This document shows positions 1 to 41,409 of a stretch of DNA of 41,409 nt, piece after piece (positions within the stretch are counted from its first letter, which is position 1; every line of letters begins with the position of its first letter). This DNA is from a virus. The notes beneath the pieces are model-generated. The model saw only the letters and a list, made by a program, of their open reading frames with translations. It ran no database searches and had not been told where the DNA came from. Both the position numbers and the translations under genes were made by a program. The stretch lies in IMG/VR virus record IMGVR_UViG_3300024308_000039, positions 1 to 41,409 of that record; one strand, given 5' to 3'.

Positions 1-241
1 TGGCATCGAGGCGCAGGCGAATGCCCGGCAAGGCCGCGGCTACCTGCTTGGCATTCAGCTCAGGGAAGCTGCCGACGAGGTTCCATTTTCCCTTGAGCAC
101 CAGGTACCACGACGCCCGGGCGCGATCGCGGGTGAAACGCAGGTACAGACCGCGATTCTCGATGTCGCGCAGGTCGCGCACGGTGCCGGCGGCCTGGCGC
201 TTTATTTCGGCGTCGGTGATCTTCAGGGCGGCGGTGGTCAT
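1..241 (-). CDS. Tyrosine recombinase Int2, N-terminal part (gene crosses the window ends)
   Basis: This is the first part of a gene that runs off base 1 and resumes at 41409. The ATG is at 239-241, overlapping the stop of the upstream 55-aa ORF as ATGA. Joined through the 126-bp end repeat the frame is continuous and gives 426 codons. Residues 1-80 (MTTAALKITDAEIKRQ onward, then LYLRFTRDRARASWYL) look like the N-terminal arm-binding region of phage integrases, with the beta-strand pattern seen in P4-type enzymes. The catalytic domain is in the 40243-41409 part. The N-terminal family assignment rests on position and pattern only. The continuous frame across the join is directly visible. Confidence 0.85.
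   Translation of the reverse strand, partial: MTTAALKITDAEIKRQAAGTVRDLRDIENRGLYLRFTRDRARASWYLVLKGKWNLVGSFPELNAKQVAAALPGIRLRLDA
2..127. repeat. Direct end repeat, copy 1 (identical to 41284-41409)
   Basis: Bases 2-127 match 41284-41409 without a difference. The base before the repeat differs (T at 1, C at 41283). The repeat lies inside the Int2 coding sequence and joining the copies restores that gene, so this is the overlap of a circular or circularly permuted molecule. A length close to a common assembly k-mer size supports an assembly origin. It does not look like an attachment-site duplication or a packaging end. Confidence 0.9.
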
Positions 242-405
242 AATGCCTTCCTTGCCGAGCGCTCTACTTCTGCCTTGCGATCCCGGCGCCTGCGCTCGAA
301 ATCTTCAATAGAGCGCTGCCGGCGGCGGTCTATGAAGTGCCCACAAAGGACTCCGATGACAATCGCGAAGAAAACAACAACCCAAAACTGTTCGTATGCA
401 GTCAC
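238..405 (-). CDS. Small membrane protein (55 aa) upstream of Int2
   Basis: GTG start at 405, overlapping the stop of the VRR-NUC gene (GTGA). The stop at 238-240 overlaps the ATG of Int2 (ATGA). The product MTAYEQFWVVVFFAIVIGVL... has one membrane helix at residues 7-22 and then a very basic/acidic tail of Arg, Glu and Lys, so a short periplasmic N-terminus and cytoplasmic tail are likely. Four-base overlaps on both sides are the best evidence that it is translated. No family recognised. It resembles the other one-helix proteins of this operon in architecture only. Confidence 0.7.
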   Translation of the reverse strand: MTAYEQFWVVVFFAIVIGVLCGHFIDRRRQRSIEDFERRRRDRKAEVERSARKAL

Positions 406-833
406 GCGGCCACCACTGTAGGAGCGAGTCGAAGGTATGCGCGGATCTGCTCCATCGCGTCGAAGTGCCCACGGCAGACGATGGCGAGATAGCCCTGCTC
501 GTTAAGCTTGCGTAGCCGCTCCTGCTGGCTCGGCGACACCGGGGCGTCGTTAGGCGGCGTGGCCTTAAATTCGATATAGAGACCGAAGTAGCCACCGCGC
601 GCCATGTTCAGCACCAGATCCGGAATACCGGGCTTTACGCCTTGGGCTTTGAGCTTGGCCGCCACCGCCTTCACTCGGTGCCCGCCGTTCGGGACGTGAT
701 AGATCAGATCGAACACGGCCGGTAAGCAGCGCTCAAGCTCACGCATCAGACCAGCCTGCTCCGCCCCTTCCCGGTCGACTGGCTTGGCCCGGACGGCTTT
801 CGCTTTGAACAGCTTTGGGCTGAATGCCTTCAT
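402..833 (-). CDS. VRR-NUC domain nuclease (143 aa)
   Basis: A PD-(D/E)XK-type nuclease of the VRR-NUC family. The catalytic pattern is visible as GIPDLVL with Asp72, followed by YIEFKA with Glu88 and Lys90. The upstream VPNGG (residues 47-51) is also typical of phage VRR-NUC proteins. Family members cut branched or flapped DNA. In a nin-like phage operon this fits processing of recombination or replication intermediates. The ATG overlaps the stop of the preceding 43-aa gene and its own stop overlaps the next start, so it is tightly coupled. Confidence 0.9.
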   Translation of the reverse strand: MKAFSPKLFKAKAVRAKPVDREGAEQAGLMRELERCLPAVFDLIYHVPNGGHRVKAVAAKLKAQGVKPGIPDLVLNMARGGYFGLYIEFKATPPNDAPVSPSQQERLRKLNEQGYLAIVCRGHFDAMEQIRAYLRLAPTVVAA

Positions 834-961
834 CCGCGATCACCACGCGCAATGCGTGCGCGCTGATTGATCCGGCGGATACCCCACAAGCCGGCTTCGC
901 AAACGGTCAAAACGAAGCCGAGATAAATTACGACAAGGTTGCTTTCGATAAAGGCGATCAT
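830..961 (-). CDS. Small membrane protein (43 aa)
   Basis: ATG at 961 overlaps the TGA of the DUF1364 gene (ATGA), and its stop overlaps the ATG of the VRR-NUC gene. The preceding GGGGG run on the coding strand can serve as a ribosome binding site. The product MIAFIESNLVVIYLGFVLTV... is one membrane helix (about 8-27) followed by an Arg-rich tail. A longer in-frame extension exists upstream but would overlap the DUF1364 gene. No family recognised. Confidence 0.6.
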   Translation of the reverse strand: MIAFIESNLVVIYLGFVLTVCEAGLWGIRRINQRARIARGDRG

Positions 962-1260
962 GCGGCCCCCTTCACGTTGAGAATTCCTGCCCTGATCAGG
1001 GCTTCGTGGGTTTCGGCGATGGCGCGCGGCACGTCCTGCCAATCGATTTCGCCGGCGGCGCGGCCGTCGATCACGTCATGGCAGGCGCTGCACGCGTAAA
1101 CCGCCACAGTGTCGAAGCCCTTCATGCCCATGCCCTTCTGCCCGCAAGGCAAATGCGCGAGAACAGTGGTTTCCGGGTTGTGGTTGCAGACGCCGGGCAT
1201 GCGCAGCGTGCAGTCTTGGCCGTTCGCCGAGGCGCGGAGTTTCTTCGAGCTCACTTTCAT
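958..1260 (-). CDS. DUF1364 family putative endonuclease (100 aa)
   Basis: Closely matches the DUF1364 family of lambdoid phages, which has the pattern SKKLRASANGQDCTLR, then NPETTVLAHLP and VYACSACHD. Cys17, Cys25, His36, Cys57, Cys60 and His61 are likely zinc or catalytic ligands of an HNH-like fold. The family is found in nin regions and is annotated as a nuclease-like recombination protein, though the activity is not established to my knowledge. The start at 1260 overlaps the end of the DUF3310 gene. Confidence 0.88.
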   Translation of the reverse strand: MKVSSKKLRASANGQDCTLRMPGVCNHNPETTVLAHLPCGQKGMGMKGFDTVAVYACSACHDVIDGRAAGEIDWQDVPRAIAETHEALIRAGILNVKGAA

Positions 1261-1478
1261 TCGGGATCCCTGCCCTTTTGCTCAAGCTCAATGAGCAATT
1301 CAAGGAAGTGTTTGGCTTTCTCCAGGTCGGCCAGGCCGCCCTTGTCGCGCCAGCGTGTGACGTACTTGATCACGCTGCCCTCGGCGAACGGGATGCCATT
1401 GGCGTGGATGTATTCGATCGGCTGGATTTTGAGCGACTTGTAATGGCCGCCTGAAACTTGTTTATCGAGCGCGCTCAT
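1257..1478 (-). CDS. DUF3310 family protein (73 aa)
   Basis: Contains the DUF3310 signature HYKSLKIQPIEYIHANGI followed by FAEGSVIKYVTRWRDKGG and LEKAKHFLELLIE. These short phage proteins lie near nucleotide-metabolism or replication genes and some are labelled SaV-like nucleotide kinases. The molecular role is unproven. Its start overlaps the stop of the P-like gene and its stop overlaps the start of DUF1364, placing it in the replication operon. Confidence 0.9.
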   Translation of the reverse strand: MSALDKQVSGGHYKSLKIQPIEYIHANGIPFAEGSVIKYVTRWRDKGGLADLEKAKHFLELLIELEQKGRDPE

Positions 1479-2131
1479 TGGGCAGCTCCTGCGCGCATGG
1501 CGCGCAACTGAGCGAGTGCACTGTTTCCAATCTCAGGGGTACGGCGGCCATCTACGCGGGCAGGCAATGCCAATGGCATCTTTTGTAGCGGCAGCCCATC
1601 GATCAAGCGGCGCAGCGTGATCACGTAGTTGCGCTCGAAGAGCTTGCGAGCGAGCGAAGTTTCAAGGCGGTTCAGGCTTTCAAAGCCCGATTCCTTTGCT
1701 GTGTGCCAGATCGCGTCATGCGACCAATTCGCCTGGCCGGCCATTGATGGATGGACATTGCGGCACGCTTCGCGGAACGCCGTTTCGAGCGGTGGCAGCC
1801 CAAGCATTTCCGGGGTGGGCTGACAAAGGATGATGAACTTGCCGACGCTCGGAGCGAAGTCGGAGCCAAGCTTTCGGCACTGCTCGATGCCAAAGCGAAT
1901 CTGCTCGACCTTAGTGATTTTTTCGGCCATGAAGGCCTTGGTCCATGTGGCTTTCGCAGCGTTGACGGCCTCTTGGTCAGGCCATGCCTGCTTCCAGGCT
2001 GGGAAGATTGCCATCAGCTCACGGAACAACGCGTTGATGACCTGTACAGTCCCGGGATCAACCTTGACCGGTGCACCCTCAGCCGAGGCGACGTTGGGCA
2101 ACATTTTCAGCACACTCGAAACGGAATTCAT
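1475..2131 (-). CDS. P: Replication protein P-like helicase loader (218 aa)
   Basis: Lambda P-type protein. The central block with FRELMAIFPAWKQAW (about 37-51), ATWTKAFMAEKIT and VEQIRFGIEQCRKL, then PTPEMLGLP, matches the phage replication protein P family. These recruit the host DnaB helicase to the O-bound origin. It directly follows the O gene. The ATG at 2131 overlaps the O stop as TGATGA, and a GGGAGG Shine-Dalgarno sits 7 bases upstream. A GTG three bases earlier is a less likely start. Confidence 0.88.
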   Translation of the reverse strand: MNSVSSVLKMLPNVASAEGAPVKVDPGTVQVINALFRELMAIFPAWKQAWPDQEAVNAAKATWTKAFMAEKITKVEQIRFGIEQCRKLGSDFAPSVGKFIILCQPTPEMLGLPPLETAFREACRNVHPSMAGQANWSHDAIWHTAKESGFESLNRLETSLARKLFERNYVITLRRLIDGLPLQKMPLALPARVDGRRTPEIGNSALAQLRAMRAGAAQ

Positions 2132-2922
2132 CACAGACCTCCCAGGTCATCACCCCAGCTGGTGTCATTGAAATCAGGCTCTTGACCACGGCCTGCTGCC
2201 TGCACTCGCTCACGTTTCACCCACTGAACCAGCCGGTAGCACCAGCCGGAACCGGAATCCCGCGTTGTCGTCTTGGCGCAATAAAAACCTTTGAACTTGC
2301 GGACCGCCTCCACCGGCACGCAATCGTCCGGCAGACCAGCGATTGCGACCTGGTCCGAGAGCGACTTCTCGTTCGGCACCCAGGTGGCGAACATGGCGAA
2401 GCGTTGGCGGTCGTCTTGCGATTCGACGGCGCCCCGGTCTTGGTCGGCGACAGCGGAATCGATCTCGCGCTGCTGCAGCTGCTCTTCGGTTACCTGACGG
2501 TTAAGTGACGTATTGGGTGCAGCCGCTGCACCCCGTTCTGTCTCAGGCTGCACCCCGTTCTGTTGTGAGTTGCACCCCGTTGCGTCATTTGCACCCCGCT
2601 CAGAACGGGGTGCAGGATTTGCACCCCGCGATAGTTGAAGGTCGTAAACGACTGGGCGGCGGTCATGACGGTCGATGTGTACAGCGGCGATCGCCTGATT
2701 CCCCTTTCGGATCAGCCCTGACTTCTCCAGATCGTCCAGTTTGTAACGCACGGTGCGCTCAGACAGACCGGTGTCGTCGGCCAGCGTGGTAGCGGATGGG
2801 AAAGCACCAGTGCCGTTCGAGCCGGCGTAGTTGGCCAAGCACAGCAGCACGTGCCGAGCGCTGGAATCTTTGAGAACTTGAGTGGGCAAACCGAGCGCCC
2901 ATGACATTGCTTGAACGCTCAC
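2131..2922 (-). CDS. O: Replication protein O-like origin-binding protein (263 aa)
   Basis: The N-terminal winged helix-turn-helix (about 25-85, with FPSATTLADDTGLSERTVRY) is the HTH_36/DnaA-like DNA-binding domain of phage O proteins. A flexible Gln/Gly/Ala linker follows (100-160). The C-terminal block with FATWVPNEKSL and GWCYRLVQWVKRER resembles the DnaT-type primosome domain. The linker is encoded by DNA carrying the iterons at 2527-2628, as in lambda where ori lies inside O. It binds the origin and recruits the P-like protein. Its 5' end overlaps the antirepressor stop. Confidence 0.88.
   Translation of the reverse strand: MSVQAMSWALGLPTQVLKDSSARHVLLCLANYAGSNGTGAFPSATTLADDTGLSERTVRYKLDDLEKSGLIRKGNQAIAAVHIDRHDRRPVVYDLQLSRGANPAPRSERGANDATGCNSQQNGVQPETERGAAAAPNTSLNRQVTEEQLQQREIDSAVADQDRGAVESQDDRQRFAMFATWVPNEKSLSDQVAIAGLPDDCVPVEAVRKFKGFYCAKTTTRDSGSGWCYRLVQWVKRERVQAAGRGQEPDFNDTSWGDDLGGL
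2527..2628. other. Iteron replication origin inside the O gene
   Basis: Five direct copies of TGCACCCCG begin at 2527, 2549, 2571, 2590 and 2620. The first three are exactly 22 bp apart, about two helical turns. One inverted copy (CGGGGTGCA) at 2606-2614 forms an 8-bp inverted repeat with the 2590 copy. The array falls in the low-constraint linker of the O-like gene, the position of the lambda origin. Binding by the O-like protein is inferred from this arrangement. Confidence 0.85.
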
Positions 2923-3659
2923 AGCGAAGCTCCGATATTGAATTCGGCCAGTCGGGCAAGGCCCTTCGGGGTAACGAGAGGATCGAAAGCGGCGCGTTCA
3001 ACGCCGGTTTCTGGGTCAGGTTTAAGCGCGGTCACCTTGTGGACCATGCAGCCTGATGTGATTCGTGGCTGGTAAGCAGTCCAGCGGCCGGAGCCTTGGC
3101 GGCGGAAGATCCACCGGTTCTGCTCCATCCACGCGAACAGCTTCGAAGGTTGGATCTGCAGATGCTTTGCAGCATCGGTGATGCAGATCGCGCCGCCGGC
3201 AGCTGCAAGGCGATTGATTGCCGCAACCTTCGGCGCCTGATCGAGAATGACCAGTCGAAGTGTCTGGTTGTCCTTCGCCTGATCGGCTGCGGCTTGCAGC
3301 GCCTCCGCATAGGTTGCCGGGATCTGGAACTGACCGGCCTGGGCTTCCAGCTCCTGCCAGCGGTCGATAATGCGAGCGCGCAGCTCGACGTTGTATCCGG
3401 ACACAACAACCAGAGTGTCACGCTGTGAAAGGAAGAACTCGCGGTAGACCTGACCGTTCTGCGGATGGATGTAAGGGGTGTCGTTTGAAGAAACGACACC
3501 CCTTGCAACCAGTGAGCGAATGGTTTTCAGCACGTTGTCGTGAGAGCTACCGATAAGCTCGGCGATCTCACGCGATGACATGTGTCGCGACACGTTTTGC
3601 GAGTTACTGAAATGTGTCGCCACACTGGGGGTATTGCCGGGGGTGGTATTCGTGTTCAT
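2919..3659 (-). CDS. Rha/KilAC-type phage antirepressor (246 aa)
   Basis: A two-domain regulator. Residues 22-105 match the Rha domain (MSSREIAELIGSSHDNVL, then YREFFLSQRDTLVVVSGY and RARIIDRWQELE). Residues 125-235 match the C-terminal ANT/KilAC domain (AICITDAAKHLQIQPSKLF, then WIFRR and CMVHK). The ATG at 3659 was chosen for its homology start and upstream GGGG. A longer frame to 3791 crosses the terminator at 3695. Such proteins oppose lysogenic repressors or regulate early genes. The region coding for residues 13-26 carries the palindromic element at 3582-3625. Confidence 0.85.
   Translation of the reverse strand: MNTNTTPGNTPSVATHFSNSQNVSRHMSSREIAELIGSSHDNVLKTIRSLVARGVVSSNDTPYIHPQNGQVYREFFLSQRDTLVVVSGYNVELRARIIDRWQELEAQAGQFQIPATYAEALQAAADQAKDNQTLRLVILDQAPKVAAINRLAAAGGAICITDAAKHLQIQPSKLFAWMEQNRWIFRRQGSGRWTAYQPRITSGCMVHKVTALKPDPETGVERAAFDPLVTPKGLARLAEFNIGASL
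3582..3625. promoter_or_regulatory. Dyad element, copy A (GTGTCGCGACAC plus GTGTCGCCACAC)
   Basis: A perfect 12-bp palindrome GTGTCGCGACAC at 3582-3593 is followed by a near-copy at 3614-3625, with dyad centres 32 bp apart. The element lies in the 5' coding region of the antirepressor. The same palindrome with a second half-site at the same 32-bp spacing occurs at 38300-38340, and the 20-bp spacers share TTTGC and GAAA at matching positions. This looks like a protein-binding site. The binding protein is unknown. Confidence 0.6.
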
Positions 3660-3694
3660 AATGGCCCCACTGTGTTTTACAAGTTGTTGAAAGA

Positions 3695-3718
3695 GCCGGG
3701 TTGCAGCCCGGCTTTTTT
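3695..3718 (+). terminator. Intrinsic terminator facing right, upstream of the antirepressor
   Basis: Stem GCCGGG/CCCGGC (3695-3700 and 3707-3712) with a 6-base loop, followed by TTTTTT at 3713-3718 on the plus strand. It would stop plus-strand RNA crossing the divergent gap between the antirepressor and the 3803 gene. No plus-strand gene ends here, so it may limit antisense transcription. Confidence 0.6.
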
Positions 3719-3802
3719 GTGCCTGCGATTCAGGCGTTATGGGTGTCCGGCGCTTCCGTGGTAGCTTTTTGCTTCCACACGAAAAGGTCACGGAGACCGG
3801 AC

Positions 3803-4021
3803 ATGAAAAAAATCAAAGCGCTTTGGTCGCGTTGGAAGGTCAAGCATTGGGATAAAAGCGTGTACACGTATGATGGCGGTGACTTCGGAATGCTGGGATT
3901 TAACAGCCCGCCACTTAGAGCTTTCTGGGAAGCACACGGAACCAAGATCAGGAAGTCGCTCACGTGGTTAATCCTTCTGATCGCTGGTGGAGTTATCAGT
4001 AAGTTGGTTGGATTGGCGTAA
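3803..4021 (+). CDS. Small C-tail membrane protein (72 aa), antisense to the early operon
   Basis: ATG at 3803 preceded by GGAGA at a good distance. Lys/Trp/Arg-rich N-terminus (MKKIKALWSRWKVKHWDK), aromatic middle, and one membrane helix at about 51-70 (LTWLILLIAGGVISKLVGLA). It runs against the surrounding minus-strand operon, and its last 54 bases overlap the 3' end of the 3968-4225 gene. Orientation and isolation suggest an independently expressed accessory gene. No family recognised. Confidence 0.5.
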   Translation: MKKIKALWSRWKVKHWDKSVYTYDGGDFGMLGFNSPPLRAFWEAHGTKIRKSLTWLILLIAGGVISKLVGLA

Positions 4022-4225
4022 TGCCCCCAGTCGTACCGATTTTGCTGCTTCGTCTAGAAAACTCAGGCGATCAGTGTCGGAAGTGTTTTTGTCGAAGCTG
4101 ACATGTGTCAGAGGGAATGTCTGGGCGCCAGCTCGTGCCGATCCAGCGACAATCATTCCAACGACAAATCCGAAACTGGCAATACCGAACGCAGCGCCAG
4201 CAATGAGTGCACCTTCAAGGATCAT
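3968..4225 (-). CDS. Small membrane protein (85 aa)
   Basis: The ATG overlaps the stop of the preceding 61-aa gene (ATGA). Residues 4-30 form one hydrophobic helix (LEGALIAGAAFGIASFGFVV), followed by a polar, probably cytoplasmic, region of about 55 residues. It belongs to the Cro-led minus-strand early operon. No family recognised. Its 3' end overlaps the convergent 3803-4021 gene. Confidence 0.6.
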   Translation of the reverse strand: MILEGALIAGAAFGIASFGFVVGMIVAGSARAGAQTFPLTHVSFDKNTSDTDRLSFLDEAAKSVRLGALRQSNQLTDNSTSDQKD

Positions 4226-4407
4226 TTCGAGCCACCCTTCGATACCAAGCCAGCTCTCAAAAGAGATGCGTAGAACGCTTTGCGGCTCTGCTCATCAGCC
4301 TTGAGCAAAGGCTGAGTGATAACCGGCAGCACCCTCTCGACCGACGGGTCCAGATAAGAAAATCTGGACCCCTTCGGCGTGAAAAAACGTCTGATTGCGT
4401 CAATCAT
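4222..4407 (-). CDS. Hypothetical early protein (61 aa)
   Basis: ATG at 4407 with a strong purine-rich site (GGGAAGGG) upstream on the coding strand. The product MIDAIRRFFTPKGSRFSYLD... is soluble and slightly basic with no membrane segment or motif I recognise. It is the second gene after Cro and is overlapped by the downstream membrane protein. The 80-bp gap to Cro contains a hairpin (ATCCCG/CGGGAT) without a T-run. Confidence 0.6.
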   Translation of the reverse strand: MIDAIRRFFTPKGSRFSYLDPSVERVLPVITQPLLKADEQSRKAFYASLLRAGLVSKGGSK

Positions 4408-4488
4408 CGTTAACCCTTCCCTTTTACTGTATGAATTAACAGCTATTACGGCGTTCTGCTCATCCCGCTTTGCATCCGGGATAATCCG

Positions 4489-4701
4489 TCACACAGTCAG
4501 CGCTGGTAACGCGGCGGTGTTCTGTGATGGGAATGGGCGTTGCTCTTTCGCCTGGAAGCTTCCATCAGGAAGTTCAAGGACACGGATGTCCCGCTTGGCT
4601 GTTAACGCCTTGTGAATCGCGGGAGCCGTAACGCGAAGAAGCCTTGCTGCCTCGGACTGGCCTTTCTCAGCAACAAATGCCTCGAGGGGGGTCTCGTTCA
4701 T
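4489..4701 (-). CDS. cro: Cro-like repressor (70 aa)
   Basis: A short DNA-binding protein with a lambda Cro-like layout: FVAEKGQSEAARLLRVTAPA (9-28) is a helix-turn-helix, followed by a strand region (RDIRVLELPDG). It is transcribed from PR divergently from the CI-like repressor across the operator region. The ATG at 4701 has GAGG upstream. An in-frame start at 4740 would overlap the PR -10 box and is rejected. Expected role: shutting down PRM and early promoters. Confidence 0.85.
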   Translation of the reverse strand: MNETPLEAFVAEKGQSEAARLLRVTAPAIHKALTAKRDIRVLELPDGSFQAKEQRPFPSQNTAALPALTV

Positions 4702-4729
4702 GATCTGGCCTCGGTTGTAGATGAGGCTG

Positions 4730-4797
4730 ATATTAACCATCTGTTAATTTTTAATCAATACCGATGGTTTCTTCTTATTTTTAACCATTGGTATACA
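4730..4797. promoter_or_regulatory. OR region with PR, PRM and three repressor operators
   Basis: PR (minus strand): -35 TTGATT at 4753-4758 and -10 TAATAT at 4730-4735 with a 17-bp spacer. PRM (plus strand): -10 TATACA at 4792-4797 with only a weak -35. Three operator-like sites are present: TTAACCATCTGTTAA over the PR -10, ATACCGATGGTT over the PR -35, and AACCATTGGTAT over the PRM -10. The shared core ACC-N3-GGT recurs at OL (6124-6163). Only 8 bases separate the PRM -10 from the repressor ATG and no Shine-Dalgarno is visible, so PRM mRNA is probably leaderless as in lambda. Confidence 0.85.
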
Positions 4798-4805
4798 TTC
4801 GCGCG

Positions 4806-5687
4806 ATGACCAAGAAACGAATCCTCCCGCCTGAGCTGATCGCCGAATGCGCTGCTGCGCACGACCTGTTCCTCTCGAAAAAGAACGAACTGAAGCTCAG
4901 TCAAAAGAAAATCGCCGATGCGGCTGGGATGACCCCGGCAGCAGTAAATCTGTACTTCAAGGGCATCAATCCACTGAACACCAAGTTCGCAGCCGTGCTT
5001 GCGCGCATGCTTGATGAGCCGGTTTCAGCATTCAGTCCGCGCCTGGCTGAAGAAATCGCAGCGCTGACCACCCCCCCTAACAAGACAGTTGTGCCAATCG
5101 GGTCGAGTGCCGCTGAGAAGGTAATGGAGATGATCCGCAAGCACGCCGGTAAGAATCTAGATGCGGATGCGCAGGAGAAGATCGCAGCCGCAGCGCTTAC
5201 GGCGGCCGGGGAGGCGCAGGGAAAGGTGATTCAGGCGGATTTTTCGGGAATAAAGGCGAGGCCTGAAGAGATCATCATTCGCCAATACGATGTGCGCGCT
5301 TCCATGGGGCACGGCCAAGTACCGGGCGACTACAACGAGGTCATTAGAAACCTGATAATCCGCGAGGATGTACTTCGCGAAAAAGGCATTACCTACACTT
5401 CCCCTCACTCCCTTGCCATGATTACTGGCTGGGGTCAGAGCATGGAGGGCACGATCAACGATAAGGACCCGCTAATAGTCGACAAGGGCGTCAATGATTA
5501 CGCAGGCGACGGGATCTATGTTCTCACCTGGCATGAGCACTTGTTCATAAAGCGGATTCAATTGCTGGATTCCGAGCGCTTTTTGCTTGTATCAGACAAT
5601 AAGCACGTCAGAGATCAAGAGGCACGGATAGACGACGTAACGATTCATGCCAAGGTGCTGTTGATCTGGAACGCTCGCAAGGCCTAA
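4806..5687 (+). CDS. cI: CI/LexA-like prophage repressor (293 aa)
   Basis: The N-terminal XRE-type helix-turn-helix (about 30-62, LSQKKIADAAGMTPAAVNLY) is followed by a long linker and a C-terminal S24 peptidase domain with Ser212 in GQSMEG and Lys249 in FIKRI, the self-cleavage dyad. Ala-Gly pairs at 114-115 and 134-135 are candidate cleavage sites, so RecA-dependent induction is expected. It maintains lysogeny by binding the OR and OL operators. The ATG at 4806 was chosen because it follows the PRM -10 and starts at the conserved N-terminus. The upstream in-frame ATG at 4788 lies in the promoter. Confidence 0.92.
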   Translation: MTKKRILPPELIAECAAAHDLFLSKKNELKLSQKKIADAAGMTPAAVNLYFKGINPLNTKFAAVLARMLDEPVSAFSPRLAEEIAALTTPPNKTVVPIGSSAAEKVMEMIRKHAGKNLDADAQEKIAAAALTAAGEAQGKVIQADFSGIKARPEEIIIRQYDVRASMGHGQVPGDYNEVIRNLIIREDVLREKGITYTSPHSLAMITGWGQSMEGTINDKDPLIVDKGVNDYAGDGIYVLTWHEHLFIKRIQLLDSERFLLVSDNKHVRDQEARIDDVTIHAKVLLIWNARKA

Positions 5688-5703
5688 CTGCACTATTAAA
5701 AAG

Positions 5704-5728
5704 AAGCCCGCAATCTGCGGGCTTTTTT
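5704..5728. terminator. Terminator after the repressor, shared with a convergent gene
   Basis: Stem AAGCCCGC/GCGGGCTT (5704-5711 and 5717-5724) with loop AATCT and a run of six T ending at 5728. An A-rich flank on the left gives a weaker T-run for the opposite strand, so it may also serve the convergent 5736-6053 gene. Confidence 0.85.
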
Positions 5729-5735
5729 ACGTCTA

Positions 5736-6053
5736 TCAGAAGGGCGCTGGCTCTTCTATCTGTTCAACTTCGCCTATCTCAAGAACCCGATCCTCGTCGC
5801 TCAGCGGCTCCCATTCCAACAGGACGCCGCCATCGTCCTGGAAAATCATATTCACCCCATCTGTCTCAGCTATCCGACCCATAACCTCCTCCCAATCCAT
5901 ATCTTGGTCAGAGTCCAATCGATGTATCAGCGCTGAACACCTTTCCTTGGCTCGTGGCGAATTGATCATCGACGAAACCCGAAGGCTTAGTCGCTCCACG
6001 CTGCTCATCTCCTGCAGTGCTGCTGGCTTAGGTTGCTTCGCCGGTTTTGCCAT
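5736..6053 (-). CDS. Hypothetical acidic protein between CI and OL (105 aa)
   Basis: ATG at 6053 behind GGAGGG. The earlier in-frame start lies in the operator region and would add an unlikely hydrophobic lead. Basic N-terminus (MAKPAKQPKP), then a soluble, strongly acidic domain (DQDMDWEEVMG, LLEWEPLSDEDRVLEIGEVE). It runs left from OL towards the repressor, the position of rexAB or other immunity-linked genes in lambdoid phages, so expression in the lysogen is plausible. No family recognised. Confidence 0.65.
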   Translation of the reverse strand: MAKPAKQPKPAALQEMSSVERLSLRVSSMINSPRAKERCSALIHRLDSDQDMDWEEVMGRIAETDGVNMIFQDDGGVLLEWEPLSDEDRVLEIGEVEQIEEPAPF

Positions 6054-6123
6054 TTCACCCTCCCGATAGCTGTATATCCATCCAGTTATGAGCAAAGCAT
6101 ATCTCACACCCACCAAAAATAAA

Positions 6124-6165
6124 TTAACCATCGGTATTGACTGACAAATATACCGATGGTTAACT
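6124..6165. promoter_or_regulatory. OL operator pair with rightward early promoter
   Basis: TTAACCATCGGTAT (6124-6137) and its inverted copy ATACCGATGGTTAA (6150-6163) are the same operator motif as at OR. Between and over them is a plus-strand promoter: -35 TTGACT at 6137-6142 and -10 TTAACT at 6160-6165 with a 17-bp spacer. On the minus strand, TTGTCA with an AT-rich -10 about 17 bp away could drive the 5736 gene. CI bound here would silence the plus-strand early operon. Confidence 0.82.
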
Positions 6166-6416
6166 ACATCCAACGCCGGATAACAACCGGCCAGATGGAA
6201 GGCAGCGATGAACCGGCCTCAACGGTTCAGAGGGTTGGCAACTGACCCGGGCGTGCAGCGTAAAGCGCCAAATCGAGTTATCCGGCGGACAGTGTCGCGG
6301 TCGGACAAACAATCTGAACGAGCCCGTACCGCGCCAGCAGCGCCGAAGGGACGGAAATTTTCACTGATGCACCTGGTTGGTCGGGTGCATTGGGAAACCA
6401 ACCGGGAGTCACATCG
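6166..6416 (+). other. Leader region of the plus-strand early operon
   Basis: Between the promoter at 6137-6165 and the 6417 gene lie a small hairpin (GCCGG ATAACAA CCGGC), a strong GGAAGG site with an ATG at 6208, and competing stems near the end (TGCACC/GGTGCA and GGTTGG/CCAACC between about 6367 and 6402). The first hairpin has the size of a boxB element, but I see no convincing boxA. It could be an antitermination site or a translational leader. Confidence 0.4.
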
Positions 6417-6435
6417 ATGGAAGCAACGATCGTAA
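6208..6435 (+). CDS. Candidate Arg-rich early ORF (75 aa), first in the operon
   Basis: ATG at 6208 with GGAAGG 5 bases upstream, directly behind a hairpin as for other genes of this operon. The product is rich in Arg and Ser (RVIRRTVSRSDKQSERAR in the middle) and overlaps the next gene by 19 bases. First position after the OL promoter and an Arg-rich segment recall lambda N, but there is no sequence match I can claim. It may equally be non-coding leader. Confidence 0.35.
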   Translation: MNRPQRFRGLATDPGVQRKAPNRVIRRTVSRSDKQSERARTAPAAPKGRKFSLMHLVGRVHWETNRESHRWKQRS

Positions 6436-6800
6436 GCGGCGCATGGAAGGGTCATCTCGGACGCGGCCTTGCGCCTAAAGAAGTTCAGTACCTGCTCGGC
6501 ACCGCCCAAGGCATGACTGCAAAGGAGATCGCGAGGCAGTTCGATGTCGCGGCCTGCACCGTAGCCAAGCGATTGTCCTGCGCCATGTTCAAGCTCGGCG
6601 TAACTCGCCAGACGGCAGCAGTGGCGGAAGCGATGCGCCGACAGATCATTTCGCCGATGTGCTTCGTTCTTGCCGCACTGATAGCGATTCACGCAGTGAT
6701 TGGTGACGACGCGATGCGGCGTGATCGCCGAGTGCCTGAGCGCCGCACTGCTCAGGTTCGAATGGTGCGCCGATCTGAGCAGCCCGTTTTGCTTGCCTGA
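6417..6800 (+). CDS. LuxR-type helix-turn-helix protein with C-terminal hydrophobic segment (127 aa)
   Basis: Residues 15-65 (LAPKEVQYLLGTAQGMTAKE, then IARQFDVAACTVAKRLS) match the LuxR/GerE DNA-binding fold. A hydrophobic stretch at about 79-93 (MCFVLAALIAIHAVIG) follows, then a basic tail. There is no receiver or ligand domain, so this is a stand-alone HTH like those found early in Pseudomonas prophages. ATG at 6417 with GGGAG upstream. A regulator role is inferred. Membrane anchoring by the hydrophobic stretch is possible but unproven. Confidence 0.7.
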   Translation: MEATIVSGAWKGHLGRGLAPKEVQYLLGTAQGMTAKEIARQFDVAACTVAKRLSCAMFKLGVTRQTAAVAEAMRRQIISPMCFVLAALIAIHAVIGDDAMRRDRRVPERRTAQVRMVRRSEQPVLLA

Positions 6801-6815
6801 TCCATCACCTGGACA

Positions 6816-6855
6816 GCATCACTTCTGCACCTTGGCGACAGGGTGCAGCGGGATG
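6816..6855 (+). repeat. Structured leader repeat, copy 1
   Basis: GCATCACTTCTGC (6816-6828) and GCAGCGGGATG (6845-6855) enclose a hairpin CTGCACC/GGTGCAG (6825-6831 and 6842-6848). The same two blocks recur at 7522-7560 with a different but still pairing loop region. It lies just before the TerB-like gene, whose AGAGGA site follows. Conserved ends with covarying inner stem suggest an RNA element. Confidence 0.55.
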
Positions 6856-6880
6856 TAACCCAACCCCAGAGGAATCACCC

Positions 6881-7318
6881 ATGTTCGGTATCGGTAAAAA
6901 GCTGTTCGGCGCCAAGCGCGCAGTCAAGAAACTGGAAAATCGTGACCTGATGCAAGCCATCGTCGGTGGCTGTCTGTTGGTTGCGGCATCGGATGGCGAG
7001 ATCAGCAAGAACGAAGCGGCTCAGATCGACATCCAGATCCGCGCCAACAAAGCCCTTGAGCACTTCGGCTCCGAGATCACCAGCACCGTCAACCTGTTCA
7101 CCGAACAGCTGCAGGCGGGCTTCCGTCTCGGTCGCATGAACATCCTGCGCGAGATTCGCGACATCAAAAACAACCCGGCGGACGCCGAAGAAGTCTTCGT
7201 GAACATGCTCACGGTGGCCGAAGGTGACGGCAACATCAGTCCCGAAGAGATGAAGGTGCTCGCCGAGATCGGCAATGAGCTCGGCCTGCGCCTGAAAGAC
7301 TTCGGTATCGAAGCGTGA
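6881..7318 (+). CDS. TerB-family protein (145 aa)
   Basis: All-helical protein of the TerB family. The pattern LLVAASDGEISKNEAAQI (32-49) and a second AEGDGNISPEEMKVLAEIG near residues 116-134 are the paired acidic helix motifs of this fold, which can bind metal. In bacteria TerB belongs to tellurite/stress membrane complexes, and phage copies have no proven function. ATG at 6881 behind AGAGGA. The stop overlaps the GTG of the next, membrane-bound, gene, which may be a partner. Confidence 0.75.
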   Translation: MFGIGKKLFGAKRAVKKLENRDLMQAIVGGCLLVAASDGEISKNEAAQIDIQIRANKALEHFGSEITSTVNLFTEQLQAGFRLGRMNILREIRDIKNNPADAEEVFVNMLTVAEGDGNISPEEMKVLAEIGNELGLRLKDFGIEA

Positions 7319-7521
7319 GCAAGCGGCTGCGCCAGGCCTTGATCACCCTCGGGGTGCTCTTGGTCGCAGGGCTTCTCATCAGCAGCATCTTCAACCGCGG
7401 CATCTGCTCCTATTACGGCTACCAAACCGATCGCGAAACCAAGTACGCACCGTTCGTTGGCTGCATGGTGAAAGCGTCCGGTAACTGGGTGCTTCGTAGC
7501 GAGCTGAGAGCCATCCAGTAG
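7315..7521 (+). CDS. Small membrane protein coupled to TerB-like gene (68 aa)
   Basis: GTG start at 7315 overlaps the TerB stop (GTGA). One membrane helix at about 8-26 (ALITLGVLLVAGLLISSIF), then a region with two Cys (CSYYGYQTD and VGCMVK), probably periplasmic and possibly disulfide-linked. Tight coupling suggests a functional pair with the TerB-like protein at the inner membrane. No family recognised. Confidence 0.7.
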   Translation: MSKRLRQALITLGVLLVAGLLISSIFNRGICSYYGYQTDRETKYAPFVGCMVKASGNWVLRSELRAIQ

Positions 7522-7560
7522 GCATCACTTCTGCTCATTCACTGAGTGGGCAGCGGGATG
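7522..7560 (+). repeat. Structured leader repeat, copy 2
   Basis: Shares GCATCACTTCTGC (7522-7534) and GCAGCGGGATG (7550-7560) with the copy at 6816-6855. The inner sequence differs but still pairs (CTGC/GCAG and CAC/GTG). Unlike copy 1 it is not followed by a gene within 300 bases. Confidence 0.55.
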
Positions 7561-7756
7561 CGGACGCCAACCCAGCAGACGCTGGACACCTGCATCAGGC
7601 GCTCGGTGTCAGGAACCGACGGCGCGGGGTGCGTCGATAAATCAGCCTCTTCGATTTACCCCGGAACGGAGGATTTGCAGCCATGTGAACCACGATCAAA
7701 GCCCTCCAGCAGGAGGCAATTACACCCCTTCACGTAGGGAGGTCTTCGTGAAGACA

Positions 7757-7783
7757 AAAGCCCGGGGCGACTCGGGCTTTTTT
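7757..7783 (+). terminator. Intrinsic terminator inside the early operon
   Basis: Stem AAAGCCCG/CGGGCTTT (7757-7764 and 7773-7780), loop GGGCGACT, T-run to 7783. All genes on both sides are plus strand, so downstream expression needs read-through, antitermination or another promoter. Confidence 0.8.
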
Positions 7784-7886
7784 ACGCCCGCCTTTATCCG
7801 TCAGCACTCTCCCCTGCGCCCAACGGCAACCAGCAGGCGGCACAGAGTGCTGACGAATACACGCAACCCACACCGAGGCATCTGCC

Positions 7887-8159
7887 ATGCATCCATCATT
7901 TCAAGAGCGCATCGACGAACTCGGTGTGCTGCTTCAGAAAACCCACGCCGCGCGCCTCGAGTTCTTCAAGCGCGTTGACCAGGTCATGCCACCAAAGAAG
8001 GTCCGCTTCCAAGTATCCGGCGAGAGCGGCGGGATGTATCGGGTCATCGACCTGAGCAGCGGCAAGACTCGCGCCTTCCGTGAGACCTTCAAGGCGGCGT
8101 ATGACATCGCAATGCAATTCGAAGACAAGGCCAACCGGCCGGCGGGAGGTGTCCAGTGA
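7887..8159 (+). CDS. Hypothetical early protein (90 aa)
   Basis: ATG at 7887 with GAGG upstream, after the long hairpin at 7801-7853. Helical N-terminal half (FQERIDELGVLLQKTH), then a short beta-rich part (VRFQVSGESGGMYRVIDLSS). Soluble. The TGA overlaps the GTG of the next gene. No family recognised. Confidence 0.65.
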   Translation: MHPSFQERIDELGVLLQKTHAARLEFFKRVDQVMPPKKVRFQVSGESGGMYRVIDLSSGKTRAFRETFKAAYDIAMQFEDKANRPAGGVQ

Positions 8160-8467
8160 TCGGTGTGCCGCTGCCTGATCCGCGTGAAGAGATCACCGCC
8201 AACCTGAACCGCGCTCTGGAAGACTTCTTCGGCGCCGGCAAGCACATCAAGCAGATCCCGTCGGGCGTCAGCGCCAACGCGCCAGTGCTGGGCACCACGC
8301 CTCACGCCAAGAAGCTGCGCGCCCTTCGTGACAAAGACGCGCCGAAGGTGAAAGCCCAGGCCGAAGCCGGCAAGACCGCATCAATGGCCGCCACCGCGCT
8401 CGACATGCGGATCAGCCGCGTGAAGCTGATCGCCCAGGAGAACGGCATAACGTTCGCCGAAAAATGA
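8156..8467 (+). CDS. Hypothetical early protein with HTH-like C-terminus (103 aa)
   Basis: GTG start at 8156 overlaps the preceding stop (GTGA). The Lys/Ala-rich middle is followed by TASMAATALDMRISRVKLIA (about 75-94), which has the spacing of a helix-turn-helix used in small phage regulators. I do not recognise a family, so DNA binding is a guess. Part of a run of overlapping early genes. Confidence 0.6.
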   Translation: MIGVPLPDPREEITANLNRALEDFFGAGKHIKQIPSGVSANAPVLGTTPHAKKLRALRDKDAPKVKAQAEAGKTASMAATALDMRISRVKLIAQENGITFAEK

Positions 8468-8655
8468 AGCGCATCAGCAAACAGGTGCAGCAGCGCCGCA
8501 AACAGACGTGGCTGGACTTGCCGGCCAGCGGAATTGAAGAGGTAGGCCATGGCCGAAGTACAGGAGCCAACGAAGGAAGCGATCAAGCAGAAGAAAAAGC
8601 GCGAGAAGGCAGCAGCAAAGGACGCTGCATTGGGCGTCGAGAAGTTTACGGTTGA
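8464..8655 (+). CDS. Doubtful small ORF (63 aa) overlapping two genes
   Basis: ATG at 8464 overlaps the previous stop (ATGA), which favours coupling. The last 107 bases overlap the 8549 gene in another frame and encode a low-complexity Gly/Arg/Ser stretch. Only the first 30 residues or so look protein-like. It may be a short spacer peptide whose translation feeds the 8549 start. Confidence 0.25.
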   Translation: MKRISKQVQQRRKQTWLDLPASGIEEVGHGRSTGANEGSDQAEEKAREGSSKGRCIGRREVYG

Positions 8656-8911
8656 AGTGGCCGGTGTGTTCAAGCCTGACCTTAAGCGGGTCATGGCAGC
8701 CCATGGCATCAACAACCAGCAGGACATTCACCAGCGGCTCCTAATCAACCTGATCGCCGCCGACTTCGAAACCCAGGCCACCATGCTACGCGGTGTCAAG
8801 ACACCTATCGTCGTTGCCGAAAAGGTGTCGAGACTTATTGAGGCTGCTGGAAGGAAGTCGCTCGCCGCCGATCCGCCTGAACCTGAAGACGAAATCGAAA
8901 TTCCAACATAA
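8549..8911 (+). CDS. Hypothetical early protein (120 aa)
   Basis: ATG at 8549 with GAGG nine bases upstream. Highly charged N-terminus (KEAIKQKKKREKAAAKDAAL), a predicted helical core (about 35-100, with NNQQDIHQRLLINLIAADFE) and an acidic, Pro-rich tail. The core recalls small nucleic-acid-binding phage proteins, but I cannot name a family. Soluble, no Cys. Confidence 0.65.
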   Translation: MAEVQEPTKEAIKQKKKREKAAAKDAALGVEKFTVEVAGVFKPDLKRVMAAHGINNQQDIHQRLLINLIAADFETQATMLRGVKTPIVVAEKVSRLIEAAGRKSLAADPPEPEDEIEIPT

Positions 8912-8968
8912 CCCCTACCCACGCTGCGCATCCGGTCACGGAGGGCGGCGCCTGACTGGAGATAATCC

Positions 8969-9571
8969 ATGGACAAGAACACGAAGATCCTGATCCCGGA
9001 GATCCCTGGTGAGTGGACCCAACGCCAGCGTAACGGCAACCTCAACGTGTGGAACGGTGCGGATCATCACCGATTTCACCGTACCACCACTGACCTGCCT
9101 GAAGTCAGCCTGCGGCCCCCGGAAAACGGACTGTATGCCGAGCGTATCGATGGAGCTTGGTATTGGGTGTCTGGCTGCGCCAAGTGCAACGGAACTGGTG
9201 AGAAGTACAGTTACTCGGTGTGCGACAAGCACAACGTTTGCCGCCTGTGCGGCACTCACCGCTCGAAGCTCACGGAAACACCGTGGGGCCATCCTGACGG
9301 CTTCACCTGCAAACCTTGTCAGGACGCAGAAGACGCCGTTGCGAAAGCCGCAGCGCTGGCCAAGGTCGCCGAGACCGACTATGACGAGTGGGATTATCGC
9401 AACCTGGACGAATGCAAGTGCCCGCATTGCGCCACCGTCATCCACATCGAGGCGGAAGATTACGGCGACAAGAACATGGCCTGTGATACCTGCGGCGGAA
9501 TGTTCGAACTGGTAACCGAGTATTCGGTGAGCTTCACCACCACGGTGATTGGCGAACGCATCATCGCCTGA
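8969..9571 (+). CDS. Multi-zinc-ribbon protein (200 aa)
   Basis: ATG at 8969 behind GGAG. At least three CxxC pairs plus extra knuckles: CAKCNGTG, CDKHNVCRLCG, CKPCQ, then CKCPHC and CDTCGG in the C-terminal third. Spacing fits two or three zinc ribbons, the first resembling DnaJ-like CxxCxGxG. Such proteins bind nucleic acid or partner proteins. The substrate is unknown. It is the last plus-strand gene before the inverted pair at 9583-10533. Confidence 0.7.
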   Translation: MDKNTKILIPEIPGEWTQRQRNGNLNVWNGADHHRFHRTTTDLPEVSLRPPENGLYAERIDGAWYWVSGCAKCNGTGEKYSYSVCDKHNVCRLCGTHRSKLTETPWGHPDGFTCKPCQDAEDAVAKAAALAKVAETDYDEWDYRNLDECKCPHCATVIHIEAEDYGDKNMACDTCGGMFELVTEYSVSFTTTVIGERIIA

Positions 9572-9582
9572 CCCGCCCTATC

Positions 9583-9960
9583 CTATTCCGTCTTATCCTT
9601 TGCAGCTTCGTCCAATTCACCGTGTGTCACCCATTTGGAATTGAGATCCTTTAGCCGATCAGAAAATCTGACATTCCTGGCGAATGCTTGCTCGAGCTTC
9701 TCTGGGGCTAGTGACTTCCCTTCCAAAAGGTCAAGCATGACTCGATGGTGATGAACGTAAGCAGCAGCTGGTGCGACATTTGGAATCCCATTATTCGCGA
9801 GCGCCAACTGAATATCCTGAGCCCTATTTTGCGTGGCAGACTCCATAGCGGCTTTGGCACGCTCACGCTTGGCAAGAAAATGGCTCTGCACCCATATAGC
9901 ACCTACTGATCCGACCGCGCCTACTAACGCGCCGAGTAAACCCGCAACCGCTGCATCCAC
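9583..9960 (-). CDS. Membrane-anchored hypothetical protein, antisense insert (125 aa)
   Basis: GTG at 9960 with GGAG upstream, directly behind a CCGGC/GCCGG hairpin (9976-9990). One membrane helix at about 3-25 (AAVAGLLGALVGAVGSVGAI), then a soluble helical region rich in Lys, Glu and Asn. The topology resembles many prophage accessory proteins, but I see no named domain. It and the 10060-10533 gene run against the plus-strand early operon, suggesting separate, perhaps lysogenic, expression. Confidence 0.65.
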   Translation of the reverse strand: MDAAVAGLLGALVGAVGSVGAIWVQSHFLAKRERAKAAMESATQNRAQDIQLALANNGIPNVAPAAAYVHHHRVMLDLLEGKSLAPEKLEQAFARNVRFSDRLKDLNSKWVTHGELDEAAKDKTE

Positions 9961-10059
9961 TTCGCTCTCCTTTATCCGGCTCCATGCCGGTCACCCGTAA
10001 TACGCCAACCCAAATCAAATTGCCACCACCGATCACGGAGGGCTGCGGCTGGCAGGCTT

Positions 10060-10533
10060 TCAAAACCACCCAAGGCAGTTACGTCTGGATAGATCGATCA
10101 ACGAAGCCTGGAGCTTTTCGGCCTTTGTACGAGCCTCCCTTACGTATTCATGCGCATCATGCGTCGATGAGTCTTCGATAAGTGCGAAAAGCTTTTTTTG
10201 CAGTCCAGTCCAGCGCTTCGCGGTTTCGTCGAACTCATCTTCAGTAAAAAGCATTTCCAACATAATGATGTCTGTCGCTAGCTTGTACCTAGCGATCGGC
10301 CAGCCGGCATCGAGCTCTTGTTTTTCATGCTTGGTCAATCCGTGAACTTGATGCTCACCATTTACCTCGCTATCTAAAAAACGGTGTATCAGATCCGTTT
10401 TCTCCAGAGCCGAACCGATCCGCTCATAGCGTTCAGTCCATAGCTTTTCTCGTTTTGTTCTAACAATCGCGAAATAGGCACCTACTCCTGCGCCGGCGAT
10501 TGCCAATATAAGCGGCACCCAAAAAGTAACCAT
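10060..10533 (-). CDS. Membrane-anchored hypothetical protein, antisense insert (157 aa)
   Basis: ATG at 10533. The N-terminal helix (about 2-24, [20 protein letters not shown]) is followed by a long charged helical cytoplasmic region ([20 protein letters not shown]) with several Trp and a [11 protein letters not shown] segment. Base composition is more AT-rich than in its neighbours. Same architecture and strand as 9583-9960, so they may work together. Candidate exclusion or defence function by position only. I could not identify a clear promoter. Confidence 0.65.
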
Positions 10534-10631
10534 CCAGCATTCGTCCTCGAAAATATTCTTCGACAGACAAATACCCCACTTCTACGAATCACGCCAGCCG
10601 GCGAGGCAGGCGCTCACCCGAGGAAATTGAA

Positions 10632-11639
10632 ATGCCTGTACTTCACAGCGTGATCCACAAGATCGACAAAAAGCCTGACGGCACCCCGGCTGTATTATTT
10701 CTCGGCAGTTCCGAGCAGGTCGAAAGCCAAGCCCGCGACGATCTGATGAATCAGTTCAACGAAAGCTACAACGCCACCGCCGGCAAGGGCTGGGGATTCT
10801 TCCATGCCGAATCTGGAGCATTCCCTCTGAGCGGCTGGCTCGCCAAGTACCTGGCGGGCGGCACCGACTTCCTCGATTTCAGCGTCACCGCCGTCGAGCA
10901 CTTGACCCGATTGATGGAGGAATCGAACTTGACTACAGGCGGCCACGCCCTTTTCTGTCAATACCGGCAAGGTCTCACTGACTACCTGATCATTGCCTTG
11001 GTGCAAGAAACGGAAGCGGTAACCATGACCGAAGAGTTGCACCTGATGGCGGTGAAGCGCTTGGATCTGGATCACATCCGTCTGGCCGCGCGCATCAACA
11101 TCAGCGAGTGGCAGAGCAATCCGCAATCGAAGCAGTTCATCTCGTTCATCAAGGGCAAACAGGGGCGCAAGCTGAACGACTACTTCCGTGATTTCATAGG
11201 ATGTCAGGAAGGGATCGACGGCCCCGGCGAAACCCGGACCCTGCTCAAGGCCTTCAGCGACTTCGTTGAGAGCGAGGATCTGAGCGAAGAATGTGCGCGC
11301 GAGAAGACTCAAACCCTCGTCAGCTACTCGATGGCCCAGGCCAAGCTCGGCGAACCGATCACCCTCGACGAACTGTCCGAGCTGATCAACGAGGACCAGC
11401 CGAAGAGCTTCTTCGACTTCATCAAGTCCAGGGATTACGGGCTTTCTGACTCACTGCCACCGGATAAGAAAACTCTCAACAAATTCCGGCGATTCACAGG
11501 CCGGGCCGAGGGCTTGTCGATCAGCTTCGAGCAACACCTGCTCGGATCGAAGATCGAGTTCGACGAAGCCGGCGGCACGCTGACGCTGCGTGGTCTGCCA
11601 ACCCAGCTTACAGAACAGCTAAAGCGCGCGAACACCTAA
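10632..11639 (+). CDS. Nucleoid-associated protein, NdpA/YejK family (335 aa)
   Basis: Full-length match to the 37-kDa nucleoid-associated protein family. Shared features are [86 protein letters not shown] and the C-terminal [19 protein letters not shown]. Host YejK binds DNA and interacts with topoisomerases. A phage copy could reshape host or phage nucleoid structure early in infection. ATG behind GAGGA. It lies just after the antisense pair. Confidence 0.92.
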
Positions 11640-11688
11640 CACCACCACCCTCCACCGCCCGGGCATGCCCCGGCATAGGACGCCATCC

Positions 11689-12264
11689 ATGCTGAACATC
11701 TTCTGGCGAATCATCGCCAAGGTACTCGCGCGCCCGGCCATCGCCGACTGGCTCATCGCCCGCGCCAAGCTCACCCCGTACCAACACATCATGTCCGCCG
11801 ACGGCACAGAGATGTACATGGGCCGGTGGTGGCTGTTCAACCCATACGACCCGGTGACCGGTGAGCGACGGATCAGCCTGATTCCATGGTCGATACGCAT
11901 CCACCACATCAAGCGCGAGGACAACGACCGCGACCTTCATGACCACCCATGGAATGCCCGCACGATCATCCTGCGCGGCTGGTACACCGAGGAACGGCCC
12001 GCGCTTGCATCGACCGCCGACTGGCTGAAACCCGGCCTACCACTTTTGTGGCTGCCAGATGACGAGGTTTGCAAGCTGGTCACGGTCAAGCGCAGCCCGG
12101 GCGACACCGCCCGCCTCAACCACGGCGAATACCACCGCATCGACCGGGTATCACCCTGCGGCGTCATCACCCTCTTCATCACCAGCAAGTGGCGCGGTGA
12201 CTGGGGATTCCTCGTAAACGGCGTGAAGGTGCCTTGGCGCACCTACACCAATTCAGATAACTGA
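11689..12264 (+). CDS. Cupin-like protein (191 aa)
   Basis: ATG at 11689 with AGGA upstream, after a CCGGG/CCCGG hairpin. The pattern IHHIKREDNDRDLHDHPWNA then LRGWYTEE and a later DTARLNHGEYHRIDRVSP is a cupin-type double-stranded beta-helix, with His93, His96, His149 and similar residues as possible metal ligands (positions approximate). It recurs in phage genomes as a protein of unknown substrate. The N-terminal 20 residues are hydrophobic and basic. Enzyme activity is not assigned. Confidence 0.7.
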   Translation: MLNIFWRIIAKVLARPAIADWLIARAKLTPYQHIMSADGTEMYMGRWWLFNPYDPVTGERRISLIPWSIRIHHIKREDNDRDLHDHPWNARTIILRGWYTEERPALASTADWLKPGLPLLWLPDDEVCKLVTVKRSPGDTARLNHGEYHRIDRVSPCGVITLFITSKWRGDWGFLVNGVKVPWRTYTNSDN

Positions 12265-12277
12265 CGGAGCTCGCAGC

Positions 12278-12901
12278 ATGAGCGAAGCGCATTGCAACAA
12301 ACTACCCCAGCGCAAAGCCTTGGGCCTCGTGACGCATGACAACACCGGCGGCCCGTTCGTGGTCGAGTGCCAGGGATGCGGCGAGGTCTACCCCAGCTTC
12401 CACTGCCTTGGCGGTGACCAGATCGCCGACACCGGCGACTACGAAGACGCGCGTTGCCCTCATTGCGATCAGGTCGACCCGGAAGAATGCGATAACGCCG
12501 CCTTGGCTTGGAACACTCAGCAGCTGAAGATCAACGAACTGCAGCAGCGCCTGAACGCAGCGGATCAACTGAACGATGATCGAGCCGGGACCTGCGAATG
12601 GAGTCGCGAAGACGACAGCGGCATCTGGAACAGTGGCTGCGGTGAGACTTGGTCATTCCACGAAGATGGGCCGGAAGAAAACGGCATGCACTTTTGCCAT
12701 TCCTGCGGCAAGCACCTGGTGGTTGAGGTGGTTGAACAGGAACAGGATGACGACTGGCATATGAACCCGTGCAAGCAAGGTCACCGCGATGTCGGCGCGG
12801 CCGGCGGTGTGGCGGCGTGCAACCAGTGCGACGAGAAGATCGAAGCAGCCACCACTCAAGAAGCATTCGAGCGCTGGAACGCAACGCACCCTCAGCAGTA
12901 A
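12278..12901 (+). CDS. Lar-like double zinc-ribbon protein (207 aa)
   Basis: Two or three Cys modules followed by the Trp-Asn motif typical of the Lar (restriction alleviation) family: CQGCG...CPHCDQ...AALAWNTQ in the first half, CHSCG in the middle and CNQCDEKIEAATTQEAFERWNA at the end. Rac prophage Lar modulates type I restriction, so an anti-restriction role is possible but unproven for this long version. ATG behind GGAG. Confidence 0.75.
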   Translation: MSEAHCNKLPQRKALGLVTHDNTGGPFVVECQGCGEVYPSFHCLGGDQIADTGDYEDARCPHCDQVDPEECDNAALAWNTQQLKINELQQRLNAADQLNDDRAGTCEWSREDDSGIWNSGCGETWSFHEDGPEENGMHFCHSCGKHLVVEVVEQEQDDDWHMNPCKQGHRDVGAAGGVAACNQCDEKIEAATTQEAFERWNATHPQQ

Positions 12902-12922
12902 CTCCCTCCCCCTTCAAAGTCA

Positions 12923-12936
12923 GCCGCTATAGCGGC
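12923..12936 (+). promoter_or_regulatory. Hairpin directly before the HNH gene RBS
   Basis: GCCGCTATAGCGGC is a perfect 14-bp palindrome, followed at once by AAGGA and the ATG at 12947. It is the clearest example of the hairpin-plus-SD spacers of this operon (others: 6825-6848, 11656-11672, 13991-14004, 14956-14972). Confidence 0.6.
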
Positions 12937-12946
12937 AAGGATACCT

Positions 12947-13657
12947 ATGCGCCTGAAGAAAGCTGAGCGCGAGCAAGTGCGCCTGAAGTACGGCGGAAAC
13001 TGCGCGTATTGCGGCGTGCTGCTGGGCGACCGGTGGCACGCCGATCACCTGGAACCGGTTATCCGGGTCGCTGATGAGCGCGTTGCCGAGCAGATCGATA
13101 ACCACAACCTCGGCAACATGATGCCAGCCTGCGCACCCTGCAATATCAGCAAGGGTCGGCAGACGCTGGAGGGCTGGCGGGATTGGATCGCCGGCCACAT
13201 CAACTCCCTCAACAGCTACCACCCCATCTACCGGCTCGCCAAGTCGTACGGCCTGATCGCTGAGACCGGCGCGCCGGTGGTGTTCTACTTCGAAAGGTGC
13301 AGCCATGATCTTCAAATGCATGGCCGGCTGCACCCTCTTCTTCTGGCTTCCATTGGTACTGACCATAAAGGCGGTGATCAAATGAGCGAGCAATTGCGTG
13401 AACAATTCGAAACTGCATACAAAGCTGCATGCCTGAAGCGCTCGGTCCCGCGTTTCGATGCAGCGGTATTTGCTAAAGACCATTGCGATGATTATCTGAA
13501 TTCGCTGGTTCAGTCTGCGTGGTGGGCGTGGCAGGAATCCCGCGTATCGCTGGTTATTGAGTTGCCTAAGCCATGGCAAACCAATGTGGGCGCAATGCTG
13601 ACGCCTAACGGCGTTCGATTCGCCATCGAGTCCGCCGGCGTGAAGGTGACGCCATGA
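12947..13657 (+). CDS. HNH endonuclease fused in frame to a small phage protein (236 aa)
   Basis: Residues 1-115 are an HNH nuclease: CAYCGVLLGDRWHADHLEPV supplies the zinc knuckle and the DH motif, then MMPACAPCNISKGR. Residues 146-236 (MSEQLREQFETAYKAA onward, WWAWQESRVSLVIELP) match a separate short protein common in Pseudomonas phages. Its own ATG lies at 13382 and overlaps the stop of a 26-aa ORF in another frame. The join (about 120-145) looks like read-through of a former intergenic part, so either a true fusion or two products are made. Confidence 0.75.
   Translation: MRLKKAEREQVRLKYGGNCAYCGVLLGDRWHADHLEPVIRVADERVAEQIDNHNLGNMMPACAPCNISKGRQTLEGWRDWIAGHINSLNSYHPIYRLAKSYGLIAETGAPVVFYFERCSHDLQMHGRLHPLLLASIGTDHKGGDQMSEQLREQFETAYKAACLKRSVPRFDAAVFAKDHCDDYLNSLVQSAWWAWQESRVSLVIELPKPWQTNVGAMLTPNGVRFAIESAGVKVTP
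13305..13385 (+). CDS. Micro-ORF encoding a 26-aa membrane peptide
   Basis: ATG at 13305 behind AAGG, out of frame with the HNH gene around it. The product MIFKCMAGCTLFFWLPLVLT... is almost entirely a membrane helix. Its TGA overlaps the ATG at 13382 (ATGA), a coupling pattern used throughout this operon. That overlap and the hydrophobicity are the evidence. The size makes the call uncertain. Confidence 0.45.
   Translation: MIFKCMAGCTLFFWLPLVLTIKAVIK
13382..13657 (+). CDS. Internal start: probable separate 91-aa product of the HNH frame
   Basis: Same frame as the HNH gene, from ATG 13382. The protein MSEQLREQFETAYKAACLKR..., ending in VELPKPWQTNVGAML..., is found as a stand-alone gene in related phages as I recall. 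The ATGA overlap with the 26-aa ORF supports independent initiation here. Its function is unknown. Confidence 0.5.
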   Translation: MSEQLREQFETAYKAACLKRSVPRFDAAVFAKDHCDDYLNSLVQSAWWAWQESRVSLVIELPKPWQTNVGAMLTPNGVRFAIESAGVKVTP

Positions 13658-13707
13658 TCGCCCTTGCCTGGTTCGCCTACGTGTACTGCTACAAGGGGCC
13701 GCGGTGA
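13654..13707 (+). CDS. Micro-ORF, 17-aa hydrophobic peptide
   Basis: ATG at 13654 overlaps the preceding TGA (ATGA), and its own TGA overlaps the ATG at 13707. Product MIALAWFAYVYCYKGPR, mostly aromatic and hydrophobic. It may act only as a translational bridge between the flanking genes. Confidence 0.35.
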   Translation: MIALAWFAYVYCYKGPR

Positions 13708-13949
13708 TGAGTGACGCAACCAAATACGGAAAGGAGTTGTGGCTGCTTCTCGCACCCACATTCAACGAGGCGACCGCCATGGATGGTTTTGGCAACCATC
13801 CGGAAAAAGCCCAAGCCTTTGCGGGATTCATCGCGGCGGCATGCGGCGGGATGCTTGCCGAGACTGGCCGTGAATCCACCATGGCGGTGCTCGCCGCCAT
13901 TGCGCAGCACGTCGAGAGCATCAAGCCCGGCTCGGAAACAACGCACTAA
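13707..13949 (+). CDS. Hypothetical early protein (80 aa)
   Basis: ATG at 13707 overlaps the previous stop (TGATG). Soluble, Ala-rich and helical (ELWLLLAPTFNEATAMDGFG, then CGGMLAETGRESTMAVLAAI). Seen in coupled arrangement with the upstream micro-ORFs. No family recognised. Confidence 0.6.
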   Translation: MSDATKYGKELWLLLAPTFNEATAMDGFGNHPEKAQAFAGFIAAACGGMLAETGRESTMAVLAAIAQHVESIKPGSETTH

Positions 13950-14013
13950 CACTCCCCGCTTACCCCTCCCCCAACTCAACAGCCTGCCGGTGTACGGCGG
14001 GCGAGGTATCCCC

Positions 14014-14940
14014 ATGTCTGAGATTGAACGCAAAACGATGTGCATCTACCACGGCAACTGCGCTGACGGGTTCGGTGCTGCTTGGGTTGTCAGGCAAGCG
14101 CTCGGCAGCAATGTCGAGTTTGTGCCCGGCGTTTATGGGCAGGAGCCGCCCGACGTCACCGGCAAGGACGTGGTCCTCGTCGACTTCAGCTACAAGTACG
14201 ACGTGCTGGCAGCGCTCGCGTACAAGGCGAACAGCATCATCGTGCTCGACCATCATAAAAGCGCTGCTGAAGACTTGTCCCGTTTCGAGCCATTCCATGC
14301 TGGGATCGAAGAGGATACCAGCCACGATGACGGCTCTCGACTGCTTGGCTGGAAGACCGCGCACGACATGGCTCACTCGCAAAATGGTCCAGCCATTGCC
14401 TGCTGCTTCGACATGAATCGGAGCGGGGCGATGCTAGCGTGGGATCATTACTTCCCCAACCAAGAGCCTCCACAGCTGCTGCGACATATCGAGGACCGCG
14501 ATTTGTGGCTGTTCAGGCTGGATGGCACTCGAGAAATTCAGGCCAACCTCTTCAGCTACCCATATGACTTCGAAGTCTGGGATCAGTTGATGGCCGCCGA
14601 CGTGCAGACACTTCGGTCTGATGGCGCAGCGATTGAGCGAAAGCACCACAAGGACGTAGCCGAGCTGGTGGCGGTGACGAAGCGCCGCTTGGTAATCGGT
14701 GGACACGATGTGCCCGCCGCCAGCCTGCCTTACACGTTGACCAGCGATGCCGGCCACCTCATGGCACAGGGCGAGCCGTTCGCCGCATGCTACTGGGACA
14801 CTCCTGACGGACGTTCTTTCAGCCTGCGAAGCACAAATGAAGGCCTCGACGTGTCCGAGATCGCCAAGCAGTACGGCGGTGGAGGCCACCGTAACGCATC
14901 AGGCTTCCGCGTACCTTTCGGCCACGAGCTGACTCTGTAA
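14014..14940 (+). CDS. DHH/DHHA1 family phosphoesterase (308 aa)
   Basis: The N-terminal DHH domain carries CADG (Asp18), VDFS (Asp57) and the signature DHH at 79-81. The C-terminal DHHA1 domain ends with GGGGHRNASGF (about 288-298). This metal-dependent family hydrolyses short oligonucleotides, cyclic dinucleotide products or related phosphodiesters. Here it could degrade signalling nucleotides or nanoRNA. The substrate is not readable from the sequence. ATG at 14014 behind GAGG and a GCC-rich hairpin. A longer upstream frame overlaps the previous gene and is rejected. Confidence 0.88.
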   Translation: MSEIERKTMCIYHGNCADGFGAAWVVRQALGSNVEFVPGVYGQEPPDVTGKDVVLVDFSYKYDVLAALAYKANSIIVLDHHKSAAEDLSRFEPFHAGIEEDTSHDDGSRLLGWKTAHDMAHSQNGPAIACCFDMNRSGAMLAWDHYFPNQEPPQLLRHIEDRDLWLFRLDGTREIQANLFSYPYDFEVWDQLMAADVQTLRSDGAAIERKHHKDVAELVAVTKRRLVIGGHDVPAASLPYTLTSDAGHLMAQGEPFAACYWDTPDGRSFSLRSTNEGLDVSEIAKQYGGGGHRNASGFRVPFGHELTL

Positions 14941-14983
14941 CCCATCACCACCTTCTGCCGCCACGCGCGGCATGGAGCATCAC

Positions 14984-15226
14984 ATGAGCAAAGTCACCCT
15001 GGATGAATGGGCGGCGGCCGAGTTCAAGACGCCGCCTAGCCCCAACACGTTGCGCAAATGGGCGCGCGAAGGCCGGATCGCGCCAGCACCGGTGAAGCAC
15101 GGGCGCAGCTACTATGTAGAGTCCAACGCCCACTATCAGGAGCCTGACCTGCAGCCAGTCCGCATTGTCGGTGGCAGTCTGATCAGCAGAATAGAGAGAG
15201 CACGCAATGGCGCCCAGGCCGCGTAA
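14984..15226 (+). CDS. xis: Excisionase (80 aa)
   Basis: Small winged-helix excisionase: LDEWAAAEFKTPPSPNTLRK and WAREGRIAPAPVKHGRSYYV are the family hallmarks. It binds and bends attachment-site DNA to direct Int1 towards excision. ATG at 14984 has GGAG ten bases upstream. An ATG at 14972 in the same frame precedes it. The 3' end overlaps int by 20 bases, the usual xis-int arrangement. Confidence 0.9.
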   Translation: MSKVTLDEWAAAEFKTPPSPNTLRKWAREGRIAPAPVKHGRSYYVESNAHYQEPDLQPVRIVGGSLISRIERARNGAQAA

Positions 15227-16310
15227 CACCGGTTCAAAGGATCTTCCCCCGAATCTGTACCGCAAGACCGACGCCCGCAACGGCGTCACTTATTACACCT
15301 ATCGCGACCCGGTCAGTGGTCGCGTGTTCGGTCTGGGCAAGGACAAGGAAGCGGCGATCCGTGAGGCGGTCGCGGCGAATCATGCCGACGCAATCAAGCC
15401 AACGCTGACCGATCGCATCAGTGCGCCGGCGCCAGCACCGGGAAAACTGTTTTCGGAATGGCTCGAGGAATACCGCGAGCTGTTCGCCGAGCGAAAGCTG
15501 TCCGCCAGCAGCAACAAAAACGTGCGCATGCGAATCAACAGGCTGGACGCTGAGTTCGGTTCGAAAGGGATAAAGGAAATCACCACGATGGATGTGGCCG
15601 ATTACCTGACGGGTATGGCCAAGGAAGGAAAGGCGCAGATGGCCAGGGCGATGCGCTCGCTGTTGCGAGACGTGTTCGCCGAGGCTCAGGCGCGGGGGTG
15701 GGCAGACGCCAACCCGGTCGAGGTGACCAAGGCGGCGCGGGTGAACATCAAGCGCGAACGGCTGACGTTGGAACTGTGGCAGGCGATTTACGCCGAAGCG
15801 ACGAAGCCGTGGCTTCGCAGGGCAATGGAGCTGGCGGTGCTGACCGGTCAGCGCCGCGACGATATCGCCTCGATGCTGTTCAAGGATGTGCGCGACGGCT
15901 TTCTGCATGTCGTGCAGTCCAAGACCGGCGCACGCCTGCGGATCAGCACGGAGCTGCGACTGAATTCGGTCGGGCTGGATCTCTCCACCGTCATCAAACA
16001 ATGCCGCGATCGCGTTCTGTCACAACACCTGGTTCACCATGCGCAAGCGTCGGGCCGGGCGAAGGCTGGCCAACCTGTCGTGCTGGACACACTGAGCTCG
16101 GCATTTGCCGAGGCCCGGGACAAAGCCGGCGCGAAGCTGGGAATAACTTTCGGGCGGCAACCGCCGTCCTTCCATGAACAGCGATCGCTTGCCGCGCGCC
16201 TTCATGAGCTCGAAGGCCGCGATGCCCAGAAGCTGCTTGGCCACCGCTCGGCCGCAATGACCGACGTGTACCGAGACAGTCGAGGCGCAGAGTGGATCGA
16301 CGTGGCATAA
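15207..16310 (+). CDS. int: Lambda-type integrase Int1 (367 aa)
   Basis: Full-length lambda Int family. The N-terminal arm-binding domain (DLPPNLY at 12-18, then YRDPVSGRVFGLGKDKEAA) is nearly lambda-like. The core-binding domain is about 80-180. The catalytic domain has Arg216 (TGQRRDD), Lys239 (QSKTG), His323/Arg326 (FHEQR), His346 (LLGHRS) and nucleophile Tyr355 (DVYRDSRGAEW). Start ATG at 15207 behind GAGAGAG. It lies last in the plus-strand early operon and beside the attP candidate, so it is the likely integration enzyme. Confidence 0.95.
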   Translation: MAPRPRNTGSKDLPPNLYRKTDARNGVTYYTYRDPVSGRVFGLGKDKEAAIREAVAANHADAIKPTLTDRISAPAPAPGKLFSEWLEEYRELFAERKLSASSNKNVRMRINRLDAEFGSKGIKEITTMDVADYLTGMAKEGKAQMARAMRSLLRDVFAEAQARGWADANPVEVTKAARVNIKRERLTLELWQAIYAEATKPWLRRAMELAVLTGQRRDDIASMLFKDVRDGFLHVVQSKTGARLRISTELRLNSVGLDLSTVIKQCRDRVLSQHLVHHAQASGRAKAGQPVVLDTLSSAFAEARDKAGAKLGITFGRQPPSFHEQRSLAARLHELEGRDAQKLLGHRSAAMTDVYRDSRGAEWIDVA

Positions 16311-16322
16311 TCACCGGCTGAA

Positions 16323-16538
16323 TTTTGGGGCGATATTGGGGAAGTTTTGGGGAGGATTTTATGCCCAATGAAATCAAGCACTTACAGCTTTACGGCATCA
16401 AGGCGTGGGATGCCGCATAGGAATCACTTAAAGCCTTTTAAATCAAGGCTTTGAGCCGTAAATCAGCACTGAAAACTACTCGATTTTGCGACTGTTCAGA
16501 ACCCAATAAACATTGGCCCGAACGGTTGCGTTTTGGGG
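16323..16538. other. attP region candidate with IHF sites and arm-site repeats
   Basis: Two perfect matches to the IHF consensus WATCAANNNNTTR lie at 16372-16384 and 16441-16453. TTTTGGGG occurs at 16323-16330, 16345-16352 and 16531-16538, with a variant ATTGGGG at 16335-16341, as expected of arm-type integrase sites on both sides of a core. An AAAGCC/GGCTTT inverted repeat lies between. Placement straight after int fits lambda attP. The core and host attB cannot be defined without the host. No other gene is seen in 16311-16629. Confidence 0.75.
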
Positions 16539-16629
16539 AAGAAATCTATTTAGCCAATCCCGCCCCCGGCGTCCTGCCGAACGCAATAAAACTTACACTC
16601 CCGTAACGCAGATGTATGGATTGCCCTCG

Positions 16630-16848
16630 ATGAAAAAACTTGAAGACCTAACCCTTCCACAATCATTGCAGAACAAAATAGCCGCCCTCGTTCGCAGAGT
16701 TCTGGATGCACAGGGTGATGCTGATATCCGACTGGCGGTCGAGCGCGCCGAAGGTTTTGTGGAAGGGCTGGAAGCTGCTCGCTGCTTGAACCCCGCCACG
16801 ATTGAAGCACTTTTCATCATTGTAGAAAGCGCATCGGCTCGTCATTGA
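16630..16848 (+). CDS. Hypothetical small protein between attP and the lysis genes (72 aa)
   Basis: Soluble helical protein (MKKLEDLTLPQSLQNKIAAL, then AEGFVEGLEAARCLNPATIE). The start is uncertain: ATG at 16630 has only a weak GGAT, and an in-frame ATG at 16612 is possible. The last 7 bases overlap the convergent Rz stop. It is the only plus-strand gene right of attP, so it would stay at one end of the integrated prophage. No family recognised. Confidence 0.6.
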   Translation: MKKLEDLTLPQSLQNKIAALVRRVLDAQGDADIRLAVERAEGFVEGLEAARCLNPATIEALFIIVESASARH

Positions 16849-17354
16849 GCCAACGCTTTCACATACGCCTGACACGCCTGCAGCGCGATCAGTCCCCGGT
16901 CGCCGGTGTCGGTGATGGCGATAATTCGTTGAGCATGCGCCGGGTCAAGTCTGGCTCGTACGGTTGCATGATCCACGCCGCCGGCGCCGGTGGCTTTTGG
17001 CACGTCACAGCCACTGGCTGAATCCTCGGCGAGAAGGACTGACAGCCGCAGATCAGAAGTGGCAAGGCGATCGCGCAGGCGAGCTTGGTCTTTTTGAGCA
17101 TTGGTCAAAACCTCTTGGTGGGTTTGGTCGCTGGCTGCCAGACGCTGCTCGAGCGCGAGCCGTTTCGCCTGGTCGGTGCGTACCTGGTCAGAGGCCGCAT
17201 TGCTGATGGTGGTCAGATCGGCCTGATACGCGGCGGACTGCTCGGCGAGCTTCTGGCCATAACGCCAGCCCTGCACCTTCCAGACTCCACCGGCCACGCC
17301 CAGCACCAGCGCCAGCACACCAGCCAGTGCGGCTTTCAGCGCTACCGGGCTCAC
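16842..17354 (-). CDS. Rz: Rz-like inner-membrane spanin (170 aa)
   Basis: GTG at 17354 overlaps the endolysin stop (GTGA). One N-terminal membrane helix (about 5-24, LKAALAGVLALVLGVAGGVW), then a long periplasmic coiled coil rich in Gln, Ala, Asp and Arg, ending with Cys-containing helices. An overlapping lipoprotein frame (16889-17101) inside its 3' half gives the Rz1 partner. Together they fuse inner and outer membranes in the last lysis step. The longer upstream frame overlaps the endolysin and is rejected. Confidence 0.9.
   Translation of the reverse strand: MSPVALKAALAGVLALVLGVAGGVWKVQGWRYGQKLAEQSAAYQADLTTISNAASDQVRTDQAKRLALEQRLAASDQTHQEVLTNAQKDQARLRDRLATSDLRLSVLLAEDSASGCDVPKATGAGGVDHATVRARLDPAHAQRIIAITDTGDRGLIALQACQAYVKALAQ
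16889..17101 (-). CDS. Rz1: Rz1-like outer-membrane lipoprotein spanin (70 aa), nested in Rz
   Basis: Lies entirely within the Rz gene in another frame. MLKKTKLACAIALPLLICGC is a lipoprotein signal peptide with Cys20 as lipidation site. The mature part is short and Pro-rich (CQKPPAPAAW and SPSPTPATGD), as in Rz1. Nesting in Rz is classic for lambdoid phages. Confidence 0.88.
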   Translation of the reverse strand: MLKKTKLACAIALPLLICGCQSFSPRIQPVAVTCQKPPAPAAWIMQPYEPDLTRRMLNELSPSPTPATGD

Positions 17355-17884
17355 GCAAGCACCGCCGTCGCCTTGCTCCAAAGCTTCAGCCGATCCGCCT
17401 GGCCATTGAGCCCGCCATTGATCCTGCGCGTGATGGCTTCGAACTTCTCGGCATCGGCCAGGGTGTTCAGCCCATTGGTTGCCCAGAACCACGCGGCTGA
17501 CAGGCAGGCGTTCTTCGGCTGCTCCAACAGCTCTGGCTGGTTGATCAGGTCAAGGCCGAGGGCTTCGCCGCACTCCGCATAGTTCGCCCGGCCAGTGATC
17601 TGGATCAGGCCACGGCCGCGATACTTGAAACCATCGCCCGGGACGGTGTTGCCCAAGTCCTTGCGACCTTCGTACTTGGCCTGGGCTGGGGTCGGCCCCC
17701 AGATCTCCCGGACGTAGACCAACTGGCCGGACTCATGTCCGATCTGGGCAATGAACGCGGCCACTCGCTTGGAGCCGACGATCTGGAATCGGCCCATGGC
17801 CGTGTTGAGGACAGGTGCAAAAACGCCGGCTTTGGCGCCGGCGTTCGGGAGGATCTGCAGCAGCTGCTGCGTGGTGATGGGCAT
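17351..17884 (-). CDS. GH19 endolysin (177 aa)
   Basis: Glycoside hydrolase family 19 (chitinase-like) lysozyme. AAFIAQIGHESGQLVYVREI contains catalytic Glu51 and a second acid Glu60. The substrate-groove motif FKYRGRGLIQITGRANY (86-102) follows, then AAWFWATNGLNTLAD. No signal peptide, so release requires a holin. The ATG at 17884 is preceded by GGAGA, itself just after a terminator hairpin. Cleaves peptidoglycan glycan strands. Confidence 0.93.
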   Translation of the reverse strand: MPITTQQLLQILPNAGAKAGVFAPVLNTAMGRFQIVGSKRVAAFIAQIGHESGQLVYVREIWGPTPAQAKYEGRKDLGNTVPGDGFKYRGRGLIQITGRANYAECGEALGLDLINQPELLEQPKNACLSAAWFWATNGLNTLADAEKFEAITRRINGGLNGQADRLKLWSKATAVLA

Positions 17885-17900
17885 AGCTTTTCTCCGGGCG

Positions 17901-17925
17901 AAAAAAAGCCCGCTCAGTGGCGGGC
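17901..17925 (-). terminator. Terminator/SD joint T1, before the endolysin
   Basis: On the minus strand, GCCCGC/GCGGGC (17908-17925) is followed by seven T, then CGCCCGGAGA and the endolysin ATG 17 bases after the T-run. It closes the P63C moron transcript and supplies the endolysin ribosome binding site. The downstream CGCC(T/C)GGAGA block is shared with T2 and T3. Confidence 0.85.
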
Positions 17926-17958
17926 CGAGTTGATCAGTAATTTGATTTTTCGGGCCGA

Positions 17959-18969
17959 TTAAAGTCCTCGACCATCATCCAAAGCGAGCTCCATCGTTTT
18001 ATTGTAAGCAGGATGTATGCGATCGAGCTTTTCCATAAAGTCTCCATAACTCGAACTGAGCTTCATCATTGTCAAAACTGAAGACATGTGCTCCCTGAGT
18101 TTTGGGTGCCCAAGATCACCGGTCAGCTTCTGAAACAGCTTGTGCTTCCTAGATCCGCTTTCCGTCTTCGGGCTAGCCGCCTTCAACTCTTCAAGTACCT
18201 TTGGCGCCAATCTTCGGTAAATAATGTCATTTGTAAGGTGACCGAAGTACTGAGGCCTTTTGACACTGTCCGCAGGAAACTCAAGACCCCTGAGCCTAAA
18301 AAGCTGCTCATAAAATTCGTCGGGGAAGGTCTTGATCCAAGGTTGCAGTTCTTTAGCTATGTACCGCTCCAGAATCTCTGCAAGAGCATTTGACGCTCGG
18401 TCCCGCTGAAACCCTGTGGCTTCATCAACGAGCGCAATAATGCCCACATGAGCAAGGGCCCTCATGATGAGTTTTGCTTTTGCTGCAATCTGCTCCTGCC
18501 TGACCCCCAGTACGCCAGCTTCTTGCGCGTCTATCCAGACGTCACAGATTTTCGGGATCAAATCCGCCCGGATTCCATGAGCAACAGCGCCAGACTCCGT
18601 TTTGTATTTTAGTACAAGGTCGTGCACATCACCCAAGTTACTGTTAATAAAGGGCTTTAGGTTCTTGAAGGCAAGGTAAAGCGGTATCTGTGCACTGTCT
18701 GCTCCACGCTCTCGCCTAACAGAAAGCGCACCACTTCGGTACATCCCCATGCTATTCATAAAGTCGGTCTCTGTTAGGACTCGACTCCCATCCGAAAGCA
18801 CCGCGCAAGGTATTTCCAGATCTCCGAGCTTAAGGCTGCCAGTGTATTCTGCAACTGGAGCGCCCCACCTCTGTTTTGCTGCTTTTGACGCGATTGCGCT
18901 GCGCTCTTCGCTTGTCAGGCTTTTTGCTCGAGCCGCCCCACCTAAAACCTTGCTAGCGTTCTTTTCCAT
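17959..18969 (-). CDS. P63C-domain protein, late-operon moron (336 aa)
   Basis: Contains the P63C domain found in scattered phage and plasmid proteins (visible in LILRHPGIIALVDEATG-like text, here ALAHVGIIALVDEATGFQRD, then YIAKELQPWIKTFPDEFYEQ and HLTNDIIYRRLAPKVLEELK). The function of the domain is not known to me. ATG at 18969 behind AGAGGA. A longer frame starts at 19032 without a good site. AT-richer than its neighbours, flanked by terminators T1 and T2 and with its own promoter-like boxes at 19071-19097, so it looks like an inserted gene expressed separately from tail and lysis genes. Confidence 0.82.
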   Translation of the reverse strand: MEKNASKVLGGAARAKSLTSEERSAIASKAAKQRWGAPVAEYTGSLKLGDLEIPCAVLSDGSRVLTETDFMNSMGMYRSGALSVRRERGADSAQIPLYLAFKNLKPFINSNLGDVHDLVLKYKTESGAVAHGIRADLIPKICDVWIDAQEAGVLGVRQEQIAAKAKLIMRALAHVGIIALVDEATGFQRDRASNALAEILERYIAKELQPWIKTFPDEFYEQLFRLRGLEFPADSVKRPQYFGHLTNDIIYRRLAPKVLEELKAASPKTESGSRKHKLFQKLTGDLGHPKLREHMSSVLTMMKLSSSYGDFMEKLDRIHPAYNKTMELALDDGRGL

Positions 18970-19070
18970 GCAAGCATTCCTCTTCAAGCCGGTTAATGCT
19001 TGCAGAATAACGCCGCAGTTGGGGGATGGCAAGTAGCCGCACAGCCTTACTCCTGTGCACGCTGGATGGC

Positions 19071-19097
19071 TGTATAGCTGAAATTTGTAGTCGTCAA
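19071..19097 (-). promoter_or_regulatory. Candidate promoter of the P63C moron
   Basis: Minus strand: TTGACG (19092-19097) and TATACA (19071-19076) with a 15-bp spacer, shorter than ideal. It starts just after terminator T2 and about 100 bases before the P63C start, the expected place for a moron promoter. Confidence 0.45.
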
Positions 19098-19498
19098 TCT
19101 CCAGGCGAAAAAAACCCCGAACTTGTCGGGGTTGAGTTGTACTGCTTGGCGCCGCCTATCCTGACACCGGCCCACATCAGCCATGCCCTCCAGCGCGCCA
19201 CGCCCTCGGCACGCAGCGCCCGGTACAAAACGGCATCCGCCTCTTTGCGCGTCAGCGATCCATGCTCATAAAGCCAGTCGTGCACGGTCGCGGCGTAGTT
19301 GCCGTAGCCCGACACCAGGGCAAACAGCACGAACAGAAAGGCGTTGTGCAGCACCTTGATGCTGGCAAAGTCAGTGACGAAGCCAGCCGGCACGATGATT
19401 GTGCGCTGGTCATCGTCGGCCAGCACCAAGTCATCGAGCAGCTTGTAGGTGCGGCGATCGGTCTGGTCGGTTTTCAGCGTGGTGACAAATCGGCTCAT
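19094..19498 (-). CDS. DUF1353 family protein (134 aa)
   Basis: DUF1353 hallmark: IIVPAGFVTDFASIKVLHNA followed by ATVHDWLYEHGSLTRKEADA and LMWAGVRIGG. Found in many phages near tail-fibre and lysis genes. His and Asp residues of HDWLY may be catalytic, but the role is unproven. ATG at 19498 overlaps the DUF4376 gene stop. The last codons read through the T2 hairpin. Confidence 0.88.
   Translation of the reverse strand: MSRFVTTLKTDQTDRRTYKLLDDLVLADDDQRTIIVPAGFVTDFASIKVLHNAFLFVLFALVSGYGNYAATVHDWLYEHGSLTRKEADAVLYRALRAEGVARWRAWLMWAGVRIGGAKQYNSTPTSSGFFSPGD
19107..19132 (-). terminator. Terminator joint T2, upstream of the P63C moron
   Basis: ACCCCGA/TCGGGGT stem (19114-19132), then seven T and CGCCTGGAGA on the minus strand. 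The hairpin is within the last codons of the DUF1353 gene, whose C-terminus reads GFFSPGD because of it. The SD-like GGAGA here has no start codon at the right distance, as expected if a gene was inserted between it and the endolysin. Confidence 0.82.
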
Positions 19499-20106
19499 AC
19501 TGGCCAACCCTCTTCGAGCATTTCGGCGGTGATGGAGCCGTCGGCCACGAACCCAAGCAGCTCCGCCTCACGGTTGAAACAGGCCTGCACGAACGCCCGC
19601 ACCTGCGAGGCCAAGCCAATTACCTGCTCGCCCGTCAGATCAACGAAGCCAGTCGCGGCCTTCCACTTGATGTGATATGCCGGATCGAGGGTCGCAGCGA
19701 AGGCCGCACCCGTCAGTAGTGCTTGGCTGTCCCTCTCGGTATTGACCTGCACGCCTTCAACAGCGGTTCCGCCGGTTTCTACCTCCCAGCGGCGGGCGGC
19801 GATCTTGTCCGCCCACTCGGCAGCGATGGCGGCATCACGTTCAGCCTTTTCCGCTGACGTCATCGCTACCTGCTTGCGGGCAACCTTCACCACCTTGCGC
19901 TCGATATCGAGAGTCAGCACCTCAGCGCCCCACTTCTTATTGACGCCAAGCTCACCTTCGGTGTTTTCTTCCGGCCACCATGCAACGCCCTGCACGCCCA
20001 ATGCCGGATCGGTCCAAGACAGATCGACAAGGGATTCAGGCAGCAGCCCGTGTAGGAATGGTGGAATAGGCTCGCGTACCGCTGTTCCGTTTTGCACCTT
20101 TACCAT
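19495..20106 (-). CDS. DUF4376 tail-fibre-associated protein (203 aa)
   Basis: ATG at 20106. N-terminal part (MVKVQNGTAVREPIPPFLHG) resembles the lead of tail-fibre assembly proteins. The C-terminal half is DUF4376 (WEVETGGTAVEGVQVNTERD, then IKWKAATGFVDLTGEQVIGL). Such proteins lie next to distal fibre genes and act as chaperones or fibre tips. It follows the Gly-rich fibre gene with a 7-base overlap. Confidence 0.82.
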   Translation of the reverse strand: MVKVQNGTAVREPIPPFLHGLLPESLVDLSWTDPALGVQGVAWWPEENTEGELGVNKKWGAEVLTLDIERKVVKVARKQVAMTSAEKAERDAAIAAEWADKIAARRWEVETGGTAVEGVQVNTERDSQALLTGAAFAATLDPAYHIKWKAATGFVDLTGEQVIGLASQVRAFVQACFNREAELLGFVADGSITAEMLEEGWPV

Positions 20107-20930
20107 AATTCGATCCTCACTCCGCCGAAGCCGCCAAAACCTTTTCCGCCTGCTAAATTGGCGCCCCCGCCACCGCCCCAATTACCTCCGCGCCCTGTGA
20201 ACAATACGCCCGGAGTGCCAAAGAAGTTAACTGCGGCTCCGGCCTGTCCGTAGTTCCCGGGGTCGGTAAGGTGTCCGGGGGCGCCATTGGCTCCAACCCC
20301 GCCACCGCCTCCAGAATAGTTAGTAGTAGTAGTGGAGTACTGGCCACCGCCACCGCCACCGCCACTCGATCCCGATGAAGATCCGGCGAGCCTACCGTTC
20401 CCTCCATTCCCTCCGTTCCCGTCTACTCCTGCCGCCCCACCGCCGCCCCCCGCCCCGTTATTGGCCGAGCCGCCGTTACCGCCAGTCCAATTATCTGCTC
20501 CACCGGAACCTACTCCCCCTACTCCGCCCGTTCCGCCCGTAGGCGTTTGACCGCCCGTGGCTTGCAGGCTAATCGCCCCGAAGTTCGCAAAGGAGGTGCC
20601 GCCCGGGTCAGTGCCCGTAGACGGGTTCCCGGCCTGCCAAACGATAGCCGTACCTGCTACAACGGGCAGGATTGCGGAACGCGCCAAACCTCCTCCACCT
20701 CCACCCCCACCGCCGGGGGAGCTAGCGGAGAAGCCACTGCCGCCCCCCCCAACGACCGTGACCCGGAAAAAGCTATAGCCGGCCGGAAGCAAATACGTTC
20801 CAGAAATTATTGTGCTTCCGTCCACCCCTGTGAAATCAACAATTGTTGGATTGATCAACGAGATACCGCCCCGCTTGTTTGGCATAGCCAGGGGGTTACC
20901 CAGGGGGTTACCGAACTCGCGCGCGCCCAT
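20100..20930 (-). CDS. Glycine-rich tail fibre/adhesin (276 aa)
   Basis: Short N-terminal domain (about 1-75, ending SFFRVTVVGGGGSG) followed by some 195 residues with long Gly runs, including a nine-Gly run and repeated GGNGG, GGVGG and GGAGG, closing with FGGFGGVRIELW. The composition matches Gly-rich phage adhesins that fold as packed polyglycine-II helices, for example T-even-type gp38. Host-receptor binding is the likely role. The ATG at 20930 has GGGGA at the right distance and overlaps the previous stop. An ATG at 20945 has none. Confidence 0.8.
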   Translation of the reverse strand: MGAREFGNPLGNPLAMPNKRGGISLINPTIVDFTGVDGSTIISGTYLLPAGYSFFRVTVVGGGGSGFSASSPGGGGGGGGGLARSAILPVVAGTAIVWQAGNPSTGTDPGGTSFANFGAISLQATGGQTPTGGTGGVGGVGSGGADNWTGGNGGSANNGAGGGGGAAGVDGNGGNGGNGRLAGSSSGSSGGGGGGGQYSTTTTNYSGGGGGVGANGAPGHLTDPGNYGQAGAAVNFFGTPGVLFTGRGGNWGGGGGANLAGGKGFGGFGGVRIELW

Positions 20931-21349
20931 CACAGATTTCCCCATTGAGCGGTGAACACGATCCCGGCGGCCAGGGCCACTTGAGAGCCGACGTAGAGAA
21001 TGTCGCCCGCTTCAAGCCGCAATGGGTTGTCATTGGTGATGTTGCCGAAAGGCGTTTCGGGAATGGCTGTCGTTGCGGCCAGTGTGTAACCGGGCATCAG
21101 CTCTGAGTCGATAAGTTGGAATACTGTCGGAGCCGAGGCCTTCACAAGAAACAACACTAGCGATGATGCGGTGACAGTTGCCCGAGGGATAGCGGTCAGC
21201 CTTGTGAGGACGGCACCGTTAACCCCCGCGGTAGCGACAGCGACAGCGCCAGTAATTGTCCCTGTTCCTATCCCGCCGAGGGCCGCAGTAACCACGGCAG
21301 CCTGAGTCTTGTACTGCTGAACAAATGGAGCGGTAAAAGTGTTAGCCAT
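20930..21349 (-). CDS. Virion-associated hypothetical protein (139 aa)
   Basis: ATG at 21349 behind AGGAG. Ala/Thr/Gly-rich with beta-strand pattern (TGAVAVATAGVNGAVLTRLT, then DNPLRLEAGDILYVGSQVAL). It resembles small decoration or baseplate-associated proteins found before fibres. Its place between the collar-like protein and the adhesin suggests a distal tail component. No named family. Confidence 0.6.
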   Translation of the reverse strand: MANTFTAPFVQQYKTQAAVVTAALGGIGTGTITGAVAVATAGVNGAVLTRLTAIPRATVTASSLVLFLVKASAPTVFQLIDSELMPGYTLAATTAIPETPFGNITNDNPLRLEAGDILYVGSQVALAAGIVFTAQWGNL

Positions 21350-21359
21350 GGGAGGCTCC

Positions 21360-21731
21360 TTAGAATGAAAAGGCGACTGCGTGCAAAAGTGCGAGGTTTC
21401 CGATAGATCCGGCTGAGCCTTCAGCAGCAGCTGCAGATGCTGCGGCATTGTTGGCCGCCGCCTCGGCCTGAGCGATTTGCTCACTGACGTCGGTTTCTAC
21501 AGAGAGGGCGATTAATGCAGAGTTTGCGGCTGCAGTAGCGCTACCTGCCGCGGCGTTCTTAGCTGCTTCCGCCGCCGCGAGCTGAGCGGCATTCCAGGTG
21601 AGCGCGGCATTGAACTGCACCACAAACGGCTGCAGCGCACCGATCATTGCGTCCGCTTTTGGCGTGAAATCTGCCGGGGCATCGCTGCGATTGGGTGCCG
21701 GCGGCAGATTCGAAATAACAGGTACGGCCAT
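21360..21731 (-). CDS. Ala-rich coiled-coil collar/fibre protein (123 aa)
   Basis: Start (MAVPVISNLPPAPNRSDAPA) is typical of phage fibre-attachment proteins with a DFTPKAD segment. It is followed by a long Ala-rich coiled coil (AAQLAAAEAAKNAAAGSATA and later Ala runs). Probably a trimeric stem linking the tail tip to the adhesin. ATG at 21731 overlaps the upstream stop. Confidence 0.7.
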   Translation of the reverse strand: MAVPVISNLPPAPNRSDAPADFTPKADAMIGALQPFVVQFNAALTWNAAQLAAAEAAKNAAAGSATAAANSALIALSVETDVSEQIAQAEAAANNAAASAAAAEGSAGSIGNLALLHAVAFSF

Positions 21732-22633
21732 CAGATAACCCCTTCAACAGTAATAGAGCAGTCGGAAACAGTCGGGCCGGAAAACACGATCTGAAAGTCC
21801 TTATAAAATCCAAACAGGATGGTGGCCTCGTACGACTCTTCGCCGATCCACACCACCGGCGTGGCGCGCAGATCAGCCAGAAGGCGCCGAACGCGAGTCA
21901 CCTCGGATGTGTCCAGCGCGATGTCGAAATCAGCTCGGTTGGAGAACGAGCGCTGAATGACTACGGTGTTGCCGAAGTCGTCGGTGGATTTGCGGCTGTA
22001 GTCGTTGATGCCGACCGAACTGCCATACAGAGCAGTACCGATTTGCTTCACAGCACCGATCACCACATGACCAATCGCTGCCACCTCCGCTCCGGCATCG
22101 ATGGTCAGTACGATATTGGCCGAGCCGTAAGCCGGCATATCAAGCACCACAACGTCAGTGCGAATGCCGATTGGCTCGAAAAACCAGTCGTACCAGTTAG
22201 TCACCCCAGCATCGACCAAGCTGATCTCTTTGCGGTACACCTCCCCTTCCAGTGCATCGACCATCGAGACGGTGACAGACTTGCCCTTGAGGTTGAACAA
22301 GGCCAGGGAATTGACCACCGCCCCCGGTTTGATCGTGACTTCGATCGTGCCGGGGTTGGTAGTCAGCGACTCCACCTTGTTGTCGAACATCCGCCAGCGG
22401 TTGGTAGAGCCCAGATCTAGCCACTTGGCAGGATGATCTTTGTCGATCACCTCTTCGCCCGGCTTAACTCCCGCCGGGACGGCGGCCAGCGCTTGGTAAA
22501 TGTGGTGATTCCAAATCACCTTGGTATCGATGTCGTAGGCAGTGGTCGAAACCCATGCCGCGAAGTCCGTTTCAGGCACGTTGCTGCTGACCAACTTGGC
22601 CGGTGTTATTTCAACCGGCTTGATGAGTCTCAT
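21731..22633 (-). CDS. Tail tip/baseplate protein downstream of the tape measure (300 aa)
   Basis: ATG at 22633 overlaps the tape-measure stop (ATGA). An all-beta protein: N-terminal AWVSTTAYDIDTKVIWNHHI resembles a carbohydrate-binding fold, a middle jelly-roll-like part follows (KGKSVTVSMVDALEGEVYRK), and the C-terminal domain (VRRLLADLRATPVVWIGEES) resembles distal tail proteins. It takes the place where several tip genes are usually found. The exact function is unassigned. Confidence 0.7.
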   Translation of the reverse strand: MRLIKPVEITPAKLVSSNVPETDFAAWVSTTAYDIDTKVIWNHHIYQALAAVPAGVKPGEEVIDKDHPAKWLDLGSTNRWRMFDNKVESLTTNPGTIEVTIKPGAVVNSLALFNLKGKSVTVSMVDALEGEVYRKEISLVDAGVTNWYDWFFEPIGIRTDVVVLDMPAYGSANIVLTIDAGAEVAAIGHVVIGAVKQIGTALYGSSVGINDYSRKSTDDFGNTVVIQRSFSNRADFDIALDTSEVTRVRRLLADLRATPVVWIGEESYEATILFGFYKDFQIVFSGPTVSDCSITVEGVI

Positions 22634-25600
22634 AGGGCGTAATCCCTTTCTTTTGGTGCACCTTCGGTATCCCACTTCTGAAGCAGCGCGGCGACTTGCT
22701 GATTGGTCTTGGCGATCTGGAACCGCTGCGATTTGTTTTCCTCACGCATCTGTTTGAGTTCGGACAAGAGCGCAGCGTTATCTCCGCCACCCCGCAGCAT
22801 TGACGCCGTCTGGTTGGCATTGAAAATCCGGCTCGGGCCGGTGACCTCCAGCTCCGGACCGTTCTCGCCCACCAGGCGCAAACCACCGCCGAAGTCACCA
22901 CCGCTGGCATAGCCGGGCACCTTGATTGCCTGGCCCTTTTCCTTGGCCGCGTTAGCAATGGCCTGGGCCAACTGGTCATAGGTGATTGCGCCGCTTGCGA
23001 GCTGCCCCTGCCAGTAATCCTTGCCAGCTGCATCGGCCTCCCGCCCCAGCAGCGACTGATACACCGAATCGATCAGCGTGCCGTTGTTGGTTGAGGTTCC
23101 ATCGGAGGCTTTACCGGTGATGCCCGTCAACGCAGCCACGACCGCGAGGTTCATCGCATTGATGGCAGCGGTAACACCCATCACCGAGTTGTCCACGCCG
23201 TTCAACGCATCCATCTGCGCCTGGGCGAACGCCAACTGCGAATCGAACTGAGCCATCTGAGCGTCATACGCCGCCTTGGCCAGCTCGATTTGCGCCTCCA
23301 ACCCTTTCAGCGACTTCTCGGCAGTGGTGAGCTGCTTGCCATTGATGCCGTTCAGCTCGGCGACGACGTTAGCCGTGCGCCCCTGATCCCGCGCGAAATC
23401 CTCCATGGAGCCGTACAGGTCGGTGTTGTTGTTGCTGACCGTATCCAGCGCATCGCTCAAACCAGTGAAGCCCGACAGCGACCCGCCGGAACGTGCCGTG
23501 GCCAGCGCGCTTTGCAGCGTGGCTTGTGCCTGGGCCCGCAGCATCTTTACGGCGTCATCCGAATCGCCACGCAGAGCCTTGAGTGCATTGCCCAGATCGT
23601 TGCCGACCGAAGTCAGGCCGCTGACGCTTTCTGTCGCGGTGCTGACCATGTCATTGAGTGAGGTGACACGCGCGTTATAAGCCTCGGTCGTCGCCTTCTG
23701 CTGGGCAGAGATTGCACGCTGCAGGGCGCTTTGAGCGTTGCCTGCTACACCGATCAGTTGCTCGGACATCGCTTGCACGGCGGCTGCGGCTGCGTCCGCG
23801 CGCTGCTCAAGGATCGAATAGGCTTGAGCCGCATTCCCGGACAGGCTGGTAAGCGTGACGTACATCTGCCGACCCGACTCGGTTGTCCGATCCAGCGCTT
23901 CGACCATGTCCCGATACGCCTCACGTGTACCCGGCAGCTTCACGCCCATCGCTTCGAACTGCTTGTTCACTGTCGACAGCGCGTAGTCGGCTTTTTCCGT
24001 GTCCGTGTAGAAGTTCTCGAAAAAGGAACTTTCTCCGGCTTTCAGGGCTTCCAGCCCGCCCGCCATGGAAATCAATTGCTCCGCCATGAATCCCGTGCTG
24101 ACCGACACGTCGTACAGCTTCAGACCCAGCATGTCGAATGAGTCGTTGACGCTGTACAGGTCGTTGACGAACGTGGTCAGCGCCTCGAAGTTGTAATTCT
24201 CCAGGCCGGAGTTGGTCGCCGCATTGATCGCCGAAACGGCCGAGTCACCCAAGCCAGAGAACCACTTGTCCAGCTCCTCCTGGATCGCTTCAGGCGTCTT
24301 GCCCTGCGTGCTGATCTTGGTGGCCGCCACGTTCAGCCCGTCGAAGACCGACTCGCTGAGTTGAACGCCGAGTGCCGAAAACAGCCCCATGGAATTGAGC
24401 AGCTTGTCGTTATAGGCGGCGCCGAGCGCGCTTTCAGTCTCTGCGTCGAGATCGCTATATCGCGTGCGTTTCTTGCTGCTGGAAAACAAGCCCCCTTTTT
24501 TCTTCTGGTAAATGTACTGCTGCGGATCGAACTCGCCATTTTCGACACCGAGGGAGATGCCGCCGTCCTTGGTCTCCCACGCGCCCCCGAACAGCTTCTT
24601 GCCCACCGCACCCCAAACCGCCTGGTGCAAGGTCGAGCCGCTGATGATTGCAGCCAGCTTGCCACCCACCAGCTTGCTGTTGATCTTGTCCTGGATTTCC
24701 ATGATCCCGGACTGAATCGCCAGCGGCGCCATGGTGGCCTTGCCCACTGCGGTGTGGCCACCGGTTTCGAGCATATCGCTTGCGCTAGGACGAACCCCGG
24801 CGTCGTACAGCTTGCCGGACTGGTACATGCCCATGATGACTGCCAGTGGCCACATGGCGGCGGCACTGCTCATGGCGGCACTGATCTGCCCACCGAGCGA
24901 AGCTGCCGTAGCCGCCGCTCCCGCTTCTGCTGCCGCGTATGTTGCCGCCGTGGTTGTGGCCACCCCTGTGGTGAACTGCGCACCGATGGCCGTTGCGCCC
25001 TCCGTGACTGCGCCTGAAAGCACAGCGCTCGTAACACCTTGCGCGCCAATGGTGGCCGCCGTCTGCGCTGCAGTCGCGCCCGTGAATGTCGATACCAGAC
25101 TGCTAAAGCCATTCGACAAGGTGCTGCCGATGTTGGAGAGCATGTTGCCGTAGTAGCCAGCACCACCTTGAATGGCGCCACCAATACCACCGGAGGCATA
25201 GCCCGACGCAATCGACGAACCCACACCGGTCAGATTGCTCCACGCCGAATACAGGTTTTTGCCGAGGCTAACCATGCCACCCCAGCCGTTAGCATCGCCC
25301 GCGGATCCGCCCTGACCCGTTGCGCTACCAAGAAGCTTGCCCCATATCGACGACAAGCCCTGACCATTGTCGGTACCAGTCAGCCAGTTGCTGATCGAGG
25401 CCAACAGCGGTTTGGTGGTAAGCATGTGAGCAATCTCGCCCAAGGTCTGCTTGAAACCCTTCTTCAAGTTATCCCACAGGCTTTCCGCACCGCTGCCGAT
25501 GTTGCCCCAAGCACTGGCAAAGGCCTCGTCGATACGATCGATTGCGCCCTCGGTCATCTGCCCCCAGATCGTGGCCTTGCTGCGGTTGACCTCGTACTCG

Positions 25601-28254
25601 TTGCCAAGCTTGGCCAGGGCATCCTGGTAGCTCGCTGCATTCTCTGGGTACAGCGCCATGGCAGCGTTGAGTGCTTCCTGATCAGCGGTGTAATCCTTTA
25701 GCAGCTTCGCCTCCGGATACAGGCGATCCATGATTCCGCCAGCGCTACCAGCCTGCTGGACGAGTTTGAGCGCCTCCCTTTGGGCCTCGGTCGCAGCCAG
25801 CATTTGTTTATATTCTTCGCTGCCGACTTCAATGTTCTTGCCGGCAAGCGCAATGGTCAGCGCCTTTTCCGCGTTGTACGCAGCCAGCGCATCGGCGCCC
25901 ATCAGGGTGGCCTTGGCTTGCGCAATCAAGTCCGCCGTTTCTTGTTGAAGGTTGTACGCCGACTGGCTGACGTTGAGCTTGTCCTGCGCGTCCTGTTGGG
26001 CCTTCAGTGCCTTCTCCACTTCCGCCCGTGCCGCCGCGCCGGTTTTCAGCAGTGCCTCTTCAACCTTTTGCTGCAGGCTGAACTCGCGGGATTTGTCAGT
26101 GCCAGCCAGATAGGCAGCAGCCAAACCGGTGGCCGACTGGATGGCGATATCGGCTTGGGTTTTAAGATCAGTGAGGGCCTTGACCTGGTTTTTCGCTTCG
26201 GTGGCAGCCTCTTTCGCAGCGCTGTTACCGTCCTTGGTCGACTTTGCGGCAGCGTCGTCTGCCTTCTTTTGGGCATCCTTGGCTGCCGCGACCTTTAGGA
26301 TCTCAGCTGCCATTTCCTTGGTGAGAAGCTTGTTCTCGGAAATGAATCGATTTGCCGCCTCTACGGCTGTTTTGTCCTGAGAGGTGGCAAGCTGTTTTTG
26401 CAACTGCTCCAGATATTTCTGGCCCACGCCCGCCGCTTCCGCTTTCGCGGCAGCGTTTTCACGCTCGGCCTGGGTGAGCGCGTTGGTTTCGCCAGTCAGC
26501 TGGGAAACGGTCTCCTTGAGCTTGTTGAGCTGAGCAGCCGCGGACGCCGAGGACGTGCCGCTTTCTTCGATAGCGACGGCCATTGCCTCGGTAACGCCGG
26601 GAACAAGGCGCAGCTCGTCGGCCACAGCCTTCCAATCAACCACGATACCGGAAGCTTGGTCTTTAGAGGCCTTGCGCACCTTATCAAGTGCGGCCTGAGT
26701 GTCCGCAGGAAGGCTGACCAACCCTGCCATGAGGCCGTCAGCCCCCGCAGCCCCCATGCTACGAAGGTCATTCTCGAACTTGTCGGCCATAGCGCCAGAC
26801 ATTTGAGCAACCTTGCTCTGCGTATCGGCGATATTTTCCTGAAGACCCCGCAGAGTTACCGACTTTCCAGCCCGATCAAGCTCGTTAAACCGCTTGGTGA
26901 GCTTTTCGATAGGGTCAGCAAGATCACCCAGCTTCTTTTCCAGATCGCCGGTATTGTCTCGCAGGGTGAGAAACGCAGTGGCTGCTCCGATGGCGAGCAT
27001 GGCAATACCAACCGGACCGCCGAGCAGCCCTATCAGCGTGCGCCCTGTTCCAACGATAGCAGCCTGCGCGGTACCCACGGCCGCTGTCGCTCGGGCTTCA
27101 GCCATCCGAGCCTCAGCCAACTGCAAAGCTAGCTGCTTCTCAACAGCCATGCCACTGATGCGGGTTTTTGAAGCCGCAAGCTCTTTTTGAGCCAAGAACA
27201 CGGCCGTTTGGGCTTTCTGTTGATCGGCCTGAGCAGCGAGCAATACATCTGCTGCCTGGGCACGACGGGCGATCGCATCTTCGATGGCTGCTTTGGCGGC
27301 CAGGACCGAGCCAGCGGCCGAAGCCGCCAAACCGCGAGCGTAGACTGCGAGCGCGCCAGCTGCGGCAACGCCAGCCACTTCAGCTACGGTGCTGAAGTTT
27401 TCAGCCAGGGTGACGATTCCAGACGACAATATGCCAGTAAAATCAATCGACTCATTCAGCTGACCCACGTACACGGTGAAAGCATTATTCAGCGCAACCA
27501 AAGCATCACGCACTGCAACGCCCATGCTATCGGCTAGCAGCCCGTTGGCTTCGGCGCTTTTTTGTAACCCCTCGGTCAACGTGTCGAGGCTCAGCTTCCC
27601 TTGAGCTCCCAAATTTTTGATTTCTTCGGCCGACTTGCCGGTTGCGCTGGACAGCGTTTCCACAATGGTCGGCATTGCAGCAAGCATGGCTTGCCACGAA
27701 TCCGCATCGATCTTGCCGGTTTGCAGGGATTTGGAATAAGCATCAATGGCAGAGCTGGCCTTGTCCGCCGATGCCGAGTTTGTCACCAGCAAATAGCTGA
27801 AGCTATCCATGACGTCCATGGATTGATCCGCGCTGAGGCCCATCGAGCGAAGACTGTCAGACGTGCGGATGTAGAGCTCTTGAGCCTCTTCAAGAGGTCG
27901 GTAGGTGCGGTTTGCAGTTGCAAGCAGGCGTTCTTGAACTGTGTTGTATTCGCCAAAGCTCTTGGTCGCCATGCCGATGCGGTCGGACATTTGCGAGTAA
28001 GAGTCCGCAGTCTTGATGATAGTGCCGATGGAGGCAGCGCCTATGGCGGCAGCTAACGCGCCTTTGATAAGTCCGCCCGCGCTCTGGGCGCTCGCCCCTG
28101 CACGATCAAATGCGGTATCGATACGCCCAAGGCTGGAATCCATTTTCCCGGCTGACTGCGCCACAGCTGCCTCACCGCGGGCAATTTCCTGACGTAGCTG
28201 CGCCGTGGTAGCCTCGATACGGATCAACATGCCTTGTACGTCGGCGTCAGCCAT
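22630..28254 (-). CDS. Tail tape measure protein (1874 aa)
   Basis: The N-terminal tape-measure domain (about 55-260, with ADSYSQMSDRIGMATKSFGE and AMLAAMPTIVETLSSATGKS) is followed by long helical and Ala/Gln-rich coiled coils, hydrophobic segments near 1000-1200, and a C-terminal DUF4214 repeat (about 1727-1770, YQSLLGREADAAGKDYW). The tail motif GYASGGDFGGGLRLVGENGP is common at tape-measure ends. It sets tail length and takes part in DNA ejection. The length implies a long siphovirus tail. ATG at 28254 follows terminator joint T3. Confidence 0.93.
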   Translation of the reverse strand: MADADVQGMLIRIEATTAQLRQEIARGEAAVAQSAGKMDSSLGRIDTAFDRAGASAQSAGGLIKGALAAAIGAASIGTIIKTADSYSQMSDRIGMATKSFGEYNTVQERLLATANRTYRPLEEAQELYIRTSDSLRSMGLSADQSMDVMDSFSYLLVTNSASADKASSAIDAYSKSLQTGKIDADSWQAMLAAMPTIVETLSSATGKSAEEIKNLGAQGKLSLDTLTEGLQKSAEANGLLADSMGVAVRDALVALNNAFTVYVGQLNESIDFTGILSSGIVTLAENFSTVAEVAGVAAAGALAVYARGLAASAAGSVLAAKAAIEDAIARRAQAADVLLAAQADQQKAQTAVFLAQKELAASKTRISGMAVEKQLALQLAEARMAEARATAAVGTAQAAIVGTGRTLIGLLGGPVGIAMLAIGAATAFLTLRDNTGDLEKKLGDLADPIEKLTKRFNELDRAGKSVTLRGLQENIADTQSKVAQMSGAMADKFENDLRSMGAAGADGLMAGLVSLPADTQAALDKVRKASKDQASGIVVDWKAVADELRLVPGVTEAMAVAIEESGTSSASAAAQLNKLKETVSQLTGETNALTQAERENAAAKAEAAGVGQKYLEQLQKQLATSQDKTAVEAANRFISENKLLTKEMAAEILKVAAAKDAQKKADDAAAKSTKDGNSAAKEAATEAKNQVKALTDLKTQADIAIQSATGLAAAYLAGTDKSREFSLQQKVEEALLKTGAAARAEVEKALKAQQDAQDKLNVSQSAYNLQQETADLIAQAKATLMGADALAAYNAEKALTIALAGKNIEVGSEEYKQMLAATEAQREALKLVQQAGSAGGIMDRLYPEAKLLKDYTADQEALNAAMALYPENAASYQDALAKLGNEYEVNRSKATIWGQMTEGAIDRIDEAFASAWGNIGSGAESLWDNLKKGFKQTLGEIAHMLTTKPLLASISNWLTGTDNGQGLSSIWGKLLGSATGQGGSAGDANGWGGMVSLGKNLYSAWSNLTGVGSSIASGYASGGIGGAIQGGAGYYGNMLSNIGSTLSNGFSSLVSTFTGATAAQTAATIGAQGVTSAVLSGAVTEGATAIGAQFTTGVATTTAATYAAAEAGAAATAASLGGQISAAMSSAAAMWPLAVIMGMYQSGKLYDAGVRPSASDMLETGGHTAVGKATMAPLAIQSGIMEIQDKINSKLVGGKLAAIISGSTLHQAVWGAVGKKLFGGAWETKDGGISLGVENGEFDPQQYIYQKKKGGLFSSSKKRTRYSDLDAETESALGAAYNDKLLNSMGLFSALGVQLSESVFDGLNVAATKISTQGKTPEAIQEELDKWFSGLGDSAVSAINAATNSGLENYNFEALTTFVNDLYSVNDSFDMLGLKLYDVSVSTGFMAEQLISMAGGLEALKAGESSFFENFYTDTEKADYALSTVNKQFEAMGVKLPGTREAYRDMVEALDRTTESGRQMYVTLTSLSGNAAQAYSILEQRADAAAAAVQAMSEQLIGVAGNAQSALQRAISAQQKATTEAYNARVTSLNDMVSTATESVSGLTSVGNDLGNALKALRGDSDDAVKMLRAQAQATLQSALATARSGGSLSGFTGLSDALDTVSNNNTDLYGSMEDFARDQGRTANVVAELNGINGKQLTTAEKSLKGLEAQIELAKAAYDAQMAQFDSQLAFAQAQMDALNGVDNSVMGVTAAINAMNLAVVAALTGITGKASDGTSTNNGTLIDSVYQSLLGREADAAGKDYWQGQLASGAITYDQLAQAIANAAKEKGQAIKVPGYASGGDFGGGLRLVGENGPELEVTGPSRIFNANQTASMLRGGGDNAALLSELKQMREENKSQRFQIAKTNQQVAALLQKWDTEGAPKERDYAL

Positions 28255-28270
28255 TTACTTTCTCCAGGCG

Positions 28271-28292
28271 AAAAAAAACCCGCCGAGGCGGG
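28271..28292 (-). terminator. Terminator/SD joint T3, before the tape measure gene
   Basis: CCCGC CGAG GCGGG (28279-28292), eight T, then CGCCTGGAGA and the tape-measure ATG 17 bases after the T-run. It ends the 28312-28671 moron and provides the next ribosome binding site, in the same layout as T1. Confidence 0.85.
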
Positions 28293-28311
28293 CATTGAGC
28301 TTATTAAGCAA

Positions 28312-28671
28312 TTAGCGTGGGACATCTTCGAAAAGTAACTTTCTAGCTGCCAGCTCACACTTGCTATAGGACTGATCGGATAGTTGCATTTTCGTTTCGG
28401 CCGACGCGTATACCGATCCGGCATCGTCGATAGATTGTTGATCGGTAGGTAGCTTTTGAAGAAGCTTCTCCATAGGAAGATGCTCATCTCGGTGCCTAGC
28501 GATCTCGAATATAATTTTCGATTTCTCACGACAAATACTTGCGTACCTAAGTGCAAGATCAATTTTTTGAATAGATAAAAGAGAGCTTACCGTCTTCTCT
28601 GCAATTGCTCGGTCATCAGCAATCGCATTAACTGTTATCGCTGCGGCGATAAGCAGAACCATTATTCTCAT
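28312..28671 (-). CDS. Small exported protein, late-operon moron (119 aa)
   Basis: Signal peptide at 1-18 (MRIMVLLIAAAITVNAIA, likely cut before DD). The mature part is helical with two Cys (47 and 105) that may form a disulfide, so it is probably periplasmic. Noticeably AT-rich. Flanked on one side by T3 and on the other by a non-coding gap with TATGATATAAAT, a -10-like stretch. It interrupts the chaperone/tape-measure pair, the usual sign of a moron. Superinfection exclusion is a reasonable guess, not shown. Confidence 0.7.
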   Translation of the reverse strand: MRIMVLLIAAAITVNAIADDRAIAEKTVSSLLSIQKIDLALRYASICREKSKIIFEIARHRDEHLPMEKLLQKLPTDQQSIDDAGSVYASAETKMQLSDQSYSKCELAARKLLFEDVPR

Positions 28672-28767
28672 GACAAGGAATCCAACGACTATGAGCTGGA
28701 TTTATATCATAGGGTTTGCAGGCCCGCATGGACGCTCCAGCCGCGTCCGAGTTACTGGAAGGCCAAC

Positions 28768-29028
28768 CTAGCCCTTTTTCCTGCCCATGGCCGCGACCCT
28801 AAACCCCATCCGGGCCTCCTTGGCCACGGCCTTTCTGTCGATCTTGTCCTTGTCGCCACCGCCGCCAAAGGGGTTCGTGTCGATCAGGAACTGACGCTTC
28901 GAATCCCAGGCCATGACGATCTCAACGACGGGCGTGTTCCAGGCTTCGCTCGGCGACCACCCCAGCCAGCCGGTGGCTATGTTGAATAGCTCATCGACCA
29001 CACTGAGGTCGGGATCGCGCTTTACTCG
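28768..29028 (-). CDS. Frameshift extension of the tail assembly chaperone (86 codons after shift)
   Basis: Frame -1 relative to the 29022-29372 gene, open from the slippery site at 29028-29034 to the stop at 28768. After the shift it reads RVKRDPDLSVVDELFNIATG then WLGWSPSEAWNTPVVEIVMA, the T-type part of G/GT tail chaperones. The fusion is 201 aa. A GTG at 29001 could start it separately, but the slippery site makes the fusion far more likely. Confidence 0.82.
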   Translation of the reverse strand, partial: RVKRDPDLSVVDELFNIATGWLGWSPSEAWNTPVVEIVMAWDSKRQFLIDTNPFGGGGDKDKIDRKAVAKEARMGFRVAAMGRKKG

Positions 29029-29372
29029 TTTCCCGACTCGGCCTGCGCTTCCAGCTCGGCGTCACTTTTACCGGCAGGGTTCAGGAAGCCTTTCAGATAC
29101 GGAATGACCTGGCTGCCGGCGCTATCGATTCCTTCCTCGAACACGGCTTCCTCGATAGGCGCGGCAGCGTCTTTCTTGGCCAGGTTCACGCCGGTGCCGA
29201 TCGCGACAATGAAGGCGATGGTAGACAGATTCGCAGTGCCCACCGATTGCATTGCAGGCAGGATCCCGCCAAAGCGACCTTCAATCGCTTTCATGGCTTT
29301 CAGCGTTGGTTTCAGGGTGAAGACTTCGTCGCCGAGGGTGACTTCAACGGTGCCGTGGTTGGTCTTGGACAT
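29022..29372 (-). CDS. Tail assembly chaperone, G-like (116 aa)
   Basis: MSKTNHGTVEVTLGDEVFTL then LKPTLKAMKAIEGRFGG matches the short tail chaperones that coat the tape measure during assembly. The gene ends with ESGNE. Its last codons contain GGGAAAC at 29034-29028, in frame as G GGA AAC, for -1 shifting into the 28768 frame. ATG at 29372 with GAGAG upstream. Lies between tail tube and tape measure, as in lambda. Confidence 0.88.
   Translation of the reverse strand: MSKTNHGTVEVTLGDEVFTLKPTLKAMKAIEGRFGGILPAMQSVGTANLSTIAFIVAIGTGVNLAKKDAAAPIEEAVFEEGIDSAGSQVIPYLKGFLNPAGKSDAELEAQAESGNE
29028..29034 (-). promoter_or_regulatory. -1 ribosomal frameshift site GGGAAAC
   Basis: Canonical X XXY YYZ heptamer in the correct frame near the end of the G-like chaperone, with the -1 frame open downstream for 86 codons. 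It is equivalent to the GGGAAAG site of lambda G/GT. Confidence 0.85.
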
Positions 29373-29441
29373 GGATATTTCTCTCTATCGAATGAAGAAG
29401 GGCTGACGCCGCAGGTTGCGGCGCCAGGTGACGCCGACCGA

Positions 29442-29912
29442 TTAAGGCTCGATGATCTCGTACACTTCGGAGTTGATACCTAGGGTCACGGTGCGCTTGA
29501 GCACGCCCTCGACACTGATGCCGGTTTTCTTGTTGCTCATGACCTTGGCAGCCATGTAGTCAGTTTCACCGTCGACGTATACGACCTTGATCGGATAGTC
29601 ATAACGGGAGCGATCCAAGAACGCTTCGACCAACTTGAGCTGGCCAGCATCACCAGCATCGAAGCCGATGGACAGCTCGACCGACCCAGCATCGGCCAGG
29701 CCTTTGAGATGCTTCGCTCGGCCTTCCGCCAAGCCGGCAAAACTCACATCGTTGATGGTGTCGCCGTAATCGCCGATGCTTTCCATTTCCCCGACTTCGA
29801 CATAAATCAGGCCGGACAACAGGGTGATGGCGGCGGCATGATCTTTTGGCAGATCGGCAGTGAGGCGCGGACCGATGTAAATTCGCGTGCCAGCGCCGGT
29901 ATTGATAGACAT
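29442..29912 (-). CDS. Major tail tube protein (156 aa)
   Basis: Tail tube family features: N-terminal SINTGAGTRIYIGPRLTADL, a beta-rich middle (YVEVGEMESIGDYGDTINDV), then VELSIGFDAGDAGQ and a C-terminal TDYMAAKVMSNKKTGISVEG with RTVTLGINSEV. Forms the hexameric rings of the siphovirus tail. ATG behind GAGGA. Lies between DUF3168 and the chaperone. Confidence 0.88.
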   Translation of the reverse strand: MSINTGAGTRIYIGPRLTADLPKDHAAAITLLSGLIYVEVGEMESIGDYGDTINDVSFAGLAEGRAKHLKGLADAGSVELSIGFDAGDAGQLKLVEAFLDRSRYDYPIKVVYVDGETDYMAAKVMSNKKTGISVEGVLKRTVTLGINSEVYEIIEP

Positions 29913-29968
29913 AAGCAGTCCTCCTGAGGACAGGTGATAAAGCCGCGTGGCGGCGTTGGTTCAGCGGT

Positions 29969-30355
29969 TTAGTGTTGGGTGATGATTCGCAGCGTCACGG
30001 CGCCCATGTAGGTACGGCCATCTGGCTCGCGATTGGACGATGTCCTGAGGACACGAACGGCAACTGCTCTGCCCGTGCTCAGTGGAAGCTTGATGCCGTC
30101 CATGGCCTCGGCGATCTCGGCGTTGATGCGCTTCACCTCGGTTTGGCCCTGATAGTCGGACCAGACGCTTAAATACAGCAGACGGTCTTCGCGCTTCTTG
30201 CCAGACAAAGGTGATGCGTTGCTCGCTATTTCGGAATCGATAACAACATACGGATACGGCGTGCACTCGGGGACCGAGTCAAACACCGGCACCGTCAGCG
30301 CAGCAGTGAGGTGCTGGTAAAGGGCTATTTGCAGCGCAACAGATGGATCAGCCAT
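29969..30355 (-). CDS. DUF3168 tail completion/terminator protein (128 aa)
   Basis: DUF3168 pattern: LQIALYQHLTAALTVPVFDS, YPYVVIDSE and LYLSVWSDYQGQTEVKRINA. These proteins terminate the tail tube and join it to the head connector. The start overlaps the end of the HK97 gp10-like gene by 8 bases. Confidence 0.88.
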   Translation of the reverse strand: MADPSVALQIALYQHLTAALTVPVFDSVPECTPYPYVVIDSEIASNASPLSGKKREDRLLYLSVWSDYQGQTEVKRINAEIAEAMDGIKLPLSTGRAVAVRVLRTSSNREPDGRTYMGAVTLRIITQH

Positions 30356-30848
30356 TGCCTAGCTCCCCTGCTGCGCGCGCCAGCGTCGAGCTGATTGCGC
30401 CTTCGATGATTCGCACAATGTCTTCCTTGTTCATATCGTACGAAGGCCGCAACCATGGGTGCGCAGCGCGGGCTGGAATGTCGGGGTATTTACCGAAGAA
30501 AGTGCCACCGTTTGACTTGTTGGTCTCCCGTCTCTTGCGATTCCCGGCGCGCTTGTCGCCGCTGTACCCTTTCGTTCCGTTCTCAACAAAGCGCATGTAG
30601 TACAGGTCTTTGTTGTTCTTCTTGCCCCGGATGCCGATCTGCGCATCAAGGCCGCTTTTTGAAACGAACGCAGTCAGTGCTGATGCTGCCTCGCCCGTGT
30701 CCCTGGGAATCAGTTCCTGCTGCGAAGCCAGAACAAGATCTGCGGCTTCCTGCATCGCTACGCGCAGCTCGTTATCCATCGTGGCGTGAATGTTTCGAAG
30801 AGTTTTACGAAGCTTGAAATCTCCTTCAAGACGCGAGCGCCGGGCCAT
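30348..30848 (-). CDS. HK97 gp10-like head-tail protein (166 aa)
   Basis: HK97 gp10 family: LRKTLRNIHATMDNELRVAM, IPRDTGEAASALTAFVSK and the distal PARAAHPWLRPSYDMNKEDI motif. It belongs to the neck/tail completion complex. Basic N-terminus MARRSRLEGDFK. Overlaps DUF3168. Confidence 0.87.
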   Translation of the reverse strand: MARRSRLEGDFKLRKTLRNIHATMDNELRVAMQEAADLVLASQQELIPRDTGEAASALTAFVSKSGLDAQIGIRGKKNNKDLYYMRFVENGTKGYSGDKRAGNRKRRETNKSNGGTFFGKYPDIPARAAHPWLRPSYDMNKEDIVRIIEGAISSTLARAAGELGNG

Positions 30849-30851
30849 GGC

Positions 30852-31040
30852 TTACTCCTTGGCTTTGGCTGCCTTGCTCTTAGGCGCCGCAACCTCGGCG
30901 GGAGCGGCTTCTGCGGGCACTTCTTCAATCAGCTTTCGCTGGATGAGATCAGCACCCAATTCAGCGGCAACGATGAATTCATCACCGGCGCGCTTAGAGC
31001 CCATTGGGCCGGAGAGCCCGGCTAATGCTCGAACTTTCAT
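30852..31040 (-). CDS. Small head-tail region protein (62 aa)
   Basis: ATG at 31040. MKVRALAGLSGPMGSKRAGD then EFIVAAELGADLIQRKLIEE, followed by an Ala/Pro/Lys tail (APKSKAAKAKE). The compact N-terminal half with Lys-rich tail resembles short capsid-connector region proteins, like the 31716 gene. Function unknown. Confidence 0.65.
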   Translation of the reverse strand: MKVRALAGLSGPMGSKRAGDEFIVAAELGADLIQRKLIEEVPAEAAPAEVAAPKSKAAKAKE

Positions 31041-31051
31041 GGATTGATACC

Positions 31052-31372
31052 TCAGGGTTGTGGAACGTTTGAACACAGCAGCCGAAGCATGGAGCGCTCG
31101 TTGTCGGGCAGAACCGCCTCGATCATGTAGGTGGTGGTTTTGTGCACCAGGCGCATCTGCGCAAATACATCTGAGCGGGGACGGATGCGAATCTCAGCGG
31201 TTACCAAGCTGGTGAGCTGATCCGCAACGGTTGCCACCCTGCCGGTCGGCATGGTGATTTCCGCCCAAAGCTCGCCCACATCAGACCAGCCTTCGACGCC
31301 GCCGCCCGCACCATCCGGGATCCGCTGACGCTTCTGAAGCACGCACCGATTGCGTAATGGACCGGCACGCAT
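31052..31372 (-). CDS. Head closure/head-tail joining protein (106 aa)
   Basis: Phage head-tail joining family: MRAGPLRNRCVLQKRQRIPD, then WSDVGELWAEITMPTGR and AEIRIRPRSD with a final DNERSMLRLLC. SPP1 gp16-like stoppers close the portal channel. The ATG overlaps the connector gene stop. Confidence 0.88.
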   Translation of the reverse strand: MRAGPLRNRCVLQKRQRIPDGAGGGVEGWSDVGELWAEITMPTGRVATVADQLTSLVTAEIRIRPRSDVFAQMRLVHKTTTYMIEAVLPDNERSMLRLLCSNVPQP

Positions 31373-31713
31373 CAGACGCCCAGCCCGACACGATATGGAG
31401 CCAATAGCGAGCGCGAGCCCATTGGCAATGCGCTAGATATCGTGCCGACCACAACATCTTCCCGGTTCCCATACAGATGGCCGAGGACCAGAAGGCAGGC
31501 GGCAACGATGGACGGGGAAATAACAATTGGATCTACACCTGCAGCGCCCTCCAGCACCGCGGCTGCCAGACGGTCAGCATCAGCATAGAACGCACGGTTG
31601 ATGTACTGAGAGACGCTGTCCTCGGCAGCATCAAGCAGAAGCTGGACATGATCGAGGTCAGCGTCATCCGCCCGGACATGCTGCATGGCAACTGCGATAT
31701 CGATAACCGACAT
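31372..31713 (-). CDS. HK97 gp6-like head-tail connector (113 aa)
   Basis: Helical connector: DLDHVQLLLDAAEDSVSQYI (19-38) and SIVAACLLVLGHLYGNREDV are typical gp6/connector motifs, followed by LPMGSRSLLAPYR. It adds a ring below the portal. Start at 31713. Its stop shares a base with the following ATG. Confidence 0.88.
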   Translation of the reverse strand: MSVIDIAVAMQHVRADDADLDHVQLLLDAAEDSVSQYINRAFYADADRLAAAVLEGAAGVDPIVISPSIVAACLLVLGHLYGNREDVVVGTISSALPMGSRSLLAPYRVGLGV

Positions 31714-31715
31714 GA

Positions 31716-31979
31716 TCAGTCCGCCTTCTTGGTGGCCTTCTTGACCTTGCCAGTGGTGTCGAGCGACAGGTTTTGATTGACTCCGTCACTGGTCAACGCT
31801 GTGGTGGCGACTGCTGGCTCGTCGTCGAGCGTAACGATGACTTCGTCTTCGGACTCATCAAGTGCTGCGTAGCCCTTTTGGACAAGCTCACGGCCATGCT
31901 GCTCGCCGGTTTCGAAGGAGCGACCCTCGACCACCGTCATTCCGCCCAGATAAAGCGGCTTCAGTGTTTTCAGTTTCAT
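31716..31979 (-). CDS. Small capsid-region protein (87 aa)
   Basis: ATG at 31979. N-terminal domain (KTLKPLYLGGMTVVEGRSFE, then EQHGRELVQKGYAAL) resembles the small beta domain of the 30852 protein, and the tail is acidic then Lys-rich (KVKKATKKAD). Lies directly after the capsid gene. May bind the connector or capsid. No family certain. Confidence 0.65.
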   Translation of the reverse strand: MKLKTLKPLYLGGMTVVEGRSFETGEQHGRELVQKGYAALDESEDEVIVTLDDEPAVATTALTSDGVNQNLSLDTTGKVKKATKKAD

Positions 31980-32021
31980 GCTGCCTCCAACGGGCCGCCA
32001 CATTGGCGGCCCTCAACAGGG

Positions 32022-33230
32022 TTAAGGCGCAGGGGTGGCGAACGTGCCGTAGATGAACGCTTCCGGACGCTTGACCGCCAGAGCCAGACGCTCTTCGCAA
32101 CGGATCGAGATCATGTTCTTCTCGAAGTCGTCAGCGTTCTCGGTAGAGATCACCACGTTGGCGTCCTCGCGATCGAAGATCTGAGCGCCGGTTTGGAAGG
32201 CACCGGTAAGGAACTTGCCGAGGAACGCTGCCAGTTCAGTTGCAACAACTGGCAGACCCCACAGAGTAGGGCCGGCGAGGCTCAGCGGGTTACCGATGAT
32301 GTAACGACCCAGGGTGTCCTTGGTCAGCTCGATCTTCGCCCAGTCAGTGAAGTGAAGCACGTGCCCGCTGGCCGGCAAGCGCGCCAGTTGGGACTGGAGC
32401 ATGGCCAGGCGCAGCTGGTCGATCTGGGTCATCGCATCAGGCTCGAAGGCGGCCGAGTAGGCTTCGGCCTGCGGCACGATCCCCTGCAGGTGCACACCAG
32501 TACCGTCGCCGAACAGGATCTCCGACTCTTCGGCGTACTTCAGGCCATAACGCATTTCGGCGTCGATGGTCGATTGCAGCTGAGCGAAGTCATCGAGGAT
32601 CTGCTTCGATGCCTTGAACATATGCGCGATGGTGGTCACCGGCGTGATCTTGGTATCGAACTGGATATCGCTGTACGGCTTCGCGGTGTTTTCAGCAACA
32701 ACACGCGCGGCGTTGGTGAAGCCGGTTTGCTGTACCCAGAAGATCGCCGGGGAGGTAGTACGGCCCGGCGCAATCAAGTCGCGGATGAACAGGCGCTGCT
32801 TCGGCATGACGTCAATGCCTGGCAGACGCTGAGGCTCAACTACACCTTCTGCCACACCGGTACTCAGCAGCGCAGCGTTAACCGGAACGCTGACGCGGCG
32901 GTTGCCTTGAATGCTTTTGGCGAACTCAGCCAGGGCTTCGCTCTTGATGACGGTACCGCCCAGGGTCTCACGCTGAGAAGCGGCGGCCTGGGTAGGAATG
33001 CGGGCGAACTCCTGTTCCAGTTCGCCGAGCTGGGCTTTAAGCTGCTTCTCGGCTTCGGTCAGGGTGTTGAACTTGATAGCCATTTCATCAACGGCGGCTT
33101 TGGTTTCAGCAGACAAAGTGCCTGCCTTTTTCGCTTCGCCGAGCGCGGCTTCAGCTTTCAGACTGAAGTCACTGGAAGCCTTTTCGAGCTCTTCGCTCAT
33201 TTTGGCAAGCAACTGGGCTTGGTCGGACAT
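32022..33230 (-). CDS. HK97-type major capsid protein (402 aa)
   Basis: The N-terminal coiled-coil delta domain (1 to about 105, EELEKASSDFSLKAEAALGE onward) is expected to be cut off by the protease encoded upstream. The HK97 core follows, with QQTGFTNAARVVAENTAKP (E-loop), IAHMFKASKQILDD, ILFGDGTGVHLQGI and ISIRCEERLALAVKRPEAFI. It is very close to HK97 gp5 in layout. Whether it forms covalent crosslinks cannot be decided here. Confidence 0.95.
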   Translation of the reverse strand: MSDQAQLLAKMSEELEKASSDFSLKAEAALGEAKKAGTLSAETKAAVDEMAIKFNTLTEAEKQLKAQLGELEQEFARIPTQAAASQRETLGGTVIKSEALAEFAKSIQGNRRVSVPVNAALLSTGVAEGVVEPQRLPGIDVMPKQRLFIRDLIAPGRTTSPAIFWVQQTGFTNAARVVAENTAKPYSDIQFDTKITPVTTIAHMFKASKQILDDFAQLQSTIDAEMRYGLKYAEESEILFGDGTGVHLQGIVPQAEAYSAAFEPDAMTQIDQLRLAMLQSQLARLPASGHVLHFTDWAKIELTKDTLGRYIIGNPLSLAGPTLWGLPVVATELAAFLGKFLTGAFQTGAQIFDREDANVVISTENADDFEKNMISIRCEERLALAVKRPEAFIYGTFATPAP

Positions 33231-33242
33231 GGTTTCGTTTCC

Positions 33243-34115
33243 TTAATTAGTAGCGGCTGCCGAGAACCGAGCGAGTGCTCGTTCAAGTTCGGCGATTGGT
33301 TCGGCCAGATTGGCCAGGTTGTCGGCAGCGTCTTGCATACCGGGTCCGCCAGCGTCGTGCGTGCCGGACTTGATCTCTTGAATCAGGGAGCGGCGCTCGC
33401 TGCGCGGCATGCCCTGCTTGGCGAGAAGTAGGTCGAGTTTTCGAGCGGCGATAACGCTGCTCTGAGCCTTCGTCCCCTCCTTGATGGAATCTGAATCGAG
33501 AAGCGTGTCGGCGAAACCCTGTTCCACCGCAGCGGATCCACCGATCCAGCTTTCGGCATCCATCAGCTTTTGCATGGCCTTGAGGTCGCCACCGGTGCGG
33601 GCTGCGTATATGTCGCCCATCGCCGCATCGAACGGCTCCATCATGTCGGCGACTTCGCGGAACTGGTGGCGATTGCCCGCAGCAATGGTCCAGCCGTTGT
33701 GGATCATCAGAAAGCCGGATCGAGCAACCTGTATCTCGTCGCCCGCCATCGCGATAATCGACGCAGCTGATGCAGCCAGACCCAGCACCTTTACGGTGAC
33801 ATGGCCCTTGTATTCTCGAAGGATGTTGTAGATCGCCAGACCTTCGAACATGTCGCCGCCAGGTGAATTGATATTCACGGTGACGTCCGCCCCGTTGATC
33901 GACCGGAGCGCGGCACTGATACGTTTGGCGGTGACGCCCTCTCCCGACCACGGATCGAACCCGATGGCATCGAGAACGGAAATCGTATTCTTGTCATCCT
34001 CGGCTGCCGCTTGGATGCCAGCATTCCAGCGCTCCATGGCTTGAGGCATCAGGTCAAAGGAAACGCCCGCGCACGGACGACCCGCCGGCGCAGCCGGAAG
34101 GCTTCGAATTGTCAT
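33243..34115 (-). CDS. ClpP-like prohead protease (290 aa)
   Basis: ClpP/S14-type head maturation protease. INSPGGDMFEGLAIYNILRE (about 80-99), then catalytic Ser in GLAASAASIIAMAGDE and His in GFLMIHNGW, with an Asp further on. The C-terminal 80 residues are helical and may act as a scaffold or be removed. Located between portal and capsid. It should cleave the capsid delta domain. Confidence 0.92.
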   Translation of the reverse strand: MTIRSLPAAPAGRPCAGVSFDLMPQAMERWNAGIQAAAEDDKNTISVLDAIGFDPWSGEGVTAKRISAALRSINGADVTVNINSPGGDMFEGLAIYNILREYKGHVTVKVLGLAASAASIIAMAGDEIQVARSGFLMIHNGWTIAAGNRHQFREVADMMEPFDAAMGDIYAARTGGDLKAMQKLMDAESWIGGSAAVEQGFADTLLDSDSIKEGTKAQSSVIAARKLDLLLAKQGMPRSERRSLIQEIKSGTHDAGGPGMQDAADNLANLAEPIAELERALARFSAAATN

Positions 34116-34118
34116 GGG

Positions 34119-35417
34119 TCAGTCTCCAGGGTTGCCGGAGTTCCGGCCTTGTTCGTTCGGTGTGAGCCAGGCAGTTAAGGCCGCGCGGACTTGCTCGCCG
34201 CTACCAGCGCCCTGCCCCAGCATTTCGATTGGGAGCAAGTTCGACTGGACGGTGTAGACATCGCCGCCGGGGATCGGCGGAAGATTTTCAAGGCGCCGGA
34301 CCTCGTTGCGACTCATCCAGCCATTCTGCAGGCAGATGTTGTAATAGCTCGCTCGCCCCTGGCTGTCAGCCCTGAGCAGACCTTCAACCGAGAACTCCGC
34401 GAAGTAACGGTCGTCGCGATCCAGAAGGCAGCGAATGATTTCCTGCTCGATGTTTTCGAGCAGGGGCCGCAGGCAGTTGGTGAGGAACTGCAGGTTTTGC
34501 CCCTCTACGCTGGAGGCCCAGCTGCTCTGCTTGTCCATGTGGCCCACCATGAACGGCGGCACACGGAACCAGCGACACACCTCTTCAATGCCGTAGGAGC
34601 GAGACTCAAGCATCTGAGCCGCTTCGGGGTTCATGGTGATGCCCTGGTACTTCAACCCCGCCTCGGCGACCATGATCTTGCCGGCGTTTTTGGAACCCAT
34701 GAAGCCTTCAAGGCTTTTGCGCAGATGCTCGCGCTGGTCAGGCTTGAGTATCTGGTCGCTGCTCAGGATGCCGGAGGCCTGCATGCCCTGAGCGAACACC
34801 TTGGCGGCCGCTTCCTCTGCGGACATCGCCGCGCCGAATATCTCTTTGCCGGTCGATACCGGCAACATGCCGCACACCCCGTCGAGGCCAAAGCCACGGA
34901 TGTGCATCATGTCGTCCTCGGCAATAACCCTTGGCTTACCCTTGACCGTGTACTTGTATTCGAGTCGCCCGTTTTCGAGCCGCTTCACCGTCATGAGCTG
35001 GGGCAGCAGCGGATCCAACGCAACAATCCGAGAGCCGATCCGGCGCTTCTCAACGAAGGCATTGCCGCGTAGACAGATGCTGGCCACGATCATCAACATG
35101 AACCGGCCCGGCGTCATTTCGGCATTGGGGCGTTTCGTCAAAATCTCATACAGCGGGTGATTCGTAGCAGGGACCCGTCCGCCGTCGCTGTGCCGCTCGT
35201 ACAGCCGAAGAGGCAGTGTCGATACTGTTTCCGAAAGGAGACGAACACATGCCCATACGGCCGAAAGCTGTAGGGCCTTGTCCACAGTGACGGACTTGCC
35301 GGAAGCCGACGTTCCGAACCACTCTTGCCAGAACGTATCAGAGGTCAAACCAACCGGCACGCCCAGCCAATTCTGGAGGGCAGATCGAACCCGCCCGGGT
35401 TTCTTATCGCGCGCCAT
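34119..35417 (-). CDS. HK97-family portal protein (432 aa)
   Basis: Portal hallmarks: ALQLSAVWACVRLLSETVST, LPLRLYERHSDGG, HPLYEILTKRPNAEMTPGRF, MILVASICLRGNAF-type segment (here MIVASICLRGNAFVEK) and YGIEEVCRWFRVPPFMVGHM. Forms the twelve-subunit vertex through which DNA is packaged. Its start shares one base with the TerL stop. Confidence 0.94.
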   Translation of the reverse strand: MARDKKPGRVRSALQNWLGVPVGLTSDTFWQEWFGTSASGKSVTVDKALQLSAVWACVRLLSETVSTLPLRLYERHSDGGRVPATNHPLYEILTKRPNAEMTPGRFMLMIVASICLRGNAFVEKRRIGSRIVALDPLLPQLMTVKRLENGRLEYKYTVKGKPRVIAEDDMMHIRGFGLDGVCGMLPVSTGKEIFGAAMSAEEAAAKVFAQGMQASGILSSDQILKPDQREHLRKSLEGFMGSKNAGKIMVAEAGLKYQGITMNPEAAQMLESRSYGIEEVCRWFRVPPFMVGHMDKQSSWASSVEGQNLQFLTNCLRPLLENIEQEIIRCLLDRDDRYFAEFSVEGLLRADSQGRASYYNICLQNGWMSRNEVRRLENLPPIPGGDVYTVQSNLLPIEMLGQGAGSGEQVRAALTAWLTPNEQGRNSGNPGD

Positions 35418-37132
35418 TAAATGCCTACCATGATTGGGTTGTCGTAGAAGCCGCTGGTGTCAGGATTGCCGGCCAGAATCATTGCCCGGTTGACGCCCAT
35501 TAGCAGGGCTACCGGGCCGTCGATCTTGTTCGCGTTTTTCTCCTTGCGGGGAAAGACGTTCTCGTTAGCGTCAGGTTTTGCGGTGACGTTGCCCATCATC
35601 CAACTGAGAATCGGATTCCCGTCGTGATGAAAGCGTCCGCTAAGAATCGCGCCATTGAGCTCTTTCATGGCCGGCGAAAATGTCTTCACAGTTTTGGGGA
35701 TCTTGACCGGAGTGTGCCCAAGCGCCTCAAAGTCCTGAGCAATCTGGAAAGCGCCCCATTCGTCATGCGGAATCTCTGTCAACGCTACGTGGTTGGCATC
35801 TTCGAGCAGGTCGTCTCGGACCAGGTTGAAACTCACCTCGGCGCCATCGCAGCCTGTCAGTACTCCCTGATTCAGCCATTTCTGATACCGCTCAATGACT
35901 GCCCGCTCCTTGCCGTACTGGATGGTTTCCTCCGGCAGGTAGAAGCGCGGAGCGATGCAGTAGTAGTGCAGTACGCCGTCAATCATCCGATAGAACAGGT
36001 TGATCCGGGCACAGATGTCGGTCTTCGATGCCAGGTCGAGACACATCAGGCATTCGGAACCTTCGAAATCTTCGAACAACAGACCAGGATCAGCGCAGTC
36101 GCTCCACGCTTCCATGTTGAAATAAGCCGCACGGGCTGAAACCCAGACGTTGAGGTGTTTTGTTTTGAACGTGTTCTGAAAACTGGCGTTCTTGACGGCC
36201 TTCAATTGCTGGCTTTCCAAGTATTCCTGGTAAACCGAAACGCCCATATTCGGATTGGCTTTGGCCATGACCGCGGGATCGGTCCAATCGTCGCCTTCGT
36301 CGATGGTCCAAATCCAACCAAACAGCTCCTCGTCGGTCACCGTCCCTTCGAGCATCTCGACGACGCGGCGGCGCATCTCATAGCACGGGCCTTCGATGTT
36401 GCTGCCAGCAGTGGTGATGATGAACATCAGCGGCTGGAGCCTGGCACCCATACCGGTGACCATGGTTTCGTACAAGGCAGCAGAATCGTGCTCGTGGTAT
36501 TCGTCGACAATGGCGCAGCTCGGCGAAGCCCCGTCACCAGGGTTACCAATCACCACTTCGAACCGGCTGCCATCAATAGGCTTGCTCATGTTCGAGGCGT
36601 TGACCTCGATCCCGGCCGCCTCCATCAGCATGGGCGAGCGAAGAACCATCAAGCGTGCTGGGCGGAAAACTTCCCACGCCTGCTTCTCGGTCGTTGCGCC
36701 GCTGTAGATCTCCGCGCCGAACTCCCCGTCGGCGACAAACATACCGATGCCAACCGAGGCGGCGATAACGCTTTTACCGTTCTTGCGCGGGACCTCCCAG
36801 TAACTTTCGCGGAACCGGCGCAGGCCTGAGCGCTTCTTCACCCAGCCAAACGTGACGGCCAGCCCGAACTTCTGCCAAGGCTCCAGGGTGATCAGTTGAC
36901 GCTTGCGGGCCCATTCGCCTTTCACGTGCGGCATGAGCTGCGCGAGCTTCAAGTACTTCTCGGCCTTCTTGGCGTCGAACTTGAACGGGAAGCTCGCAGA
37001 CTTACTCTTGATCAGATCATCTATGTGCCGCTGGCAAGCCAGCTGGACGTATCGGCACGCAGGGACATGACCTCGAATCACCGCACGCGCCCAGCGGTTC
37101 GCCGCTTCGACGTTCGGGTGCTTGAAGGCCAT
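35417..37132 (-). CDS. terL: Terminase large subunit (571 aa)
   Basis: ATPase domain with Walker A VPRKNGKS (about 113-120) and Walker B CAIVDEYHEHD, then ITTAGSN coupling motif. The C-terminal RNase H-like nuclease has its first acidic residue in CLMCLDLASKTD and further Asp residues near the end. HK97/Terminase_1 class. Pumps DNA through the portal and cuts it. Follows the P27-type small subunit by 2 bases. Confidence 0.95.
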   Translation of the reverse strand: MAFKHPNVEAANRWARAVIRGHVPACRYVQLACQRHIDDLIKSKSASFPFKFDAKKAEKYLKLAQLMPHVKGEWARKRQLITLEPWQKFGLAVTFGWVKKRSGLRRFRESYWEVPRKNGKSVIAASVGIGMFVADGEFGAEIYSGATTEKQAWEVFRPARLMVLRSPMLMEAAGIEVNASNMSKPIDGSRFEVVIGNPGDGASPSCAIVDEYHEHDSAALYETMVTGMGARLQPLMFIITTAGSNIEGPCYEMRRRVVEMLEGTVTDEELFGWIWTIDEGDDWTDPAVMAKANPNMGVSVYQEYLESQQLKAVKNASFQNTFKTKHLNVWVSARAAYFNMEAWSDCADPGLLFEDFEGSECLMCLDLASKTDICARINLFYRMIDGVLHYYCIAPRFYLPEETIQYGKERAVIERYQKWLNQGVLTGCDGAEVSFNLVRDDLLEDANHVALTEIPHDEWGAFQIAQDFEALGHTPVKIPKTVKTFSPAMKELNGAILSGRFHHDGNPILSWMMGNVTAKPDANENVFPRKEKNANKIDGPVALLMGVNRAMILAGNPDTSGFYDNPIMVGI

Positions 37133-37134
37133 GG

Positions 37135-37614
37135 TTATCCATTAAGTAGTGCCGAAAAGGCGTTGGTTTCTCCGGTCTTTTTCGCTCCCACAAGGCGCGT
37201 ACGGCTCGAAGGATCAAGTCCGAGCAGCGAGCCGAAGGTGACCATCTGCGCCATCGCTTCTTTGGCCGCGGTGAGTGCCGGGTTTTTGATCGGCGATCCC
37301 ATTGCCGACTGGACGACAATGCCGAATTCCACAACCGAGGCCTGCGATGCGCGCCAGTTGGCGTAGGCAGTACAGAACGCCTCGACGTTATGCAGATCGG
37401 TGACGCACAAAACCTTTTCAGCCAGGAGCGCCGGAACGACCCGAGCCCACATTTCTTGTGAGTTCGGACACAGCCACTCTGGGGGGTCGATATTGGTGAC
37501 AAGCTCAAAACTGGGCTCATCTTTGTTAAGTTTTCGTTTGCCGGGATTCCCGGCCAACTCCTTGGTGGCCGTGGGTTTCGGGCGACGGCCGGAGCGCCCC
37601 TTGACCCCCGGCAT
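37135..37614 (-). CDS. terS: P27-family terminase small subunit (159 aa)
   Basis: MPGVKGRSGRRPKPTATKEL, then GNPGKRKLN and EWLCPNSQEMWARVVPALLA with a long helical middle is the P27 small-terminase pattern. It recognises the packaging site and activates TerL. Start at 37614. A 107-base gap to the HNH gene may hold the packaging site, but nothing specific can be read. Confidence 0.93.
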   Translation of the reverse strand: MPGVKGRSGRRPKPTATKELAGNPGKRKLNKDEPSFELVTNIDPPEWLCPNSQEMWARVVPALLAEKVLCVTDLHNVEAFCTAYANWRASQASVVEFGIVVQSAMGSPIKNPALTAAKEAMAQMVTFGSLLGLDPSSRTRLVGAKKTGETNAFSALLNG

Positions 37615-37721
37615 TCGCTCAACTCCTGAATTTCATTTTTCGCGGGTGCATGCAAAAGGCCAAGGGGACGGTCATGTAACCGAAAGGCCTGAACTTTCAC
37701 CCCTCCCCCTGCGAACCGTTC

Positions 37722-38105
37722 TCATTCGCGCAATTCTCGACCGAAACCGGCCGATTTGCCCTTTTCCGACGCCGTTTTTGCCTTGTGGCATGGGCCGCAC
37801 AGGGACTGAAGGTTGCCATCGTCCTCGGTGCCGCCATTTGCACGACTGATCATGTGGTCAACCTCGTTCGCCGACTCAACCCGACCCGACCTTGCGCACA
37901 ACTGGCAGAGGTAGTGATCGCGCTTCAGGATGCGGGCGCGCTGGACGCGCCAGGCATGACCGTAGTTGCGGGAAGTCGTGCTACCCGACCTATCCTCGCG
38001 CTTGCTCCAACCTGACCGGAGTTCGGCATGGGCATCGCAGTAGCCTTTTTGATCGGCTGACTTGACCAGAGCCGGACAACCGAAGGAGCGGCATGGGCGA
38101 GCCAT
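37722..38105 (-). CDS. HNH endonuclease, packaging-associated (127 aa)
   Basis: CQLCARSG, VDHMISRANGGTEDDGNLQS and LCGPCHKAKTA form an HNH domain with zinc knuckle, placed directly before terS. In HK97-type phages such a nuclease assists DNA cutting in packaging. The N-terminus adds Cys ligands (CRSFGCPALV, CDAH). ATG at 38105, close after the stop of the 38108 gene. Confidence 0.9.
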   Translation of the reverse strand: MARPCRSFGCPALVKSADQKGYCDAHAELRSGWSKREDRSGSTTSRNYGHAWRVQRARILKRDHYLCQLCARSGRVESANEVDHMISRANGGTEDDGNLQSLCGPCHKAKTASEKGKSAGFGRELRE

Positions 38106-38107
38106 GA

Positions 38108-38281
38108 TCAAGCCTCCAGCGAGATTCGAATCATCGCCATGAGCGCACCGATCAATGCCTTGTCGGACTGCTTGGCAATCGCGATCACCTCGGCCTCAAC
38201 CTTCATGACCTCAGCCTGCTCTTCCGGCGTCAGCTCGCTGACCATGCCCTTCATCTGGTAGTACTCGGCCTTGCCACTCAT
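38108..38281 (-). CDS. Hypothetical small late protein (57 aa)
   Basis: ATG at 38281. Helical, with MVSELTPEEQAEVMKVEAEV and two Met-rich helices (ALIGALMAMIRISLEA). An in-frame GTG at 38320 would extend it through the dyad element; that lead reads VQIVSRHAARMRN. No family recognised. Confidence 0.6.
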   Translation of the reverse strand: MSGKAEYYQMKGMVSELTPEEQAEVMKVEAEVIAIAKQSDKALIGALMAMIRISLEA

Positions 38282-38299
38282 GTTCCGCATCCTCGCCGC

Positions 38300-38340
38300 G
38301 TGTCGCGACACAATTTGCACTCTCGCGAAACGTGTCGCGC
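38300..38340. promoter_or_regulatory. Dyad element, copy B (GTGTCGCGACAC plus half-site)
   Basis: Perfect palindrome GTGTCGCGACAC at 38300-38311 and GTGTCGCG at 38332-38339, the same 32-bp register as copy A (3582-3625). Spacers share TTTGC and GAAA. Located between two late genes, upstream of the 38108-38281 gene. Candidate operator. Confidence 0.6.
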
Positions 38341-38341
38341 C

Positions 38342-38680
38342 TTATGGTGTTTTCCGCTCTACAGCTTCGTTGACCTTCTCCGCTGCCTTGCTCGCAGTGT
38401 CGGCGGCCTGGACTGCTGAATTCGACGCTTCTTGCACCTTCACCGCTGCATCCTGCGTCTTCTCGGCCAGGCTGTTGAGGCGGACGTCGCGCTTACCCAG
38501 CGCTGCGTCGTAGGCAGCGCGAACCTCTGCGAGCTGCTTGGTCTGCTCACTGCTCGCTGACCACACGCCAGCCTGATAACCAAGGATCAGGCCGCCGACG
38601 AGCAGCAGCGCGGCGATCACCCAGATCTCTGCCCGACGCCACCAGCGGCGAGCAATGAATTCCATAGCGCATCTGTCCAT
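38342..38680 (-). CDS. Membrane protein with amphipathic tail (112 aa), lysis region
   Basis: ATG at 38680 overlaps the preceding stop (TGATG), with a strong GGGAGG at -9. Basic N-terminus (FIARRWWRRAEIW), one membrane helix (about 20-38, VIAALLLVGGLILGYQAG) and a long Ala/Val coiled coil (KVQEASNSAVQAADTASKAA). Paired with the 38680-39051 gene. Spanin- or holin-accessory role possible. No clear family. Confidence 0.65.
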   Translation of the reverse strand: MDRCAMEFIARRWWRRAEIWVIAALLLVGGLILGYQAGVWSASSEQTKQLAEVRAAYDAALGKRDVRLNSLAEKTQDAAVKVQEASNSAVQAADTASKAAEKVNEAVERKTP

Positions 38681-39051
38681 CAGCTGATGCCTCCCAGCTT
38701 GGTACGCAGGCGGGCGATCTCTTCGCTCTGCGAGGTAACCGTTGCAGTGAGCTGTGCGACGTGACTGGTGAGGGCTTCGATCTTTCCCTCCATCCGACCT
38801 ACCGCTGCGGCGAGCTCGTTGCGCTCCTTCGCGAACTGGTCAGCGCGAGCTTCAGCCTCCTTTCGTGCAACACGCTCGGAGTCCAGGAGCTCATTCAGCC
38901 GGCGAAGCGTGAAGATATCGGCGTTATCCATCGCCCTGTCGGCAGCATCCTTCGACAGGAATTTACGCAACCAAAGGAATGCTGCCAGCAACACGGTTCC
39001 GGTACCGCCAAGCCAGGTGGCTGTGCCTGGGCCGAGGTCAGTAGGATCCAT
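38680..39051 (-). CDS. Putative holin-like membrane protein (123 aa), first late gene
   Basis: ATG at 39051 behind CTGGAG. N-terminal membrane helix (about 13-29, LGGTGTVLLAAFLWLRK) followed by a coiled coil (LLDSERVARKEAEARADQFA to the end). It is the first gene after the PR'/tR' pair, the lambda S position, so a holin or holin regulator is the best guess. Endolysin is 21 kb away in this genome, so lysis genes are split. Confidence 0.6.
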   Translation of the reverse strand: MDPTDLGPGTATWLGGTGTVLLAAFLWLRKFLSKDAADRAMDNADIFTLRRLNELLDSERVARKEAEARADQFAKERNELAAAVGRMEGKIEALTSHVAQLTATVTSQSEEIARLRTKLGGIS

Positions 39052-39067
39052 CCGATACTCCAGAAAC

Positions 39068-39094
39068 GAAAAAGCCCCGCACAATGGCGGGGCT
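39068..39094 (-). terminator. tR'-like terminator/SD joint before the first late gene
   Basis: AGCCCCGC/GCGGGGCT (39073-39080 and 39087-39094) followed by TTTTTCG on the minus strand, then CTGGAG and ATG at 39051. It lies about 50 bases after the expected start site of the promoter at 39146-39175, like lambda tR', and would be the point at which the Q-type protein allows read-through. Confidence 0.82.
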
Positions 39095-39145
39095 CAGAAT
39101 TTTTTGGTCGTCTCTCATAACGCGCAAGATCGACATGATTGGGTT

Positions 39146-39175
39146 AATTTACGGCCAAGTGGCCATCATGGTCAA
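39146..39175 (-). promoter_or_regulatory. Late promoter PR' candidate
   Basis: Minus strand: -35 TTGACC (39170-39175) and -10 TAAATT (39146-39151) with an 18-bp spacer, overlapping the end of the Q candidate gene. Followed by a terminator and then all late genes. This matches the lambda Q-PR'-tR' arrangement. Confidence 0.72.
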
Positions 39176-39735
39176 GCGGCATCAACAAAGATTTGTTCTC
39201 GGTCGAAAATCTCGGTGGCATGGATCACCGCAGCCTCTTCCAGCTGCTCAAGTCGCTTGTGTATTCCACCACGCCAGTTGCGCCGCGTGCGCTCCGGTGA
39301 GCCAGCCAGATCCCAGGTGTTCATGTCATAGAACTCGGCCGGCAGCACAATCATGTCGGTCGAACGCTTACCCGACTGAACGCCCTTCAGCTTCGGGATA
39401 GCCCAAGCCGTGAGCGCTTTGTAAATGAACAGCTCGGGCGCCGGCGAAGTCATTCGCGAGACCAGCCTGCCGATCGCGGCGACTTTGTTGGCCTTGTGAG
39501 TTGAATACTTGGCGACCAACACGTCCCACTGCGCGGGGGCGAGCTGGCGGTGCAGCAGCGCATATAAGCAGCAGTCGTAATCGAACTTGTCGCGGGGCGA
39601 TAGGGAGCTGCCATTTCCGCCTTGGCGCAGATCGGCGTCGATCAGCTTTTGCCAGGACTGCTTGGTGCTGTTATCGATGTTATCGGCGGCGAGCACGCGC
39701 ACGAGGGTGCCCATCACGTCTTTATACATACCCAT
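39172..39735 (-). CDS. Q-type late antiterminator candidate (187 aa)
   Basis: Last gene of the early minus-strand operon, directly followed by a PR'-like promoter and tR'-like terminator. Helical protein with DKFDYDCCLYALLHRQLAPA, WDVLVAKYSTHKANKVAAIG and the C-terminal TRRNWRGGIHKRLEQLEEAA, which has DNA-binding character similar to phage Q/DUF1133-like proteins. Sequence match to a named family is not certain. Position is the main evidence. ATG at 39735 behind a G-run (GGGGG). Confidence 0.6.
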   Translation of the reverse strand: MGMYKDVMGTLVRVLAADNIDNSTKQSWQKLIDADLRQGGNGSSLSPRDKFDYDCCLYALLHRQLAPAQWDVLVAKYSTHKANKVAAIGRLVSRMTSPAPELFIYKALTAWAIPKLKGVQSGKRSTDMIVLPAEFYDMNTWDLAGSPERTRRNWRGGIHKRLEQLEEAAVIHATEIFDREQIFVDAA

Positions 39736-39737
39736 GC

Positions 39738-40049
39738 TCAATCCCCCTTGTAAGACGAACCGCCAGGCCCGCGGCTGTTTGCTGTTTGGTATTCATCAAC
39801 GATCAAGTGAGTCGGATTTTTGCCGGTGATCTGTGCGCCACCCCGACGAGCCATTCGGCCGAGCTGAACCACCAGCTGCTCCAGCGGCACCACCTCAAGG
39901 GTCTGGGCATGGACGAAGCCGGACGAGTGACAGCCGATGCAATCGAGCTCGTAGAAAACGCCCCTGATCATTCCTTTACCAGCGCACGACGGGCAGTCGG
40001 TAAGCGGGATCAGGGTTCGCACTAAGGCGGGTCCGTGCGACTTTTTCAT
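39738..40049 (-). CDS. Zinc-finger protein with CxxC pairs (103 aa)
   Basis: CPSCAGKGMIRGVFYELDC then IGCHSSGF form one zinc-binding module resembling DnaJ-type repeats (residues about 19-44), followed by a helix (LEQLVVQLGRMARRGG). Common just before Q in Pseudomonas phages. Its ATG at 40049 overlaps the 40046 gene stop, and its stop is 3 bases before the Q candidate ATG. Function unknown. Confidence 0.75.
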   Translation of the reverse strand: MKKSHGPALVRTLIPLTDCPSCAGKGMIRGVFYELDCIGCHSSGFVHAQTLEVVPLEQLVVQLGRMARRGGAQITGKNPTHLIVDEYQTANSRGPGGSSYKGD

Positions 40050-40240
40050 ACGGACACCACCAAACGCCGGTGAATGGCTCGGACATCAAGCCCGGCTTCC
40101 GGCTCGTGATGAATCACCAGTTCGAACCCGTCTTTCATGGTGATGATCAGACGAGGCCGGCCGGCCTCAGCGAATTGGACCGCCGCTATCAGCTTCGGAT
40201 TTACAGCGAGGCCAGAGGCCGCATTGAGCAAAATCATCAT
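40046..40240 (-). CDS. Small beta-rich protein of unknown function (64 aa)
   Basis: ATG at 40240 with GAGG upstream, 2 bases after the Int2 stop. Pattern ILLNAASGLAVNPKLIAAVQ then RPRLIITMKDGFELVIHHEP recalls a family of short proteins from Pseudomonas plasmids and phages with a two-layer beta fold. A CsrA-like size but no CsrA motif. Couples Int2 to the Q-proximal genes. Confidence 0.65.
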   Translation of the reverse strand: MMILLNAASGLAVNPKLIAAVQFAEAGRPRLIITMKDGFELVIHHEPEAGLDVRAIHRRLVVSV

Positions 40241-40242
40241 TT

Positions 40243-41409
40243 TTAAACCTCGCCTATGGTTGATTCTTGAATGGCCTCGCAGCCCTTGTGTTGCGTGGCT
40301 TCCAGCCCATTACCAGAATCTCCCGTTCTAAAGCCGGTCAATCCGTGAATGTGATGAAAACCCTTCTGGTCTAGATGCGCGTGCCACTTCTCCAAGGCAT
40401 CGCGCTTGCGGCTCATGACGTCGGACTGGATGTACACCTTCACGTTGTGGCCCATCGCGTGGTTGATCAGCAGCTCGCCAATCAGGTGGTCGACCCCAAT
40501 GTCTGCCCAACCGGTGCGGGCCACTTTGCGCAGGTCGTGGCTTGTCCATCCGCCCTTGCCCAGGCGGGTGAACACTGCGCTGGCCTGGCCCTCGCTCAGC
40601 GCCTTCCCGTTGCGGGACGGGAACAGGAACTGCCCGTCGTAGCCGTTCGCCCACTGGGTTTCGCGATAGGTCATCAGCAGCTGGCGCACCTGGTCGGTCA
40701 GCGGCAGGTGATGCTCGACGCCGGTCTTGGTGTTCTCGGCCGGAATGAACCACTCACGCTCGGCCAGGCTGACGTGCGACCACTGGGCCTGACGGGTCTC
40801 ACCGATGCGGGTGCCATGGCACAGCATCATCAGGGCGAACAGGGCATCAGCCGGCGCGGTGGTCATGGCCTCCCGCAGCTGGGTGAGCAGGTCTTGAAGC
40901 TGGGTCACCCGCAGCCGTGAAGGCTTCACCCCGACCTTTGCCTTGGAGAAATCGCTGAACTTGACGTCCTTCATAGGATTGGTCGCGATCAGCCGCAGCT
41001 TGAACGCCTGCCGGAAGGCCAGGGCCAGCAGCTGGAACGCCGAGCGCACGTAATCGATGCCGATGGTTTCCTGCGCCGGCCACATGAATTGATCGTCGAG
41101 CGTGGCCTTGTCGATGCCAGCCAGCGGCACAGCGCCCAGCAACGGCTTCAGGTGGCACTTGATCAGTGAGGCGCCGGTCTTCTTGCGCTTGCTCGACAGG
41201 CTGCGGTCGCGGGCCATGCGGTCGGCGTACCAGTCCAGCAACTCGCCAGTGGTGACCCACTTCGACAGGTTGGAACCCTCACCGGCATCGAGGCGCAGGC
41301 GAATGCCCGGCAAGGCCGCGGCTACCTGCTTGGCATTCAGCTCAGGGAAGCTGCCGACGAGGTTCCATTTTCCCTTGAGCACCAGGTACCACGACGCCCG
41401 GGCGCGATC
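40243..41409 (-). CDS. Tyrosine recombinase Int2, C-terminal catalytic part
   Basis: This holds residues 38-426 of the 426-aa recombinase that starts at 241. A core-binding region (about 85-195) is followed by a catalytic domain with every expected active-site residue: Arg239 in CHGTRIGE, Lys266 in NTKTG, His329 and Arg332 in SHDLR, His355 in INHAMG and nucleophile Tyr364 in VKVYIQSD. It therefore looks active. The sequence differs clearly from the lambda-type Int1 at 15207-16310 and is closer to the P4-like class. Its stop lies 2 bases before the ATG of the 40046-40240 gene, so it is part of the early minus-strand operon between the VRR-NUC nuclease and the Q candidate, not beside an attachment site. 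A role in integration, multimer resolution or circularisation cannot be decided from the sequence. Confidence 0.9.
   Translation of the reverse strand, partial: DRARASWYLVLKGKWNLVGSFPELNAKQVAAALPGIRLRLDAGEGSNLSKWVTTGELLDWYADRMARDRSLSSKRKKTGASLIKCHLKPLLGAVPLAGIDKATLDDQFMWPAQETIGIDYVRSAFQLLALAFRQAFKLRLIATNPMKDVKFSDFSKAKVGVKPSRLRVTQLQDLLTQLREAMTTAPADALFALMMLCHGTRIGETRQAQWSHVSLAEREWFIPAENTKTGVEHHLPLTDQVRQLLMTYRETQWANGYDGQFLFPSRNGKALSEGQASAVFTRLGKGGWTSHDLRKVARTGWADIGVDHLIGELLINHAMGHNVKVYIQSDVMSRKRDALEKWHAHLDQKGFHHIHGLTGFRTGDSGNGLEATQHKGCEAIQESTIGEV
41284..41409. repeat. Direct end repeat, copy 2
   Basis: Second copy of the 126-bp end overlap described at 2-127. Removing one copy leaves a circular unit of 41,283 bp. 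No cohesive-end site or short inverted repeats typical of a cos site are visible at the junction. Confidence 0.9.

Follow-up and report, generated by a model that had tools for sequence, protein, structure and literature searches.

A second tyrosine recombinase between the replication and late genes of lambda-like Pseudomonas phages, with relatives in phage-plasmids

When a phage that already encodes an integrase carries a second enzyme of the same class elsewhere in its genome, the question arises of what the second one does. Such a case is found in IMG/VR virus record IMGVR_UViG_3300024308_000039, of which the whole stretch of 41,409 nt was analysed (hereafter the window). One of its tyrosine recombinases, Int1, lies in a cluster with xis and attP; the other, Int2, is encoded between the O, P and VRR-NUC genes and the late-control genes. 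Genes of the Int2 family carry the annotation ‘integrase’ and were found, with a related query, in 74 of 299 sampled Pseudomonas species genomes, around a quarter. If they are not integrases, predictions of lifestyle and prophage boundaries that rest on one integrase gene would be misled, and a recombination step in the lytic growth of common phages would be missing from the textbook lambda plan.

The extent of the gene depends on the form of the record. Positions 41283-41409 are a second copy of positions 1-127 (126 of 127 identical, with a single T/C mismatch), and this terminal 127-bp overlap makes the record a circle of 41,282 bp. A sequence-only reading had placed a recombinase open reading frame at 40243-41409; the frame is present, but that interval holds a fragment, and the complete gene runs across the joint of the circle as complement(join(40243..41282,1..241)), with its ATG at 241 and a product of 426 aa. 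The catalytic residues listed in that reading (R239, K266, H329, R332, H355 and Y364) fit only the joined gene, in which all six stand at the positions given. They fall inside a tyrosine recombinase domain (PF00589, E=1e-20), and the protein also matches PHROG_1 integrase (4e-51) and NCBIfam integrases. Across 107 dereplicated homologues, each of the six is unchanged in 106 or more while other residues vary, so that an active enzyme is probably under selection. The features of the window are collected in Table 1.

Table 1. Coordinates of int2, its neighbours and the integration cluster in the window.
Feature	Coordinates	Strand	Basis or remark
int2, C-terminal part (~residues 80-426)	40243..41282	-	gene continues at 1-241
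int2, N-terminal part	1..241	-	start codon ATG at 241
55-aa ORF, one hydrophobic stretch, GTG start	238..405	-	stop overlaps int2 ATG as ATGA
VRR-NUC nuclease, 143 aa	402..833	-	PF08774 2.3e-12; PHROG_824; PHROG_5702 Holliday junction resolvase 9e-13
HNH endonuclease-like protein, 100 aa	958..1260	-	PHROG_131 1e-35
P-like helicase loader	1475..2134	-	PF06992 4e-31; PHROG_109
O-like replication initiator	2131..2922	-	PHROG_1032 5e-68
64-aa ORF directly 3' of int2	40046..40240	-	ORF
103-aa Cys-rich protein	39738..40049	-	PHROG_5085; int2 neighbour in most homologous loci
189-aa protein in antiterminator Q position	39172..39741	-	PHROG_3412, unknown function
Excisionase	14972..15226	+	PF07825 5e-31
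Int1, lambda-type integrase with arm domain	15207..16310	+	PF09003 7e-26, PF00589 3e-14; 69% identical to LESphi3 integrase
attP crossover core CTTTACGGCATCAA used by Int1	16388..16401	+	attL/attR of two lysogens converge; pp3 att sequence

Translational coupling of int2, proposed from the sequence alone, is upheld by the ATGA overlap with the 55-aa ORF, the overlap of that ORF with the VRR-NUC gene, and a gap of 2 nt between the int2 stop and the 64-aa ORF. The description of the genes beyond as ‘Q-proximal’ is right as to position; the identity of the 39172-39741 product as Q is not borne out by its PHROG match. Before the late genes, positions 39071-39149 of the minus strand give an Rfam isrJ match (41.3 bits), which is probably a late leader RNA and not isrJ; this leader ends in a terminator that is conserved in about half of the related loci. 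Elsewhere, the window encodes an NdpA/YejK-like nucleoid-associated protein (10632-11639, PHROG_3767) and a tellurite-resistance-like protein (6881-7318, PHROG_632).

The position of int2 is widely conserved. Scanning species genomes yielded 40 loci (39 in Pseudomonas), and among viral contigs 331 relatives turned up, of which 80 were kept. On its replication side, Int2 in homologous loci has P, an HNH gene, VRR-NUC or no recognised gene; on the other side come the 103-aa gene, late control, holin, HNH and terminase. In two sets of loci the 103-aa gene stands next to int2, in 34 of 39 cases and in 76 of 80. Where at least 3 kb is available on each side, replication-side and late-side phage genes flank Int2 in 35 of 37 chromosomal and all 44 viral loci, and the other two chromosomal loci are without recognised upstream markers only. 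The neighbours are mosaic and freely exchanged, with TerL ranging from 21 to 99% identity, and the slot is kept in more than 100 loci. At one locus (G200:C1:1034411-1046187) two Int2-family genes stand about 10 kb apart on one strand, perhaps in tandem or remnant prophages.

Integration of the phage can be assigned from related lysogens. Two genomes with Int1 at 95% and 90% identity carry related prophages. In the first, window 14974-16401 aligns at one prophage edge and 16382-16580 at the other; in the second, 14948-16410 and 16363-16545 align at opposite edges. Both lysogens split the window sequence at 16388-16401, and Int2 is deep inside the prophage. The core lies at the 5' end of a host ArsC-type (arsC-like) gene. 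Within window 16350-16401, an attP ATG (~16361) is in frame with the core, so that integration supplies this host gene with a new start codon of phage origin. Prophage pp3 of P. aeruginosa PA1 is described as using this att site, at which it no longer excised once int3 had been deleted (PMC5367828). The int3 product of pp3 is 98% identical to the LESphi3 integrase. At the junctions examined in the two lysogens, Int1 integrates and Int2 is not the integrase.

Gene neighbourhoods agree with this assignment. In the window, xis and attP flank Int1 (14972-16401), and int2 is flanked by the VRR-NUC gene with the 55-aa ORF on one side and the 64-aa ORF on the other. Of 32 integrating-phage records with Int2, 30 encode an additional tyrosine recombinase, mostly at the record end, and 11 of 12 genomes examined have a recombinase on the opposite strand, 5-20 kb upstream of Int2. 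The proposal that Int2 is distinct from the integrase is thus sustained: both lysogen junctions fall at the Int1 attP and none beside int2, and in those 30 records the Int2 homologue is not the sole recombinase.

Int2 might still act now and then as an additional integrase, pairing an attP of its own with another chromosomal attB, as a backup or host-range device. Its PHROG and NCBIfam matches are to integrases, and structure prediction tends the same way. In an AF2 model of a homologue 90% identical to Int2 (L049; pLDDT 80, pTM 0.48), a predicted N-terminal alpha-beta domain (1-79) is accompanied by a helical core-binding domain and a catalytic domain, and the top PDB match in Foldseek is full-length lambda Int, above Xer (XerA) and Cre; the Pfam arm domain is marginal (E=0.037, in 1 of 18 members). 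This predicted lambda-Int-like N-terminal domain suggests that Int2 may bind two kinds of DNA site. A second integrase is nevertheless unlikely in our view, given the two mapped junctions at the Int1 attP, no junction found beside Int2, the phage genes (for the markers used) on both sides in 35 of 37 chromosomal loci, and the existence of phage-plasmids that have the Int2-family enzyme alone and are circular replicons.

The interval that holds int2 has a different occupant in LESphi3, which carries NinG/Rap between its replication genes (O) and Q. Int2 takes the same place in the window, where Q is assigned by position only, and it matches PF00589 and not the NinG/Rap domain PF05766. Neither NinG nor RusA was found in any of the 32 Int2 records. 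Raw counts over the 299 Pseudomonas genomes give NinG in 91 and Int2 in 74; of the 86 chromosomal Int2 loci, again as a raw count, a single one has NinG within 10 kb. At the exceptional locus (G215:C9:118306-120065) NinG directly precedes int2, and the two genes are therefore not strictly exclusive. VRR-NUC is present in 21 of the 32 Int2 records and absent from 11; the expected linkage of int2 to VRR-NUC and the Q-proximal genes was found, with the nuclease optional. From these comparisons of LESphi3, NinG, VRR-NUC and RusA, Int2 occupies the nin interval with VRR-NUC, NinG or no nuclease before it.

Such a location could mean that Int2 and the neighbouring nuclease form a general junction-processing factor that has no specific site and substitutes for NinG/Rap. 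The near exclusion of NinG from the slot would fit, as would the VRR-NUC or DUF1064 nuclease-like genes close by in many elements. We find this quite improbable, since the 11 records without VRR-NUC and the prophage in which NinG and Int2 stand side by side argue against it, and tyrosine recombinases of the Int2 build are normally site-specific.

Outside integrating phages, the best relatives of Int2 belong to circular phage-plasmids of P. aeruginosa, P. lundensis pPL-38ph, pHN2, Delftia pHQS1, and Halomonas and several Vibrio elements. Most of these phage-plasmids carry ParA, and no other tyrosine recombinase was found or annotated on them, p0908 excepted; the view of the Int2 family as a ‘second’ enzyme, which suits integrating phages, does not extend to them. 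Except in the p0908-like group, the Int2 relative precedes holin and terminase. ParA-bearing circular phage-plasmids of Pseudomonas, Delftia and Halomonas measure 38-48 kb, and pHN2 is larger. A Pseudomonas contig of 40,470 bp encodes ParA and an Int2-family enzyme, and blastp found no second recombinase on it. A quick tree places the Int2s of integrating Pseudomonas phages in a single clade (support 94), with Pseudomonas phage-plasmid recombinases as its sister (support 87); the very long branch of the outgroup leaves deeper relations unrooted. Int2 thus shares a sequence clade with the phage-plasmid enzymes (support 87-94), and the element that carries it is probably not a plasmid prophage: related lysogens use attP, and the window encodes Int1 and Xis. 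The phage-plasmid replication proteins tried gave no Pfam match. DUF1064 (PF06356) nuclease-like genes occur in the region of the Int2 relative in four elements (L129, L131, L143 and L132).

These relationships raise the possibility that Int2 is a Cre-like phage-plasmid multimer resolver, retained in integrating phages either as a remnant or to serve a passing plasmid phase. The family does supply the sole tyrosine recombinase annotated on ParA-bearing circular phage-plasmids, including pHN2, and the 40-kb contig and the tree point in the same direction. Several observations make this reading unlikely: the gene lies downstream of a repressor in a lytic-type operon, no lox-like site was found near int2, the predicted N-terminal domain is arm-like, and VCre is also present in p0908. 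Catalytic residues stay intact in integrating phages and do not decay, so Int2 is not a mere relic. In the p0908 element (L139, L140, L141), VCre is encoded with VloxP at a distance of ~435 bp; a second short tyrosine recombinase is present too, as is an Int2 relative, the frame of which is interrupted where the record begins. VCre/VloxP is a tested Cre-type system (PMC4957104), so p0908 has no need of its Int2 relative to resolve dimers, and this coexistence makes plain dimer resolution an insecure role for Int2. An identification of Int2 as a VCre-type resolvase was rejected, as VloxP belongs with VCre (BMSC_RS00350) and the Int2 relative is another gene.

A site of action for Int2 was sought in several ways. 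Apart from repeats that look like terminators or origins, no inverted repeat of the lox or dif type with a 6-8 bp spacer is conserved near int2. Repeats in direct or inverted orientation within 0-1.5 kb and 39.1-41.4 kb include nothing core-like, and the upstream gaps of the phage-plasmid relatives hold no shared site. Core-like repeats had been suggested near 0.1-0.5 kb and 40.2 kb; none is present there and none is conserved across homologues. A synonymous-constraint scan of int2 gave no strong constraint or clear embedded site, and only the poorly sampled C-terminus stands out.

Four conserved sequences were considered as sites and set aside. The sequence CGGGGCTTTTTCGTTTTCGGCTCC, ~1.4 kb downstream of int2, reads as the late-leader terminator (isrJ-like Rfam match), and AAAAAAGCCGGTGGCTAGACCGGCTTCTTC, which the window lacks, is found ~4.2 kb upstream as a terminator-like leader in front of rha. 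The inverted repeat TGCACCCCG-N7-CGGGGTGCA is found in 43 dereplicated loci, within O and ~3.2-3.4 kb upstream of the int2 end, and is likely a replication-origin repeat. A hairpin, CACACCCATTGCTCCGAGCTGGGAGTG, stands just after the late-leader terminator in 45 of 106 related loci (e.g. L004:22813-22839) and is absent from the window and from phage-plasmids. These results also bear on a possible genetic switch, in which Int2 would invert or excise a phage segment near the late genes. Although int2 adjoins late-control genes, there is no conserved inverted repeat pair apart from the terminator-like and origin-like repeats, and the gene order around int2 has a single orientation across loci; a switch is highly improbable.

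The reading that we favour, tentatively and at just short of an even chance, is that Int2 works in the lytic phase, recombining phage DNA that is free and replicating. It would be produced from the early lytic operon, between O/P and late control, with lytic timing judged from operon position, and would leave integration to Int1. Int2 would bind a phage-borne site, probably together with arm-type sites, recombine circles or concatemers with themselves or one another, and so determine how much of the DNA is monomeric or multimeric when packaging starts. Its origin may lie in the sole recombinase of ParA-bearing phage-plasmids, or in a recent ancestor of both. The DNA target, the reaction and its direction are what we infer here. 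Counted against a lytic-phase role are the null site searches, the integrase-like N-terminal domain and the presence of VCre in p0908. Packaging of the cos type, as in lambda-like phages, needs multimers, and resolution to monomers would not obviously help. By extension, lambda-like integrating phages of Pseudomonas may possess a dedicated lytic-phase site-specific system of phage-plasmid descent, housed in the nin slot, that processes replicating genomes, a generalization that we hold at slightly less than even odds. Neither a gene nor a lytic-phase role of the Int2 type is described in the closest literature found, which was covered in part. With the link to phage-plasmids, a passage between plasmid and integrating lifestyles also becomes an idea that can be tested.

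Set against known systems, Int2 has a catalytic domain and predicted N-terminal arm-like and core-binding domains in common with lambda-type integrases (the LESphi3 integrase, int3 of pp3 and Int1 of the window), and its N-terminal domain, as predicted, looks typical of integrases and unlike Cre/Xer. Unlike the lambda-type integrases, it is not beside attP and xis, not at a prophage edge and not used at the lysogen junctions; Int2 and Int1 are too distant for a reliable joint tree. With NinG/Rap of the lambda nin region, Int2 shares the genomic interval from replication genes to Q and the operon position, and the two are nearly exclusive in Pseudomonas; NinG, however, is a junction endonuclease and an unrelated protein, whereas Int2 is a tyrosine recombinase. 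The enzymes of Cre/lox, VCre/VloxP and Nigri/nox are tyrosine recombinases of phage-plasmids, as are the Int2 relatives, and p0908 carries both kinds; Cre-type enzymes form a different family with a 34-bp lox site close to the gene, of which none was found for Int2. The enzymes of ParA phage-plasmids (pPL-38ph, pHN2, P. aeruginosa CP124676, pPAC1.3b, Delftia pHQS1 and Vibrio phage VPHZ6) are ~37-44% identical to Int2 over nearly the whole length and share its place before holin and terminase genes. Those elements are plasmids in which neither search nor annotation gave any further tyrosine recombinase, whereas here a lambda-type Int1 integrates the phage.
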